Origin: Cyanobium sp. PLM2.Bin73
Lineage (GTDB): Bacteria > Cyanobacteriota > Cyanobacteriia > PCC-6307 > Cyanobiaceae
Reading direction: 5' to 3'
Length of the DNA: 63,728 nt
Assembly (NCBI GenBank): GCA_007694915.1
Contig: REEV01000071.1
Location: 1-63,728 of the forward strand
Shown: positions 1 through 63,728 of the stretch, in pieces
How positions within the stretch are numbered: position 1 is the first letter of the stretch
Layout of the letters: every line of letters begins with the position of its first letter
The notes under the pieces: generated by a model
Seen by the model: only the letters and a program-made list of their open reading frames with translations
Database searches by the model: none
Told to the model about the DNA's origin: nothing
Translations under genes and position numbers: made by a program

Positions 1-1029
1 TGGTGGCCGTGCTCGGAATCCTGAGTGGCTGCCAGAGCTTGCGGGATCTGGAGCGATTCGCCATCCGCCACCACGCCGTTCTTACCAAGGCTCTGGGGAT
101 CGAGCTCAGGCGCCCGCCATCTGATTCCTCGTTCCGCTACTTCTTCCGCCAGGTGGACGTGACGGCGCTGTGCGCTGCGATCCGTGACTGGACTATCGCC
201 CAGATCCCTCGTGGCGCAGCCGATCTCGACCAGCTGGTGTGTGATGGCAAGACCTTGAGGGGCTCGATCGTGCCCACCACCGGTGGCGGCTCGGCGTTCA
301 TTGCCCAGGTCACGCTGTACTCCGCCGCCTTGGGTGTGGCGATCAGCCAGGCCTGCTACGCCACCGGCGAAAACCACGAGCGGGCGGTACTCCGGCAGTT
401 GCTCGGCGAGCTGGATCTCGAGGGCGTTCTGATCCAGGCGGATGCGCTCCATACCCAACGCCCGGTTTTTGGCAGCTCCAGGAGCAGGGGGCCGGCTTCC
501 TCTTGACAGTGAAAGCCAACCAGAAGACGCCGCACCGCCAGATCCGCAGCCAGTTCCAGGGAAAGCGTCACATCCCTTTTTCGCAAGGGCTCACGAGATC
601 AGCCACGGCCGCAACATCGCCTGGACGCTGCGCGCCAAGCAGGCACCGGAACACATCCGCAAGGCCTGGATCGGCACCAGCTGGATCGTGGAGGTGTTTG
701 CCGTCGGCACCCGCGACGGCAAGCCGTTTCAAGCCACCCACCTATTCATCACCAGCCTGCGCACCACCCCAGAAACCCTGCTGCAACTGGTGCGCGACCG
801 CTGGAGCATTGAGGGCTGGCACTGGATTCGCGACACCCAGCTCCACGAGGACGCCCAACGCTACCGGGGGAATGGCGCCGGCGTCATGGCCACGCTGCGC
901 ACCGCCGCCTTGAACTTGTTGCGCCTGGCTGGGTTCCGGTCAATCCGGGCTGGCTTGCAGGCGGTGATGCACGACATCACGGCACTGCTGGCGATGGCTA
1001 AACGACAGCCACAACCAACCCCATGCTGA
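1..1029 (+). pseudogene. ISAs1-family transposase, three-frame relic
   Basis: This is the remains of an ISAs1-type (H-repeat-associated) DDE transposase that enters from beyond the left edge. Coding sense lies in frame 3 to about 467 (motifs QSLRDLERF, VCDGKTLRGS, IQADALHTQRP), in frame 2 from about 468 to 580 (QEQGAGFLLTVKANQKT), and in frame 1 from about 587 to 1029 (HEISHGRNIAWTLRAK, VRDRWSIEGWHWIRDTQLHED). Two single-base shifts, one near 467 and one in the T-rich stretch near 575-587, therefore break the gene. The order of motifs is that of intact family members, so this is one gene and not three. It is very unlikely to make active transposase. Confidence 0.88.
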
Positions 1030-1030
1030 A

Positions 1031-1047
1031 ACTTTGAATCAGCCCTG
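1031..1047. repeat. probable right end of the ISAs1 element
   Basis: The 17 bases following the transposase stop read, on the minus strand, as a CAGGGCTGATTC-type end, the general shape of an ISAs1 terminus. IS256-like coding homology starts immediately beyond it, which fits an ISAs1 copy inserted into that gene. The matching left end is outside the window, so it cannot be paired. Confidence 0.4.
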
Positions 1048-1171
1048 GCTTGACCATGCACGCTTCCCCTATGTCTACCTCGACGCCACCTACCTCCACG
1101 GCCGCCTGGGCCGAAACATGCAGTTGGTGTCGCGGGCGGTGGTGGTGGCGATCGGCATCAATGCCCTCGGC
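1043..1171 (+). pseudogene. IS256-family (mutator-type) transposase fragment
   Basis: About 43 codons with no start encode LDHARFPYVYLDATYLHGR and then VSRAVVVAIGINALG, the conserved stretch around the first catalytic aspartate of IS256/mutator-type transposases. The fragment is bounded on the left by the ISAs1 relic. On the right it stops exactly at base 1171, where a 19-bp repeat begins. Both the N-terminal and C-terminal parts are missing, so it is inactive. Confidence 0.8.
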
Positions 1172-1219
1172 TGTCAGATGTCAATCAGGTAGAGCGCCTT
1201 TCAACCTGATTGACATCTG
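1172..1219. repeat. left 19-bp repeat plus inverted copy (palindrome)
   Basis: Bases 1172-1190 read TGTCAGATGTCAATCAGGT. Bases 1204-1219 are the exact reverse complement of 1175-1190, giving a 16-bp stem with a 13-base loop (1191-1203). The whole of 1172-1190 is also the exact reverse complement of 12348-12366, and 1201-1219 is identical to 12345-12363. The tip begins TGT, as many transposon ends do, and abuts the truncated IS256 fragment. Confidence 0.85.
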
Positions 1220-1509
1220 GATACGGCGCAGCGGGCTTGATCATCGCCCAGGGGGCCGGGGCAACAACCTGTGGCTGGTGGCAATCACTCCAGATCACAC
1301 CTGGTCATGAATCTCCAGAAGCTTCTGGTGCTTCATTATGTCTTTGTTGTTCCGTGCTGGAAGCTCTTGATCTCCGTTGCAAGCGCTTAGAGATTCAAAA
1401 GTGGGAGCTTGAGCGATCAACTGAGCAGAGCGTGAAGATCACTCACCAGCTACCCAGCCAATCCGGTATTGCAGCCTCCTGCCCAGGGCTTACCTTCTCA
1501 CGACTATTC
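1220..1509. other. intergenic, no recognisable gene
   Basis: I see no supported gene in these 290 bases. A short open frame crosses 1300-1509 but has no recognisable motif or start signal. The stretch lies just inside the left repeat and downstream of the minus-strand FkbM gene. It is probably decayed accessory DNA. Confidence 0.5.
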
Positions 1510-3120
1510 TTAAGCGTATTCGGACGGAAATACATACAAATCCACCCATCCAAGGCTGTCATGGTTTAATGACTTGGAATAATCCACAAAAGCGAGTGCG
1601 TGGCTGGCCTCAAGTGGTCGATTGAATACCTCTTCAAGTCTGCTGTTCCAAGGTATTCTAAGGGGCGCTTCGCATACTCTGAAATTACAGCATAGCCATT
1701 CTAGTTCATCAACAGCTGAGAAGCCTTGGCTCTCCATCCAGAAGGGCGCGAATTCGCATCGCAACATCCAGTGAGCATGCTGGCTGAGCCATTCGAAGCC
1801 AGATTTGATCACGTTGATATCAAAGCCTTGTGTATCAGACTTGATAAAAACTCTTCGTCCGTCTGAAATTGATGAGAGAATCTCATTCAGGCTGATAGTA
1901 GGCACCACTATCTGTTCCCAACCATGCTGCGCGCACACCCTGTTATCTTGCGTGGATTGAGGATTGATCCCCAGCGCAGAAACGCATTGGGTGCCTTGCG
2001 ATACCGCTGCTTGAATAACAACGCTCTCCAGCTCACCAATATTCTCCTTGAGATTTCTTTTTAAGATCCCGGTCAATCTAGGATCTGGCTCAATGGCGAT
2101 CACTTTCTTGGCTCCTAACCGCTTGGCTAGCAAGCTTGCTGTATAGCCATAGTTTGCACCAATATCTACGACTATATCCGGTGACAAGCGGTGGCGGATC
2201 AGCCTCCATAGCGGGGAAACACTGTCTTCCTTATGGCCCCGTTGGCGATAATGACCCCCACCTTTATCGATCGAATAAACTCTTAGATCAATCTCGTCGA
2301 TGCTGATCGTGCTTATGCCTTCTCCAATCTTGGCAAGTCTGATCCACGGCGAAGCTGTGCTGTCTGGTTCGCACGCCCCGAACCAGGAAGGGCGTTGACC
2401 TGAATGGAAACTATCATAAAATAATTCAGTATCTGCAAGTTGCCTTAGGCCTTCTGTTGAAGGACATTTAATCGCGTCGGGAATGGTGCAATCTAGATCT
2501 CTGCTTGCTTGGGTTGGGACAAAGAAAAGGTTTAGAGGGCCATGAATATGAATCAGCCGATATCCATGCGATTCCGCCAGCTCAGCAAGGGCAAGGAGTG
2601 ATGCGCCGTAGTCTTTGTTGCGTTGATATTGATGATCAGGATTGAATGCGAGACTCGCAGAGATGTTGGCTGGTATGTGGCAGTTGTATTCACAGATTAT
2701 CAGGCTTGGCCGTCTCTTTTGCAGAATTGCCAGCATGAACCAGTAGTCCATGCCATCCACATCGATCACGCAGACTGCTGGCGCTTCTGGCACCTCACAC
2801 TCGTCAAAGATCTGATTGATATTGAGAGGGCCGACGGATTGCTTGCGAAGGATCCATTTTCGATTGTCATTCCAGGGATGGCGAACTTCATTCTGTAGGG
2901 CCTCTGAATCGATGTTCAGCAGGCTGAATCCTCGAGATGCTGCGATGCGCCCTAGGGTGGCTCCGCCAAGTGTTCTTTGGCCAAACTCGACCAGAAACTT
3001 GGATTCTGGCTGCAACTGGTCTAGCAGGTGTGAAATGATGCCATCTTCTTGCGTGCCCGGGCCACTGCAAAACCTCAACAGTGGCAGGCTTTCCAGGTTT
3101 TTCTCAATGTAGGTGTTCAT
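1510..3120 (-). CDS. two-domain FkbM-family methyltransferase
   Basis: This predicted SAM-dependent methyltransferase probably modifies a sugar or glycan. The C-terminal domain has the FkbM fold signature: VVDIGANYGYTASLL near residue 317, AIEPDP near 340 and IKSDTQGFD near 423. The N-terminal part (about residues 10-200) looks like a second, diverged methyltransferase-like domain, with TQEDGIISHLLDQL, LVEFG near 40 and VIDVDGMDYW near 117. The ATG at 3120 is chosen because it overlaps the stop of the upstream gene (ATGA), implying translational coupling; the open frame runs 20 codons further upstream. Length is 536 residues. GC content is visibly lower than in the core genes to the right. 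The substrate is unknown. Confidence 0.8.
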   Translation of the reverse strand: MNTYIEKNLESLPLLRFCSGPGTQEDGIISHLLDQLQPESKFLVEFGQRTLGGATLGRIAASRGFSLLNIDSEALQNEVRHPWNDNRKWILRKQSVGPLNINQIFDECEVPEAPAVCVIDVDGMDYWFMLAILQKRRPSLIICEYNCHIPANISASLAFNPDHQYQRNKDYGASLLALAELAESHGYRLIHIHGPLNLFFVPTQASRDLDCTIPDAIKCPSTEGLRQLADTELFYDSFHSGQRPSWFGACEPDSTASPWIRLAKIGEGISTISIDEIDLRVYSIDKGGGHYRQRGHKEDSVSPLWRLIRHRLSPDIVVDIGANYGYTASLLAKRLGAKKVIAIEPDPRLTGILKRNLKENIGELESVVIQAAVSQGTQCVSALGINPQSTQDNRVCAQHGWEQIVVPTISLNEILSSISDGRRVFIKSDTQGFDINVIKSGFEWLSQHAHWMLRCEFAPFWMESQGFSAVDELEWLCCNFRVCEAPLRIPWNSRLEEVFNRPLEASHALAFVDYSKSLNHDSLGWVDLYVFPSEYA

Positions 3121-4442
3121 AGATCTGCACCCACCTTCACCATCACTGTTCCGCGGTTGGCTTGTGATAAAAGTTGCCAACCATGCTCAAGCAACCACGG
3201 CAATGCCAGCATTCCCTTGCCTGCCCATTGGTCATTCTCGAGCCAAGTGTCATCAAGTCCAAGAACCCCACCTATAGGCATGATTCTGGTGGCGTGCTGC
3301 GCAGCTTGAAAGTGCATCTGATGGCACTCCTGGTCATTGATTTGGGCCCCATAGTTTTTGAGGTAAGACTCCTGCCTGAGATCGGAGTGGCTGGCATGCC
3401 AGAAGTCGTAGGCATCGAGATAGCAAGCCGCAATTGGGTGTTGCCATGATGCCAACTCATCCTCACCCTTGCCTGCAATCCATTGAGTGCCAAGGCCGCC
3501 ATAATCACGTTTTAGGGCTGCAATATTGTCTTGATCCAGATCGATTCCAGCAAACGGCAAACCCATCTCCTTGGCCAGCGCGAGCAGTTGGGCCGTGCTG
3601 TTCTGCCCTTCGATGATTTCTCTGCTGCAGCCCACTTCCACAACCCACGGTTTCTCTCCACCCCAGCTACCCAGCAGCTCAGGCAGGCGTTCCTTGCAGA
3701 TCCTGATGAATTCGGCATGCCCATGGGCGCCTTTGCTCCCCAGGCATTGATTGATGCAATCCAGGTGATCGAGCAGGTTTGATCGATCCACCCCCAATGG
3801 ATCCGTTGCATCCTGCTGGTTAAGGACAACCAGCCCCATGGCATCTGCCAGCAAACTCGACCAGTGTTGATGCAAGTTCACAGCCGTAGCCCAGCCTATC
3901 GAGCCAGAGCTGGCGTCTTTCCAGATGTTGCTGGTGTTGGCTGCGGCAACAAGTTCACTGCAGAGGGTGAGGCAGTGCTCTGGTTTCAAGTCGTCCTGCT
4001 CTTTGAGGAGGCGTCTGAGGCCATAGGTGCCGGCTGTGAGCCGTTGCTCCCGCATCATCTCAAGAGAGGCACCCAGCAGTTGAGCCGCAGTGAGTGCTGA
4101 GGACCGGATCAGCTTGGTGCAGGCCTGCCAGCGTTCAAAGTCTTTCGTTTTCTGCACCTCCGGCTTGATCGCGGCATACACGAGCTGATCCCACACCCCC
4201 AGCTGCCCTTGTTCCTGTAGGTGGCTGATCAGCTGCTCCACCACGCCTTTGGTGCTCACCGATGCATTGCGCAACTGGGCTCGCCACAGCCGGATCCCCT
4301 CGGCATAGTTCAGGCCCCGCTGGATCCAGTCGCCGCCGCTTTCAGGCCCTTGGGGCTCCTCAGGCCAGGCTGGCAGCTGCACCCCCAGAACGGCCAGCTG
4401 CTCGGTGAGGGTAGAGCTGGTTAGCATTGGGGCCCGCAGCAT
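3117..4442 (-). CDS. class I SAM-dependent methyltransferase-like protein
   Basis: This 441-residue protein has a long helical N-terminal part (about 1-250) and a C-terminal Rossmann-like domain. That domain shows WVVEVGCSREIIEG near residue 265, GIDLDQDNIAAL near 297, and a late GGVLGLDDTWLEN segment, consistent with a class I methyltransferase. It overlaps the FkbM gene by four bases (ATGA), so the two are probably made together and may act on the same glycan. An alternative start is Met6 at 4427. The start codon lies against a plus-strand relic beginning at 4441. I do not recognise a specific subfamily. Confidence 0.6.
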   Translation of the reverse strand: MLRAPMLTSSTLTEQLAVLGVQLPAWPEEPQGPESGGDWIQRGLNYAEGIRLWRAQLRNASVSTKGVVEQLISHLQEQGQLGVWDQLVYAAIKPEVQKTKDFERWQACTKLIRSSALTAAQLLGASLEMMREQRLTAGTYGLRRLLKEQDDLKPEHCLTLCSELVAAANTSNIWKDASSGSIGWATAVNLHQHWSSLLADAMGLVVLNQQDATDPLGVDRSNLLDHLDCINQCLGSKGAHGHAEFIRICKERLPELLGSWGGEKPWVVEVGCSREIIEGQNSTAQLLALAKEMGLPFAGIDLDQDNIAALKRDYGGLGTQWIAGKGEDELASWQHPIAACYLDAYDFWHASHSDLRQESYLKNYGAQINDQECHQMHFQAAQHATRIMPIGGVLGLDDTWLENDQWAGKGMLALPWLLEHGWQLLSQANRGTVMVKVGADL

Positions 4443-4995
4443 GGTTCAAAGCATTCTCGCAGTGGACTCTCTAGCCTTCCAGCACACTCTCACCCGCCTT
4501 GAAGACCGCTACCGCGAGCTGAGCGAGTACGGCTAGATGCGCTCTGAGGCCTGGGACGCTGAGATCAGCGAGCTGAAGCAGCAGTTAACAGCCCGCAGCA
4601 TCAGGCAGATCATGCCACCTGTGGTGGGACTGGCGGGTGTTCGCTCGCACAGCTTCATTTGCCAGCCCACGGTGGTTTTCCGCCACTCGCTTGCGGTGCT
4701 GCTTGGCGGCTTCGATCGCCACTGGCGCACCGCGTTCGACTTCGATCACTGGCTGCGCACTATCGCCTCTACCCGCCACGATAATCTCCTGCCCAGTGGC
4801 TGCACACTTATGTTCTGGAACTGCAGCTCGGCCTCTCTGCCCACCAGCGTGACCATCTTCAACGCCTGCCCCCCTCTGGACCATGGCTGGAGACCACCGA
4901 GCTTGCTCTGTTTCACCGCGACCGACTGCTCGATACCAAGCAGGAGCAAGCCTCAGGGCCGACGGCCGAGCCCCACCGTTGGCTGAAGCAAGGGG
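4441..4995 (+). pseudogene. decayed copy of the coiled-coil + GT2 gene pair
   Basis: This is a collapsed duplicate of the gene pair at 5152-6896. It opens with MVQSILAVDSLAF and then LEDRYRELSEYG, matching the start of the coiled-coil gene, before a TAG stop at 4534-4536. The same frame continues as coiled-coil (EISELKQQL). From about 4618 it turns into the middle of a GT2 enzyme: RSHSFICQPTVVFRHSL and TAFDFDHWLR match RSHCFICQPTVVFRRTL and TAFDFDYWLR in the intact gene. After about 4780 the homology moves to another frame (LELQLGLSAHQRDHL) and ends near 4995. Large internal deletions, a stop and a frameshift make it non-functional. Confidence 0.8.
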
Positions 4996-5151
4996 CAAGG
5001 GAAGCTGATTGCTGTCTCCCCTGCCTGATCAAGTGGATCATCTGCATAATTGACCAAGTGCTTCTACCAGGACCGATCAGGCACAATGGCATAATTCTGG
5101 ACGAAAAACTTTGCTAAGTTTAGGCAGCCAATGGCAGCCTATCCATAGTTA

Positions 5152-5985
5152 GTGGTAAAGTCGTTGGAAATTCATAAAGCCGTGGATTCCCTCGCCATCC
5201 AACGTAGCCTTACCATCCTCGAAGACCGCTACCGCGAGTTGCGTGAGACAGGAGAGCAGCGCTTCAAGAAGTACGAAGAAGAGCTCTCATCCATCACAGA
5301 GCAACGCGATGGCCTTCAGCACGAACTCTCATCCATCACAGAACAACGCGATGGCCTTCAGCACGAGCTCTCATCCATCACAGAGCAACGCGATGGCCTT
5401 CAGCACGAACTCTCATCCATCACAGAACAACGCGATGGCCTTCAGCACGAGCTCTCATCCATCACAGAGCAACGCGATGGCCTTCAGCACGAACTCTCAT
5501 CCATCACAGACCAACGCGATGGCCTTCAGCACGAGCTCTCGGTCACCTCTGAGCAGCGCGATGCCCTCCAAACTGAACTCAATGCGACAAAAGACCAACG
5601 CGATGGCCTCCAGCACGACATCCAAGAGGCCAGGGAAGAAGGCGAACTTCTTCTTTTGCAGCTGCATCAAGTTCAAGAAGAACTTGAGCATAACTTTCTT
5701 ATGGCTCGCGATCTAGGCAACCAGCTCGACACACAATCGAGAAAGCTTTCGTGGTTACGGAGCCAACGGGAAGAACTGATGCAAGCCCTGCGTTCACAGC
5801 AGAGTCTAGTGCATAGAATTGCCGCACTAAACACACGTCTAGCCATATTCAGCAGAAGACAGTCACGCCAAAAGCCTGCAAGATCAGTTTTTTTTAGCAT
5901 TGGCCAGGGGCGCGGGAGGCCTAGAAAAGTTGCAACTAAATCACTCAAAAACAAGATTGCCGCACGCAAAACACTTAACAGTTGA
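5152..5985 (+). CDS. coiled-coil protein with 14-residue repeats
   Basis: This 277-residue, almost entirely helical protein has an N-terminal head (1-43) containing LEDRYREL. Eight tandem 14-residue repeats follow (about 44-155, type ELSSITEQRDGLQH), then a segment ELLLLQLHQVQEELEHNFL near 166, and a basic C-terminal tail. A second protein in the window (21079-21801) shares that last segment. The GTG start is chosen because it aligns with the ATG of the decayed copy at 4441. The stop overlaps the next gene's TTG start (TTGA), coupling it to a GT2 glycosyltransferase. A scaffold or partner role for the transferase is inference; no catalytic motif is seen. Confidence 0.75.
   Translation: MVKSLEIHKAVDSLAIQRSLTILEDRYRELRETGEQRFKKYEEELSSITEQRDGLQHELSSITEQRDGLQHELSSITEQRDGLQHELSSITEQRDGLQHELSSITEQRDGLQHELSSITDQRDGLQHELSVTSEQRDALQTELNATKDQRDGLQHDIQEAREEGELLLLQLHQVQEELEHNFLMARDLGNQLDTQSRKLSWLRSQREELMQALRSQQSLVHRIAALNTRLAIFSRRQSRQKPARSVFFSIGQGRGRPRKVATKSLKNKIAARKTLNS
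5281..5616 (+). repeat. eight in-frame 42-bp tandem repeats
   Basis: There are eight head-to-tail 42-base units. Units 1-6 are nearly identical and units 7-8 have diverged. Units 1, 3 and 5 use GAG at both variable glutamate positions, while units 2, 4 and 6 use GAA, with unit 6 changed to GAC at one. The real unit of recent expansion is therefore 84 bases. There are no spacers and the frame is kept throughout. Confidence 0.95.
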
Positions 5986-6896
5986 GCAAGTCTTCGCCAC
6001 CACCGAAGCCATCGGTCTCGGTCCTGATGCCCTGCTTCAACGCCCTGCCCTTCCTGGAAGCAGCAGTGCGCTCCGTTCTGGAGCAACCCGAGTGCCTGGA
6101 GTTGATCGTGGCCGATGGTGGCTCCAGCGATGGATCCCTCCAGGCCCTGGAAGCCCTGGCCAATCAGCATCCCCGTCGTCTGCGGCTGTTGCACGGCCCG
6201 GATAGCGGCCCCGCTGATGCCCTCAACCGGGCCCTGCGGCAGGCCCGTGGCACCCTGATCGGCTGGCTCAATGCCGACGACCTCTACCCACCACGGGCCA
6301 TTGGTCGAGCTGTCCAGGCCCTGGCCTGCCAGCCCAACTGGCTGATGGTGTATGGAGAAGGTGAGGAATTCGACTCGGACTCCGGCCAGCGCAGCCGCTA
6401 CCCCACCAAGCCCCCCGCCGCGGGATTGCACGGCTTCCGCTCCCACTGCTTCATCTGCCAGCCCACCGTTGTGTTCCGGCGCACCCTGGCGGCCCTGCTG
6501 GGCCCCTTCGACACCAGCTTCAAAACCGCCTTCGATTTCGACTACTGGCTGCGAGCCTTTGCCGCCTTCCCCGAGCGCATCGGCTTCATCCCCCACCTCC
6601 AGGGCCTCACCCGCCTCCATCACGCCACGATCACCAGTTCCCAGCGCCATCGAGTGGCCATCGAGGCCACCAGACTGCTGGCACGCCACTTCGGCCCCGC
6701 ACCAGCTGATCGTCTCAACGGCTACGGTCTGGAGCTCCAGCGTGGGCTGGCCGCCACGCCCCCCGGGATCGGGTTCAGGGAGCACCTGGAGAGCGTGTTT
6801 GCCGAGGCCGAACCCTGGCTCGATCCCAAGGCCCTCAGGGCCCTGCGCCAGCACTGGCTTCAGGGGCCAGAGCAGTCGGCCAGCCAACGCTGGTAG
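5982..6896 (+). CDS. family 2 glycosyltransferase
   Basis: This GT-A enzyme probably transfers a nucleotide-activated sugar during surface glycan assembly. VSVLMPCFNALPFLEAAV lies at about residues 12-29, the metal/nucleotide motif NADD near 97, and RSHCFICQPTVVFRR near 150. A family-specific helical C-terminal tail begins at YGLELQRGL near 246. The same tail is found in the GT2 half of the 7954-10431 protein and in the relic at 4441-4995. The probable start is TTG, overlapping the upstream stop by four bases. Length is 304 residues with no membrane segment. Donor and acceptor are unknown. Confidence 0.85.
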   Translation: MSKSSPPPKPSVSVLMPCFNALPFLEAAVRSVLEQPECLELIVADGGSSDGSLQALEALANQHPRRLRLLHGPDSGPADALNRALRQARGTLIGWLNADDLYPPRAIGRAVQALACQPNWLMVYGEGEEFDSDSGQRSRYPTKPPAAGLHGFRSHCFICQPTVVFRRTLAALLGPFDTSFKTAFDFDYWLRAFAAFPERIGFIPHLQGLTRLHHATITSSQRHRVAIEATRLLARHFGPAPADRLNGYGLELQRGLAATPPGIGFREHLESVFAEAEPWLDPKALRALRQHWLQGPEQSASQRW

Positions 6897-6919
6897 CGCT
6901 GACCCACCGGCCCGCATTG

Positions 6920-7957
6920 CTACTCCCGCAATTGGAGCGGGATCACGGGCTGAATATGGGGCAGCACCGCATCACTGAAATGGAATCCGATCTGGCGCAG
7001 GTAGCGGTGGGCCACCCAGTGGCCACACCAGGCAATCCAGGCGGCTTGTTCTGGATGAGCCTCGGCCCAGGCTACGGCGGTGTCCAGGTCGGAGAAGTCG
7101 GGCTCCACGGGGATGTAGTGCTTCCAGGGCTGCATCAGCCGGTAGTGATAGAGGGCCCGCTTATGGGGCGCCCGCAACACCAGGCAGCCGCGCAGATGCT
7201 TGAAGATCGTGCCCCAGGCCAGGGCGTTGCCGGGGATGTCTGGGTAATAGCGATAGTTGCCAAACGTTGATTCCTGCACCGGTGGCGCCAGGATGCCCGC
7301 GGTGTTCAGCCACTCCTTCGCGGCGCTGCTGAAGGCAGGATCCATCTGCACCACGCGGCTGATCTTGATGTTGCAAGCTTCATGGTTGCGATGGCGGAGG
7401 CTGATCTGCACGCGGGGATTGGCCTGTAGGCCCGCCACATCTTGAATCGACCCGCCCCGTTGCATTCCTGTGGTGCTGCCCCGCCAGAAGATCTGAGGCC
7501 TGCGCTTCTGCCAGCGCGCCAGAAAACGGGGGAACGCCATTGGCTTGCCGTATTTCTCCCGCTTCACTGCTGCCTGCATGGTGTAAAGATCGGGGATCAG
7601 GGCTGTCCAGTCCTGGCTATCCATTGATGGCATCCCCGCCTGGCCGCCATCGCACATCGAGAGGTTGAGGCTGTAGTCGCACCGGATGCGCTGATGCAGC
7701 TTCAGTAGCCATGGCAGCCAGGCGCGCAAGCATTGCTGCACCCGGATGGATTGGAGGGGGGGGAGGGTCTGAGCCATCCCCTGCGATAAGGCGATCTCCA
7801 GCTCCCGGGTTGGGCCTGCGCGCAGCGTGACGGTGACGGTGAGTCGGTGGCGGTCATCCTCGGCGGCCTTGAGACTCAGCTCAAGCCGCTGCTTCTCTGG
7901 CATGGCTGCCGCGAGCAGGGCGTGCCACTGGGGATCGATCTTCGAGGCGGTGGTCAT
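6920..7957 (-). CDS. glycosyltransferase family 90 (CAP10-like)
   Basis: This 345-residue enzyme carries the CAP10/KDELC signature. IFWRGSTTG lies near residue 154, YPDIPGNALAW near 236, and KHYIPVEPDFSDLDTAVAW follows. Family members transfer xylose or glucose onto glycans or proteins, in capsules of fungi and as protein O-glucosyltransferases in animals; bacterial members sit in polysaccharide loci. Its ATG overlaps the stop of the upstream GT2-GT4 gene (ATGA), so the pair is co-translated. It converges on the GT2 gene ending at 6896, with 23 bases between them. The actual sugar is not predictable from sequence. Confidence 0.85.
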   Translation of the reverse strand: MTTASKIDPQWHALLAAAMPEKQRLELSLKAAEDDRHRLTVTVTLRAGPTRELEIALSQGMAQTLPPLQSIRVQQCLRAWLPWLLKLHQRIRCDYSLNLSMCDGGQAGMPSMDSQDWTALIPDLYTMQAAVKREKYGKPMAFPRFLARWQKRRPQIFWRGSTTGMQRGGSIQDVAGLQANPRVQISLRHRNHEACNIKISRVVQMDPAFSSAAKEWLNTAGILAPPVQESTFGNYRYYPDIPGNALAWGTIFKHLRGCLVLRAPHKRALYHYRLMQPWKHYIPVEPDFSDLDTAVAWAEAHPEQAAWIAWCGHWVAHRYLRQIGFHFSDAVLPHIQPVIPLQLRE

Positions 7958-10431
7958 GGGTTCGGGGCTTGGCCTGCGTGGACATGGGCATGCAGGGCCT
8001 GCCGGTAGCGCTGCCCCGTGGCCGTGATGGCGAGATGTTGCAGTGCCGAATCCGTGCTGGCTGGGCTTGCTGGCCTGCAGATGGCTTGCCGAAGCTGTTG
8101 GACGGCGATGCTGAGATCTGGCTCCCCCCAGGTGTGGCCCTCCGCATGGGCATAGGCCCCTGGGTGGATGCGGGTGGGGGTGCAGGGCACAAGGTGAAAG
8201 TTCTCTCCCTGGCAGAAGTCCACGTTTCCCCCCCAGGCGCTGGCCACCACCTGCAGCCCCAGGATCCCCGCCTCGGCGATTCCCCGCCCGAAGCCCTCGC
8301 TGCGGTGCAGCGAGAGAAACACATCACAGCTGCCGATCAGGGCCAGGAGCTCGCTGCGGCTGAGGTCCGCCTCGATCACCTGCAGGCGCGGATCCTGGGC
8401 CGCTTGCTGCTGCAGCCGCTCCCACTGCGGATTGGCTGAACCCGGACGCAGCGCCTTGATCACCAGCTGCACGTTCTGCTGGCTGCCTTGCGGGAAGGCC
8501 TGCTGGAAGGCCTGAATCGCTCCCCAGGGGTTCTTGCGCTCCAGCGACGACTTCACGTCAAACACGAACAGCACCAGGGTGGCCTCAGGGTCGAGCCCCC
8601 AGCGTTCGCGGGTGGCGCGGCGGCGCCCTGGCGTGCGGAATTGCTCGGGGTGATCGATGTGCACCGCCATCGGCATCACCCGCAGCGGCCTGCTGACTGG
8701 ATCGCTGAAGGGTTCCAGCGCCTTGGCGGTGAAGGTGCTGGAGGGCCAGAGCCCGTCCGCCAGCGGAATCAGGCACTCCCAGGCCTGCGGCCAGGTCTGG
8801 GTTTCCCAGGGCCAGGCCACGATCGTGGTGCGGCCCCGCTGCTGCGCCAGCCCCTCCCGGGCGATCCAGGCGCCATGACTGGGCGCGGCCAGGCACACCA
8901 GGTTGAAGCGATAGGGGCCCAGCTCTCCTGGCGGCAGGGTGTGGGGCTCCAAGCTGCGGTCGCTGGCGGCGGCACCGTTGTTGGCGGGCACGTTCACCGC
9001 GCAATAGGGGACACCCGCGCTCTCCAGAGCAAGAGCGGCCATGCGCACGTCCTCGCCGATGCCGAACATCTCGAAGGCATGGCCGATCAGGTTCACCCCG
9101 AAGGGCCGCAGTTCCGGCGGCGCAGCCGGATCCTCCTCCCAGGGCTCAGCTTCCAGGATGCCCGCCGCCGTCAGGCGCAGATGTGGACAGCAGGCAGCAC
9201 CCTGCTCGGCCCACCAGCCGGCAAAGGCCTCCAACCCATCGGCTGGCGGGTAGCGCTGCTGCAGCGAGGGTTCCCCCAGCCAGTGGAGCAGTGCCACCAG
9301 CGGCACGCCCTCCACCGGCCGGTTCAGCAACGCAGTCAGTTCGCTGTCCTGTCGCAGCAGCCGATACTGGCTCCATAGTTCCGGACTCAGCAGGCGTTCG
9401 GCCAACCTCACATGCGGCCCCCAGGGGGAACCCAGCTGCAGGGCGCCCAGCTCGGGGTGCAACAGGTTGCGCAGCAGGGTGACACACCACAAGCGCTCCA
9501 GTCCCCCCTGTGCCAGCAGCTGCTCAGCCCGTTGCTGCCAGGGCCTGATCTGCGGATCGAGGCCCCAGCCCACCCGCAAACGCCGCCAGGTACCGGCATC
9601 GAAGCAAGGGCGGGCCTCCTCCAGCGCGGTCTCCAGTTCCTGGAGGGCGGTGGAGCCAACCGCCACCTGGGCTTCGCCCCGCTGCAGCTGCAGCCCGTAG
9701 CGATGCAGCAGCTCCCCAGGAGCCTGGCCCCAGCGCGCCGCCAGTTGCTCGGTCAACTCCAGGGCTCGCCGACGGCAGCGTCCCGGTTGCTGCCAGTCGC
9801 TGAGCTGGTGGGTGCGCACCCACACCTCCGGCACCACCACCAGCCGCTCACCGCAGCGCTCGAGGGCCTGCAGCAGCCAGAGCTCGCGGTAGCTGGCGGT
9901 GAGCTGCTCAGGCAGAGGGCCCAACAGAGCGCGCCGAGAGCGGTTCCAGCTGACGGCCCCTGGGCAGAGCAGCTGCTGCTCCAGCCGCTGGCCAAGCTCA
10001 GCGTCAGCGCTGAGGGTGTAATAGTCCCGCACACAGCTGCCGTCGCCATCCAGCTCCTCTCCTTCCCCGGCGATCAGAAGCGCTTCGGGATGCCGGGCCG
10101 CCACCTGCGCCCAGCTCTGGAGAGAGTTCTCCAGCAAGGTGTCGTCCGCCTCCAGCCACCAGATCCAGGGGCTCCGGGCCAGCGCCGCCGCCTGGTTGAG
10201 CGCCATTGCCTCTGTGGCCGGTTCCCCGCCAGGGTCCGAGATCCAGAGCAGCTGGGGATCCCTGGAGCAGAGCAAGGTCAACGCCTCGAACCCCTGCGAC
10301 GTGAGCTGCCAGGGCACCAGCTGGACCTCGATGGCCAGACCAGCGGCTCGCTGCGCTGCCCGGATGCTGGCCACAGTCGCGGCCAGACCAGTGGAGTGCC
10401 CGCAGCAGAGCAGCTGAACGGTCAGATCCAT
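7954..10431 (-). CDS. bifunctional GT2-GT4 glycosyltransferase
   Basis: This 825-residue fusion has two halves. Residues 1 to about 310 form a GT2-like half, with WWLEADDTLLEN near 90 and a tail RYGLQLQRGEAQ near 245 paralogous to the GT2 at 5982. The first GT2 motif is weak. From about 440 a GT4 half follows: FGVNLIGHAFEMFGIGEDVR near 444, VLFVFDVKSSLERKNPWGAI near 620, and the nucleotide-sugar motif HRSEGFGRGIAEAG near 707. The protein may add two sugars in succession, which is inference. The stop is coupled to the GT90 gene by a four-base overlap. It is divergent from the GT4-like gene that begins at 10545. Confidence 0.85.
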   Translation of the reverse strand: MDLTVQLLCCGHSTGLAATVASIRAAQRAAGLAIEVQLVPWQLTSQGFEALTLLCSRDPQLLWISDPGGEPATEAMALNQAAALARSPWIWWLEADDTLLENSLQSWAQVAARHPEALLIAGEGEELDGDGSCVRDYYTLSADAELGQRLEQQLLCPGAVSWNRSRRALLGPLPEQLTASYRELWLLQALERCGERLVVVPEVWVRTHQLSDWQQPGRCRRRALELTEQLAARWGQAPGELLHRYGLQLQRGEAQVAVGSTALQELETALEEARPCFDAGTWRRLRVGWGLDPQIRPWQQRAEQLLAQGGLERLWCVTLLRNLLHPELGALQLGSPWGPHVRLAERLLSPELWSQYRLLRQDSELTALLNRPVEGVPLVALLHWLGEPSLQQRYPPADGLEAFAGWWAEQGAACCPHLRLTAAGILEAEPWEEDPAAPPELRPFGVNLIGHAFEMFGIGEDVRMAALALESAGVPYCAVNVPANNGAAASDRSLEPHTLPPGELGPYRFNLVCLAAPSHGAWIAREGLAQQRGRTTIVAWPWETQTWPQAWECLIPLADGLWPSSTFTAKALEPFSDPVSRPLRVMPMAVHIDHPEQFRTPGRRRATRERWGLDPEATLVLFVFDVKSSLERKNPWGAIQAFQQAFPQGSQQNVQLVIKALRPGSANPQWERLQQQAAQDPRLQVIEADLSRSELLALIGSCDVFLSLHRSEGFGRGIAEAGILGLQVVASAWGGNVDFCQGENFHLVPCTPTRIHPGAYAHAEGHTWGEPDLSIAVQQLRQAICRPASPASTDSALQHLAITATGQRYRQALHAHVHAGQAPNP

Positions 10432-10544
10432 GAAGGCGTTCAGTGCTGATCTCCAGGCTCGGCAGGAGTTTTGACGCTAGGTCAGGCCGGTTCTCATCCT
10501 CTGCGACAGTGGCGTTCCAAGCAGCTGGCGGCACCGACAGGCTC

Positions 10545-11612
10545 ATGCGCATCGGGGTGATCGCTCAGGCGCCGGGTGGTCCCCTCACCAGTTCGGCCTG
10601 GATCCGTCTGCTGCTGCCGCTCCAGCGGCTTGAGCGGCAGGGTCTCTGCCAGCTGCACACGCTGCCCCCGCTCGCTGATCCGGCCAGCCCCGTGGAACTC
10701 CCGGAATCGCTAGATCGCCTGATCGTCCAGAGAAACGCTTGCCCCGCATTGCCCCAGGCCGCGGCGCTGGTGGCGGCCTGTCGGCAACGGAGAATTCCGC
10801 TCGTGTTCGATCTGGATGACGCGCTCTTCGCGTTGCCGGCCGACCATCCCGAGCGGCAGCAGTACGCCCCAGCGCTGCCCGCACTCGATCACCTGCTTGC
10901 TGAGGTTGATCTGCGGGTGTTCTCCACCCCCACCCTGGCGCGCCTGTGTCAGGAGCGGGCCAGCCTGCACGGCTATCGCGCCGGTCCCCAGACCCTGCTT
11001 GCCAACGGTCTTGATCTGGAGCTGTGGGGAGAGTGCCGCGGCTTCCCCCGCCGCAGTGGTGAGGAACCGCTCCGGCTGCTCTACGTGGGCACCACCACCC
11101 ACCAGGCCGACCTGGATCTGGTGCTGCCGGAGCTCGATCGCCTGGCAGGCCGTCAGCCGGGCAGCTTCCAGCTCACGGTGGTGGGCGGTGCGCCATCGCT
11201 CACTCCCCGACCCTGGCTGCAGGTGCGCAAGGTTCCGCTCTCCTGCCGGCGCTACCCACACTTCGTGCGCTGGTTACAGCGCCTGCCCCGCCACGACCTG
11301 GGCCTGGCACCGCTGGTGGCCAACCCGTTCAACGGGGCCAAGAGCAACCTCAAGCTGCTCGATTACGCCGCGCTGGGCCTGGGATGCCTCTGCTCACCGG
11401 GTCCGGCCTATGAGGCCGCGATCGTTGCCGATCTGGCACTCGCCGCTGAACCCTGGCAATGGGGAGAACGGCTGCGCTGGGCCGCCGCCCACCGCCCACA
11501 GCTGCGCCGGCTGGCCCAGGCTGCCCACCGCGAGTTGCGGAGCATCCACAACAGCGCGGTGATGGCGAGCGGCTGGCGCGCCATTCTCGAGGGAGCAACG
11601 GTTCAGGTCTGA
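10545..11612 (+). CDS. GT4-like glycosyltransferase
   Basis: This 355-residue GT-B fold enzyme has MRIGVIAQAPGGPLTSSAWI at the N-terminus, VFDLDDALFAL near residue 87, LLYVGTTTHQADL near 180, and NPFNGAKSNLKLLDYAALG near 260, the GT4 donor-binding region. The ATG at 10545 is chosen because it begins the Rossmann strand; the frame is open from 10443. The last third is clearly homologous to a broken gene at 12368-12580. It lies inside the 19-bp repeats. Substrate unknown. Confidence 0.75.
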   Translation: MRIGVIAQAPGGPLTSSAWIRLLLPLQRLERQGLCQLHTLPPLADPASPVELPESLDRLIVQRNACPALPQAAALVAACRQRRIPLVFDLDDALFALPADHPERQQYAPALPALDHLLAEVDLRVFSTPTLARLCQERASLHGYRAGPQTLLANGLDLELWGECRGFPRRSGEEPLRLLYVGTTTHQADLDLVLPELDRLAGRQPGSFQLTVVGGAPSLTPRPWLQVRKVPLSCRRYPHFVRWLQRLPRHDLGLAPLVANPFNGAKSNLKLLDYAALGLGCLCSPGPAYEAAIVADLALAAEPWQWGERLRWAAAHRPQLRRLAQAAHRELRSIHNSAVMASGWRAILEGATVQV

Positions 11613-11633
11613 GGCCGGCTCGCGCGCGCGGGG

Positions 11634-12215
11634 TCAGCAACTGGACGCGGCTTCGTCAGGATCACCAGTGCCCGGAGCCATCCAGCGGACAGATACTTGG
11701 CGGCGGCTTCGCTGGCCTCCAGGTTGGCCGGCCGGTCCCTGCTGCAGTAAGTGAGGCACCACAATCCGCGCAAGCATCCTGCAGAAGTCGTCCCAGCTGC
11801 GGTACCGGCTGGAACCATCCACCGTGGGCAGCGGCCTGCCGCAATCACGCAATCGGGTCAGGAAGCTGTGGCGATGCAGCCGGTAGCCCTCTCCCCGCTT
11901 GCCGCCATCGGCACAGCGGAGAAAGTAGAGAACCGCTTTGCCGCAGCAGTAGCGCTGCAGCCCGTGCCCCCGTACCCGCGGCCGGCTGATCCGCAGGGGT
12001 AGCTCACCGAGGAACCGACGCACGGCCATCACCGTGGCCAGCTCCCTGGCCTCCCACCAGCCTTCAGCGGAGCCAGCGTCCCCGGCCGTGGTGTGGATGA
12101 ACACTACCGGCCACTGCCCTGCGTCAAGCTGGCGGGCGGGGTGTTCGCCACGAAACAGCATCCAGTCGTCCTGGTGGTCCACCGCATACGCATGGAGCCC
12201 ATCGCGAGGAGCCAT
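11634..12215 (-). pseudogene. PIG-L-type deacetylase, C-terminally truncated
   Basis: The first 155 or so residues match the DHQDDW subgroup of PIG-L (LmbE-like) deacetylases. AVDHQDDWMLFRGE supplies the first metal-binding motif. VVFIHTTAGDAG and WWEARELATVMAVR, then VLYFLRCADG and TVDGSSRYRSWDDF, follow in the usual order. The third metal-binding motif (HxDH type) that should follow is absent. From about 11745 the frame runs into unrelated sequence (RSRRQVSVRW), so the enzyme is probably dead. Another frame there is open (EASEAAAKYLSAGWLRALV), perhaps the end of a second gene. Starts at ATG 12215 or GTG 12218 overlap an upstream stop. Confidence 0.65.
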
Positions 12216-12344
12216 CACAAAGCCACCCCCACCTTCCAGTCACGAGGGTCGTTGCAGCTCTGGTAGCTGGCATGGCAGGAGAAGGGCACATCGAACAGCT
12301 CCCCGAACACACGGGTGTCCGACGACAATCTGGTTAAGCACCCA
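12215..12344 (-). pseudogene. C-terminal gene remnant next to the right repeat
   Basis: An open frame reading in from the right repeat ends TGA at 12217-12215, overlapping the PIG-L start. It encodes SDTRVFGELFDVPFSCHA followed by SYQSCNDPRDWKVGVAL, which reads like a genuine protein C-terminus. I do not recognise the family. No start is present on the inner side of the repeat, so only a fragment remains. Confidence 0.35.
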
Positions 12345-12366
12345 TCAACCTGATTGACATCTGACA
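12345..12366. repeat. right 19-bp repeat
   Basis: Bases 12348-12366 (ACCTGATTGACATCTGACA) are the perfect inverse of 1172-1190. Bases 12345-12363 are identical, in direct orientation, to 1201-1219. The outer tip ends ACA, pairing with the TGT tip on the left. Glycosyltransferase homology starts at 12368, two bases after the tip. No matching target-site duplication is visible (CCTCGGC on the left, CTGCTCT on the right). Confidence 0.85.
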
Positions 12367-12367
12367 C

Positions 12368-12740
12368 TGCTCTCCCGAAACTGCCTATGACCAAGAGATC
12401 GCTGAAGGACTGGCACTCCCCGCCGCCCCCCACCGCTGGACACGAGAACTGCGCTGGGCCGAAGCCCATCGTCCAGCACTCTGGCGCCTGGCTAAGAGGG
12501 CCCAACTAGAGCTACTAGCCCGGTGCAACGCCGACACCATGTCCCACCAATGGCTGAGCGTTCTGACAGCCACAACAGCGTCTCGACCAAGAAAAAGAAC
12601 ATCTGCACGCCAATGCTCATCTCCAAGCCCTTGAGCAGGATGAAGATACAGAAAGCAGTCTCAATAGATTCGTTAAAGTGAACGAAGGTCACGCTCGGAT
12701 CCCTGCCATTGAACCAACCTCCACACTACGCCCGCCCTAA
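12368..12740 (+). pseudogene. 3' fragment of a GT4-like glycosyltransferase
   Basis: From 12368 the frame reads CSPETAYDQEIAEGLAL and then RELRWAEAHRPALWRLAKRA. It aligns without gaps to CSPGPAYEAAIVADLAL and RLRWAAAHRPQLRRLAQAA near the end of the intact enzyme at 10545-11612. Near 12560 the coding sense moves by one base into a charged helical tail (LDQEKEHLHANAHLQALEQ) that stops at 12740. Everything upstream of the CSP motif is missing, cut off at the right 19-bp repeat, so this is a dead fragment. Confidence 0.75.
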
Positions 12741-13002
12741 AAGATCAGACCTCACTTTGTGTCTTGAGGCCATTAGATTAAAGAAGTGCCGCTGGGAGCA
12801 CGATACGCAGACGAAAGGAAGCCACGTTACGAACGGCAATAGACGTATCAATATCAGACCTATTTTATTTATCCAAAAGGGACAGAGATTATAGCGCATA
12901 GCCTAATCACTCAAAAGTGACAAGTTCAGATTTTTCTGTTTCTCCTCAAAGGCCCCATGCAACCGCGCGAATGATGTCACTAGAAGAAAATCCTTCAACA
13001 CG
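12741..13002. other. AT-richer intergenic leader, nothing recognised
   Basis: These 262 bases precede the GT92-like gene and are noticeably richer in A and T than the flanks. A 61-codon open frame at 12709-12894 has no recognisable motif and no good start. The stretch probably contains the promoter of the 13003 gene, but I cannot place a confident -35/-10 pair. Confidence 0.4.
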
Positions 13003-14043
13003 ATGAGCCTTACCCCTGAACAACAGATGTCTTTCGGCGTTCTAGCACTTTTTAAAAACGAAGCAGGCAATATTGCCGAATGGATAAACCATTACCTATC
13101 ACAGGGCGCCTCCAAGATCGTGCTGGTTAATAATGGCTCAGATGACGACTGGAGCGGACAGATCGGGGAGTCAAACGGGGCAGATATGGTTGAAGTCCTT
13201 CATGACAATCGCAAGCATGCTCAGGTCGATATCTATAGAGACGCCTTAGCTGGCAATAGATTTCCAAACGAGACATGGCTGTTGGTGTGCGATTTAGATG
13301 AGTTTGCCTATGCCAGATTTGGCTATGGAAATATCCACGATTACTTATCTCGCGCATCACTTAAGGGTGTCGGTGCTATAATGCTTCCTTGGAAAAGCTT
13401 TGGCTCATCAGGATTTAATAGACAGCCAAGAGGAGTACGCGAAAGTTTCCTTTACAGAGCGACGGCCCCATTCCCAGAGCCCCATCCAGGATACAGCAGG
13501 GGAAAGTACCTTTGTCGCATAGGCTACACTCATGATCTTTGCGTTCACCACCCAATCCTCAGGAAGGGCAAGTACATACTATCAACAGGGCGTGATATAT
13601 CCAGGCATTCAGACTTAATCAGGCTGGGCTATGTACCTAACAGCGAGAAGCAACAAGCATTAAGCGTACTACATTTAAATCATTATCCAGTTCAAAGCAG
13701 AGACTACTTTTTTAACATCAAGGCCAAAAGGGGAGATGCCTATTTCAAGACACCACGCCTGCAGACAAAAGACAATAGCTACTTTAACAAGTTTAACAAG
13801 AACGATGTTTTTGATGATGAGCTCTCACGTCTTACTGGCAAACAGACAAGTCGCCACAACCTTGAATCAAGCCAATATGAAGCTTTTAAAGCACTCTCAA
13901 AAAAAGATCACTTCATCAAGAAACAGCTCAGACTCGCCAAGCGAAGAGCAGTTATCGACACTGCCCAGTCAATAGGGTTTACGCTTAGCCTAAGCGATTT
14001 TATCAGCAGAGCTAGACACTGCGGGGAAACCACGTTAGAGTAA
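13003..14043 (+). CDS. GT92/GT2-like glycosyltransferase with Nif11-like tail
   Basis: The first 240 or so residues fit the GT92-like family of GT-A glycosyltransferases: FKNEAGNIAEWINHYLSQGA near residue 17, IVLVNNGSDDDW near 38, LVCDLDEFAY near 92 (the DxD-type metal site), and a conserved HLNHYPVQS near 224. The last 50 residues are different. SQYEAFKALSKKDHFIKKQL followed by AVIDTAQSIGFTLSLSDF resembles a Nif11 domain (the leader-like helix with the late Gly-Phe and Leu-Ser motif). It aligns without gaps to the small ORF at 17466-17681. The gene is AT-richer than its neighbours, suggesting recent transfer. What the tail does is unknown. Confidence 0.75.
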   Translation: MSLTPEQQMSFGVLALFKNEAGNIAEWINHYLSQGASKIVLVNNGSDDDWSGQIGESNGADMVEVLHDNRKHAQVDIYRDALAGNRFPNETWLLVCDLDEFAYARFGYGNIHDYLSRASLKGVGAIMLPWKSFGSSGFNRQPRGVRESFLYRATAPFPEPHPGYSRGKYLCRIGYTHDLCVHHPILRKGKYILSTGRDISRHSDLIRLGYVPNSEKQQALSVLHLNHYPVQSRDYFFNIKAKRGDAYFKTPRLQTKDNSYFNKFNKNDVFDDELSRLTGKQTSRHNLESSQYEAFKALSKKDHFIKKQLRLAKRRAVIDTAQSIGFTLSLSDFISRARHCGETTLE

Positions 14044-14132
14044 ACTTAAGGCTTTACCTTGGGCAGACTGCGGAAAATCCAGCTTGACTCCCCGAGACCA
14101 TGACGCTGTAATCACAGATTAGGACTGGGTTC

Positions 14133-14282
14133 ATGGGTAGCAAGCAGCTGGGGTTCGGCAATTACGAGCAGGTCATCGCCAAGAAACGCAGCAAGCGCCA
14201 GAAGTTCTCCGTCGACAGAAAGCTCCCTAAGAAAGAGGTGATCGCTTCCACCGCAGATGTTCTGAACGCTTCACGCCGATAA
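14133..14282 (+). pseudogene. IS5-family transposase N-terminal relic
   Basis: This 49-codon frame begins MGSKQLGFGNYEQVIAKKRS and continues KRQKF, the typical start of IS5-type transposases (MGGKQLGFSDYE... in intact relatives). After about 30 residues the similarity is lost and the frame stops at 14282. No DDE catalytic domain is left. The relic marks an old insertion between the glycan genes. Confidence 0.7.
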
Positions 14283-14709
14283 CATAGATGAAGATCGGCC
14301 TAATTCAGCTGAGAAGTCGCCCATGGTTTTCCACATGTATGAGCCTAAGCCTCGTCACCAACTCTTGTTTCAGGGGATGTTTCCTGCTCTTTGGCGGAAA
14401 GCTCTCTGGTGATAATCGCCTAGAATTCAATTGAAAGAGCAGAGATTTCTTCTTGAATACAGCCTAAGGCAAAATTTGGCGCTGTCTCTCTTCTGGCCTG
14501 AACGACACTAAAATCCTAGCAATACCAGAAGCTTACTTTTGCCTGGATGCTCGTAAGAGTAAATTGACGCAAATACGCCGTGGCATTGAGATTTGCCACG
14601 GGCTCCCACTGAAACCAGCCATATCATTCTCTGACAAGACTCACCAATAGTGCAATCAGTAGCAAGCAAGCAGACATCCCTAACTCACTGACTATCTCTC
14701 GTAAATAAT
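14283..14709. other. intergenic, AT-rich, no gene
   Basis: No open frame here has a recognisable product. The stretch contains one good inverted repeat at 14578-14601 (listed separately) and several AT-rich tracts. It lies downstream of the minus-strand gene ending at 14710. It is probably decayed insertion-sequence DNA plus a 3' untranslated region. Confidence 0.5.
14578..14601 (-). terminator. possible 3' stem-loop of the 14710 gene
   Basis: CCGTGGCA (14578-14585) pairs perfectly with TGCCACGG (14594-14601) around an 8-base loop. It lies 109 bases past the stop of the minus-strand gene. There is no run of T after the stem on either strand, so a classic intrinsic terminator is not shown. 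It may be an RNA-stabilising stem or part of an insertion-sequence end. Confidence 0.3.
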
Positions 14710-16494
14710 TCAGCCATGTGTCGAGGCACTTTCAGGAATGGGCAACGGCGTAAGAGGCCTACAGGCTGGAAAACCCTGTTCAGTCAGCACCTCGACAAGG
14801 ACGTTATACAAAGCTTGCCAGGGAAGACTGTAATTTACATAGCCAGTTGGAGTGCTAGAATCACTCCTGTCTTGCACCAGTCCTGGATCAATCTCACGGG
14901 TTTTGTGATGAATATGCTGTTGTTTTGCGGCCATCATTCGGCGCCCCATGTGGCCCACCCCTGGCTTACCGCAAATCCGTGCCACGTTGAGGGACCCAGT
15001 GGTGTAGTTTGCCAAGAAGGCATCCACCGCTAGCCCCACGCGAACTTTCTCCAACAGGGGCAAACCAGCGATGACTGCAACCCTGCCACGGCTGCGAAAG
15101 TGCAATTTGCGAATGATGCGCTGAATCACCCGGTCATCTCGACGGGCTTCCCTGCGGTGGTAGTCGGAAGTCACCAGCGGCGGAGTCCAGCCATCGAACA
15201 CCACCCCCATCGATGGGAACAACTCATGCAAGGCATTCAGGAGAGCGGCCGTGCCCTCCACCTGTTCCAACCAGCTGCGTTTCTGACCCGTGATGCCCAC
15301 CCAAAGCAAAGGCCTGCAGCGCTGGAGGGCCTCCAAATGGCCATGGGCGGCCAGCTCAGAGGAGCTGAGCGCGAGCTCGCGCAAGGGCCCATCCACGGCT
15401 GCCGCAAGTCGGCGCATCGCCGGCTGGTCGGCCCGAGTGTGGAACAGGAACCCCAGTTGCAGGAGATAGCAACCTTGGTTCTGACTGAGGGCATTGAGCT
15501 GCTCCAAGCTGTGACGTTGGTGGGTCATGCCAAGGCCAAGGGCGGCGCTGAGGTCGACAAAGGCTTCATCCGCCTTGGAATACAGGGCATCGCCGGTACC
15601 CAACTCGCCCGCCTCCAGCACAGACTGCAGGCCTAACAAACTGTCGTACAAACAGTGATATGGACGCGAATGCCCCACCAAGAACCCGCCAAAAGTGGCT
15701 GGAGTGGTAGCCATAAGAAACTCGGGTGTACGACAGAGTATTCGCAAACAGTCCCCCACTCGTTGGGCGTCAAGATGGCAAACCAACACCATCAGATTGA
15801 GCCCTGGCAGGAGGATGGCATCACTGCTGCTCACCCCCTGAAAAACGAGAAACCGCTGCTCCCCCTCCTGGATCAGGAGCAGGTTCCAGTTGAGTACCAA
15901 TCGGCTTGCCAGCACGGTGCCATCGTCTACGCCCAGCACACTCGGAAAACGACCCCGATGGCGCAGCCGAGCCGCCTCCACCACCAGTTGCTCACTGGCA
16001 GCATGGTCACAAAAGTAAGCCAGTGCCGGTGGCTTGCTGGCAGAGGACATCACATGCACCGCCCCCAGAGCTGTATTGGCAATCCGCCCAAGCTCTGCTG
16101 ATGGAAGCGTAGAGGCCTGGCCCGAAAAGAAGCTCTGCCACTGCTGCTGTTCCTCTGCTTCTGTGCGAAGAATACGCAGTCGTAGGCACAGCCGCCGATG
16201 GCGCTCTGTGCCGAGCCATAAATCCAGAGTGCTGCCTAGGTCGGCCACAGCCAGCCGACCACGAAACGCCAGCTCTTGATCTTGTGCATGGAGAGTCCAG
16301 ATCCAGCGACTCAACTCGCTGACCAGCTCCAGGTTGAGCGGGAGATGATGGTGGAGGGCGAGATCAGGGTTACCTGTGGAGGCACTCAGGCGCCCAGCCA
16401 ACTCCACCTGCTCATCCTGCACCTCCAACAAGTCGACCGAGGCGATCACACCAAAGCCGTCTTCGGCTCGCCAGTCCACCACTTCAACCTGCAT
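14710..16494 (-). CDS. unknown 594-residue protein of the glycan locus
   Basis: I do not recognise the family. No signal peptide or membrane segment is evident. The C-terminal half has features reminiscent of a GT-B transferase: LLWVGITGQKRSWLEQVEG near residue 400, FPSMGVVFDGWTPP near 428, AVIAGLPLLEKVRVG near 470, and NYTTGSLNVARICGKPGVGH near 490. These resemble nucleotide-sugar or glycan-transferase loops but carry no diagnostic motif. The N-terminal half, with many beta-strand-like stretches, is unlike anything I know. It starts 70 bases from the divergent methyltransferase gene and lies among glycosyltransferases, so a role in the same glycan is likely. That is inference. Confidence 0.5.
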   Translation of the reverse strand: MQVEVVDWRAEDGFGVIASVDLLEVQDEQVELAGRLSASTGNPDLALHHHLPLNLELVSELSRWIWTLHAQDQELAFRGRLAVADLGSTLDLWLGTERHRRLCLRLRILRTEAEEQQQWQSFFSGQASTLPSAELGRIANTALGAVHVMSSASKPPALAYFCDHAASEQLVVEAARLRHRGRFPSVLGVDDGTVLASRLVLNWNLLLIQEGEQRFLVFQGVSSSDAILLPGLNLMVLVCHLDAQRVGDCLRILCRTPEFLMATTPATFGGFLVGHSRPYHCLYDSLLGLQSVLEAGELGTGDALYSKADEAFVDLSAALGLGMTHQRHSLEQLNALSQNQGCYLLQLGFLFHTRADQPAMRRLAAAVDGPLRELALSSSELAAHGHLEALQRCRPLLWVGITGQKRSWLEQVEGTAALLNALHELFPSMGVVFDGWTPPLVTSDYHRREARRDDRVIQRIIRKLHFRSRGRVAVIAGLPLLEKVRVGLAVDAFLANYTTGSLNVARICGKPGVGHMGRRMMAAKQQHIHHKTREIDPGLVQDRSDSSTPTGYVNYSLPWQALYNVLVEVLTEQGFPACRPLTPLPIPESASTHG

Positions 16495-16564
16495 CGGCTA
16501 ACCTCTTCCCAATCACCGTCCATGCCACCCTACCAGCAGAATAGATCATGGAATAACAAAGGCC

Positions 16565-17497
16565 GTGCTGGAGCTCCCAACAGAATTCGATCCCAAGAGC
16601 TATCGAAAGCGCTATCCAAACCTGGCAAGCCTCCGACGCTCTGAGTTGCGGAAACACTGGCGCACCCAGGGACGCCACAATAGCCTTAATGCATCGCCGG
16701 TAGAAAACCGAGATGAACTGCTGGGTTGCCTTCAGGAGGCTGAGCACCTGTTGGAAATCGGTCCATTCGACAATCCATCTCTTGAATTCCTGAGACGGCC
16801 AGGCCTGATGGTGGACTACGCCGATCACTTCAGTCGTGAAGAGATGGTAGACCGAGCCCAAAATATCAAAGGCCGAGATCCACAGCGTATTCCGCCAATC
16901 CGCTATGTGCTTGCACAGGGGGGATACGAACAAATTACCCAGAGATACAATGCCGTGGTATCGCACCACTGCCTTGAACACCAGCCCGATATGATCCTCC
17001 ACCTGCAACAGGTGGCCACGTTGCTCAAGCCAGGAGGCGTCTACTTGTGCACCCTTCCTGATCATCGCCGCTGCTTCGATCGCTTCCTCCCCCCTACAAC
17101 CCTGATCGACGTGGTGACAGCTCACCTAGAGGCGCGGACACGACCTCCGCTGCAGGCCGTGCTCGAGCATCGTTGCTTCACCGTTCAGAACTGGCGCCAT
17201 GCAGCGGATCCCATCAAGCAGCCCGACACCGAACTCCCCAAGCGACTCCGAGCCGCCTTGGATGAGTACCTCGGCACGACCTATGTGGATGTTCACTGCT
17301 GGAAGTTCACCAATGACCGCTTCCGTCAGCTGATGCGCCAGCTGCTCACGCTCAATTTCCTGCCGGCACAAACTCAATGGAAAACCTACAATTTCGGCAA
17401 TGAGTTTGCAGCAGCGATTACCTTCGATCACCCTTCCCCGCCATCCACCAACACCCCACACACCCATGGCCAAAGCCAACACCCAACCCTCCCGTGA
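16565..17497 (+). CDS. class I SAM-dependent methyltransferase
   Basis: This 310-residue protein has two parts. Residues about 7-45 carry FDPKSYRKRYPNL...LRKHWRTQGRH, a short module of the type seen at the front of many surface-glycan enzymes (usually FDPxxYxxxYPDL...HYxxxGxxEGR). The rest is a Methyltransf_11-like domain: HLLEIGPFDNPSLEFL near 61, AVVSHHCLEHQPDMILHLQQ near 130, LLKPGGVYLCTLPD near 152. The start is GTG; no in-frame ATG is available nearby. The 3' end overlaps the small ORF at 17466 by 32 bases. It probably methylates a sugar intermediate or glycan terminus. Confidence 0.75.
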   Translation: MLELPTEFDPKSYRKRYPNLASLRRSELRKHWRTQGRHNSLNASPVENRDELLGCLQEAEHLLEIGPFDNPSLEFLRRPGLMVDYADHFSREEMVDRAQNIKGRDPQRIPPIRYVLAQGGYEQITQRYNAVVSHHCLEHQPDMILHLQQVATLLKPGGVYLCTLPDHRRCFDRFLPPTTLIDVVTAHLEARTRPPLQAVLEHRCFTVQNWRHAADPIKQPDTELPKRLRAALDEYLGTTYVDVHCWKFTNDRFRQLMRQLLTLNFLPAQTQWKTYNFGNEFAAAITFDHPSPPSTNTPHTHGQSQHPTLP

Positions 17498-17681
17498 CTA
17501 CCGAGACTTTCGATTTCGGCTTCGTCATGATCTTTTACTGCGGCGCCGCCTGAGACGCGCCAAGCAGGAGGCCACCATCTCTCTGGCTCGCGAACTCGGC
17601 TTCAACCTCACCTTTGAAGATCTTCAGGGCAACAAGCGGGACAAGCACACAAAGCCGGCGTCTCAGCCGCCCAGCACCTGA
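17466..17681 (+). CDS. small Nif11-like protein
   Basis: This 71-residue basic protein starts with an ATG inside the end of the methyltransferase gene. DYRDFRFRLRHDLLLRRRL, then AKQEATISLARELGFNLTFE with DL, fits the Nif11 pattern (helix, conserved Leu, Ala-rich helix, Gly-Phe, Leu-Thr-x-x-Asp-Leu). It aligns with no gaps to the tail of the GT at 13003-14043. Nif11 domains are known as leader regions of some ribosomal peptides (nitrile-hydratase/Nif11-type), but no Cys-rich core or double-Gly site follows here. A free-standing accessory or targeting module for glycan enzymes is an alternative. Function is unproven. Confidence 0.55.
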   Translation: MAKANTQPSRDYRDFRFRLRHDLLLRRRLRRAKQEATISLARELGFNLTFEDLQGNKRDKHTKPASQPPST

Positions 17682-17696
17682 TTCTCGAGCCAGTCC

Positions 17697-20117
17697 TCAG
17701 GTGGGTTCATCCCAGCGCACTGTGGGGTCATGCCAACGCTCATGGGCGAGCCGCACGCCCAGGGCAGCCAGGTCCAGCTGGGGATCGAGCTGCAGGCTGG
17801 CCTCCGCCTGCCGGGTCCCACGCCAGGGCTGCAGCTGGGCGTAGATCTGCTCCAGCGCCACACCGTGCTGCTCGATCTCCATCAGGGAAACGGAAGCTGC
17901 AGCCTGGCTGAGGGACCCCAGGAGCGACCTGTCGGCCTCCAGCTTCAGCAAGGCCTGCAGGACTGCATGGGGATCCTGGGGGGGAACCAGAACCCCGTTG
18001 ACACCGTCCTCGATCCGATCGCGATGGGCGCCCAGGTGGGTGGCCACCGGCACCACACCCATGCGCATGGCTTCCCCCAGAGCGATGTGATAAGTCTCTG
18101 GCCAACTGGACAGGAACAGCGCCACATGCAGGCGCTGCAGGGTGCTGACCAGCACAGCCCGCGTGAAGGTTCCTTCATAGCGAGCCACCGCTGCATCTCC
18201 GGCCTGTGCTTCAGCGTCCGGATCAAACCCCGCTTCCCTGAGGCACTGATCAAGCTCGGGGGTCGCACCAAGGATGTGAAACTCCAGGGGTAGATCCCCG
18301 CTGGCCCGGATCACCTGAACCAGGGTGTCCAGTCCTTTGTGGGGAACGGCATTGCCGATCACGCCCACCCGCAGGGGCCCCTGGCGGGCGATGCCGGCAG
18401 GCCGAGCGTGGCGGCCGCGGTCAAGCTCCGTCACATCGGGGGTCACCATCTCCAGCACCTCCAGCCGATCCGCCAACTCCGGATACACCCCGCGGGCAAT
18501 GGCGGCACTGCTGTTGGTGCTGGCCAACACCCGATCCACGGCCGCCATGCTGCGACGGCTGATCTCCAGGCGCCGGTTGCGGGCCTCGCCATCGAGGCCG
18601 CTGGCCTGCAGGCAGAGGCGGCAGAGCAGGCGATGATCGGGATGCTCGTGCACCCGGCAGAACGTGCCGTCGGGCCGTTGCAAGGTGTAGCGATGGCAAA
18701 GAAGATGGAAGTCATGCAGGGTCACCACCACCCGGCAGCCCAGGGCCTTGGCGAACAGGGGCAGGGAGAGGGGCAGGCCGATCAGGTGGTGGATGTGCAC
18801 AACCCCCACCCCGTGATGGCTGAGGATCTGGCAGAAGGCCCGCTCGTAGTTCTGATTGCTGCTGGAAAAACGACTGATCTGGCCGATCTTGAGGGTTTCG
18901 AGCAGCTGCGGCCGTCCCTGCCGGTAGCCCATCAGGGCCAGACGGATGCTGTCCTTCGGCGCCAGTGCCAGCACCGTGCGCTCCGGCCAGCGGCGCTGCT
19001 GCCAGCGAGCCAGCTGATCCACATAGAGCTCGGTGCCTCCGCTGCGGCGCAGACCCACGAGGTTGTGGGCCACATGCAGAACTCCTGACGGGTGTGGGGT
19101 TGGATCGAACCGCCGCCCCTGGGGCGGACCAGGCATCTGCACCACAGCCCTCCGCTGCTGCGAACGCAGTTCCGCAAACCGGGTGAGCACCACCCGCAGC
19201 CGCTGCTCGTAGGTGTGATGGCTGAGGGTGTGGTTCTGGGTGGCCCGGGCTGCGGTGATCCGCGCCGCAGGGTCGGCCAGGTCATGCTGGATTAGCGCCG
19301 CCGCTGCGCTCTCCTGATCCACCACAGGGATCAGGTCTGGAAAGGCACCCGGCAACTGCAGCCGGGGTCCCCCCAGAACGATCTGGCGGCCGCCCGCTAG
19401 GGCCGTCTCATAGATCCGCGGAGGCGGCGACACCCCCAGAACCTGGCTGTCCACTGGGGCGTTGGAGAACTCCCGGCCGATCGTGAGCACCACACGGGAG
19501 CGGTTCCAGATATCGCAGAGGTCGGTGATGTCCAGGCGCAGCTGGGGCAGCACCCCGACCCCGGGCAGCCGCGGTTTTGGAATATGTCGGTTCCAGGGCA
19601 AACAGAGAAACACATTGAGCCCCAATGGGAGTTCAGCCAGGATCCGTCTCAGGCTTGCAACACGGTTCGGCCAGGCCGTTCCCACGAAGGTGAGGTCGTG
19701 GACGTAGTCACTGTCGTTCTCGAGAACCGGTCGCCAGTGAAGGTCCGGCTCAGCCGCCAGGGGCAGAAAGCTGGTGAACGGACTGACGCCCTCACAGCTC
19801 TCCTCATTGCTGAAGATGTGATCGAAGGCGGGTTCCGTCCGCTCCAGCAGCCTGCGCTCGTAGGGATCCTCAGTGGTCCAGAGAATGCGCGGGATGGAGG
19901 TCTCCATCAGGGCCGCCATCAGGTGCCGGTCGGCTCCAGCCCCACCGATGGCCAGCAAACCGTTCCAGGCGCCGGAGGCCGCCTGCTCCACCACCTGATG
20001 GTGGCCGCAGAGGTGCACATTGGAGCGGCCCAGGAGTTTTCCGGCAGCCATGGCGATCGCCTGCGGCAAGTAGCCGTTGGCCGTGCGCATCTCGGTGTCG
20101 TAGATGAGCAACTTCAT
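17697..20117 (-). CDS. CgeB-like / GT4 fusion glycosyltransferase
   Basis: This 806-residue protein has two GT-B-like halves. Residues 1 to about 320 resemble CgeB/DUF3880-type transferases (ILWTTEDPYE near 79, HIFSNEESCEG near 100, LTFVGTAWPNRVASL near 141, a late PPPRIYETALAGGRQIVLGG). They are paralogous to the gene just upstream. From about 345 a GT4 half follows: GVLHVAHNLVGLRRSGGTEL, GVVHIHHLIGLPLSLPLF near 440, RVGVIGNAVPHKGLDTLVQV near 585, and LFLSSWPETYHIALGEAMRMG near 680 (the E-x7-E donor motif). It overlaps the upstream CgeB gene by four bases (ATGA). Two successive transfers by one polypeptide are plausible. Confidence 0.8.
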   Translation of the reverse strand: MKLLIYDTEMRTANGYLPQAIAMAAGKLLGRSNVHLCGHHQVVEQAASGAWNGLLAIGGAGADRHLMAALMETSIPRILWTTEDPYERRLLERTEPAFDHIFSNEESCEGVSPFTSFLPLAAEPDLHWRPVLENDSDYVHDLTFVGTAWPNRVASLRRILAELPLGLNVFLCLPWNRHIPKPRLPGVGVLPQLRLDITDLCDIWNRSRVVLTIGREFSNAPVDSQVLGVSPPPRIYETALAGGRQIVLGGPRLQLPGAFPDLIPVVDQESAAAALIQHDLADPAARITAARATQNHTLSHHTYEQRLRVVLTRFAELRSQQRRAVVQMPGPPQGRRFDPTPHPSGVLHVAHNLVGLRRSGGTELYVDQLARWQQRRWPERTVLALAPKDSIRLALMGYRQGRPQLLETLKIGQISRFSSSNQNYERAFCQILSHHGVGVVHIHHLIGLPLSLPLFAKALGCRVVVTLHDFHLLCHRYTLQRPDGTFCRVHEHPDHRLLCRLCLQASGLDGEARNRRLEISRRSMAAVDRVLASTNSSAAIARGVYPELADRLEVLEMVTPDVTELDRGRHARPAGIARQGPLRVGVIGNAVPHKGLDTLVQVIRASGDLPLEFHILGATPELDQCLREAGFDPDAEAQAGDAAVARYEGTFTRAVLVSTLQRLHVALFLSSWPETYHIALGEAMRMGVVPVATHLGAHRDRIEDGVNGVLVPPQDPHAVLQALLKLEADRSLLGSLSQAAASVSLMEIEQHGVALEQIYAQLQPWRGTRQAEASLQLDPQLDLAALGVRLAHERWHDPTVRWDEPT

Positions 20118-21079
20118 GGTGCGATCAGCCCCTCCGCTCCTAGGGCGGCGAGCAGGTCGTGGCAGCGGTGGCGGTAGAGGTGGTGGCGCCGGGTGTGGCG
20201 TGCAGCGGCCTCCCCGAGTCGCCGTCGCCAGGAGGGATCGGCGCGGGCCCGCTCCACCAGATTCTGGATCTCCTCGACCCGGCTGACCGGAATCACGCCA
20301 TCGCCGGGTCCGTAGAACACTGCAACGCGCGGACTCTGGCCCAGGTAGAGCTGCACCGCCCCCATCAGGGCCGCCTCGAAGGTGCGGGGGCCCGGCGTGG
20401 AGCTGGCGATCTGCTGACGCCGGTTGGCGATCGGCACCTCCCGCCCCAGATTGAGCACGAAACAGCAGCGCCGGTACAGCTGGCGCAGCCCCAGGGGACC
20501 CAGGCGGCAGTTCACCGCACCGGCCAGGTCATCAGGCCACCCATCACCCCAACAAGCAAGGGTGAGGCCAGCCGCCGCCAGCTGCCGCAGGATCGCCACC
20601 CGCTGGGGGAAGGCCACCCCACAGAAACCCAGGTCCACCTCAGGGTCCGGATTCCCAGCCACTGGATCCAGGGGCAGAGCATCCAGCGGGGATGCAGCCA
20701 GGGCCAGGGCTCTGGCGAGGCAACTGCTGGGGTAGTAGGCAAGACAGTTGGCCTCGTTGCTGAACACTGGGCAGTGGAGTGCCTCGAGGCGCCAATGGAG
20801 ATCAAACTCATAGGGGTCGTCGTGCAGCCAGAAGGCCACAGCGGTCCCGCGCCCCTGGGCCCTGCGCACCAGCCCGGCCAGGTCCACGCCCGGATCGGCA
20901 ATGGAACCGGTGATCAGCAGCAGATCCAGCGGCTCCCGCTCCAGCCGCCCCCACAGCTTGTTGAGCCCCAGTGCCCGGCTGTGGTGGCCCAGCTCCCGGA
21001 AGCCATGGGCGATCCGTTGACGGAGGCGCTGGTTGGTGTTGATGGCATCGGCCGTGCCACTGCTCACCAGGATCCGCAT
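20114..21079 (-). CDS. CgeB-like glycosyltransferase
   Basis: This 321-residue protein begins MRILVSSGTADAINTNQRLR; the frame is open upstream, but this start coincides with the end of the preceding gene (TGATG). AFWLHDDPYEFD near 80, PVFSNEANC near 102, VDLGFCGVAFPQRVAILRQL near 149 and PGPRTFEAALMGAVQLYLG near 230 mark it as a CgeB/DUF3880-type GT-B enzyme. It is the middle of a coupled three-gene chain: coiled-coil protein, this enzyme, then the CgeB-GT4 fusion. A free-standing copy plus a fused copy implies local duplication. Confidence 0.75.
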   Translation of the reverse strand: MRILVSSGTADAINTNQRLRQRIAHGFRELGHHSRALGLNKLWGRLEREPLDLLLITGSIADPGVDLAGLVRRAQGRGTAVAFWLHDDPYEFDLHWRLEALHCPVFSNEANCLAYYPSSCLARALALAASPLDALPLDPVAGNPDPEVDLGFCGVAFPQRVAILRQLAAAGLTLACWGDGWPDDLAGAVNCRLGPLGLRQLYRRCCFVLNLGREVPIANRRQQIASSTPGPRTFEAALMGAVQLYLGQSPRVAVFYGPGDGVIPVSRVEEIQNLVERARADPSWRRRLGEAAARHTRRHHLYRHRCHDLLAALGAEGLIAP

Positions 21080-21801
21080 CACAGGGATCGGGCCTGCAGC
21101 CTCAGCGCTCGGCGCACCAGATCGCCGTAGCGCCCCAACTGCTCCAGGGCGTGCTGCTGGTCGCAACGGTACCCGCTGAGTTGTCCTGCCAGCTCCCGGG
21201 CCTGGAGAAACTGCCGCTCACACTCCTGCTCCACTTCCTGCAGCTGCAGGCGCAGCAGCTCCAGATCGGTTTCCGCCTCCCGACGCTCCAGCTGCCGGTT
21301 CCAGGCCTGCACCAAGGTGTGCGGATCAGCGAGCTCAAGCCGCTGGTGGTAGTGCCCATCAGCCTCGGCCCCGCCACGCTCGGAGCGCTCCTCCAGGGCC
21401 TGGTACAGCTGCAGCAGCTCCGGGGCGGCCCTCAGCAGAGCGGCCGCGAGGGCAGCGTGGAGGGGGGCGGGCGTCTGGGGGGTGCACGCTCGTGGCAGGG
21501 CTATGTCGGTGCGCCAACCCACCAGGTCCTCTGCGCTCAGACTCAGCAACCGATCGCCGTTCACCAGCACCACCCGACCGCCATCGCGGGCAGCCTGCTC
21601 GCTGGCCTGCAGCAGCATCCGATAGCTGGTGAGGATCCCCTCGAAGGGGAGGCGGCCGCTGGCCACCACCTGATCAGGCGGCAGAAAGATCAGGGCGTCG
21701 TCCGGGTGGCGCTCCTGCCACCCACGGCCCACGGCGCCGCAGCGCTCCAGGAGTTCCTCCAGACGCGGTGGCAGCGGTTGCGTGCAAACCCAGCCGAACA
21801 T
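21079..21801 (-). CDS. coiled-coil protein of the glycan locus
   Basis: This 240-residue protein of unknown function starts with MFGWVCTQPLPPRLEELLER. Its first 150 residues look globular (LIFLPPDQVVASGRLPFEGI near 38, VVLVNGDRLLSL near 77) and may be a diverged sulfotransferase-like or nucleotide-binding fold; I cannot decide. Residues from about 165 are coiled-coil. ELLRLQLQEVEQECERQFLQ then ARELAGQL matches ELLLLQLHQVQEELEHNFLM then ARDLGNQL in the 5152 protein. It is the first gene of a coupled chain with two CgeB-type transferases, again tying this coiled-coil segment to glycosyltransferases. Confidence 0.6.
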   Translation of the reverse strand: MFGWVCTQPLPPRLEELLERCGAVGRGWQERHPDDALIFLPPDQVVASGRLPFEGILTSYRMLLQASEQAARDGGRVVLVNGDRLLSLSAEDLVGWRTDIALPRACTPQTPAPLHAALAAALLRAAPELLQLYQALEERSERGGAEADGHYHQRLELADPHTLVQAWNRQLERREAETDLELLRLQLQEVEQECERQFLQARELAGQLSGYRCDQQHALEQLGRYGDLVRRALRLQARSL

Positions 21802-21868
21802 CGCAGATCCCAGGCTGGGCTAGCCTACGCAGGCGGTTTGAATGGCTTAACCGTTGCCCGGCCGCGGG

Positions 21869-24800
21869 ATGCAGAGCGTCGCCCGGATCAGCCTTCTGCG
21901 GGAAGCCATGGCGGCCGGCGACATGCAGGCCTCACTGGACGTTCTGGCACTCATTCGCGCCGAGGGCTATCCCACGGTCCTGCTGCGCCCGCTGCTGGCC
22001 AGCTGCCATCCGCGTCTCGATCCCTGTTACATCGACCTGCAGCTGGTGCCCGCGCCGCTGCTGCTAGCTCCCAGCTGTCCCGCTGCCCTGGCCTCGGCTC
22101 CCCTGGATCCGCTGCAACTGCAGCTGGCCCATGGCTGTGATCCGGCCACCTTTGTGGCCGTGCATCTCAATGCGGTGCTGCGCGGCGAACGCGCGCTCTA
22201 TGCGGGCCTGCCGGCCATTGAGATCCGGCACTACCGGCAGCTGGTGAAGCTCTCGCCAAGGCGCCACTGGTTGCAGCAATGCACGGCCCTGGAATGCCTC
22301 TCCAGGGAGTCGTTGAGCCTGGAGTCGGCCCAGGGCCGCGGGAGCCCGGATTCCCCTCTGAGCCGGTGGCAGGCAAGCCGTCACGACGGTCTGCTGGAGC
22401 GGCCCTGGTTCTGGATCCAGGGACCGGGACAGGAGCAGGGCACTTTGCTGGGCCTGGCCCTGGCGGTGGATGGGGTGATGGCGGTGAAGGATGGCCCGCA
22501 GGCCGCCGCCCTGATCCAGGACGCCGCCCGTCACGTGCTCGGCGGTGGGGCCCACTACCTTCTCTGGAACCGTTCCGAGCCGCCCCCGGCCAGCTGGAGC
22601 CCCCTGATCCGGGGACTGGTTGAGCGACGCGGGCAGCCACTCTCCCAGCTCGGCGGCCCCCGGCAGGAGCCAGGGGAAATGCGCCCGGTGAGGTTCAGCA
22701 ACGACCCCGCCCTCCTAGCCATATCCGCCTCCTGGCTCGCCCGGCGCGAACCCCGGCAGGTGCTGGGGTTAATGAAGCACTGGCTGGCCGGGCCCCCGCC
22801 CCTGGATCGGCCCCGGATGGCCCTGGAGCTCCAGAGGCGCAGCGATCCGCCTCTGTGGCCCACAACCCACCAGGGCCTGCTGGTGCTGGCCGCTCCGGCG
22901 GCTGAGGTGGAGCGCCTGGGCCGGCAGCAGCTGCAGCGGCGCGCCCTGCAGCAGGCCCTGGAGGGGGGCTTTGCCCAGGGCGTTGTGCTGGACCTGGGGG
23001 CGGGGGCTGGCCTGGATGTGGCTGGCCAGCTCGCCCAGCTGGCCGCCACAGCCGGCCCTGATGCCAGGGTGGCAGCCTTCACCGGCCCCGGCGACCAGCT
23101 GGCGGCGAGTGCCTGGGAAAAGTTGTCAGCCCAGCTGAGCTGGGACCCCCACCAGCTGCTCTGCAGCGACGAGGAACTGATCTGGTGCCAGGACCCCATG
23201 CGGATTGGCCAGAGGCAGTTCGCCGCGCCGGTCACCCCCTGGCGCTTGCTCAGCCGCGGCCACCTGCCCGGTCTGGTGGCACTGCCGGCGGCGGCGCTCG
23301 CCGGCCTCGAGCTGCAGCCCCGCTACCACTCGCTGCACGCCCTGCTGAAGGATCTTGCTCTGCAGTGGCTGGAGCGCGGCAATGCGATCCGCACGCTCCC
23401 CCAGGCCCTGCTGCGCCGCGAGCCCCACTCCAATCCCACCGTGATGGCGATCCGCACTCCGAGCCAACACCACCCGTTCAGTGGCGATCAACTGCTGGAA
23501 CTGGAGCGAATCACCCGCCGGCGCTCCCTTCCCTGGCTGAGTCCGGAAGGCAGGCTCATACCGGGACCCTGTCGCGGCAGTTTCCAGCTGCGCCGGGCGC
23601 CCAGTCCCACCGATCGTGTGTCGGTGATCATTCCCTTCCGCGACCAGGCGGCGCTCACCCGCGCCTGTGTGGAAAGCCTGGTGGAGCAGGCTGGTGCCAC
23701 CCCACTGGAGCTGGTGCTGGTGGACAACGGCAGCACCGAGGCCGAAGCCGTGGCCCTTGCCGAGTCTCTGGCCCCGTTGGCCGATTCGCGAGGGTTCGCG
23801 CTGATTGGAATACGGGATGACAGCCCGTTCAATTTCGCCGCAATCAACAACCGGGCCAGACGCCACTGCACCGGGAACTTCCTGCTGTTTCTCAACAACG
23901 ACATCCGCTTCGAGTCAGCTGGGCCGATTGAGGCCCTGCTCGATCCCTTCGCCTTCGCCGGCACCGGGGCCGTGGGTGCCCGCCTGCTCTACGAGGACGG
24001 CTCCATCCAGCACCACGGGTTGGCGGCTGCGGCGCGCCAGCCCCACGACATCCTCTCCCCCGGCAAGGGACTGCAGCCGGGAGTGGAGACGGACCCCTTC
24101 ACCGTGCTGCAGCTCCAGGAGCAGTGGACGGCGGCAACCGCCGCCTGCCTGTTGATGCGCAGCGAGGAGTTCGATCGCCTCGATGGGTTTGATGAGCGCT
24201 TCAGCGTGGCCTACAACGATGTCGATCTCTGCTGGCGGCTCACAGCCCAGGGGCGCGCGGTGATCGTGACCCCCGAGCCCCGCATCATCCATGCCGAATC
24301 CAGAAGCCGCGGTGACGACATCGCCGGCGAGAAACGCAACCGCCTGGCTCGCGAATCCGGGGCGTTGCGTCGCCGCTACCCGAGCCGATTCCAGCTGGGC
24401 GATCCGCTCTACCACCGCTTTCTCGGGCCGGCCTCCCATCGCTTCGAACCGATGCCGCTGCCGGAGCGCCCCCTGGCCAGCTCCCGGGAGCAGCTGCTGT
24501 ACAGCTGGGTGCGGCCGGACATCCAGACCCGGGGCCGACACTTCCTGATCTTTGTGCACTGGGACGTCGCAGGTGAGGTGCGCCCCGATGTGATAGAGCA
24601 ACTGCGCGCCTACCGGCGCCATGCCGTTGTGGCCTTTGTATCAGCGGCGCCAACCCTGCTGGAGCAGCCTGGAGCCATGGCCAGGCTGCGTGAGCTCTGC
24701 GCCGTCGTGCTGGTGCGGCGCAATGAGGGCTATGACTTCGGCAGCTGGAAGGCGGGCATTTCCTTCTGCCGATCGCACCTGGAGCGGATCTCCCGGCTAA

Positions 24801-25297
24801 TCCTCACCAATGACAGCTGTTACGGCCCACTACACAGCTTTGATTCCCTGTTCAAGCGCCTGGAGGCCAGTAATGCTGACGTGGTGGGGCTCACCGAGAG
24901 CACCGCCATTAGCTCCCATCTGCAGAGCTATTTCCTGGCCTATGGATCTCGGGTTCTGCGTAGTGCCCTGTTCTGGGAATTCTGGGATCAGATCGGCATC
25001 TGGGGGTCCAAGGTTGAGTTGGTGAGGGACTGTGAAGTGGGCTGGAGCACAACGCTTGTGGATGCCGGCTTCAAACTGGAGGCGCTATATCTTGCCGGCG
25101 AACACGGAAACGTCACCCACACCCACTGGCGGCAGCTACTCACCGAATTAGAGTTTCCATTTCTGAAGGCAGAGCTCCTACGACTGAATCCGATACGACA
25201 GAACATCGACTCCTGGGACAGTGTTGCCGCCGCGATCAATCCCCGAGTCGCTCAGATGATCCGTGACCACCTGGCCCAACAACAGCACGCACGATGA
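21869..25297 (+). CDS. large GT2 protein with RgpF-type C-terminus
   Basis: This protein of about 1142 residues has several glycan modules. The first 310 residues are unrecognised. About 320-560 looks like a degenerate GT2 domain (LLCSDEELIWCQDP near 430). A canonical GT2 domain follows: VSVIIPFRDQAALTRACVES near 583, LELVLVDNGST near 612, FLLFLNNDIRF near 670, FSVAYNDVDLCWRL near 775. From about 890 the sequence matches the rhamnan-synthesis RgpF family (FLIFVHWDVAGEV, YDFGSWKAGI, LTNDSCYGPL, VGLTES). RgpF proteins help build rhamnose-rich polysaccharides. The ATG at 21869 is preferred over TTG 21854. The stop overlaps the bioF start (ATGA), an unusual link to metabolism. Confidence 0.8.
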   Translation: MQSVARISLLREAMAAGDMQASLDVLALIRAEGYPTVLLRPLLASCHPRLDPCYIDLQLVPAPLLLAPSCPAALASAPLDPLQLQLAHGCDPATFVAVHLNAVLRGERALYAGLPAIEIRHYRQLVKLSPRRHWLQQCTALECLSRESLSLESAQGRGSPDSPLSRWQASRHDGLLERPWFWIQGPGQEQGTLLGLALAVDGVMAVKDGPQAAALIQDAARHVLGGGAHYLLWNRSEPPPASWSPLIRGLVERRGQPLSQLGGPRQEPGEMRPVRFSNDPALLAISASWLARREPRQVLGLMKHWLAGPPPLDRPRMALELQRRSDPPLWPTTHQGLLVLAAPAAEVERLGRQQLQRRALQQALEGGFAQGVVLDLGAGAGLDVAGQLAQLAATAGPDARVAAFTGPGDQLAASAWEKLSAQLSWDPHQLLCSDEELIWCQDPMRIGQRQFAAPVTPWRLLSRGHLPGLVALPAAALAGLELQPRYHSLHALLKDLALQWLERGNAIRTLPQALLRREPHSNPTVMAIRTPSQHHPFSGDQLLELERITRRRSLPWLSPEGRLIPGPCRGSFQLRRAPSPTDRVSVIIPFRDQAALTRACVESLVEQAGATPLELVLVDNGSTEAEAVALAESLAPLADSRGFALIGIRDDSPFNFAAINNRARRHCTGNFLLFLNNDIRFESAGPIEALLDPFAFAGTGAVGARLLYEDGSIQHHGLAAAARQPHDILSPGKGLQPGVETDPFTVLQLQEQWTAATAACLLMRSEEFDRLDGFDERFSVAYNDVDLCWRLTAQGRAVIVTPEPRIIHAESRSRGDDIAGEKRNRLARESGALRRRYPSRFQLGDPLYHRFLGPASHRFEPMPLPERPLASSREQLLYSWVRPDIQTRGRHFLIFVHWDVAGEVRPDVIEQLRAYRRHAVVAFVSAAPTLLEQPGAMARLRELCAVVLVRRNEGYDFGSWKAGISFCRSHLERISRLILTNDSCYGPLHSFDSLFKRLEASNADVVGLTESTAISSHLQSYFLAYGSRVLRSALFWEFWDQIGIWGSKVELVRDCEVGWSTTLVDAGFKLEALYLAGEHGNVTHTHWRQLLTELEFPFLKAELLRLNPIRQNIDSWDSVAAAINPRVAQMIRDHLAQQQHAR

Positions 25298-26583
25298 CGC
25301 TGAAGGGAGCTGAGCTCACGGACCCGGAACCTCCCCTGCTCAACGAGTCGCCCGGAGAGCCACTGTCCTGGCGTGACGCCCTACAACCTGAACAGGGGAT
25401 GCTGACCGCCCCTCGCCGCCGCCGGCTGCGCTCCCTGGAGCCCTGCCCCGCAGACGCCTGCATTCAGGCCTCAGAACTTGGCCCCAGTAGCTCCGCCTCC
25501 CCCCTCCTCGACCTCGCCAGCAACGACTACCTGGGTCTCAGCCGCCACCCCCAAGTCGTTGCCGCCGCCCAGGCGGCTGCCGCCAGCGATGGCGTTGGCG
25601 CCGGGGCCTCGCGCCTGGTCAGCGGCACCCGGCCGGTGCACATGGAGCTGGAGGCCGCCCTGGCCGCCTGGCTGGGGCGCGACCGGGCGCTGCTGTTTCC
25701 CAGCGGCTTCCAGGCCAACCTGGCGGCGGTGCTGGCCCTGGCCGATCGCCACAGCCTGGTGATCGCCGACCGGCTGATCCACCACTCCCTGCTCACCGGT
25801 GTGGCCGCCAGCGGCGCCCGCCTGCGGCGCTTCGCCCACAACGACCTGGCCCAGCTGGAGCGGCGGCTGAGCGAGGCCCGCCGCGATCGGCCCCAGCTGC
25901 GGCTGCTGGTGCTCAGCGAGAGCCTGTTCTCCATGGAGGGCACCAGCCCCGACGTGCCGGCGTTGGCCGCGCTCTGCGAGCGCTTCGGGGCGGCGCTGCT
26001 GCTGGATGAGGCCCACGCTCTGGGGGTGCTGGGTCCTGGCGGGCGGGGGCTGGGGCAGGGCATCGGCTCGATCGCCCTGATCAGCGGCACCTTCGGCAAG
26101 GCCTTCGGCAGTGGCGGCGCCTTCCTGGCCGGCGGCGAGCTGGTGATGGAGTGGCTGCTGCAGAGCAGCGGGCCCTTCCGCTACACCACCGCCCTGGCGC
26201 CCCCCCTGGCCGCCGGCACCCTGGCGGCCCTGCGCCTGATCCAGCGGCGGGACAGCGGCGCCGCCGCAGCCGGCAGCGCCGATAGCACCGACAGCCAACC
26301 GGCCCAGCCCGATCTGCTGGCGCGGGCCCGGCGCTGGCGCGATGGCCTCAAGGCCGCCGGCTGGCCCCGGCCCCCCGGCGAAGGGCTGATCCTGCCGCTG
26401 CTGGTGGGCAGTGACGCGCGGGCCCTGGAGCTGCAGGCGCAGCTGGAGGCTGACGGCCTGCTGGCGGTGGCGATCCGGCCGCCCACGGTGCCCGAGGGCA
26501 CCGCCCGGCTGCGGCTGGTGCTGCGGGCCGACCTGCCGGGCGGCACATTGGAGCGGCTCCTGCACGCCCTCGGCACCCCCTGA
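25294..26583 (+). CDS. bioF: 8-amino-7-oxononanoate synthase
   Basis: This PLP enzyme condenses pimeloyl-ACP (or -CoA) with alanine to form KAPA in biotin synthesis. NDYLGLSRHP near residue 80, GAGASRLVSGTRPVH near 107, the LLLDEAHALGVLG aspartate loop near 236, and SGTFGKAFGSGGAFL with the Schiff-base lysine at about residue 269 are all present. At 429 residues it is slightly long because of an N-terminal extension (about 1-40) and an Ala/Ser-rich insert near 325. The start codon overlaps the preceding RgpF-like gene by four bases. It is the first gene of a biotin operon. Confidence 0.92.
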   Translation: MTLKGAELTDPEPPLLNESPGEPLSWRDALQPEQGMLTAPRRRRLRSLEPCPADACIQASELGPSSSASPLLDLASNDYLGLSRHPQVVAAAQAAAASDGVGAGASRLVSGTRPVHMELEAALAAWLGRDRALLFPSGFQANLAAVLALADRHSLVIADRLIHHSLLTGVAASGARLRRFAHNDLAQLERRLSEARRDRPQLRLLVLSESLFSMEGTSPDVPALAALCERFGAALLLDEAHALGVLGPGGRGLGQGIGSIALISGTFGKAFGSGGAFLAGGELVMEWLLQSSGPFRYTTALAPPLAAGTLAALRLIQRRDSGAAAAGSADSTDSQPAQPDLLARARRWRDGLKAAGWPRPPGEGLILPLLVGSDARALELQAQLEADGLLAVAIRPPTVPEGTARLRLVLRADLPGGTLERLLHALGTP

Positions 26584-26614
26584 CCCTTCTGACGCCGCTG
26601 CCGCTGCCCCCTTC

Positions 26615-27301
26615 ATGACCACCCAGCTGATCGCCATGCACGGCTGGGCGGGCGACAGCCGCGGCTGGGAGCCCTTCGCCGCCGCCGCCGGGGGCCAGGG
26701 CTGGCCCTGGCAGACGCCCGACCGGGGCTATGGCCCCTGCCCAGTGCAGCTGCCCCAGTGGCAGCCTGGGGCCGGCCGGAGGTTGCTGATCGCCCATTCC
26801 CTCGGCCCCCAGCTGCTGCCCTCTGCGGTGCTGGCCCAGGCCGAGGCGCTGGTGCTGCTGGCCAGCTTCGGGCGCTTCGTGCCGCCGGGCCGCGCCGGGC
26901 GCCGCCTGGGCACGGCCCTGGCGGGCATGGCCCAGGCCCTGCGCGGCCCCGCACCGGAAGCCATGCTGCGGCAGTTCCTGAGCGAGGCCGCCGCCCCCCA
27001 GCCCCTCAGCCAGCTGCCGGCCACGATCGTCGACCAGCCCCTCACGGACGCCGCCCGCGGCCAGCTGCTGGCCGATCTGGAGCTGCTGGGGAGCACCACG
27101 GCCCTGCCGGCGGCCCTGCCCGCCGCCATCCCCTGCCTGATCGTGGAGGCCGGCGCCGACCACATCGTGGTGCCCGAGGCCCGCGTCCTGCTGCGCCAGG
27201 AGCGTCCGCACGCCGAACTGATCCTCTACCCCGAGGCGGGCCACTGCCTGCTGGGAACCCCGGTGGTGCGGGAGGTGATGGGGTGGATCGCCGGCCTGTG
27301 A
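26615..27301 (+). CDS. pimeloyl-ACP methyl ester esterase (BioH/BioK type)
   Basis: This 228-residue alpha/beta hydrolase lies between bioF and bioC. It has the early MHGWAGDSRGWEPF oxyanion segment, a nucleophile elbow AHSLG near residue 62, an acid-bearing strand VEAGADHIVVPE near 178 and the catalytic histidine in EAGHCLLG near 207. Its position and fold indicate cleavage of the pimeloyl-ACP methyl ester made by BioC. Marine picocyanobacteria are known to use a BioH analogue called BioK in this position; which of the two this is cannot be settled by eye. It overlaps bioC through GTGA. Confidence 0.8.
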   Translation: MTTQLIAMHGWAGDSRGWEPFAAAAGGQGWPWQTPDRGYGPCPVQLPQWQPGAGRRLLIAHSLGPQLLPSAVLAQAEALVLLASFGRFVPPGRAGRRLGTALAGMAQALRGPAPEAMLRQFLSEAAAPQPLSQLPATIVDQPLTDAARGQLLADLELLGSTTALPAALPAAIPCLIVEAGADHIVVPEARVLLRQERPHAELILYPEAGHCLLGTPVVREVMGWIAGL

Positions 27302-28113
27302 CCTCGCCGCCCGCCTTCAGCGCCCGAGTGCGGGCGGGGTTCGCGGCCGGGGCGGCGGCCTACGACCACCAGGCCGCCCTGCAGCGGGCCATCGCCTGGC
27401 GGATGGCCCGCCATTGCCGCGATCTGCCCCTGCCCCCCGGCCCCACGGCCGACCTGGGGGCCGGCACCGGCCTGCTGGGTCGGGCCCTGAGTCTTCAACG
27501 GCCTGCAGGCTGGAGAGCAGCACTCGAGGGTCCGATCCCAGATCAGATACCAGAAGGGAGAGCACCTGAGCTGCTCCAGCTCGACCTCTGCCCCGAGCTG
27601 CTGGCTCGCAACCCCCTCGCCACCGCCACCGCCGCCCGGGTGTGGGATCTGGAGCAGGGCCTGCCGGCCGAGCTCAGCGGCGCCGCCTTTCTCGGCTCGA
27701 GCTTCGCGCTGCAGTGGCTGAGCCGGCCGGCGGTCCAATTGGAGCACTGGTGCGTCCAGCTGGGCCCAGGCGGCTGGCTGGCCCTGGCGGTGCCCGCCGC
27801 CGCCAGCTTCCCCCAGTGGCACCAGGCCGCCAAGCTATCCGGGGTGCCGTTCACGGGCCTGGCGCTGCCCGAGGCGGCAGCTCTGGAGGCGGTGGCCCGC
27901 CGTCAGCTGTTGGTGCGGCAGCTTCAGCGGCTGCGCTTCAGCCGCCGGGGCGATGGCCACACCGTGCTGCACCAGCTGCGCGCCATCGGTGCCGGCACCT
28001 CCCCACACCCGCCCTTGAGCACCCCACAGCTGCGCCGGCTGCTGCAGCATTGGCCCCGAGGCGAGCGGATCACATGGGACGTGCTGCTGTTGATCGGCCA
28101 GAAACCCACGTGA
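27298..28113 (+). CDS. bioC: malonyl-ACP O-methyltransferase
   Basis: BioC methylates malonyl-ACP so that fatty-acid synthase can elongate it to pimeloyl-ACP. AFSARVRAGFAAGAAAYDHQ at the N-terminus, ADLGAGTGLLGRAL near residue 50 (SAM motif I), LQLDLCPELLARNP near 92, and FLGSSFALQWLSRP near 131 fit the family. The GTG start overlaps the upstream stop (GTGA) and the stop overlaps bioD (GTGA). The segment between motif I and the LDL motif is longer than usual by roughly a dozen residues. Length is 271 residues. Confidence 0.85.
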   Translation: MTSPPAFSARVRAGFAAGAAAYDHQAALQRAIAWRMARHCRDLPLPPGPTADLGAGTGLLGRALSLQRPAGWRAALEGPIPDQIPEGRAPELLQLDLCPELLARNPLATATAARVWDLEQGLPAELSGAAFLGSSFALQWLSRPAVQLEHWCVQLGPGGWLALAVPAAASFPQWHQAAKLSGVPFTGLALPEAAALEAVARRQLLVRQLQRLRFSRRGDGHTVLHQLRAIGAGTSPHPPLSTPQLRRLLQHWPRGERITWDVLLLIGQKPT

Positions 28114-28817
28114 ACGGCGGCCAAGGCCCCACGGGCCTGCCGCGGCGGCTGGTGGTGTGCGGCACCGACACCGACGTGGGCAAGACCCTGGTGAGCGCCT
28201 GGCTGGTGCAGGGCCTCGGCGCCCGCTACTGGAAGCCGGTGCAGAGCGGTCTGGAGGACGGCGGCGACAGCGCCACGGTGCAGCGCCTGCTGGGGCTGCC
28301 GGCCGAGCGCTTGATGCCGGAGGCCTACCGGCTGCAGACGCCCGTGTCGCCCCACTGGGCCGCCGAGATCGATGGGGTGACGATCGAAGCCCAGCGGCTG
28401 GCGCCGCCCGCAGGCGACGGCCCGCTGGTGGTGGAGACCGCCGGCGGCCTGCTGGTGCCCCTCAGCCGCCAGTGGCTGCAGATCGAGCAGCTGCAGCGCT
28501 GGGGTCTGCCGGTGGTGCTGGTGGCCCGCAGCGGCCTGGGCACCCTTAACCACACGTTGCTGTCGCTGGAAGCCCTGCGCGTCCGCGCCATCACCGTGCT
28601 GGGGCTGGTGCTCAACGGTCCCTCTCACCCAGACAATCCCCGCACCCTCGAGCAGTTGGGGCGTGTGCCGGTACTGGCCCAGTTCCCCCCCCTGGCCGCC
28701 CCCAGCGCCGCGCTGCTGGCGGAGCAGTGGCGGCGGCTGGGGATGGCGCGCCACTGGCCGGCGGCGGCGCCACCGGCTTCAGTGGAACCCCAGGCCACTC
28801 CGGAGCTCACGCCATGA
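28110..28817 (+). CDS. bioD: dethiobiotin synthetase
   Basis: This ATP-dependent enzyme closes the ureido ring of dethiobiotin from DAPA and CO2. The P-loop GTDTDVGKT is at residues 18-26, YWKPVQSGLEDGGDS follows near 42, and the VVETAGGLLVPL loop lies near 107, all typical of BioD. Length is 235 residues. Start and stop are both coupled to neighbours by four-base overlaps. No bioA (DAPA synthase) or bioB follows here, so the pathway must be completed from elsewhere in the genome. Confidence 0.9.
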   Translation: MNGGQGPTGLPRRLVVCGTDTDVGKTLVSAWLVQGLGARYWKPVQSGLEDGGDSATVQRLLGLPAERLMPEAYRLQTPVSPHWAAEIDGVTIEAQRLAPPAGDGPLVVETAGGLLVPLSRQWLQIEQLQRWGLPVVLVARSGLGTLNHTLLSLEALRVRAITVLGLVLNGPSHPDNPRTLEQLGRVPVLAQFPPLAAPSAALLAEQWRRLGMARHWPAAAPPASVEPQATPELTP

Positions 28818-28969
28818 CCCGCCGCGACAGCCTGGTGACCGGCGCCGTGCTGCTGATCTGCGCGGGCATCCTGGTGCTGTTCACCGACGTGGACGGCAAA
28901 GCGGTGCGCTGGCTCACCTGCGGTCCGCTGGCCCGCCAGGTGGAACGCGACAGCGAGCTCTGCCGCTGA
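28814..28969 (+). CDS. small single-pass membrane protein
   Basis: This 51-residue protein begins MTRRDSLVTGAVLLICAGIL, with one hydrophobic segment at about residues 8-24 and a short charged tail containing two cysteines. Its ATG overlaps the bioD stop (ATGA), so it is translated with the biotin operon. I do not recognise a named family. Coupling suggests real translation, but the role is unknown. Confidence 0.6.
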   Translation: MTRRDSLVTGAVLLICAGILVLFTDVDGKAVRWLTCGPLARQVERDSELCR

Positions 28970-29001
28970 GCCGAGACCTCGATCGCCGAGCCAGCGGCCC
29001 C

Positions 29002-29268
29002 TCAGGGCCCGGCCAGGATCGCCGCCTCGGTGTCGGCCCGGGAGAGGCCATAGGGAAAGTGGCGCTCGCAGTGGCGGCCGTCGGCGTGCCAGCTCACCTT
29101 CAGCTCCTCCACCTCCAGCTCGATGCGGGCGCTCCACTCCGGCCGGTGCAGGTCCCAGAGGCAGGGATCGCTGCGCTCCTGCACCGCCCCCAGCTGGCGC
29201 AGCCAACTCTCCAGGGCCGGCAGGGGGTGGTGGTACAGGGGGGTGTCGGGGCTGGGCATGGAGCTCAT
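29002..29268 (-). CDS. DUF3143 family protein
   Basis: This 88-residue cyanobacterial protein of unknown function has SPDTPLYHHPLPALESWLRQ near the N-terminus, LGAVQERSDPCLWDL near 26, and a C-terminal YGLSRADTEAAILAGP. These match the DUF3143 family pattern. It precedes the J-domain gene's orthodox neighbour position only loosely; 27 bases separate it from that gene's stop. Soluble, no membrane segment. Confidence 0.8.
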   Translation of the reverse strand: MSSMPSPDTPLYHHPLPALESWLRQLGAVQERSDPCLWDLHRPEWSARIELEVEELKVSWHADGRHCERHFPYGLSRADTEAAILAGP

Positions 29269-29295
29269 GGGCTTCAGGGTCTCACGCAGGGCTGC

Positions 29296-29751
29296 TCACG
29301 CAGGGGGCCACCAGCTGGGCCACGGGCTGAGGGCCGCACCCCGCGCCCAGGCCAGGCCCACGCCGAGCACCAGGCTGAACAGCAGCGCCAGCCCCAGCAG
29401 CAGCAGCGCCAGCCATTCGCCCCCGGAGAGGGCCCGGCGCACCGAATCCGGGGCCACGGCCGCTGGCGGGGCCGGCGGCCGGCTGCTGGCGGCGGCGCGG
29501 CTGCTGGCGGCGGCGGCCAGGGCCGCCAGGCGCAGCTGGGCGTCGTAGCGGCGGCGGGCCTCGGGATCACTGAGCACCGCGTAGGCCTGCTGCAGGCGCT
29601 GGAAGGCCTGCTCCGCCTCCGCCGGCGGCAGGCTGGTGGTGTCGGGGTGGTACTGCTTGCTGAGGCTGCGGAAGGCCCGGCGCAGCTCCTGCTCCGAGGC
29701 GCCCATCGGCAGCTGCAGCAGCTGGTAGTGGCTGGCGCCGGAGGGGGGCAT
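29296..29751 (-). CDS. J-domain protein with C-terminal membrane anchor
   Basis: This 151-residue DnaJ-type co-chaperone starts with a J domain (about 8-70): [20 protein letters not shown], the HPD tripeptide at residues 35-37, and [14 protein letters not shown] near 56. An Ala/Pro-rich linker and one hydrophobic helix (about 112-135) follow, so it is probably anchored in a membrane and recruits DnaK there. It lacks the Gly/Phe and zinc-finger regions of DnaJ itself. Confidence 0.85.
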
Positions 29752-29843
29752 GCTGCCGGAAGGAGCAAGGCTTGGAGGGCCGGGACGCAGCCCGTGCTGG
29801 GATCCTAGGGAGCCTCACCCGCCCGCCAGCCCGCACCGATCCC

Positions 29844-30674
29844 ATGGCCCCGTCCCCTGCCAGCTCTCCGGCCCCGCAGGGCCGACAGCAGCTCTGGCAG
29901 CAGCTGGGCTGGCAACCCAGCGCCGAGCAGGAGGCCCTGCTGGAGGCCCTGCAGGGGGAGCTGCGCAGCTCGAACAGCCGCCTCAACCTCACCCGCCTGG
30001 TGGAGGGCGACGACTACTGGATCGCCCAGGTGTTCGACAGCCTCTGGCCCCTGGTGCCCCTGCTCCAGGCCCCGGCGCCAGACGGCGCCCCCCTGCAGCT
30101 GATCGACGTCGGCACCGGCGGCGGCTTCCCCGGCCTGGCGGTGGCGATCGCCCTGCCCACGGCCCGGCTCACCCTGGTGGACTCGGTGGGCCGCAAGCTG
30201 GAGGCGGTGCGGTCCATGGCCGCCGCCCTGGGGCTGGAGCAGCGCCTGAGCCTGCGCTGTGAGCGCATCGAACGCACCGGCCATCACCCCGAGTGCCGCG
30301 GCCGCTTCCACTGGGCCCTGGCCCGGGCCGTGGCCAGCGCGCCGGTGGTGGCGGAATACCTGGTGCCCCTGCTGGCCCCCCAGGGCCGCGCCCTGCTCTA
30401 CCGCGGCCAGTGGAGCGCCGCCGACCAGACGGCCCTGGAGGCGGCGCTGTCACCGCTGCGGGCGGAGCTGGAGAGCTGCCGCAGCCGCGAGCTGCCAGGA
30501 GGCCGCGGCCTCCGCCATGCCCTGGTGCTGCGACCGGACGGCCCCTGCCCCCGGGCCTACCCGCGGGCGGTGGGCCTGCCCGCCAAGCAGCCCCTGGGCA
30601 GCACCCCGGCGACCAGCACCGCCCCTACTCCGCCATCAGGCGCCGCACGGCCTGGCCGCCGAGGCGCTCCCTGA
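29844..30674 (+). CDS. rsmG: 16S rRNA (guanine527-N7)-methyltransferase
   Basis: RsmG (GidB) methylates G527 of 16S rRNA using [12 protein letters not shown] near residue 48, [20 protein letters not shown] near 86 (motif I), [20 protein letters not shown] near 110, and the ALARAVAS segment near 157 are diagnostic. The ATG at 29844 is used, although the frame is open 24 codons earlier. The last 25 residues are low-complexity and overlap the convergent aldo/keto reductase gene by 50 bases. Confidence 0.9.
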
Positions 30675-31845
30675 GCTGGCGCAGGATCGCCGGGATGCGC
30701 TCGGCCCAGGGGCTGGCCGCCAGCACCCCCCGCAGCTCCGCCTCGCTCACCGCTCCGTCGAGGGCATCGGCGTTGGCGCCCGGAAACCAGTGGCCGCCGT
30801 TGCCCAGCAGGCCGTAGCGGGCGCGGGCGTAGCTCTCCAGGTCCCAGGCCTCCAGCAGGCTGTGCAGCCACAGCAGCACCGGCAGGTTGATCTGGCCCGG
30901 GGTATCGGCCCAGGCCGGCAGACCCCGCTCCCAGCTGGCCAGCCAGGCATCGCCGAGAGCCTGGCGGCGGGCCGCCTCCAGCCGCTCCAGCAGCAGCGGC
31001 AGCAGGGCCCGGGCCTGGTCCAGCAGCGCCACTGCCTCCAGATGGCGGTCGAGATCCTCGGGCCGGGCGGCACCCACGCTGATCGTGTGGATCCCCGGGG
31101 CGCTGAGGCAGAAGAGATCGTTGAACACGATCGGATGCAGGGGCTCGCACAGCGCGCTGATCCGCTGCGAGGGGCTGTGCAGGTGGCCGCCCTTGTCGGT
31201 GGGGCTGATCACGAACACGCCCATGTCGTGGGCAGTGGCCAGATCAATGGCGGGGCGGTTGGCCTGGCGGATGAAATACCAGTGCAGGTTCACGTAGTCG
31301 AAGGCGTCGCTGGCGATCGCCTCGCCGATCAGCTCCAGCGGCGCGTGGGTGGAGAAGCCGATCGAGCCCACCCGGCCCTCGGCCTGCCAGCGCCGCGCCA
31401 CCGCCAGGCAGCCGCCCGGGCGCAGGGTGTGCTCCAGGTGCTCGGGAAGGTTGATGCCGTGGATGGCCAGCAGGTCGACCCGCGCCACCCCCAGGCGCTC
31501 GAAGCTGGTGGCCAGATCGGCCTCGAACGCCGCCGGATCGCTCTGGGGCGGCACCTTGGTCTGCAGGATGCGCCCGGGGTCGCCCACCTGATTCAGCAGC
31601 CAGCCCAGCTGGCGCTCGCTGGTGCCGTAGTGGCGAGCCGTTTCGATGTGGTGCAGGCCGTGACGCCGGGCCTTCTCGAGCACCGCCCTCAGGTTGTCCT
31701 GGCTGGCGGCCGTGATCTGGTCGGGCGGCAGATCGCTCCAGCTCTGCTGGAAGCGCATCCCCCCCAGGGACAGCACCGGCATCGCCAGCTCCGTGCGTCC
31801 GAAGCGCCGGGTGGGGATCGGCACGGGCAGCGGCGCTGCAGCCAT
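30625..31845 (-). CDS. aldo/keto reductase
   Basis: This 406-residue NADPH-dependent oxidoreductase has a TIM-barrel fold. [20 protein letters not shown] at the N-terminus, [19 protein letters not shown] with the catalytic-tyrosine region near 60, [11 protein letters not shown] near 117, and [16 protein letters not shown] near 156 are typical. It belongs to the long cyanobacterial subgroup that has a C-terminal helical extension but here no [4Fe-4S] CxxC cluster. It lies five bases after a ferredoxin gene, in the same direction, so a ferredoxin-linked redox role is possible. Start chosen at [16 protein letters not shown]. Confidence 0.85.
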
Positions 31846-31850
31846 CGCCG

Positions 31851-32246
31851 TCAGCCGGCCTGGCGGCGGGGCAGGGTGCGCTTCAGCCGGGCGGGAGTGG
31901 GCAGGCCCAGGGGCTGGATGTCCTGCTGGCTGAGCTGCTCGGCCAGGCTGTTGAGGTCTTCGTAGGGCACCCAGTGGATGCAGTCCACCGGGCAGGTGTC
32001 GATCGCCTCCTGGATGCGCTCGGTGCTGTCGCCGTCCTGGCGGATGGCGCGGGAGCGGCCCCAGTCGGCCTCCACCACGAAGGTGTTGGCGGCCACATGG
32101 GCGCAGTAGCGGCAGCCGATGCACACCGCCTCATCCACCCACACGGCCTGCTGGCGCAGCTGGCCCCCCAGCAGGGGTTCACCCCCGCTGGGACCGGATT
32201 CGGCGTCGGCCGGCTGGGCCGCGAAGGCCAGGGAGGGGTCGCTCAC
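31851..32246 (-). CDS. [4Fe-4S] ferredoxin-like protein
   Basis: This 131-residue electron carrier ligates one cluster with Cys42, Cys45, Cys48 and Cys85 (AVCIGCRYCAHVAANTF, then DTCPVDCIHW). Intervening SRAIRQDGDSTERIQEAI is typical of the cyanobacterial/plastid Fer4_13 type, which is also found fused to J domains in plants. The N-terminal 35 residues are flexible. The GTG start at 32246 lies five bases from the ycf35 stop. The partner enzyme is unknown; the adjacent aldo/keto reductase is a candidate. Confidence 0.85.
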   Translation of the reverse strand: MSDPSLAFAAQPADAESGPSGGEPLLGGQLRQQAVWVDEAVCIGCRYCAHVAANTFVVEADWGRSRAIRQDGDSTERIQEAIDTCPVDCIHWVPYEDLNSLAEQLSQQDIQPLGLPTPARLKRTLPRRQAG

Positions 32247-32251
32247 GGCGC

Positions 32252-32641
32252 TCAGGCCCAGCGGGTCACCACCAGCTCGATGCTGCCGTCGGCGCTGTTG
32301 GTCTGCTCGCTCACTTGGAAGCCCTCCTCGGCGGTGGCAGCCAGGATGCTGCGCAGGGCATAGCGTTGGTTGAGCTGGGCGAGGAAGCGCTCCACCGGCA
32401 CCGGCTGCTTCCACAGCTGCAGGTCGGCCACCAGCTCGTAGCAGCCGGTGTCGGGATTGAGGCGGAAGCCGATGTCGGTGCCGTTGGGCTGGGCGATCGC
32501 CAGCTCGGCGGTTTCGCACTGGCCGCGGTAGCCGCGCACGCTCTGGCCACCCTGTCGCGGCTCATGGCCCATGTCCTCCAGGGCCGCGCGCAGGGCGTCC
32601 AGGTCGCGCAGCTCGGTCTTCACGGTGCTGAAGTGGGACAT
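32252..32641 (-). CDS. ycf35: Ycf35 (DUF1257) family protein
   Basis: This 129-residue protein is conserved in cyanobacteria and algal plastids. MSHFSTVKTELRDLDALRAA and LEDMGHEP at the start, GYRGQCETAELAI near 37, and NQRYALRSILAATAEEGFQV near 91 are the family hallmarks. Function is unknown. It sits in a tight minus-strand group with a DUF2997 protein upstream and a ferredoxin downstream. Confidence 0.9.
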   Translation of the reverse strand: MSHFSTVKTELRDLDALRAALEDMGHEPRQGGQSVRGYRGQCETAELAIAQPNGTDIGFRLNPDTGCYELVADLQLWKQPVPVERFLAQLNQRYALRSILAATAEEGFQVSEQTNSADGSIELVVTRWA

Positions 32642-32652
32642 GGCCGGAGAAA

Positions 32653-32874
32653 TCAGGAAAGCGGAGTGGTGGACTGGACTGCCGGTTGCACCTGCTGCTC
32701 AACGGTGGCCTGGGCCTGGAAGGCCTCGGCGGTGGGCCGGCGCTGCTGCACAGCGCCAAGCCGGGCTTCGAGCCGTTCGGTGAGCTGCTCGCAGGCCGCT
32801 CCGGCCACACCTTCCACCTGCTCCTCGACGCGGCCGTCGGGGCGGATGCGGAAGCGGATGGTTTGCTGGGCCAT
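32653..32874 (-). CDS. DUF2997 family protein
   Basis: This 73-residue protein begins MAQQTIRFRIRPDGRVEEQV and continues GVAGAACEQLTERLEARLG, the DUF2997 pattern. In cyanobacteria and plastid-bearing relatives it regularly accompanies ycf35, here 11 bases away. The conserved single cysteine is at about residue 28. Function unknown. Confidence 0.85.
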   Translation of the reverse strand: MAQQTIRFRIRPDGRVEEQVEGVAGAACEQLTERLEARLGAVQQRRPTAEAFQAQATVEQQVQPAVQSTTPLS

Positions 32875-32936
32875 CCCGTAGACCGGAAGAGTGAGCTGAT
32901 GCTAACCGCGTTGGCCTGGAGCTGTGCTGGCAGCCC

Positions 32937-33761
32937 TCAGGCCAGCAGGCCCTCGTCCACCAGGGTCTGCAGGCGCTCGAGCACCTCCGGCCGCTCCAGC
33001 TGCTCCAGGGCCAGGCGGGCCTCATCGCGCACCCCCGATTCGCCGTCGTGGAGCATGGTGTGCAGCAGGGCCTCCACCACGTCCTGCTGGCGCGGTTCCA
33101 CCAGATCGGGATAGAGCCGCCCCAGCCCCCAGGCGCTGTTGCTGCGCACCGCCGGCTCGCTGTCGATGCGCAGGCTGAGCAGCAGCTGGGCGGCGGCGGG
33201 ATCGGCCTTGGCCGCGCCGGTGCCGCCGGCGTCGGCCAGGGAGCTGGCGGCCCACAGGCGCACGGCGGCGATGTCGCTCTGCAGGGCGCGGATCAGGGGG
33301 TTGAGCACCGGCGCGTCGGGATAGTTGCCCAGGCTCCAGGCCACCGCCTTGCGCACGTAGCCGTTGTCGTCGCCGGCCAGCAGCGCCAGCAGGGGCTCCA
33401 CCGCCAGGGGACTGGGGTTGCGGCCGAGGGCATAGACGGCACTCATGCGCAGGATCGGGCAGCTGGCGGCCAGCAGGGGCAGCAGCAGGGGCACGGCCCG
33501 CGGGTCGCGGTGCTCGCAGAACACGCGCAGCCCCTGCATCAGGGCCTCATGGCCGGCGCTGGGGTCGCCGGCGCGAAGCAGCTCCAGGCCCCGGTCGCAC
33601 TCGGCCGCCACCACCGCCGGGGCCGGCTCGCTGCTCTCCAGTTCGTCGAGTGGGTCGCCGAGCAGCTCCTGGGCCAGCTCCTGGGCCAGCACCTCGGGGT
33701 CGAGGTAGAGCTCCTGGGGGCTCTGCTCGGGGTAGGGACCGCTGGTCACGGCGCCGCTCAA
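32937..33761 (-). CDS. HEAT-repeat protein
   Basis: This 274-residue protein is built largely of HEAT/PBS-lyase-type repeats. Successive copies include RAVPLLLPLLAASCPILRMS near 89, AVEPLLALLAGDDNGYVRKA near 119, PVLNPLIRALQSDIAAVRLW near 150 and AAAQLLLSLRIDSEPAVRSN near 184. Such repeats are protein-binding scaffolds, and in cyanobacteria some serve as phycobilin lyases or chaperones; nothing here shows lyase activity. Its ATG overlaps the stop of the small membrane protein gene upstream. Confidence 0.8.
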   Translation of the reverse strand: MSGAVTSGPYPEQSPQELYLDPEVLAQELAQELLGDPLDELESSEPAPAVVAAECDRGLELLRAGDPSAGHEALMQGLRVFCEHRDPRAVPLLLPLLAASCPILRMSAVYALGRNPSPLAVEPLLALLAGDDNGYVRKAVAWSLGNYPDAPVLNPLIRALQSDIAAVRLWAASSLADAGGTGAAKADPAAAQLLLSLRIDSEPAVRSNSAWGLGRLYPDLVEPRQQDVVEALLHTMLHDGESGVRDEARLALEQLERPEVLERLQTLVDEGLLA

Positions 33762-33934
33762 GCCAACGGAGCCGGGGCGGCCATGTCACCGGGCAGCCAG
33801 ATGCGGGCGCTCACGGCCACCAGGGCAAGGGCGAAGAGCAGCACGATCGCCGCCGGCAGCAGGGTGGAGCGAAGGAATTGCACAGGGGAATTGAACAGGC
33901 AGTACCCGGCAGAAGCGGTGCCGGCCCCCATCAT
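33758..33934 (-). CDS. small single-pass membrane protein
   Basis: This 58-residue protein starts MMGAGTASAGYCLFNSPVQF and has one membrane helix (about 25-45, LLPAAIVLLFALALVAVS). The start overlaps the symporter stop (TGATG) and the stop overlaps the HEAT gene start (ATGA). That double coupling supports it as a real gene. It could be a small partner of the symporter, which is inference. Confidence 0.6.
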   Translation of the reverse strand: MMGAGTASAGYCLFNSPVQFLRSTLLPAAIVLLFALALVAVSARIWLPGDMAAPAPLA

Positions 33935-35703
33935 CACCCCTGCGGTGGCTGGCCCAGCGCCTGGCGCAGGCTCCCCTGCAGCTGGGCCCGCTGACGCAGG
34001 GCCAGCAGCCCCAGCACCGCCACCACCAGCCCGCCCCAGCCCCACAGGGGCAGCTTGAGCAGGAAGCCCCCCAGCCCCAGCAGGGCGCCGAACAGCACGG
34101 CGCAGCTGCCCAGCAGCTGGCTGACCAGATCGAGCAGGGACTCCTGGGGCTCCACGCCGGTGCGCCGCCGCCAGGCGGTCCAGCCCGGCCCCGCGGGCCG
34201 CACCACGCGCACGAACTGCTCCAGCACCTCGGCCGATTCCGGCGGGGTGGCCAGCATCGCCGCGATCCACACCACCGCCGTGATGGCCGTGGTGGCCAGC
34301 AGGCGCAGGCCGTAGTCGTCGATGCGCAGCAGCGGCACCACCGAGGTGGAGAAGCCCACCAGGAATCCCCCCAGCATCGCCGCCAGCTCGGCGGCGGCGT
34401 TGATCCGCCACCAGAACCAGCGCAGCACCAGCACCACCCCCGGGCCGGTGCCGATGGCGATCACCAGGCGGAACACGGCGCCGATGCTGGTGCTCAGCAG
34501 CGCCGTGATCACCCCCAGCACCACCAGCAGCACCGAAGCCAGCTGGCCGATCAGCAGCAGCTCGCGCTGGGAGGCCTGCGGGCGCATGAAGCGCTGGTAG
34601 AGGTCGTGGGTGAGGTAACTGGCGCCCCAGTTCACCGCCGTGCTCACCGTGCTCATGAACGCCGCCACCAGCGACACCACCACCAGCCCCAGGGCCACCG
34701 GAGGCAGCAGCTGCACCGCCAGCAGCGGATAGCTCTGCTCCCAGTCGGTCTGATCGGGCAGCAGCACCACCGCCGCCAGGGCCACCAGGATCCAGGGCCA
34801 GCTGCGCAGCAGGTAGTTCACCCCCAGAAACACCCAGCTGGCGATCCGGGCCTGGCGCTCATCGCGGGTGGCCAGCAGCCGCTGGATGAATTCGCCGCCG
34901 CCGTCACTGCGGCGGAAACTCCACCACTGCAGGGCGATGTAGGCGCTGAAGGTGGCCACCGAGATGCCGGCACTGTCCAGCCAGCGCAGGCGCCCTCCCT
35001 CCAGCTGCCAGGGCACCGGCGAGAGCAGCTCGGGGCGGTTGAGGGCCCGCAGGCTCTCCAGCAGGGCATCCATGCCACCAGCGGCGTTCACCGCCGCCCA
35101 GGACACGGCCACCGCCCCACCCAGGGCCAGCACCAGCTGCATCAGGTCGGTGACCACCACCGCCCAGAGGCCGCCGGCGGCGGTGTACACCAGCACCAGC
35201 AGCCCCACGATCGCCAGCAGGGTGAGGCGCGACTCGGGGGTGGGCGCCAGGCCCAGGGCCTCGCTCACCTTGGCCATGGCCAGAAAGGCGTAGCCGATGC
35301 CGATGCAGTTGATCGGCAGGGCGAACAGGAAGGCCTTGATCCCCCGCAGCCAGGCGGCGGTGGCGCCGCCGTAGCGCAGTTCGGTGAAAGCGGCGTCGGT
35401 GAGCACGCCGCTGCGCCGCCAGAGGGGGGCGAACACCACGGCCATGGCCACGTGGGCCACCCCGAAGCTCCACCACTCCCAGTTGCCCGCCAGCCCGCGC
35501 ACCCCCACCAGCCCAGCCACATAGAGGGGCGTGTCCACAGAGAAGGTGGTGGCAGCCATCGAGGCCCCGGCCAGCCAGCCGCTGAGGCGGCGGCCGGCCA
35601 CGAAGTAATCGGCCTCATCGCGGTTGCGGCGCGCCAGCCACAGCCCCACCAGCAGGCTCGCCACCAGATAGCCGATCAGGATCAGCCAGTCGATCGGGTG
35701 CAC
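33934..35703 (-). CDS. sodium:solute symporter family transporter
   Basis: This SSS-type transporter of about 589 residues has some 12-14 membrane segments. HPIDWLILIGYLVASLLVGL is the first helix. DEADYFVAGRRLSGWLAGAS near 30 and AATTFSVDTPLYVAGLVGVR near 51 contain the conserved family loops, and SLVAAFMSTVSTAVNWGASY near 341 is the sodium-site helix. It probably imports an organic solute with Na+, the substrate being unidentifiable by eye. GTG 35703 is preferred; the frame is open to 35754, where it would overlap the divergent gene. Confidence 0.85.
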   Translation of the reverse strand: MHPIDWLILIGYLVASLLVGLWLARRNRDEADYFVAGRRLSGWLAGASMAATTFSVDTPLYVAGLVGVRGLAGNWEWWSFGVAHVAMAVVFAPLWRRSGVLTDAAFTELRYGGATAAWLRGIKAFLFALPINCIGIGYAFLAMAKVSEALGLAPTPESRLTLLAIVGLLVLVYTAAGGLWAVVVTDLMQLVLALGGAVAVSWAAVNAAGGMDALLESLRALNRPELLSPVPWQLEGGRLRWLDSAGISVATFSAYIALQWWSFRRSDGGGEFIQRLLATRDERQARIASWVFLGVNYLLRSWPWILVALAAVVLLPDQTDWEQSYPLLAVQLLPPVALGLVVVSLVAAFMSTVSTAVNWGASYLTHDLYQRFMRPQASQRELLLIGQLASVLLVVLGVITALLSTSIGAVFRLVIAIGTGPGVVLVLRWFWWRINAAAELAAMLGGFLVGFSTSVVPLLRIDDYGLRLLATTAITAVVWIAAMLATPPESAEVLEQFVRVVRPAGPGWTAWRRRTGVEPQESLLDLVSQLLGSCAVLFGALLGLGGFLLKLPLWGWGGLVVAVLGLLALRQRAQLQGSLRQALGQPPQG

Positions 35704-37244
35704 GGCGGGCGGCTCCGGTGGGCGCAGTATGAAGGCCAGACCCCGGCCCCCCACGCCTCACGACCCGATGCAGAACAGCTTCTTTGCCGACTCCCTCGAC
35801 CAGGACACGGTGAAGCAGCGGATCCTGGCGTTGGAGCAGGGCCGGGTGGGCTTCTACAGCATCGGTCTCTATCCGGCCTCGATGGCCTACAACAGCGCCA
35901 TGCACGGTGGCGGCGACCGGCTGCTGCTGGCCACCCGGCCGGGACGCTCCCTGTTCGGGGCCTTTTCCGCCAAGGACCGCACCGGCATGGATCCGGCCCA
36001 CGTGGCCACCATGGAGGCGATGGCCTGGCAGACGGTGGACGGCCGGCCCACGCCCCACACCCTGGCCTCCCTGATCGAGCAGTGCGATCTGGTGCTGCTC
36101 AGCTCCAACAGCAACCACATCGAGCAGGACCTCCAGGAGGCCTGTGACCTGCGCCGCGAACTGGGCCGGGAGCAGGTGGTGCTGGGCTGCCTGGCGGGCT
36201 CCTTCAGCCACGACCCGCTCAGCAACGACTCCTACGTGCTGTGCGAGCGGCAGCCCAACATGGCCTTCTTCTCCGGCTTCCACCGCCACGACGCCCTGCG
36301 CGATCCGGTGGACAGCTTCACCGCCAATTTCTGCCATCCCAACGCCGTCACGGCCCTGCTGGGGGCGCGGCTGCTGGACCGCATCTCCCCCAACATTCAG
36401 GTGTCACCGGGGGTGCACAACGTGGAGGCGCAATACATCAAGGCCGCCAAGAACATCTCCTCGATCTTTGCCGGCTTCGGCCACACCTACCACGCCGAAA
36501 ACACCGGCATCCTTCCCACCCTGCTCACCCTGCTGCTCGACCAGTGCCTCGACCAGGCGTCCTCGGTGTCGATGCGGCGGCGCGACCGCCAGCGTCTCTA
36601 CGGTCGCCAGCCCTTCCCGCTCACTGAACTGGGCTATGGCGTGCAGCGCATCGAGGCGGCCCTCAACCGCGGCGGCGACATGGAGAAGGTGCGCGACCAC
36701 ACCTTCACCCAGCTCACCGCCATGGTGGCCGATGTGCGCGGCAGCATGATGCTGCCGATGTATGGCAAGCCCACCCGCAACTTCCAGGCCGGGCGCATCC
36801 TGGCCGAGGGCATGCGGCGGCTGGGGCGCTGCCCGCGGGATGTGGAGGAATTCGAGCACTGGTGTGAGCAGGAGGGCCTGCAGAAAGGTGGCCTGGAGGG
36901 GCTCAAGGCCCTGCGCTACTGGCCCCAGATCCTGCGCAACTACGCCATCCAGGTGCACGACGCCTCGATGGTGAACCTGCTGTACATGGCGATCTTTGGC
37001 AAACGCGACACCAAGGCGATCGCCTTCCGGGTGATGACCGAAAGCCGCGAACTCTCCAACTACTGCCAGGAGTCGGTGCGGCCCTCCCACAGCCGCCGCT
37101 ACTCCGAGGCCCTGCAGAACCTGGAGCGTCCCGGCGCCCTCGAGCTCGTGGCCAACGCCGTGATCGCCGACAACGCCCGCCGCGCCATCCCCGACGACAG
37201 CATCGGCGACGAGGCCGACAGCGGCGAGGAGACCCCCGCCTACC

Positions 37245-44547
<7,303 letters not shown>

Positions 44548-44600
44548 GGGGACAGGACGCGAGGAGTGAAGAGCAGACAGGAAAAACGCAGTGGGTGATT

Positions 44601-47600
44601 TCAGTCGTCGTCGTAGTCCGCGACGCCGAGGGACTCGTAGGTGGGCCGGTTGGGCGTGCTGCGACGGGGGTTGACGTCCTGCATCAGATCAACCTCGGCG
44701 CCCTCGTCGGTGTAGACGGCGATGTCGAGGCCGAGGGACTGCAGCTCGCGCATCAGCACCTTGAAAGACTCGGGGGTGCCGGGCCTGGGGATGGGCTTGC
44801 CCTTCACGATCGCGTTGAGGGCCTCGTTGCGCCCCTGCATGTCGTCGGACTTGACGGTGAGCAGTTCCTGCAGGGTGTAGGCCGCGCCGTAGGCCTCCAG
44901 CGCCCACACCTCCATCTCGCCCAGGCGCTGGCCGCCCTGCTGGGCCTTGCCGCCCAGGGGCTGCTGGGTCACCAGCGAGTAAGGACCGGTGGAGCGGGCG
45001 TGGATCTTGTCGTCCACCAGGTGCACCAGCTTGAGGATGTGGGCATAGCCCACGGTCACCGGCTGGTCGAAGGGCTCGCCGGTGCGGCCGTCGGTGAGCT
45101 GGATCTTGCCGGGATTCTCGGGGTCATACACCCACTCCTTGCCGGGCTGGGCAGCGGCCTCCTCAAGGAACGCCTGCACCGTCTGCTTCGACTTCTCGGC
45201 GCCGTGCATCTCATCGAAGGGCACCACCTTGACGCGGCAGTCGAGATGGGAACTGGCCCAGCCCATCAGGCACTCGAACACCTGGCCCACGTTCATGCGG
45301 CTGGGCACGCCCAGGGGGTTGAGCACGATGTCGATTGGGGTGCCATCGGGCAGGTAGGGCATGTCCTCCCGGGGAAGGATGCGGCTGATGATGCCCTTGT
45401 TGCCATGGCGGCCAGCCATCTTGTCGCCCACCTGGATCTTCAGGCGCTTGGCCACATACACGCGCACCACCATGTTGGCGCCCGGCGGCAGCTCATCACC
45501 CTGCTCGCGGGTGTAGATGCGCACATCCACCACCCGGCCGCGCTCGGTGCCGGGCACGCGCAGGGAGTTGTCGCGCACGTCGCGGGCCTTCTCGCCGAAG
45601 ATCGCGCGCAGCAGCTTCTCTTCCGGCGGCTGATCCGATTCGCCTTTGGGCGTCACCTTGCCCACGAGGATGTCGCCGCTCTCCACGAAAGCACCGATGC
45701 GGATGATGCCCATCTCATCGAGATTGCCCAGGCTCTCCTCGGCCACGTTGGGGATCTCGCGGGTGATCTCCTCGGGTCCAAGCTTGGTCTGACGGGCCTC
45801 GATCTCATACTTCTCGATGTGCACCGAAGTATAGAGATCGTCGGTCACCAGACGCTCGCTGAGCAGAATGGCGTCCTCGTAGTTGTAGCCCTCCCAGGGC
45901 ATGTAGGCGATCAGAACGTTCTGACCGAGGGCGATTTCACCGCCTTCGCAGGCTGAACCATCCGCCAGGACCTGGCCGGCGATCACCTGGTCGCCCTGCT
46001 TCACGATCGGCCGCTGGTTGAGGCAGGTGTCCTGGTTGGAACGCTGGTACTTCTGCAGGTAGTGGGTGTGATCAACGCCGTTCTCATCGCGGATCACGAT
46101 CGCCGTGGCATCCACGAACGTCACCGTGCCGCTCACCCGGGTCACCGGCACCATGCCGGAGTCGCGGGCCACCTGGGTTTCCAGGCCGGTGCCCACCAGC
46201 GGGCGCTCGGGCCGCAGCAGGGGCACCGCCTGGCGCTGCATGTTGGAGCCCATCAGGGCCCGGTTGGCATCGTCGTGCTCGAGGAAGGGGATCAGGGAGG
46301 TGGCCACCGAGATCACCTGCACCGGCGAGAGCTGCACATAGTCCACCTGCTCGGGGGGCACCTTCTCGAAATCCTGGCGGTAGCGCACCGGCACCAGCTC
46401 CGAGGTGATGCGGCCATCGGAATCGGTGGGCACGTCGCCGGGGGCGACGCGGCACTCATCCTCCAGGTCGGCCGAGAGGTAGATGGGATCGCCCTGCTTG
46501 AGCACGATGCCGTTCTCCACCTTCCAGAACGGGGTTTCGATGAAGCCGTACTCGTTCACCCGGGCATGGGTGGCCAGCGAACCGATCAGGCCGGCGTTGG
46601 GGCCCTCCGGCGTTTCGATCGGGCAGATGCGGCCGTAGTGGGAGGGGTGGATGTCGCGCACGGCGAAACCGGCCCGCTCGCGGGTGAGGCCGCCGGGGCC
46701 CAGGGCGCTGATGCGGCGCTTGTGGGTGAGCTCGGCCAGGGGATTGGTCTGGTCCATGAACTGGCTGAGCTGGCTGGAGCCAAAGAACTCCTTGATCGCC
46801 GCCACCAGGGGCTTGGGATTCACCAGCTGGGCCGGGGTGAGCGATTCGGTCTCGCCCACCGTCATGCGCTCCTTGATGATGCGCTCCAGGCGGTTAAGGC
46901 CCACGCGCACCTGGTTCTGCAGCAGCTCGCCCACCGAACGCACGCGGCGATTGCCGAGGTGGTCGATGTCATCGAGGCTGGCGCCGCCGACATCGAGCTC
47001 CAGATTGATCAGGTAGTCGATCGTGCTCAGCACGTCCTCGGGGGTGAGGGTGCGCACCGCATCGGGGATCGTGAGCCGCAGCTTCTTGTTGATCTTGTAG
47101 CGACCCACCCGGCCCAGGTCGTAGCGCTTGGGATCGAAGAAGCGGCTGTGCAGCAGGCTCTGGCCGCCGCTCACCGACGGCGGCTCCCCGGGCCGCAGCT
47201 TCTTGTAGAGCTCCAGCAGGGCCTGGTCTTCCGAGGAGATGCCCTCGTCGTTCGCCGACTCGATCGACTTGTGGTAGTACTCCGGATGGCGCAACTTGTC
47301 GAGCACGTCATTGTCCGACAGGCCGATGGCGCGCATCAGCACGTGGGCATTGATCTTGCGCGTCTTGTCGACCCGCACGTGCAGCAGGTCGTTCTTGTCA
47401 GTTTCGAACTTCAGCCAGGCGCCGCGGTTGGGGATCAGGCTGGCGTTGAAGGTCTTGCGGCCGTTCTTGTCCTGCTCGTCCTTGAAATACACGCCGGGCG
47501 AGCGCACGATCTGGTTCACGATCACGCGCTCAGCACCATTGATGATGAAGGTGCCGCGCTCGGTCATCAGCGGCAGTTCGCCGATGAACACCTCCTGCTC

Positions 47601-47891
47601 CTTGATCTCGCCGGTTTCCTTGTTGATCAGCCGGCAGGTCACATACATCTGCGAGGCGAAGGTGGCATCGCGGCGCTTCGCTTCCTCCACATCGTGGCGG
47701 GGCCGCTTCAGCCGGTACTCACTGCCGATGAAGTGCAGCTCGAGCTTGCCGGTGTAGTCGGTGATCGGCGAAAAACTCTCCAGCTCCTCGATCAGGCCCT
47801 TCTCCAGGAACCACTTGAAACTCGCCCGCTGCACCTCCACCAGATCGGGCAGGTAAGTGGCGGTCTTGGCGACCTGGATCGCGCTGCTCAT
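44601..47891 (-). CDS. rpoB: RNA polymerase beta subunit
   Basis: This 1096-residue subunit forms half of the catalytic cleft. The rifampicin-region [20 protein letters not shown] and [11 protein letters not shown], then [20 protein letters not shown], is present near residues 370-440. [20 protein letters not shown] near 830 and [20 protein letters not shown] near 990 are also conserved. It is shorter than the E. coli protein because it lacks the bacterial lineage-specific inserts, as usual in cyanobacteria. The 225-base leader to tatD contains a large stem-loop. Confidence 0.97.
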
Positions 47892-47986
47892 GCGGTGAAC
47901 CTGCAGGAACGGGTGAACAAAGTGGCCTGTCGGCCTGTCAGCGCTGAAGGGCGGCCGATCCCGGAGACCCTCCGGGCATCAGCGAC

Positions 47987-48048
47987 GAGGGCAGCCCACA
48001 CGAACAGCCGTCCCCCGCCAGGGGAACGGCTGCCCGGGGGCTGCCCTC
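47987..48048 (-). promoter_or_regulatory. two-tier stem-loop in the rpoB leader
   Basis: GAGGGCAGCCC (47987-47997) pairs perfectly with GGGCTGCCCTC (48038-48048). Inside it, CAGCCGT (48005-48011) pairs with ACGGCTG (48026-48032), and after one mismatch CCCC pairs with GGGG around a GCCA loop. A smaller stem, CCCGGA/TCCGGG, follows at 47960-47976. No T run follows, so this is not a simple terminator. It lies between tatD and rpoB and could be an attenuator, an RNA-processing site or a control site for rpoB. Confidence 0.6.
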
Positions 48049-48116
48049 AGGAAACGCGCTTCAGGACTGCAGACTTCGACAACAAGGAGCGAATTCGCAT
48101 CCAGACCAATGAATCA

Positions 48117-48995
48117 TCATACATCGTCAAGGTGGAGCCCGAACAGGGCTGTCGCATTGGCGCTGCTGGTGCATGCCACGGTGGCCAGGGGTTCGCCGCG
48201 CAGCTCGGCCACCCTGGCCGCCACCGCTGCCACGTAGGCCGGCTCATTGCGTTTGCCGCGGCGGGGCACCGGCGCCAGAAAGGGGCAATCGGTTTCCACC
48301 AGATAGCGGTGGGCAGGCACCTGGCGGGCGCAGGCGTGGGTTGCCTCGGCCTTGGCGAAGGTGACCACGCCGCTGAAGCTGATGTAGAGCCCCAGCTCCA
48401 GAAAACCCTCCATCTCCTCGGGGGTGCCTCCCCAGCAGTGCATCACGCCGCGGGGACAGCTGCCGGCTTCGGAGCGCTGGCGCAGTTCGGCCAGCATCGG
48501 TTCGGCCGCATCGCGGCAGTGGATGATCACCGGCAGATCCAGCTCCACCGCCAGATCCAGCTGGGGCCGCAGCGCCGCCAGCTGCTCCTCCAGGTTCTGC
48601 TGGCGAAACAGGTCGAGGCCCAGCTCGCCGATGGCCACCACGCGGGAATCGGCCTGGGCCGCCTCCCGCAGCTGCTGCTGGGTGTCCGCCGCCCAGTGGC
48701 GGGTGTCGAGCGGATGCACCCCCACCGAGTAGCGCATCTCCGGGAAGCGGTCGGCCAGGGCACGGATGGCGGGGATCTCCGCCGGCTCCACGCAGGCATG
48801 CACCAGGGCCTTCACACCCGCCTGGCGCCAGCGCTCGGCCACCGCCTCAAGGTCGTCGTCGAAATCACGGAAGACGATGTGGCAGTGGGAGTCGACCAGG
48901 GCCGCCCCGTCAGGGGGCGCAGCCAGCGCAGCCGTGGCGGCGGGCGCAGCCGTGGCGGCGGGCGCAGTCGTGGCGGGGGGCGCGTGTGGGGTCAT
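48117..48995 (-). CDS. tatD: TatD-family metal-dependent hydrolase
   Basis: This 292-residue TIM-barrel hydrolase has VDSHCHI at 34-40 (first metal ligands), ELGLDLFRQQ near 125, PVIIHCRDAAEPM near 154, GVMHCWGG near 187 and YLVETDCPFLAPVPRRGKRN near 232, with the usual ligands. Family members are 3'-5' DNA/RNA exonucleases or phosphodiesterases. The first 30 residues are an Ala/Pro/Thr-rich extension encoded by an 18-bp tandem repeat. It follows rpsT by 46 bases and precedes rpoB. Confidence 0.88.
   Translation of the reverse strand: MTPHAPPATTAPAATAAPAATAALAAPPDGAALVDSHCHIVFRDFDDDLEAVAERWRQAGVKALVHACVEPAEIPAIRALADRFPEMRYSVGVHPLDTRHWAADTQQQLREAAQADSRVVAIGELGLDLFRQQNLEEQLAALRPQLDLAVELDLPVIIHCRDAAEPMLAELRQRSEAGSCPRGVMHCWGGTPEEMEGFLELGLYISFSGVVTFAKAEATHACARQVPAHRYLVETDCPFLAPVPRRGKRNEPAYVAAVAARVAELRGEPLATVACTSSANATALFGLHLDDV
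48926..48979. repeat. three 18-bp tandem repeats in the tatD 5' end
   Basis: Three copies of an 18-base unit (48926-48943, 48944-48961, 48962-48979) lie in frame at the start of tatD. Copies 1 and 2 are identical and copy 3 has two changes. They encode an alanine/proline-rich N-terminal extension that is not part of the TatD fold. Confidence 0.85.
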
Positions 48996-49041
48996 GGCGC
49001 GGGCACACAGCCTGGAGGCGGCCCCATGCTGGCGTCGCAGC

Positions 49042-49374
<333 letters not shown>

Positions 49375-49459
49375 TCATCTTACCTCCAGGCCCTCCAGGC
49401 TCGGTTCAGCCCCCTCCTGCAACGACCTAATTTGAGGAGCCGCGCCCTGGCTCACCGCC

Positions 49460-50803
<1,344 letters not shown>

Positions 50804-51183
50804 TCAACCCGCCGGCGAGGGCGCAGGCTCTGCCTGGCAGCTGAATTCCTCGATCGTGCCCAGACCCTGGCGCAGGCGGAAGCGGGGCTGGTCGGGATCC
50901 TCCAGGCTCCACCACCACTTGCCATCGGTGTAGCTGGGGGCGCCGGCGTTGTTGGTGCGGGGCAGCTGCAGGGACAGGTCGCGCCAGCGCAGCACCACGA
51001 AGGCACCGGGCGCGGTGCCGGCCACCACGTTGGGAATGTCCAGCGCATCCACCGGGCCGTTGTCGGTGCGGGCCAGGAGCAGATCGCCGTCGCAGCGGTA
51101 GGCGCGCTCGGCATCCCCGGGCCCCGGTGCCAGGGCCAGCAGCACGGCCAGCAGCGGGGCCAGAAGCGTCGCCAGCAGGGCCG

Positions 51184-51187
<4 letters not shown>
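50804..51187 (-). CDS. secreted conserved protein, unknown function
   Basis: This 127-residue protein has an N-terminal signal peptide (hydrophobic about 3-20, [13 protein letters not shown] after it). The mature part is rich in beta strands, with [20 protein letters not shown] near 30 and [14 protein letters not shown] near 88, and has two cysteines that could form a disulfide. The pattern vaguely recalls MliC-type lysozyme inhibitors, but I cannot confirm it. Its start overlaps the rpiA stop (ATGA). Confidence 0.55.
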
Positions 51188-51900
<713 letters not shown>

Positions 51901-51955
51901 CGCTGCCATGCGTGGGGCCGCGACCGTAGCAATGGCCCGGCAGCAATGGCCCGGC

Positions 51956-53161
<1,206 letters not shown>

Positions 53162-53944
53162 CTAGGCAGCTGCCGCCTCCGGCGCCGTCCAGCGCAGCAG
53201 CAGCTGGCGCAGCACGCCGGCCGCATCCAGCTCCAGCCAGCGGCCGCCGGGATCATCGGCCCGCCCCAGGGGACAGGGCTGCACCGGGCCGAAGCCACAG
53301 AGGGTGGAGGGACAGCCCAACAACTCCACCCCCGGCCGACCGGGCAGCTCGCCCCGCCAGTGCTGATGCACGTGGCCGAACACCAGGGCGCGCAGGCCCG
53401 GAACCGGGCGCAGCAGGGCCAGCAGCTCGGCGCCGTCCTCCAGGGCGATGGCGTCCATGCCCGGATCGCCGATCGCTACGGGAGGGTGATGCACCGCCAC
53501 CAGCAGGGGCCGCGCTGGACCCGTCCCCCAGCGCTCCAGCCCCTGCGCCAACCAGGCCAGCTGGCGACGGCCGAGGGCACCACCATTGCGCCCGGCCTGG
53601 TGGCTGTCGAGCAGCGCCAGCCGGCAGCCGTCCAGCTCCAGCAGCGCCGGCGCCACAACTGCCCGGCGGCCAAGGGCGGCCCGCAGCAGCTGGGGGTGGT
53701 CGTGGTTGCCGCTGAGCAGCGCCACCGGGGTGGGCCAGGCCTCGAGCAACTCCCGCAGGCGGCAGTAGCCAGCCCAGCTCTCGTCCTGGCAGAGATCGCC
53801 GCTGATCACCAACAGGTGGGGGGGCGGATCGAGGGCGGCTCCCTGGCGCAGGGCCTCCGCCAGCAGGGGGAACGGGCGCCGGCCCCGGTAGCTGGCGGCC
53901 GGGTCGGCGAGCAGGTGGGGGTCGCTGAGCTGTAGCAGGCGCAT
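53162..53944 (-). CDS. metallophosphoesterase (CpdA-like)
   Basis: This 260-residue calcineurin-like phosphoesterase starts MRLLQLSDPHLLADP, where Asp and His are the first metal ligands. LLVISGDLCQDESW near 46 (GDxxxD-like), LLSGNHDHPQLL near 77 (GNHD), VAVHHPPVAIGDPGMD near 148 and VFGHVHQHWRG near 189 (GHxH) are all present. Such enzymes include the CpdA cAMP phosphodiesterases, but the substrate is not settled. The first ATG is chosen to avoid overlapping the divergent gene. Confidence 0.85.
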   Translation of the reverse strand: MRLLQLSDPHLLADPAASYRGRRPFPLLAEALRQGAALDPPPHLLVISGDLCQDESWAGYCRLRELLEAWPTPVALLSGNHDHPQLLRAALGRRAVVAPALLELDGCRLALLDSHQAGRNGGALGRRQLAWLAQGLERWGTGPARPLLVAVHHPPVAIGDPGMDAIALEDGAELLALLRPVPGLRALVFGHVHQHWRGELPGRPGVELLGCPSTLCGFGPVQPCPLGRADDPGGRWLELDAAGVLRQLLLRWTAPEAAAA

Positions 53945-53978
53945 CCGCTTAAGTTGCACCTCTGCTCTTCTGCGCACC

Positions 53979-54281
53979 ATGGCAGCAATTCCTCCCGGCA
54001 GCCGTCAGTGCTGCAGCGTTTGTCAGGTGGAGATCCAGGGCATGGTGGGAGGCAACGACCTGGTGCACTTCAGCCAGGGGGCGCCGGGCACCAGGGCCAA
54101 GCTGTGGGCGCGGGTGTGCCAGTTCCTGAACAGCGACGACAAGCGCTCCCGCTGCCTCAACCAGGACGTGAGCCAGCGCGGCACGGTGGTGCAGAGCGAT
54201 TACTACGACGAGGCGCCTGCGATCAACCTGGGCCTGGGCGGCGCCGCGGGTCCGGCCGGTGCCGGATCGGCTGACGGCTGA
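53979..54281 (+). CDS. small conserved protein, cysteine-containing
   Basis: This 100-residue protein has an N-terminal CCSVCQVEIQGM (residues 11-22) that could bind metal with a later cysteine pair (VCQFLNSDDKRSRCLNQ near 47). DLVHFSQGAPGTRAKLWARV near 28 and VQSDYYDEAP near 71 follow. The tail is Gly/Ala-rich. I do not recognise a named family. It is eight bases upstream of rimP in the same direction, so it probably belongs to the nusA-infB operon. Confidence 0.6.
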   Translation: MAAIPPGSRQCCSVCQVEIQGMVGGNDLVHFSQGAPGTRAKLWARVCQFLNSDDKRSRCLNQDVSQRGTVVQSDYYDEAPAINLGLGGAAGPAGAGSADG

Positions 54282-54289
54282 GCGGCGCC

Positions 54290-54778
54290 GTGCCCCATCC
54301 GCTGATCCCCAAGCTCGAGCAACTCGCCCGCACGTCCCTGCAGCAGGCGGGGTTCGAGTTGCGCGGCGTGCAGCTGCACACCCACCGCATCCCCATGACC
54401 CTGCAGGTGCTGGTGCAGCGCCGCGATGGCCGTGACATCAGCCTCAATGACTGCGCCGGCCTGAGCGCACCGCTGGGTGAGGCCATCGAGGCGGCCGGAC
54501 TGCTGGGGGAGGCGGCCTATGTTCTGGAGGTCGGCAGCCCCGGCCTGGGCGAGGACCTGCGCGACGATCGCGACTTCCGCAGCTTCCGCGGATTTCCGGT
54601 GGCCGTGCGCTATCGCGACGGCCGGGGGGGCGAAGCCCAGGCCGGCGGGCTGCTGCTCGAGCGCACCGCCGGCGAGCTGCTGATCAACATCCGTGGCCGC
54701 ACCAAGCGGATCCCCCGCGAGGACGTCATCAACGTGCGCCTGGTGAGTGCCGGCGAAGCCGGCGGCAACGACACCTGA
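54290..54778 (+). CDS. rimP: ribosome maturation factor
   Basis: RimP (162 residues) assists assembly of the 30S subunit. ELRGVQLHTHRIPMTLQVLV near 24, VQRRDGRDISLNDCAGLSAP near 43, and VLEVGSPGLGEDLRDDRDFR near 79 are the conserved core, followed by an SH3-like C-terminal domain (INIRGRTKRIPREDVINVRL near 129). The start is GTG. It is 39 bases before nusA, the usual order. Confidence 0.92.
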   Translation: MPHPLIPKLEQLARTSLQQAGFELRGVQLHTHRIPMTLQVLVQRRDGRDISLNDCAGLSAPLGEAIEAAGLLGEAAYVLEVGSPGLGEDLRDDRDFRSFRGFPVAVRYRDGRGGEAQAGGLLLERTAGELLINIRGRTKRIPREDVINVRLVSAGEAGGNDT

Positions 54779-54817
54779 CTCCACCCCACAACCGAATCAC
54801 CCCAAAACCGAAGAACC

Positions 54818-56212
54818 ATGGCTCTGGTACTGCTCCCCGGCCTGAACAACCTCATCGACGACATCAGCGAGGAGAAAAAGCTGCCCCCGGCCGTGGTGGA
54901 AGCGGCCCTGCGGGAGGCACTGCTCAAAGGCTACGAGCGCTACCGCCGCACCCTCTACCTCGGCATCAGCGAGGACCCGTTCGAGGAGGAGTACTTCTCC
55001 AACTTCGACGTGCAGCTCGACCTCGATGAGGAGGGCTATCGGGTGCTGGCCTCCAAGATCATCGTGGACGAGGTGGAGAGCGACGACCACCAGATCGCCA
55101 TCGACGAGGTGCGCCAGGTGGCCGAGGACGCCCAGATCGGTGACACCGTGGTGCTCGATGTCACCCCCGAGAAGGACGACTTCGGCCGCATGGCGGCCGC
55201 CACCACCAAGCAGGTACTGGCCCAGAAGCTGCGCGACCAGCAGCGCCGCATGATCCAGGAGGAGTTCGCCGATCTGGAGGATCCGGTTCTCACCGCCCGG
55301 GTGATCCGCTTCGAGCGCCAGAGCGTGATCATGGCCGTGAGCAGCGGTCTGGGCCGGCCCGAGGTGGAGGCCGAACTGCCCCGCCGCGACCAGCTGCCCA
55401 ACGACAACTACCGCGCCAACGCCACCTTCAAGGTGTTCCTCAAGGAGGTGAGTGAGGTGCCCCGGCGCGGCCCCCAGCTGTTCGTGAGCCGCGCCAACGC
55501 CGGCCTGGTGGTGTATTTGTTCGAGAACGAGGTGCCGGAGATCCAGGAGGGCTCGGTGCGGATCGTGGCCGTGGCCCGGGAGGCCAATCCCCCGTCGCGC
55601 TCGGTGGGTCCCCGCACCAAGGTGGCCGTGGATTCTGTGGAGCGCGAGGTGGATCCGGTGGGGGCCTGCATCGGCGCCCGCGGCTCCCGCATCCAGCAGG
55701 TGGTGAACGAGCTACGCGGCGAGAAGATCGATGTGATCCGCTGGTCGCCCGACCCCGGCCAGTACATCGCCAACTCCCTCAGTCCGGCCCGGGTGGAGAT
55801 GGTGAGGCTGGTGGATCCCGACGGCCACCACGCTCACGTGCTGGTGCCGCCCGACCAGCTCAGCCTGGCGATCGGGCGTGAGGGTCAGAACGTGCGCCTG
55901 GCGGCCCGCCTCACCGGCTGGAAGATCGACATCAAGAACGCCAGCGAGTACGACCAGGAGGCCGAGGACGCGGTGGTGGCGGAACTGATCGCCCACCGCG
56001 AGGAGGAGGAGCACCTGCAGGCCGAGGCCGAAGCCCGGCTGGCGGTGGAGCAGGCCGCCCGCGCCGAGGAGGATGCCCGCCTGCGGGAGCTCTACCCGCT
56101 GCCGGAGGACGAGGCCGACGACGGGCTTGAGGCAGAGGGCGGCTACGGCAGCGGAGAGCCTGAGGGCTCCCCGGAGGACTCCGAGGCCTCCGGCGTGCTG
56201 CAGGAGAGCTGA
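54818..56212 (+). CDS. nusA: transcription termination/antitermination factor NusA
   Basis: NusA (464 residues) binds RNA polymerase and nascent RNA to control pausing and termination. An N-terminal domain (1 to about 130, LREALLKGYERYRR near 30) is followed by an S1-like domain (140-205). The KH domains begin near 230, with EREVDPVGACIGARGSRIQQ near 275 and LAIGREGQNVRLAARLTGWK near 350. The tail is acidic (about 390-464). Confidence 0.95.
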   Translation: MALVLLPGLNNLIDDISEEKKLPPAVVEAALREALLKGYERYRRTLYLGISEDPFEEEYFSNFDVQLDLDEEGYRVLASKIIVDEVESDDHQIAIDEVRQVAEDAQIGDTVVLDVTPEKDDFGRMAAATTKQVLAQKLRDQQRRMIQEEFADLEDPVLTARVIRFERQSVIMAVSSGLGRPEVEAELPRRDQLPNDNYRANATFKVFLKEVSEVPRRGPQLFVSRANAGLVVYLFENEVPEIQEGSVRIVAVAREANPPSRSVGPRTKVAVDSVEREVDPVGACIGARGSRIQQVVNELRGEKIDVIRWSPDPGQYIANSLSPARVEMVRLVDPDGHHAHVLVPPDQLSLAIGREGQNVRLAARLTGWKIDIKNASEYDQEAEDAVVAELIAHREEEEHLQAEAEARLAVEQAARAEEDARLRELYPLPEDEADDGLEAEGGYGSGEPEGSPEDSEASGVLQES

Positions 56213-56217
56213 GACCG

Positions 56218-56493
56218 GTGGGGGAACGGCCGGTGATGCGGCGCTGCGTGGCCTGCCGTCAGCTGTGCGACCGCCGCCAGCTGTGGCGGGTGATCCACCT
56301 CGCTGGCGGCGGCGTGGCGCTGGACCGGGGCATGGGCCGCTCGGCCTACCTCTGCCCCAGTCCGGCCTGCCTGCAGGAGGCCCGTCGCCGGCGGCGCCTG
56401 CAGCGGGCTCTGCGCTGCCCGGTTGAGGACAGCCTGCTGGATCAGCTGGAGCAGCGATTGCTGGCGGGGGCGGCCGCTGATTCCCCGCACTGA
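56218..56493 (+). CDS. ylxR: YlxR family RNA-binding protein
   Basis: This 91-residue DUF448 protein starts GERPVMRRCVACRQLCDRRQ and continues LWRVIHL, with GRSAYLCPSPACLQEARRR near 41. It is usually found between nusA and infB and is thought to bind RNA or nucleoid DNA. Five bases separate it from nusA. Confidence 0.9.
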   Translation: MGERPVMRRCVACRQLCDRRQLWRVIHLAGGGVALDRGMGRSAYLCPSPACLQEARRRRRLQRALRCPVEDSLLDQLEQRLLAGAAADSPH

Positions 56494-56583
56494 GGCAAGA
56501 TGGCCATTGGCCGCTGTGCGCTGGCGGCCGGTGTCCCCTGCAGCCGCTTCGCCGGCCCGGGGCCCTGTCCATTGGAGATCTGA

Positions 56584-59500
56584 ATGACCAGCGGCGGCAA
56601 AGTGCGGATTTACGAGCTGTCCCGGGACCTGGGCCTGGAGAACAAGGACGTGCTCGATGCCGCCGATAAGCTCGGGCTGGCCGTGAAAAGCCACAGCAGC
56701 TCCATCAGCGACGGGGAAGCAGCGCGGATCCGCCAGCTGCTGGAGAAGGGCAGCAACGGCTCCGGCGCCAAGCCGGCAAGCCCGCCAGCGGGCAAGGCGA
56801 TCCTCACCGTCAAGAAAGCGGCCGCGCCTGCTCCCGCCGCCCCGGCCCCTCTAGCGCCCCAGAAGCCGGCGGCCCCGAAACCGGCGGCCGCAGCCCGGCC
56901 CAGCGTCCCGCAACGTCCCGCCGCTCCAGGCCCAGCGGCCGCCAAGCCGGCCATGGTCCAGCCTCCAGCAGCCGCCCAGCCTCCGGCAGCCGTCCAGCCG
57001 CCGGCGGCCAAACTGCCAGCGGACAAGCCCCCGGCGGCCACTCTCCCGGCAGCCAAGGCTCCGGCGCCTGCCGCCAAGCCGGCTGCTCCCGCCAGGCCCG
57101 CAGCCCCGGCACCGGCTCCGGCCTCGGCACCCGGCCGCCCAGCCAGCGCATCGCCGGCCCGGCCAGCCGCCCCCGCTCCCAGGTCCGCGAGCAAGCCACC
57201 GGTGGTGATCGCCTCCAAGCCCGCGCGGCCGGCCCCCCCCAGCACCAGCCGCAGGCCGGAGATGCCGGCCCGCCCCGGGGCCCCTACGCGACCGCAGATC
57301 GTGGGCAAGCCGGTGGCCGGCCAGGGCAGCCCCAGCCGGCCCGCCACCCCGGTGAACCGCTCGCCGGTGAGCCCCCGGCCGATGGCGCCCAAGCGCTCGG
57401 GCGCCCCCGCCCCCACGCGTCCCACCCAGCCCGGCAGGCCGGGCGGCTCCAGTCGCCTGGAACTGGTGGGCAAGCCGATCCGGCGCGACACCAGCACTGG
57501 GCCCACTGGCGGCACCAGCGGCGGCCCCAGCCGGCCGGCCCCCCCCACCCGGCCCGGGATGCCTGCCGGCATGCGCAAGCCGATGGCACCGGGCGAGCTG
57601 ATGCAGCTCCAGAAGCCCTCGGGCCGCACCCCGGCACCGCCGCCGCGCCGCGCCGGCGAGCGCAGCGACACAGCCGCTGATGCCCCCTCCAGCCCCGACC
57701 TGGTGCGGCCCGCGGCCACACCCCCCACAGCACCGCGCCGCCCAGGCTTCCGGGCACCGGTGGGACCCGCCGGTCGGGCCCGCCGCCCCGACTGGGATGA
57801 CAGCGCCAAGCTGGAGGCCCTGCGCAGCCGTTCGCCCCAGCGGCAGCGGCCGAAGGTGCACATCATCGGCGAGAACGATGATGCGCTCACCGCCGAAACC
57901 AGCGGCTACGCCGGCGAGCAGGAGGCGGTGGTGCTGCAGGCCAGCCTGGCCCGGCCAGCCAAGCCCCGCGGCGCCGCCAGCAGGGCCCCCAGGCCCACCG
58001 TGGCCGTGCGCAAGCGCCGCAAGGAAACCACCCGCCAGCGTCAGCGTCGCCGGGCGATGGAACTGCGGGCGGCCCGGGAAGCGAAGCAGCAGCGACCGGA
58101 GATGCTGGTGGTGCCCGAGGGCAACCTCACGGTGCAGGAACTGGCCGAGAAGCTGGGCCTGGAGAGCTCCGAGATCATCAAGAGCCTGTTCTTCAAGGGC
58201 ATCATCGCCACCGTCACCCAGAGCCTCGACCTTTCCACGATCGAAGCGGTGGCCGAGGAGTTCGGGGTGCCGGTGCTCCAGGACGACGTGGAGGAGGCTG
58301 CCGCCAAGACGGTGGAGATGATCGAGGACAGCGACCTCGAGCACCTGATCCGCAGGCCGCCCGTGGTCACCGTGATGGGCCACGTCGACCACGGCAAGAC
58401 CAGCCTGCTCGACTCCATCCGCAAGACCCGCGTCGCGGCGGGTGAAGCCGGTGGCATCACCCAGCACATCGGCGCCTACCAGGTGGAGATCGAGCACGGC
58501 GGCGAGCCGCGGCGCCTCACCTTCCTCGACACCCCCGGCCACGAGGCGTTTACCGCCATGCGCGCCCGCGGCACCAAGGTCACCGACATCGCCGTGTTGG
58601 TGGTGGCGGCCGACGATGGCGTGCGGCCCCAGACCCTGGAGGCGATCAGCCATGCCCGGGCCGCCAAGGTGCCGATCGTGGTGGCGATCAACAAGATCGA
58701 CAAGGAGGGCGCCTCGGCCGAGCGGGTGAAGCAGGAACTCTCCGGCCACGACCTGGTGGCCGAGGACTGGGGCGGCAGCACGGTGATGGTGCCGGTGAGC
58801 GCCATCAAGGACGACGGCATCGACAAGCTGCTGGAGATGATCCTGTTGGTGTCCGAGGTGGAGGACCTGCAGGCCAACCCCGACCGGATGGCCCGCGGCA
58901 CCGTGATCGAGGCCCATCTGGACAAGGCCAAGGGGCCCGTGGCCACCCTGCTGATCCAGAACGGCACCCTGCGCAGCGGCGATGTGCTGGCCGCCGGCCC
59001 GGTGCTGGGCAAGGTGCGCGCCATGGTTGACGACACCGGCAAGCGGGTGAAGACGGCCGGGCCGTCATCGGCCGTGGAGGCCCTCGGCTTCAGCGAGGTG
59101 CCAACCGCCGGCGATGAGTTTGAGGTGTACACCGATGAGAAGGCCGCGCGGGCGGTGGTGGGCGACCGGGCCAATGAGGCCCGTGCCACCCGCCTGGCCC
59201 AGCAGATGGCCTCGCGCCGGGTGTCCCTGGCCTCGATGTCGGGCCAGGCCAGCGAAGGCGACCTCAAGGAGCTCAACCTGATCCTCAAGGCCGACGTGCA
59301 GGGCTCGGTGGAGGCGATTCTCGGCTCCCTCGAGCAGTTGCCCCAGGGCGAGGTGCAGGTGCGGGTGCTGCTCTCGGCACCGGGCGAGATCACCGAAACC
59401 GACGTGGACCTGGCGGCGGCCTCAGGCGCCGTGATCGTGGGCTTCAACACCTCGATGGCCTCCGGCGCCAAACGCGCCGCCGATGCCACCGGCGTGGATG

Positions 59501-59880
59501 TGCGCGACTACGACGTGATCTACAAGCTGCTGGAGGACATCCAGCTGGCGATGGAGGGTCTGCTGGAGCCCGAGCTGGTGGAGGAGCCCCTCGGCGAGGC
59601 CGAGGTGCGGGCCGTGTTCACGATCGGCAAGAGCGCCGTGGCCGGTTGCTACGTCACCACCGGCAAGCTGCAGCGCAACGCCAAGCTGCGGGTGTGGCGC
59701 GGCAAGGAGAAGGTGTTCGAGGGCGACCTCGACTCCCTGCGCCGCAACAAGGACGACGTCAAGGAGGTGGCCACCGGCTTCGAGTGCGGGGTCTCCTGCG
59801 ACCGCTTCAGTGGTTGGCAGGAGAGCGACCGCATCGAGGCCTTCAAGCTGGTCACCCAGCGCCGCAGCCTCAGCACCTGA
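56584..59880 (+). CDS. infB: translation initiation factor IF-2
   Basis: This 1098-residue GTPase places initiator tRNA on the ribosome. It opens with an IF2-N domain ([20 protein letters not shown]). A long Pro/Ala-rich, disordered spacer follows (about 60-400), with an ARG-rich linker after it. The G domain has GHVDHGKTS at about 599-607 (G1), DTPGHEAF near 649 (G3) and NKID near 703 (G4). Domains II-IV run to the C-terminus ([20 protein letters not shown] near 881). A GGAG ribosome site lies ten or so bases before the ATG. Confidence 0.95.
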
Positions 59881-59905
59881 TCCTTCCATCGCCGGCCCCA
59901 GCCCC

Positions 59906-60631
59906 GTGAATCCGCGCAGCGAGCCCCTGCTCTGGCTACAGCTGATCGCCATCGGGGCCATCCCCCTGGAACTGCTGGCTCTGGTGCTGCTGCTGGCCAG
60001 GGCCGACCCAGGACCCTTTCCGGCCCTGGAGCGGCTGCTGGTGTGGGGGCTGGGGGCCCTGGCTCCGGCCCTACTGCTCTGGCGGCGGCCGGCCGACTGC
60101 TGCTCCCTGCTGCTGGTGCAGGTTCCCCTGGGGGCCCGCAGCGCCAGCCAGCGCAGCCTGGCGGCGGCCCAGGAGGCCCTGCCCGCCAGGCTGCTGATGG
60201 TGTCCGGTGCCGCTGCCCTGCTGCCGCTGCTCTGGACCCTGGACAGCCACGCCGCCCTGGCCGGCGCCCTCTCGCCTCTCGGCAACGGCAACCGCCTGGT
60301 GAGCCTGCTGTTGGCCGCCCTGCTGCTGGCCCTGCTGCTCTGGCAGTGGCAACAGCTGGTGCAGAGCTTCTGGCTGCTGTCACGCCCGCCCGGCGCTTTG
60401 GCGGGCCAACCGCCGCTGTCGAGCGAGCGCCTGGCCAGCGAACGGCTGAGCCTGGGCATCCCGCTGCTGCTGCTCGAACCCCTGGACCTGGACAGGGCGA
60501 CCAGGGAATCGCCCCCTGCTCCCCCCGCAGCCGCTGCCGCCCGTTCAGCCGTTGGGGAGCCGGTTGCGGTCGAGCCAGAGCAGGGAGCCGCAGACGAGCA
60601 GGGCGACGACCTGGATCAAGAGGTCGGCTGA
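59906..60631 (+). CDS. low-complexity-tail membrane protein
   Basis: This 241-residue integral membrane protein is known in cyanobacteria as a low-complexity-tail membrane protein and commonly follows infB. Three to four hydrophobic stretches are visible (WLQLIAIGAIPLELLALVLL near 10, LLVWGLGALAPALLLW near 44, a long one near 100-115, and RLVSLLLAALLLALLLWQWQ near 131). The tail from about 190 is Pro/Ala/Glu-rich. GTG 59906 is taken as start. The 3' end overlaps the convergent DUF3493 gene. Function unknown. Confidence 0.7.
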   Translation: MNPRSEPLLWLQLIAIGAIPLELLALVLLLARADPGPFPALERLLVWGLGALAPALLLWRRPADCCSLLLVQVPLGARSASQRSLAAAQEALPARLLMVSGAAALLPLLWTLDSHAALAGALSPLGNGNRLVSLLLAALLLALLLWQWQQLVQSFWLLSRPPGALAGQPPLSSERLASERLSLGIPLLLLEPLDLDRATRESPPAPPAAAAARSAVGEPVAVEPEQGAADEQGDDLDQEVG

Positions 60632-60811
60632 GGCCACCTCACCACCTCCGGCCGAGCGCATGGCCATGGTGGCCAGGCCGATGGCAGCCGAGGCGCTGAG
60701 GGCCAGCCACAGGGCCCTGCGCAGACCCCGCCAGGGGGTGCGCGCCTCAAGCAGCAGCCGGGCCTTCACGGCGGGATCCAGCTGCCTCGAGTTGGGGGAA
60801 TCGGATGCCAT
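60545..60811 (-). CDS. DUF3493 family membrane protein
   Basis: This protein of about 88 residues has LDPAVKARLLLEARTPWRGL and RRALWLALSASAAIGL at the N-terminal side, followed by a second helix (LLIQVVALLVCGSLLWL). This matches the DUF3493 pattern of cyanobacteria and plastids. ATG 60811 is preferred to GTG 60817. It overlaps the end of the low-complexity protein gene by 87 bases on the opposite strand. Confidence 0.8.
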   Translation of the reverse strand: MASDSPNSRQLDPAVKARLLLEARTPWRGLRRALWLALSASAAIGLATMAMRSAGGGEVASADLLIQVVALLVCGSLLWLDRNRLPNG

Positions 60812-60854
60812 GGGCACGATGAGGGAGGATTGCCGAATGCTAATTTGGCCAGGT

Positions 60855-60926
<72 letters not shown>

Positions 60927-61113
60927 TTTCAGGTCATTTCGTCGCCACCCACGGCGCCCATTCAGGCCTCCTCAAAAGACCACATTACAAGGGATTTAAG
61001 CCAATGGCTTTGGGCCAAAACCTTCAGGCCACCCTGAAACTTTCTGTGCTGTGAAACACATGGATTCTGCCTGGATCGCCACGATGATGGCTTGAGTTTC
61101 ACGATGTCAGGCG

Positions 61114-62121
61114 ATGCCCAAGAAGGACCATCGCAGTCCCCAGAAGAGGCAAACCAGGGGCCCTCGGCCAGCTGGAATCAGCTGGCCTATGCAGGCATCA
61201 TGCGGCCTGGTCATGATCACGGCAGGCCTGTTGGCCTGGCTTGGAGCGCCACGCTTGATAGCCTGGCGCTCAGCACCGGATAGCGAAGGGGGAACTGACC
61301 AGATCCAGGCGATTCACGGCGATGATCTCTATCAGCCAAGTGTGGGACAAGACGGCAAAAACGTCATCTGGGTGCCCACCCAGGATGATCTGATGCAAGC
61401 CATGCTGGAGGCCCTGAACATCCAGCCCGACGATATTCTCTACGACCTGGGTTCCGGGGACGGCAAGATCGTGATCAACGCCGCCCAGCAATACAACATC
61501 AATGCAGTGGGCATTGAATATGACCCCCAACTGGTTGAGCTGGCCAAGCGCAACGCTGCTCGCGCAGGAGTTGAGGACCAAACGACTTTTGTGCGGGGCG
61601 ATATCTTTCAAGAGGATTTCAGCAATGCCAGCGCAGTAGCCCTCTACCTGCTTCCGGAACTGAACCTAAAGCTTAAACCCACAATCCTCTCCATGCGTCC
61701 AGGCACCCGAGTGGTTTCCAATACCTTCGACATGGGGACATGGCCAGCTGACACAACGATTGAGCTGGACAGGAGCACCCGGGCGTACTACTGGGTTGTA
61801 CCAGCCAGGGTGCAGGGCCGCTGGCAACTTGAGGATTCCACTAACAACACTGTGGGCGAACTGGATCTCCGCCAGGAGTTCCAGCTGGTCGGCGGTGAGG
61901 TCGTCATCAACGGCGAGGTCTTCACGATCCTCTCCGGGAGGATGGAGGGTGAGGCCATCACGTTCACCTATGGCCACCGAACAGCCAACGGCGATCGCTC
62001 CCACGGAAGCTTTCAGGGAACTGTACGGGCAGACCGGCTTCAGGGAACCCTCAACAAACAAGCCAAACAGCAACAGCTCACCGGTCGCCTGCGGGCCAGT
62101 CAGAGGCAGGGTTTGACATGA
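61114..62121 (+). CDS. membrane-anchored class I SAM methyltransferase
   Basis: This 335-residue protein starts with a basic stretch and one hydrophobic helix (about 28-50, ASCGLVMITAGLLAWLG), so it is probably membrane-anchored or exported. A methyltransferase-like domain follows: ILYDLGSGDGKIVINAA near 108 (SAM motif I) and VGIEYDPQLVELAKRNAARA near 130, then the VALYLLPELNLKLKP segment near 171. The C-terminal 110 residues are beta-rich and unrecognised. The stop overlaps the permease start (ATGA). An alternative start is Met at 61189. The target is unknown. Confidence 0.7.
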   Translation: MPKKDHRSPQKRQTRGPRPAGISWPMQASCGLVMITAGLLAWLGAPRLIAWRSAPDSEGGTDQIQAIHGDDLYQPSVGQDGKNVIWVPTQDDLMQAMLEALNIQPDDILYDLGSGDGKIVINAAQQYNINAVGIEYDPQLVELAKRNAARAGVEDQTTFVRGDIFQEDFSNASAVALYLLPELNLKLKPTILSMRPGTRVVSNTFDMGTWPADTTIELDRSTRAYYWVVPARVQGRWQLEDSTNNTVGELDLRQEFQLVGGEVVINGEVFTILSGRMEGEAITFTYGHRTANGDRSHGSFQGTVRADRLQGTLNKQAKQQQLTGRLRASQRQGLT

Positions 62122-63524
62122 GTCCGCCTGGGCTGCAAATGGCAAGCAGATCCCCTGATGCCTTCGCCGCCAACCCTCCCGCCAGGATGATCCTCTGGTG
62201 GGAAGCGGTGTGCATGATTGTGGGCCTGGTGATCGGCGCTGGGATCTTCAGGACTCCAAGTCTGGTGGCGCAATTCACCCAGGATCCAGGCTGGTTGATC
62301 ACCGCCTGGATCCTGGGGGCGGGGGTGAGCTTCAGCGGAGCTCTCTGTTACGCCGAGCTGAGTTCAGCCCACCCACACATCGGCGGCGACTATCACTTTC
62401 TCACCCTGGCCTATGGCCGCCGATTAGCGTTTCTCTACGCCTGGGCCAAGGCAACCGTGATCAATCCGGGATCAATTGCACTGTTGGCCTTCTTATTCAG
62501 CGACAGCCTCAGTCGAGTCCTGCCCCTGGGATCCCGCTCCCAAAGCCTGTGGGCCCTGCTGGTGGTAGCCCTCCTCACGGCTTTCAATCTGCTCGGAATC
62601 CATGTGGCCGCCGCCCTGCAGAAGCGACTTGTCGTGGTGCTCCTTGCTGGCTTGTTGATCATCACATGGGCAGGCTTTGCCAGCGACATCGACCTCGCTG
62701 CCATCTCCAGCCAGGCGTTCCAGAGCAGACCGCCGACAGGCAACCTGGGCACTGCAATGGTTTTCGTGCTGCTCACGTTCGGCGGTTGGAACGAAGCCGC
62801 AAGCATTTCCGCAGACGTGAAAGGGGGGCATCGGGCTACCGCTGCTGTGCTGCTGCTGAGCCTGACGCTCATCACTGCCATCTATCTGCTGTTTAACCTC
62901 GCGCTGCTTTCAGCGCTTGGTATCAACGCCCTGGCAGAGAACTCCATGGCGGCGGTGACCGTTCTCGCCAACTCCCTCGGCCCAGGAGCCGAGCTAGCCG
63001 TCGTGCTTCTCATCGGAGCTGCGACTCTCTCCAGCATCAACGCCACCATGGCGATGGGCGCCCGCGCCAATCAGGCCCTGGCACAGGATTGGGAAATCCT
63101 GAAAATCGGCTCTGGACCGCAGCTCCAGCGCCATACTCGCACCGCCAATGTGCTGCTCCAGAGCTTGATCAGCAGCACCATGATCGTGGTGGCTGCGGTG
63201 CAGCCGGATGGATTCAAGGCCATCGTGGAATATACGGCCCCCTTGTTCTGGACCTTTCTCAGCCTGGTTGCCCTGGCAGTGATCATCCTGCGCCACAACA
63301 CCCCCCATATTCGGGCCCCATTCCGGACACCACTCTTTCCGTTGCTGCCACTGCTGTTCGGGGCCGCTTGCGTCTATCTCACAATGTCCAGCGTGCAGTA
63401 CGCGGTGGCCAACCAGGGAGGTTTCATCTCGCTGTTGGTACTGGCTTCGGGGATGCTGGCATTGGCTGGTCTGAGTGGTCGTCAACGCCAGCAAAACATT
63501 TCGGCCAAGCAACCGGGACCCTGA
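62118..63524 (+). CDS. APC-family amino acid permease
   Basis: This 468-residue transporter has about 12 membrane helices. ILWWEAVCMIVGLVIGAGIF at the first helix contains the GLVIGAGIF motif of the APC superfamily. SFSGALCYAELSSAHPHIGG near 71, FVLLTFGGWNEAASISADVK near 214, and SSINATMAMGARANQALAQD near 295 are also typical. It is coupled by four bases to the membrane-anchored methyltransferase upstream. The substrate is probably an amino acid or polyamine, not assignable by eye. Confidence 0.85.
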   Translation: MSPPGLQMASRSPDAFAANPPARMILWWEAVCMIVGLVIGAGIFRTPSLVAQFTQDPGWLITAWILGAGVSFSGALCYAELSSAHPHIGGDYHFLTLAYGRRLAFLYAWAKATVINPGSIALLAFLFSDSLSRVLPLGSRSQSLWALLVVALLTAFNLLGIHVAAALQKRLVVVLLAGLLIITWAGFASDIDLAAISSQAFQSRPPTGNLGTAMVFVLLTFGGWNEAASISADVKGGHRATAAVLLLSLTLITAIYLLFNLALLSALGINALAENSMAAVTVLANSLGPGAELAVVLLIGAATLSSINATMAMGARANQALAQDWEILKIGSGPQLQRHTRTANVLLQSLISSTMIVVAAVQPDGFKAIVEYTAPLFWTFLSLVALAVIILRHNTPHIRAPFRTPLFPLLPLLFGAACVYLTMSSVQYAVANQGGFISLLVLASGMLALAGLSGRQRQQNISAKQPGP

Positions 63525-63684
63525 AAGTTGCAGCAGCTGCACATGAGCGCCCGCAGCAATTCCCAGAATGACCTGCAGCAAACGCCAGGTTCAGCCTGCT
63601 GCCATAACTCAAGGCTAGACCAGTCAACCGCTGGCAGGGGGCTGCTGGCATTGCCACCCGTTGCCGACATGTAATGGAGCCATG

Positions 63685-63712
63685 AAAAAACCCCCTCCCG
63701 TCCGGGAGGGGG
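63685..63712 (-). terminator. intrinsic terminator of a minus-strand gene to the right
   Basis: CCCCCTCCC (63691-63699) pairs with GGGAGGGGG (63704-63712) around a GTCC loop. On the minus strand the stem is followed by TTTTTT (63690-63685). This is a classic intrinsic terminator for a transcript entering from beyond the right edge. On the plus strand there is no T run, so it need not serve the permease gene. Confidence 0.85.
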
Positions 63713-63728
63713 CAGCCGAGATTCCGTC

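Follow-up and report, generated by a model that had tools for sequence, protein, structure and literature searches.

The window analysed here is a stretch of 63,728 nucleotides of Cyanobium sp. PLM2.Bin73 (contig REEV01000071.1). Its first 1048 positions hold, on the forward strand, an ISAs1-type transposase relic whose frame is broken by stops. The relic is 86% identical over 1-1048 to DNA of a related genome (G009), reaches 23.9 bits with DDE_Tnp_1 (cut-off 23) and stays with 62.7 bits under the cut-off of 70 for the NCBIfam ISAs1 model. It is followed on the same strand by a fragment of an IS256-type transposase gene (1052..1171), with 21.3 bits for Transposase_mut (cut-off 21) and 22.8 bits for the IS256 model, below the cut-off of 150. 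Window positions 1052-1172 are 95% identical to another contig of the same genome (C73). The IS256 homology stops at 1171, as the first-pass annotation had proposed, and there the first of two 51 bp palindromes begins (1172..1222). That annotation had also stated that no transposase lies further inside, which is wrong: at 1301..1432, again on the forward strand, we found the C-terminal relic of a DDE_Tnp_1_2-type transposase. Over 44 amino acids and with one stop it is 57% identical to the C-terminus of such a transposase in G011, a genome of the same genus, and the DNA at 1300-1445 is 75% identical to 18 places in G011 among the matches listed. To judge from these matches, the left boundary is a transposon graveyard made up of ISAs1, IS256, the palindromic element and a further transposase relic.

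Further to the right lie two genes at 1510-3180 and 3117-4442 and, within 5152..11612, genes for a coiled-coil protein, GT2, GT90, GT4 and a GT4-like protein. The whole interior had been described as eight glycan genes or relics. A Pfam scan of eight inside open reading frames other than the coiled-coil frame 5152-5985 bears this out for four of them, which score above the cut-off for glycosyltransferase or FkbM methyltransferase families; one frame scores below the cut-off and three are without a match. The relic open reading frame 11634-12218 has no match in Pfam and NCBIfam. The second palindrome lies at 12316..12366, and a glycosyltransferase C-terminal fragment (12368..12580, forward strand) begins at it, also as first described. 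The 71 amino acids of this fragment share 45% identity with the C-terminus of the protein encoded by 10443-11612, and over 66 amino acids the fragment is 38% identical to a gene product of G006; Pfam gives no match of the fragment's own. At 14059-14419 the window contains repeat fragments which match many places in the genomes of the genus and are probably transposon relics.

Two palindromes with IS21-type tips

The 19 bases at 1172-1190 recur without a mismatch, in inverse orientation, at 12348-12366. This observation of the first reading stands, and with up to three mismatches allowed such a pair is expected by chance with a mean of 0.00 (100 shuffles of the window). It had been overlooked, however, that the repeats are parts of palindromes. 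The 19-mer has a third match in the window at 1204-1222, on the other strand and with three mismatches, and the right 19-mer has a partner arm of its own, an imperfect one, at 12316-12335. Each 19-mer is the outer arm of a separate 51 bp palindrome, 1172-1222 and 12316-12366. The left palindrome is nearly perfect save for its decayed final bases: its left arm is intact and its right arm ends in CTGGAT where CTGACA is expected. The right palindrome is imperfect. As single-stranded DNA the left element is predicted to fold with -17.2 kcal/mol (z -6.6; none of 200 shuffles equally good) and the right element with -7.7 kcal/mol (z -2.7; two of 200 equally good). Neither contains a transposase gene. 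In the draft assembly of the organism itself (137 contigs) we found three matches to the 19-mer with up to three mismatches, all inside the window. Since any two copies of a palindrome yield an inverted repeat, the 19-mer pair is no evidence for a cassette, and scans for cassettes by inverted repeats can mistake such elements for cassette ends.

The tips of the palindromes are found on a complete insertion sequence of the same genus. G011 carries an element with IstA (202.5 bits with the NCBIfam IS21/IstA model, cut-off 160) and IstB (253.2 bits, cut-off 200) in five copies, of which one is interrupted. Its left tip (LE) starts with TGTCCCGTGTCAATCAGGTTGA and its right tip (RE) with TGTCCGGCGACAATCTGGTTGA; in both, the motif is repeated 22 bp inward, with a single change in the repeat of the right end. 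Two of the copies are flanked by 6 bp target duplications (AAACCC and CAGCTC). The right window element, read on the forward strand, consists of an RE-type tip (20/22 positions identical), 7 nt and an LE-type tip (19/22), with the tips pointing outward. Both arms of the left element, likewise read on the forward strand, are nearer to the LE than to the RE type, with 18/22 and 16/22 matches to LE. An LE/LE-like element is not what interior deletion of an IS21 alone gives, which would be LE/RE. Four sister elements from relatives match the IS21 tips at 22/22 and 21/22 positions. Between the tips of the window elements there is neither istA nor istB, each element being 51 bp from tip to tip. In taking the 19-mers for ends of transposable, non-autonomous DNA the first reading was right, as the tips match a complete IS21 and sister elements carry target duplications (see below). 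IS256 as owner of the repeats was rejected, the tips being of the IS21 type. G011 also contains a 72 bp relative of the miniature elements (L022, 3001-3072) with the TGTCAGATGTCAATCAG tip variant that occurs in the window.

A possible source of transposase was searched for in the genomes which carry the elements. The own genome has another IS21 on contig C73, which differs in its tips, is flanked by the duplication GCCAGT and encodes an IstA with 53% identity to the G011 protein. Neither an IS21 with the tips of the palindromes nor the second insertion sequence described below (IS-X) was found in the own draft assembly. The IstA search covered the nine genomes with the 51 bp pattern and left out G035 and G227; none of the nine has a complete IstA more than 53% identical to that of G011 (G000 and G006 53%, G092 fragments, the other six none).

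The miniature elements form a small family, two members of which come from records titled Synechococcus sp. BO 8801 and a Cyanobium MAG. Altogether we count 13 elements with lengths of 51, 52 or 58 bp, spread over 11 of the 400 Cyanobiaceae genomes: two in this window, two in G273 and one in each of nine other genomes. The fixed-length pattern, which finds only 51 bp forms, matched with up to three mismatches in nine of the 400 genomes and six of 59 genera, and the reversed control gave no match. A pattern whose spacer could vary over 30 positions matched at ten places in nine of the 400 genomes (seven of 51 bp, two of 52 bp and one of 58 bp); another variable-spacer search matched in four of 400 genomes, and a separate search, not of this type, in four of 197. 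All variable-spacer searches used exact cores. Among genome contigs, such a search returned two stretches, one from G092 and one which by its element and flanks is that of G310, and among the viral contigs searched for the element there were no matches. The count of 13 comprises the elements of both searches and the left window element. From G011 it leaves out the 72 bp element and the ends of the IS21, and it further omits the lone G008 tip, single 19-mer matches in G001, G002 (twice), G003 and G005, and right tips that are single or filled by IS-X.

Perfect duplications of 5-6 bp surround four of the 13 elements, namely those of G092, G273 (both elements, G273a and G273b) and G225 (GCCAAC, GGGTG, ACCGAC and GGAGCT); at the other nine, both window elements included, the duplication is 0-2 bp. 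Three such duplications among 12 sites have a chance probability of about 2e-7 if equal base use is assumed. In G225 the element breaks a zincin-like gene, its sole family match being Pfam MPTase-PolyVal in the part ahead of the element. Homologues of this site in G225 itself, G251, G273 and G208 are uninterrupted; the copy with the element exceeds them in length by 57 bp (51 + 6). Element G273a lies where a clpB gene ends (ClpB_D2-small), the two elements of G273 lie 11.1 kb apart with a duplication each, and in G009 a transposase fragment (rve) begins at an element. By their flanks and duplications the sister elements look like insertions and not like fixed recombination sites.

It had been proposed to search the 19-mer genome-wide and in relatives for copies that bound different gene sets. 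Copies do exist in relatives, but each genome has no more than one or two of them. Seven sites were compared, the two of the window and five others, and they have no common gene surroundings: their flanks are non-homologous save for a short match to an ISAs1 end between the flank of the left element and that of the G009 element. The related idea that the repeats are sites for an Xer- or invertase-like recombinase swapping surface-glycan genes could draw on the position of the palindromes beside glycan genes. In G008 (L025, near 3001), moreover, the lone tip, with one mismatch to the window 19-mer, lies between an open reading frame which by eye resembles a glycosyltransferase and another open reading frame. 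Among the sisters, however, one breaks up a zincin-like gene and another the end of clpB, and they are flanked by duplications as insertions are. In our view such a role as recombination sites is extremely improbable.

The 11.2 kb between the elements

The two 19-mers had been read as the ends of one 11.2 kb cassette. What lies here is a pair of 51 bp elements, each 19-mer being half of its own palindrome, and the cassette reading is not supported. No duplication surrounds the 11.2 kb: CCTCGGC precedes 1172 and CTGCTCT follows 12366, so that the absence of a target duplication noted earlier at the outer ends holds. A clean site in which the two outer flanks are joined, proposed as a check, was not found in the relatives, and among the matches in 13 genomes of the genus there is no second copy of the whole stretch.

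Gene order in two relatives bears on the right boundary. In G005 a single 18.6 kb contig carries homologues of the inside genes for the coiled-coil protein (34%), GT2 (69%), GT90 (65%), GT4 (64%) and the GT4-like protein (63%) together with homologues of two outside genes, 14710-16494 (59%) and 13003-14043 (40%), the latter lying among the inside genes. In G006 two inside genes stand beside the homologue of 14710-16494. With up to three mismatches the element is absent from both loci; G005 has a tip on another contig only and G006 has its element about 93 kb away. Both genomes are distantly related, their longer matches having about 65-72% DNA identity, and the gene order is not the same throughout. 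As far as this synteny can be read, the right boundary is contradicted, which applies to the 12366 side. The inside genes 1510-3180 and 3117-4442 have no match in the G005 or G006 locus, so that synteny is silent on the left boundary. At the end of the G005 locus (L061, 15747-18163), next to the coiled-coil gene, there are likewise an IS256 gene (363.7 bits against a cut-off of 150) and a transposase gene of the DDE_Tnp_1 type.

One could still imagine a composite transposon in which IstA and IstB, acting in trans, use the outer tips at 1172 and 12366 and move the 11.2 kb in the manner of the Tn3-derived TIME-COMPs. The outer arms are indeed the best preserved ones and identical over 19 bp, and PMC10122671 reports IstA activity in vitro on left ends alone. 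TIME-COMPs of more than 10 kb are reported in PMC13367494, which also describes IMU-bounded ones without flanking repeats that were mobilised in trans. However, the outer tips are not surrounded by a duplication, the two flanks come from different genes, in both G005 and G006 genes from within the stretch share an element-free locus with genes from outside it, and the stretch has no second copy among the matches in the 13 genomes. The G273 pair, 11.1 kb apart and with separate duplications, further demonstrates that such a spacing arises from independent insertions. Movement as a composite transposon is therefore very unlikely, and the 11.2 kb between the elements is probably not a mobile unit. 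This removes the tempting but unsupported model of a swappable glycan cassette.

We consider it likely that the window contains two independent 51 bp elements with IS21 tips and a missing interior, that DNA adjacent to them was later lost, and that the 11.2 kb is ordinary DNA. The elements would be the tips of an IS21-family insertion sequence without its interior. Both would have arrived independently in a region rich in transposon relics and glycan genes. Later, DNA next to each element would have been lost, so that each now abuts a truncated gene and no duplication is left; most simply, each would have inserted into its gene, the IS256 gene on the left and the glycosyltransferase gene on the right, and the far-side DNA of the broken gene would then have gone. 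The decay in the right arm of the left element would fit such an adjacent loss. Several observations count against this explanation. Among them are the lack of an IstA close to that of G011 in the nine genomes searched, the LE/LE-like arms of the left element, the silence of synteny on the left boundary and the two repeats per end that IstA is reported to need (see below). Neither window element has a duplication, and transposition is thus not seen at this locus itself. Both outer flanks are truncated genes, which under independent insertion must be a coincidence. Finally, one or two copies per genome are few for an active miniature element.

Mobile form, excision scar and known systems

The right-tip sequence CGACAATCTGGTTGAG occurs at 45 places in 26 of 400 genomes, and we looked at 30 of these loci. 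It flanks IS21, the 51 bp elements and also a second insertion sequence, IS-X, whose product scores 25.4 bits with the rve domain (cut-off 32.6) and 27.8 bits with IS481 (cut-off 224), in both cases below the cut-off. IS-X is present in 15 of 141 genomes of the family, two of which (G006 and G035) carry a 51 or 52 bp element. Such tips enclose it in either orientation (L152 versus L153), and in L167 it lies between the two repeats of a C73-type IS21 end; a tip-bounded copy in G100 is flanked by the duplication CTCATG. Copies outside such tips are found in L154 and L168. The 51 bp elements may thus derive from IS21 directly or through IS-X.

Two further observations concern IS-X itself. It sits inside IS21-type terminal repeats in L152, L153, L148, L156 and L167, copies that differ among themselves in orientation and in tip family, and may prefer IS21 ends as targets, although L154 and L168 lie elsewhere. 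The IS21 of G011 (L021) and the tip-bounded IS-X of G100 (L146) have nearly the same 22 nt tips at both ends and different transposases.

How the interior came to be missing may be answered in two ways. Either the 51 bp form itself is moved in trans by IstA and IstB, or complete elements inserted, which left the duplications, and the interior was then lost by slippage across the foldback ends with about 51 bp left behind. The remnant of the "nearly precise excision" of Tn10 is comparable. Excision scars would agree with the one or two elements per genome and with the several different junctions (G273a, G226, G227 and G035), and a transposase-bearing element with such tips and a 6 bp duplication exists in the IS-X of G100. 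They would also agree with the structure of the ends. PMC10122671 reports that purified IstA requires two complete direct repeats at each end, and PMC11208146 calls at least two repeats per end typical. The 51 bp elements have one terminal repeat per end (L1 and R1), and we infer that 51 bp of DNA can hardly loop into a paired-end complex. The single repeat per end and the presumably poor looping favour scars. On the other hand, the elements of G006, G092, G225 and G310 lie at different loci, in several genera, and have a near-identical spacer (GAGCGCCCATC or GAGCGCCCGTC); two of these elements carry duplications. Such a recurrence is easier to understand if the 51 bp form moves. We hold excision scars to be a quite possible, if tentative, route to these elements and lean slightly towards movement of the 51 bp form in trans.

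A count on the tip sequences places the inverted R1 core at positions 30-43, and in a full element L2 would lie at 31-44. Each end could accordingly borrow the repeat of the other end as its missing second IstA site, and the 51 bp form would then be a complete, mobile minimal IS21. It would then be understandable that different junctions arrive at the same 51-52 bp. The idea would conflict, however, with the reported need for two direct repeats, and we regard it as rather doubtful. In any case the analysis exposes very short IS21-tipped elements in picocyanobacteria, against which the published two-repeat requirement of IstA can be tested.

REP and REPIN sequences are short palindromes of high copy number that go with a RAYT gene. 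The elements described here are short palindromic sequences as well, but they are not of high copy number, with three matches in their own genome, all in the window, and some of them have target duplications. With the TIME-COMPs, as described in PMC4133298 and PMC13367494, the window shares two miniature elements which flank a segment of DNA. Unlike in the TIME-COMPs, there is no duplication around the 11.2 kb, no second copy was seen, and genes from both sides of one boundary stand together in two relatives. Bacterial MITEs are a further relative in form, as they have terminal inverted repeats, no gene, duplications at some copies and the tips of a known insertion sequence. MITEPsy1 is 100 nt long (PMC3189936); our elements differ in being about half that size and present in one or two copies per genome. 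Among the matches listed in a search of the open-access literature we found no IS21-derived MITEs. Compared with the IS21 family, finally, the elements have neither istA nor istB, carry one repeat per end instead of two and measure 51-58 bp against about 2.6 kb, yet their tips match both ends of a complete IS21 of the same genus and the 5-6 bp duplications of the sisters are like its 6 bp.
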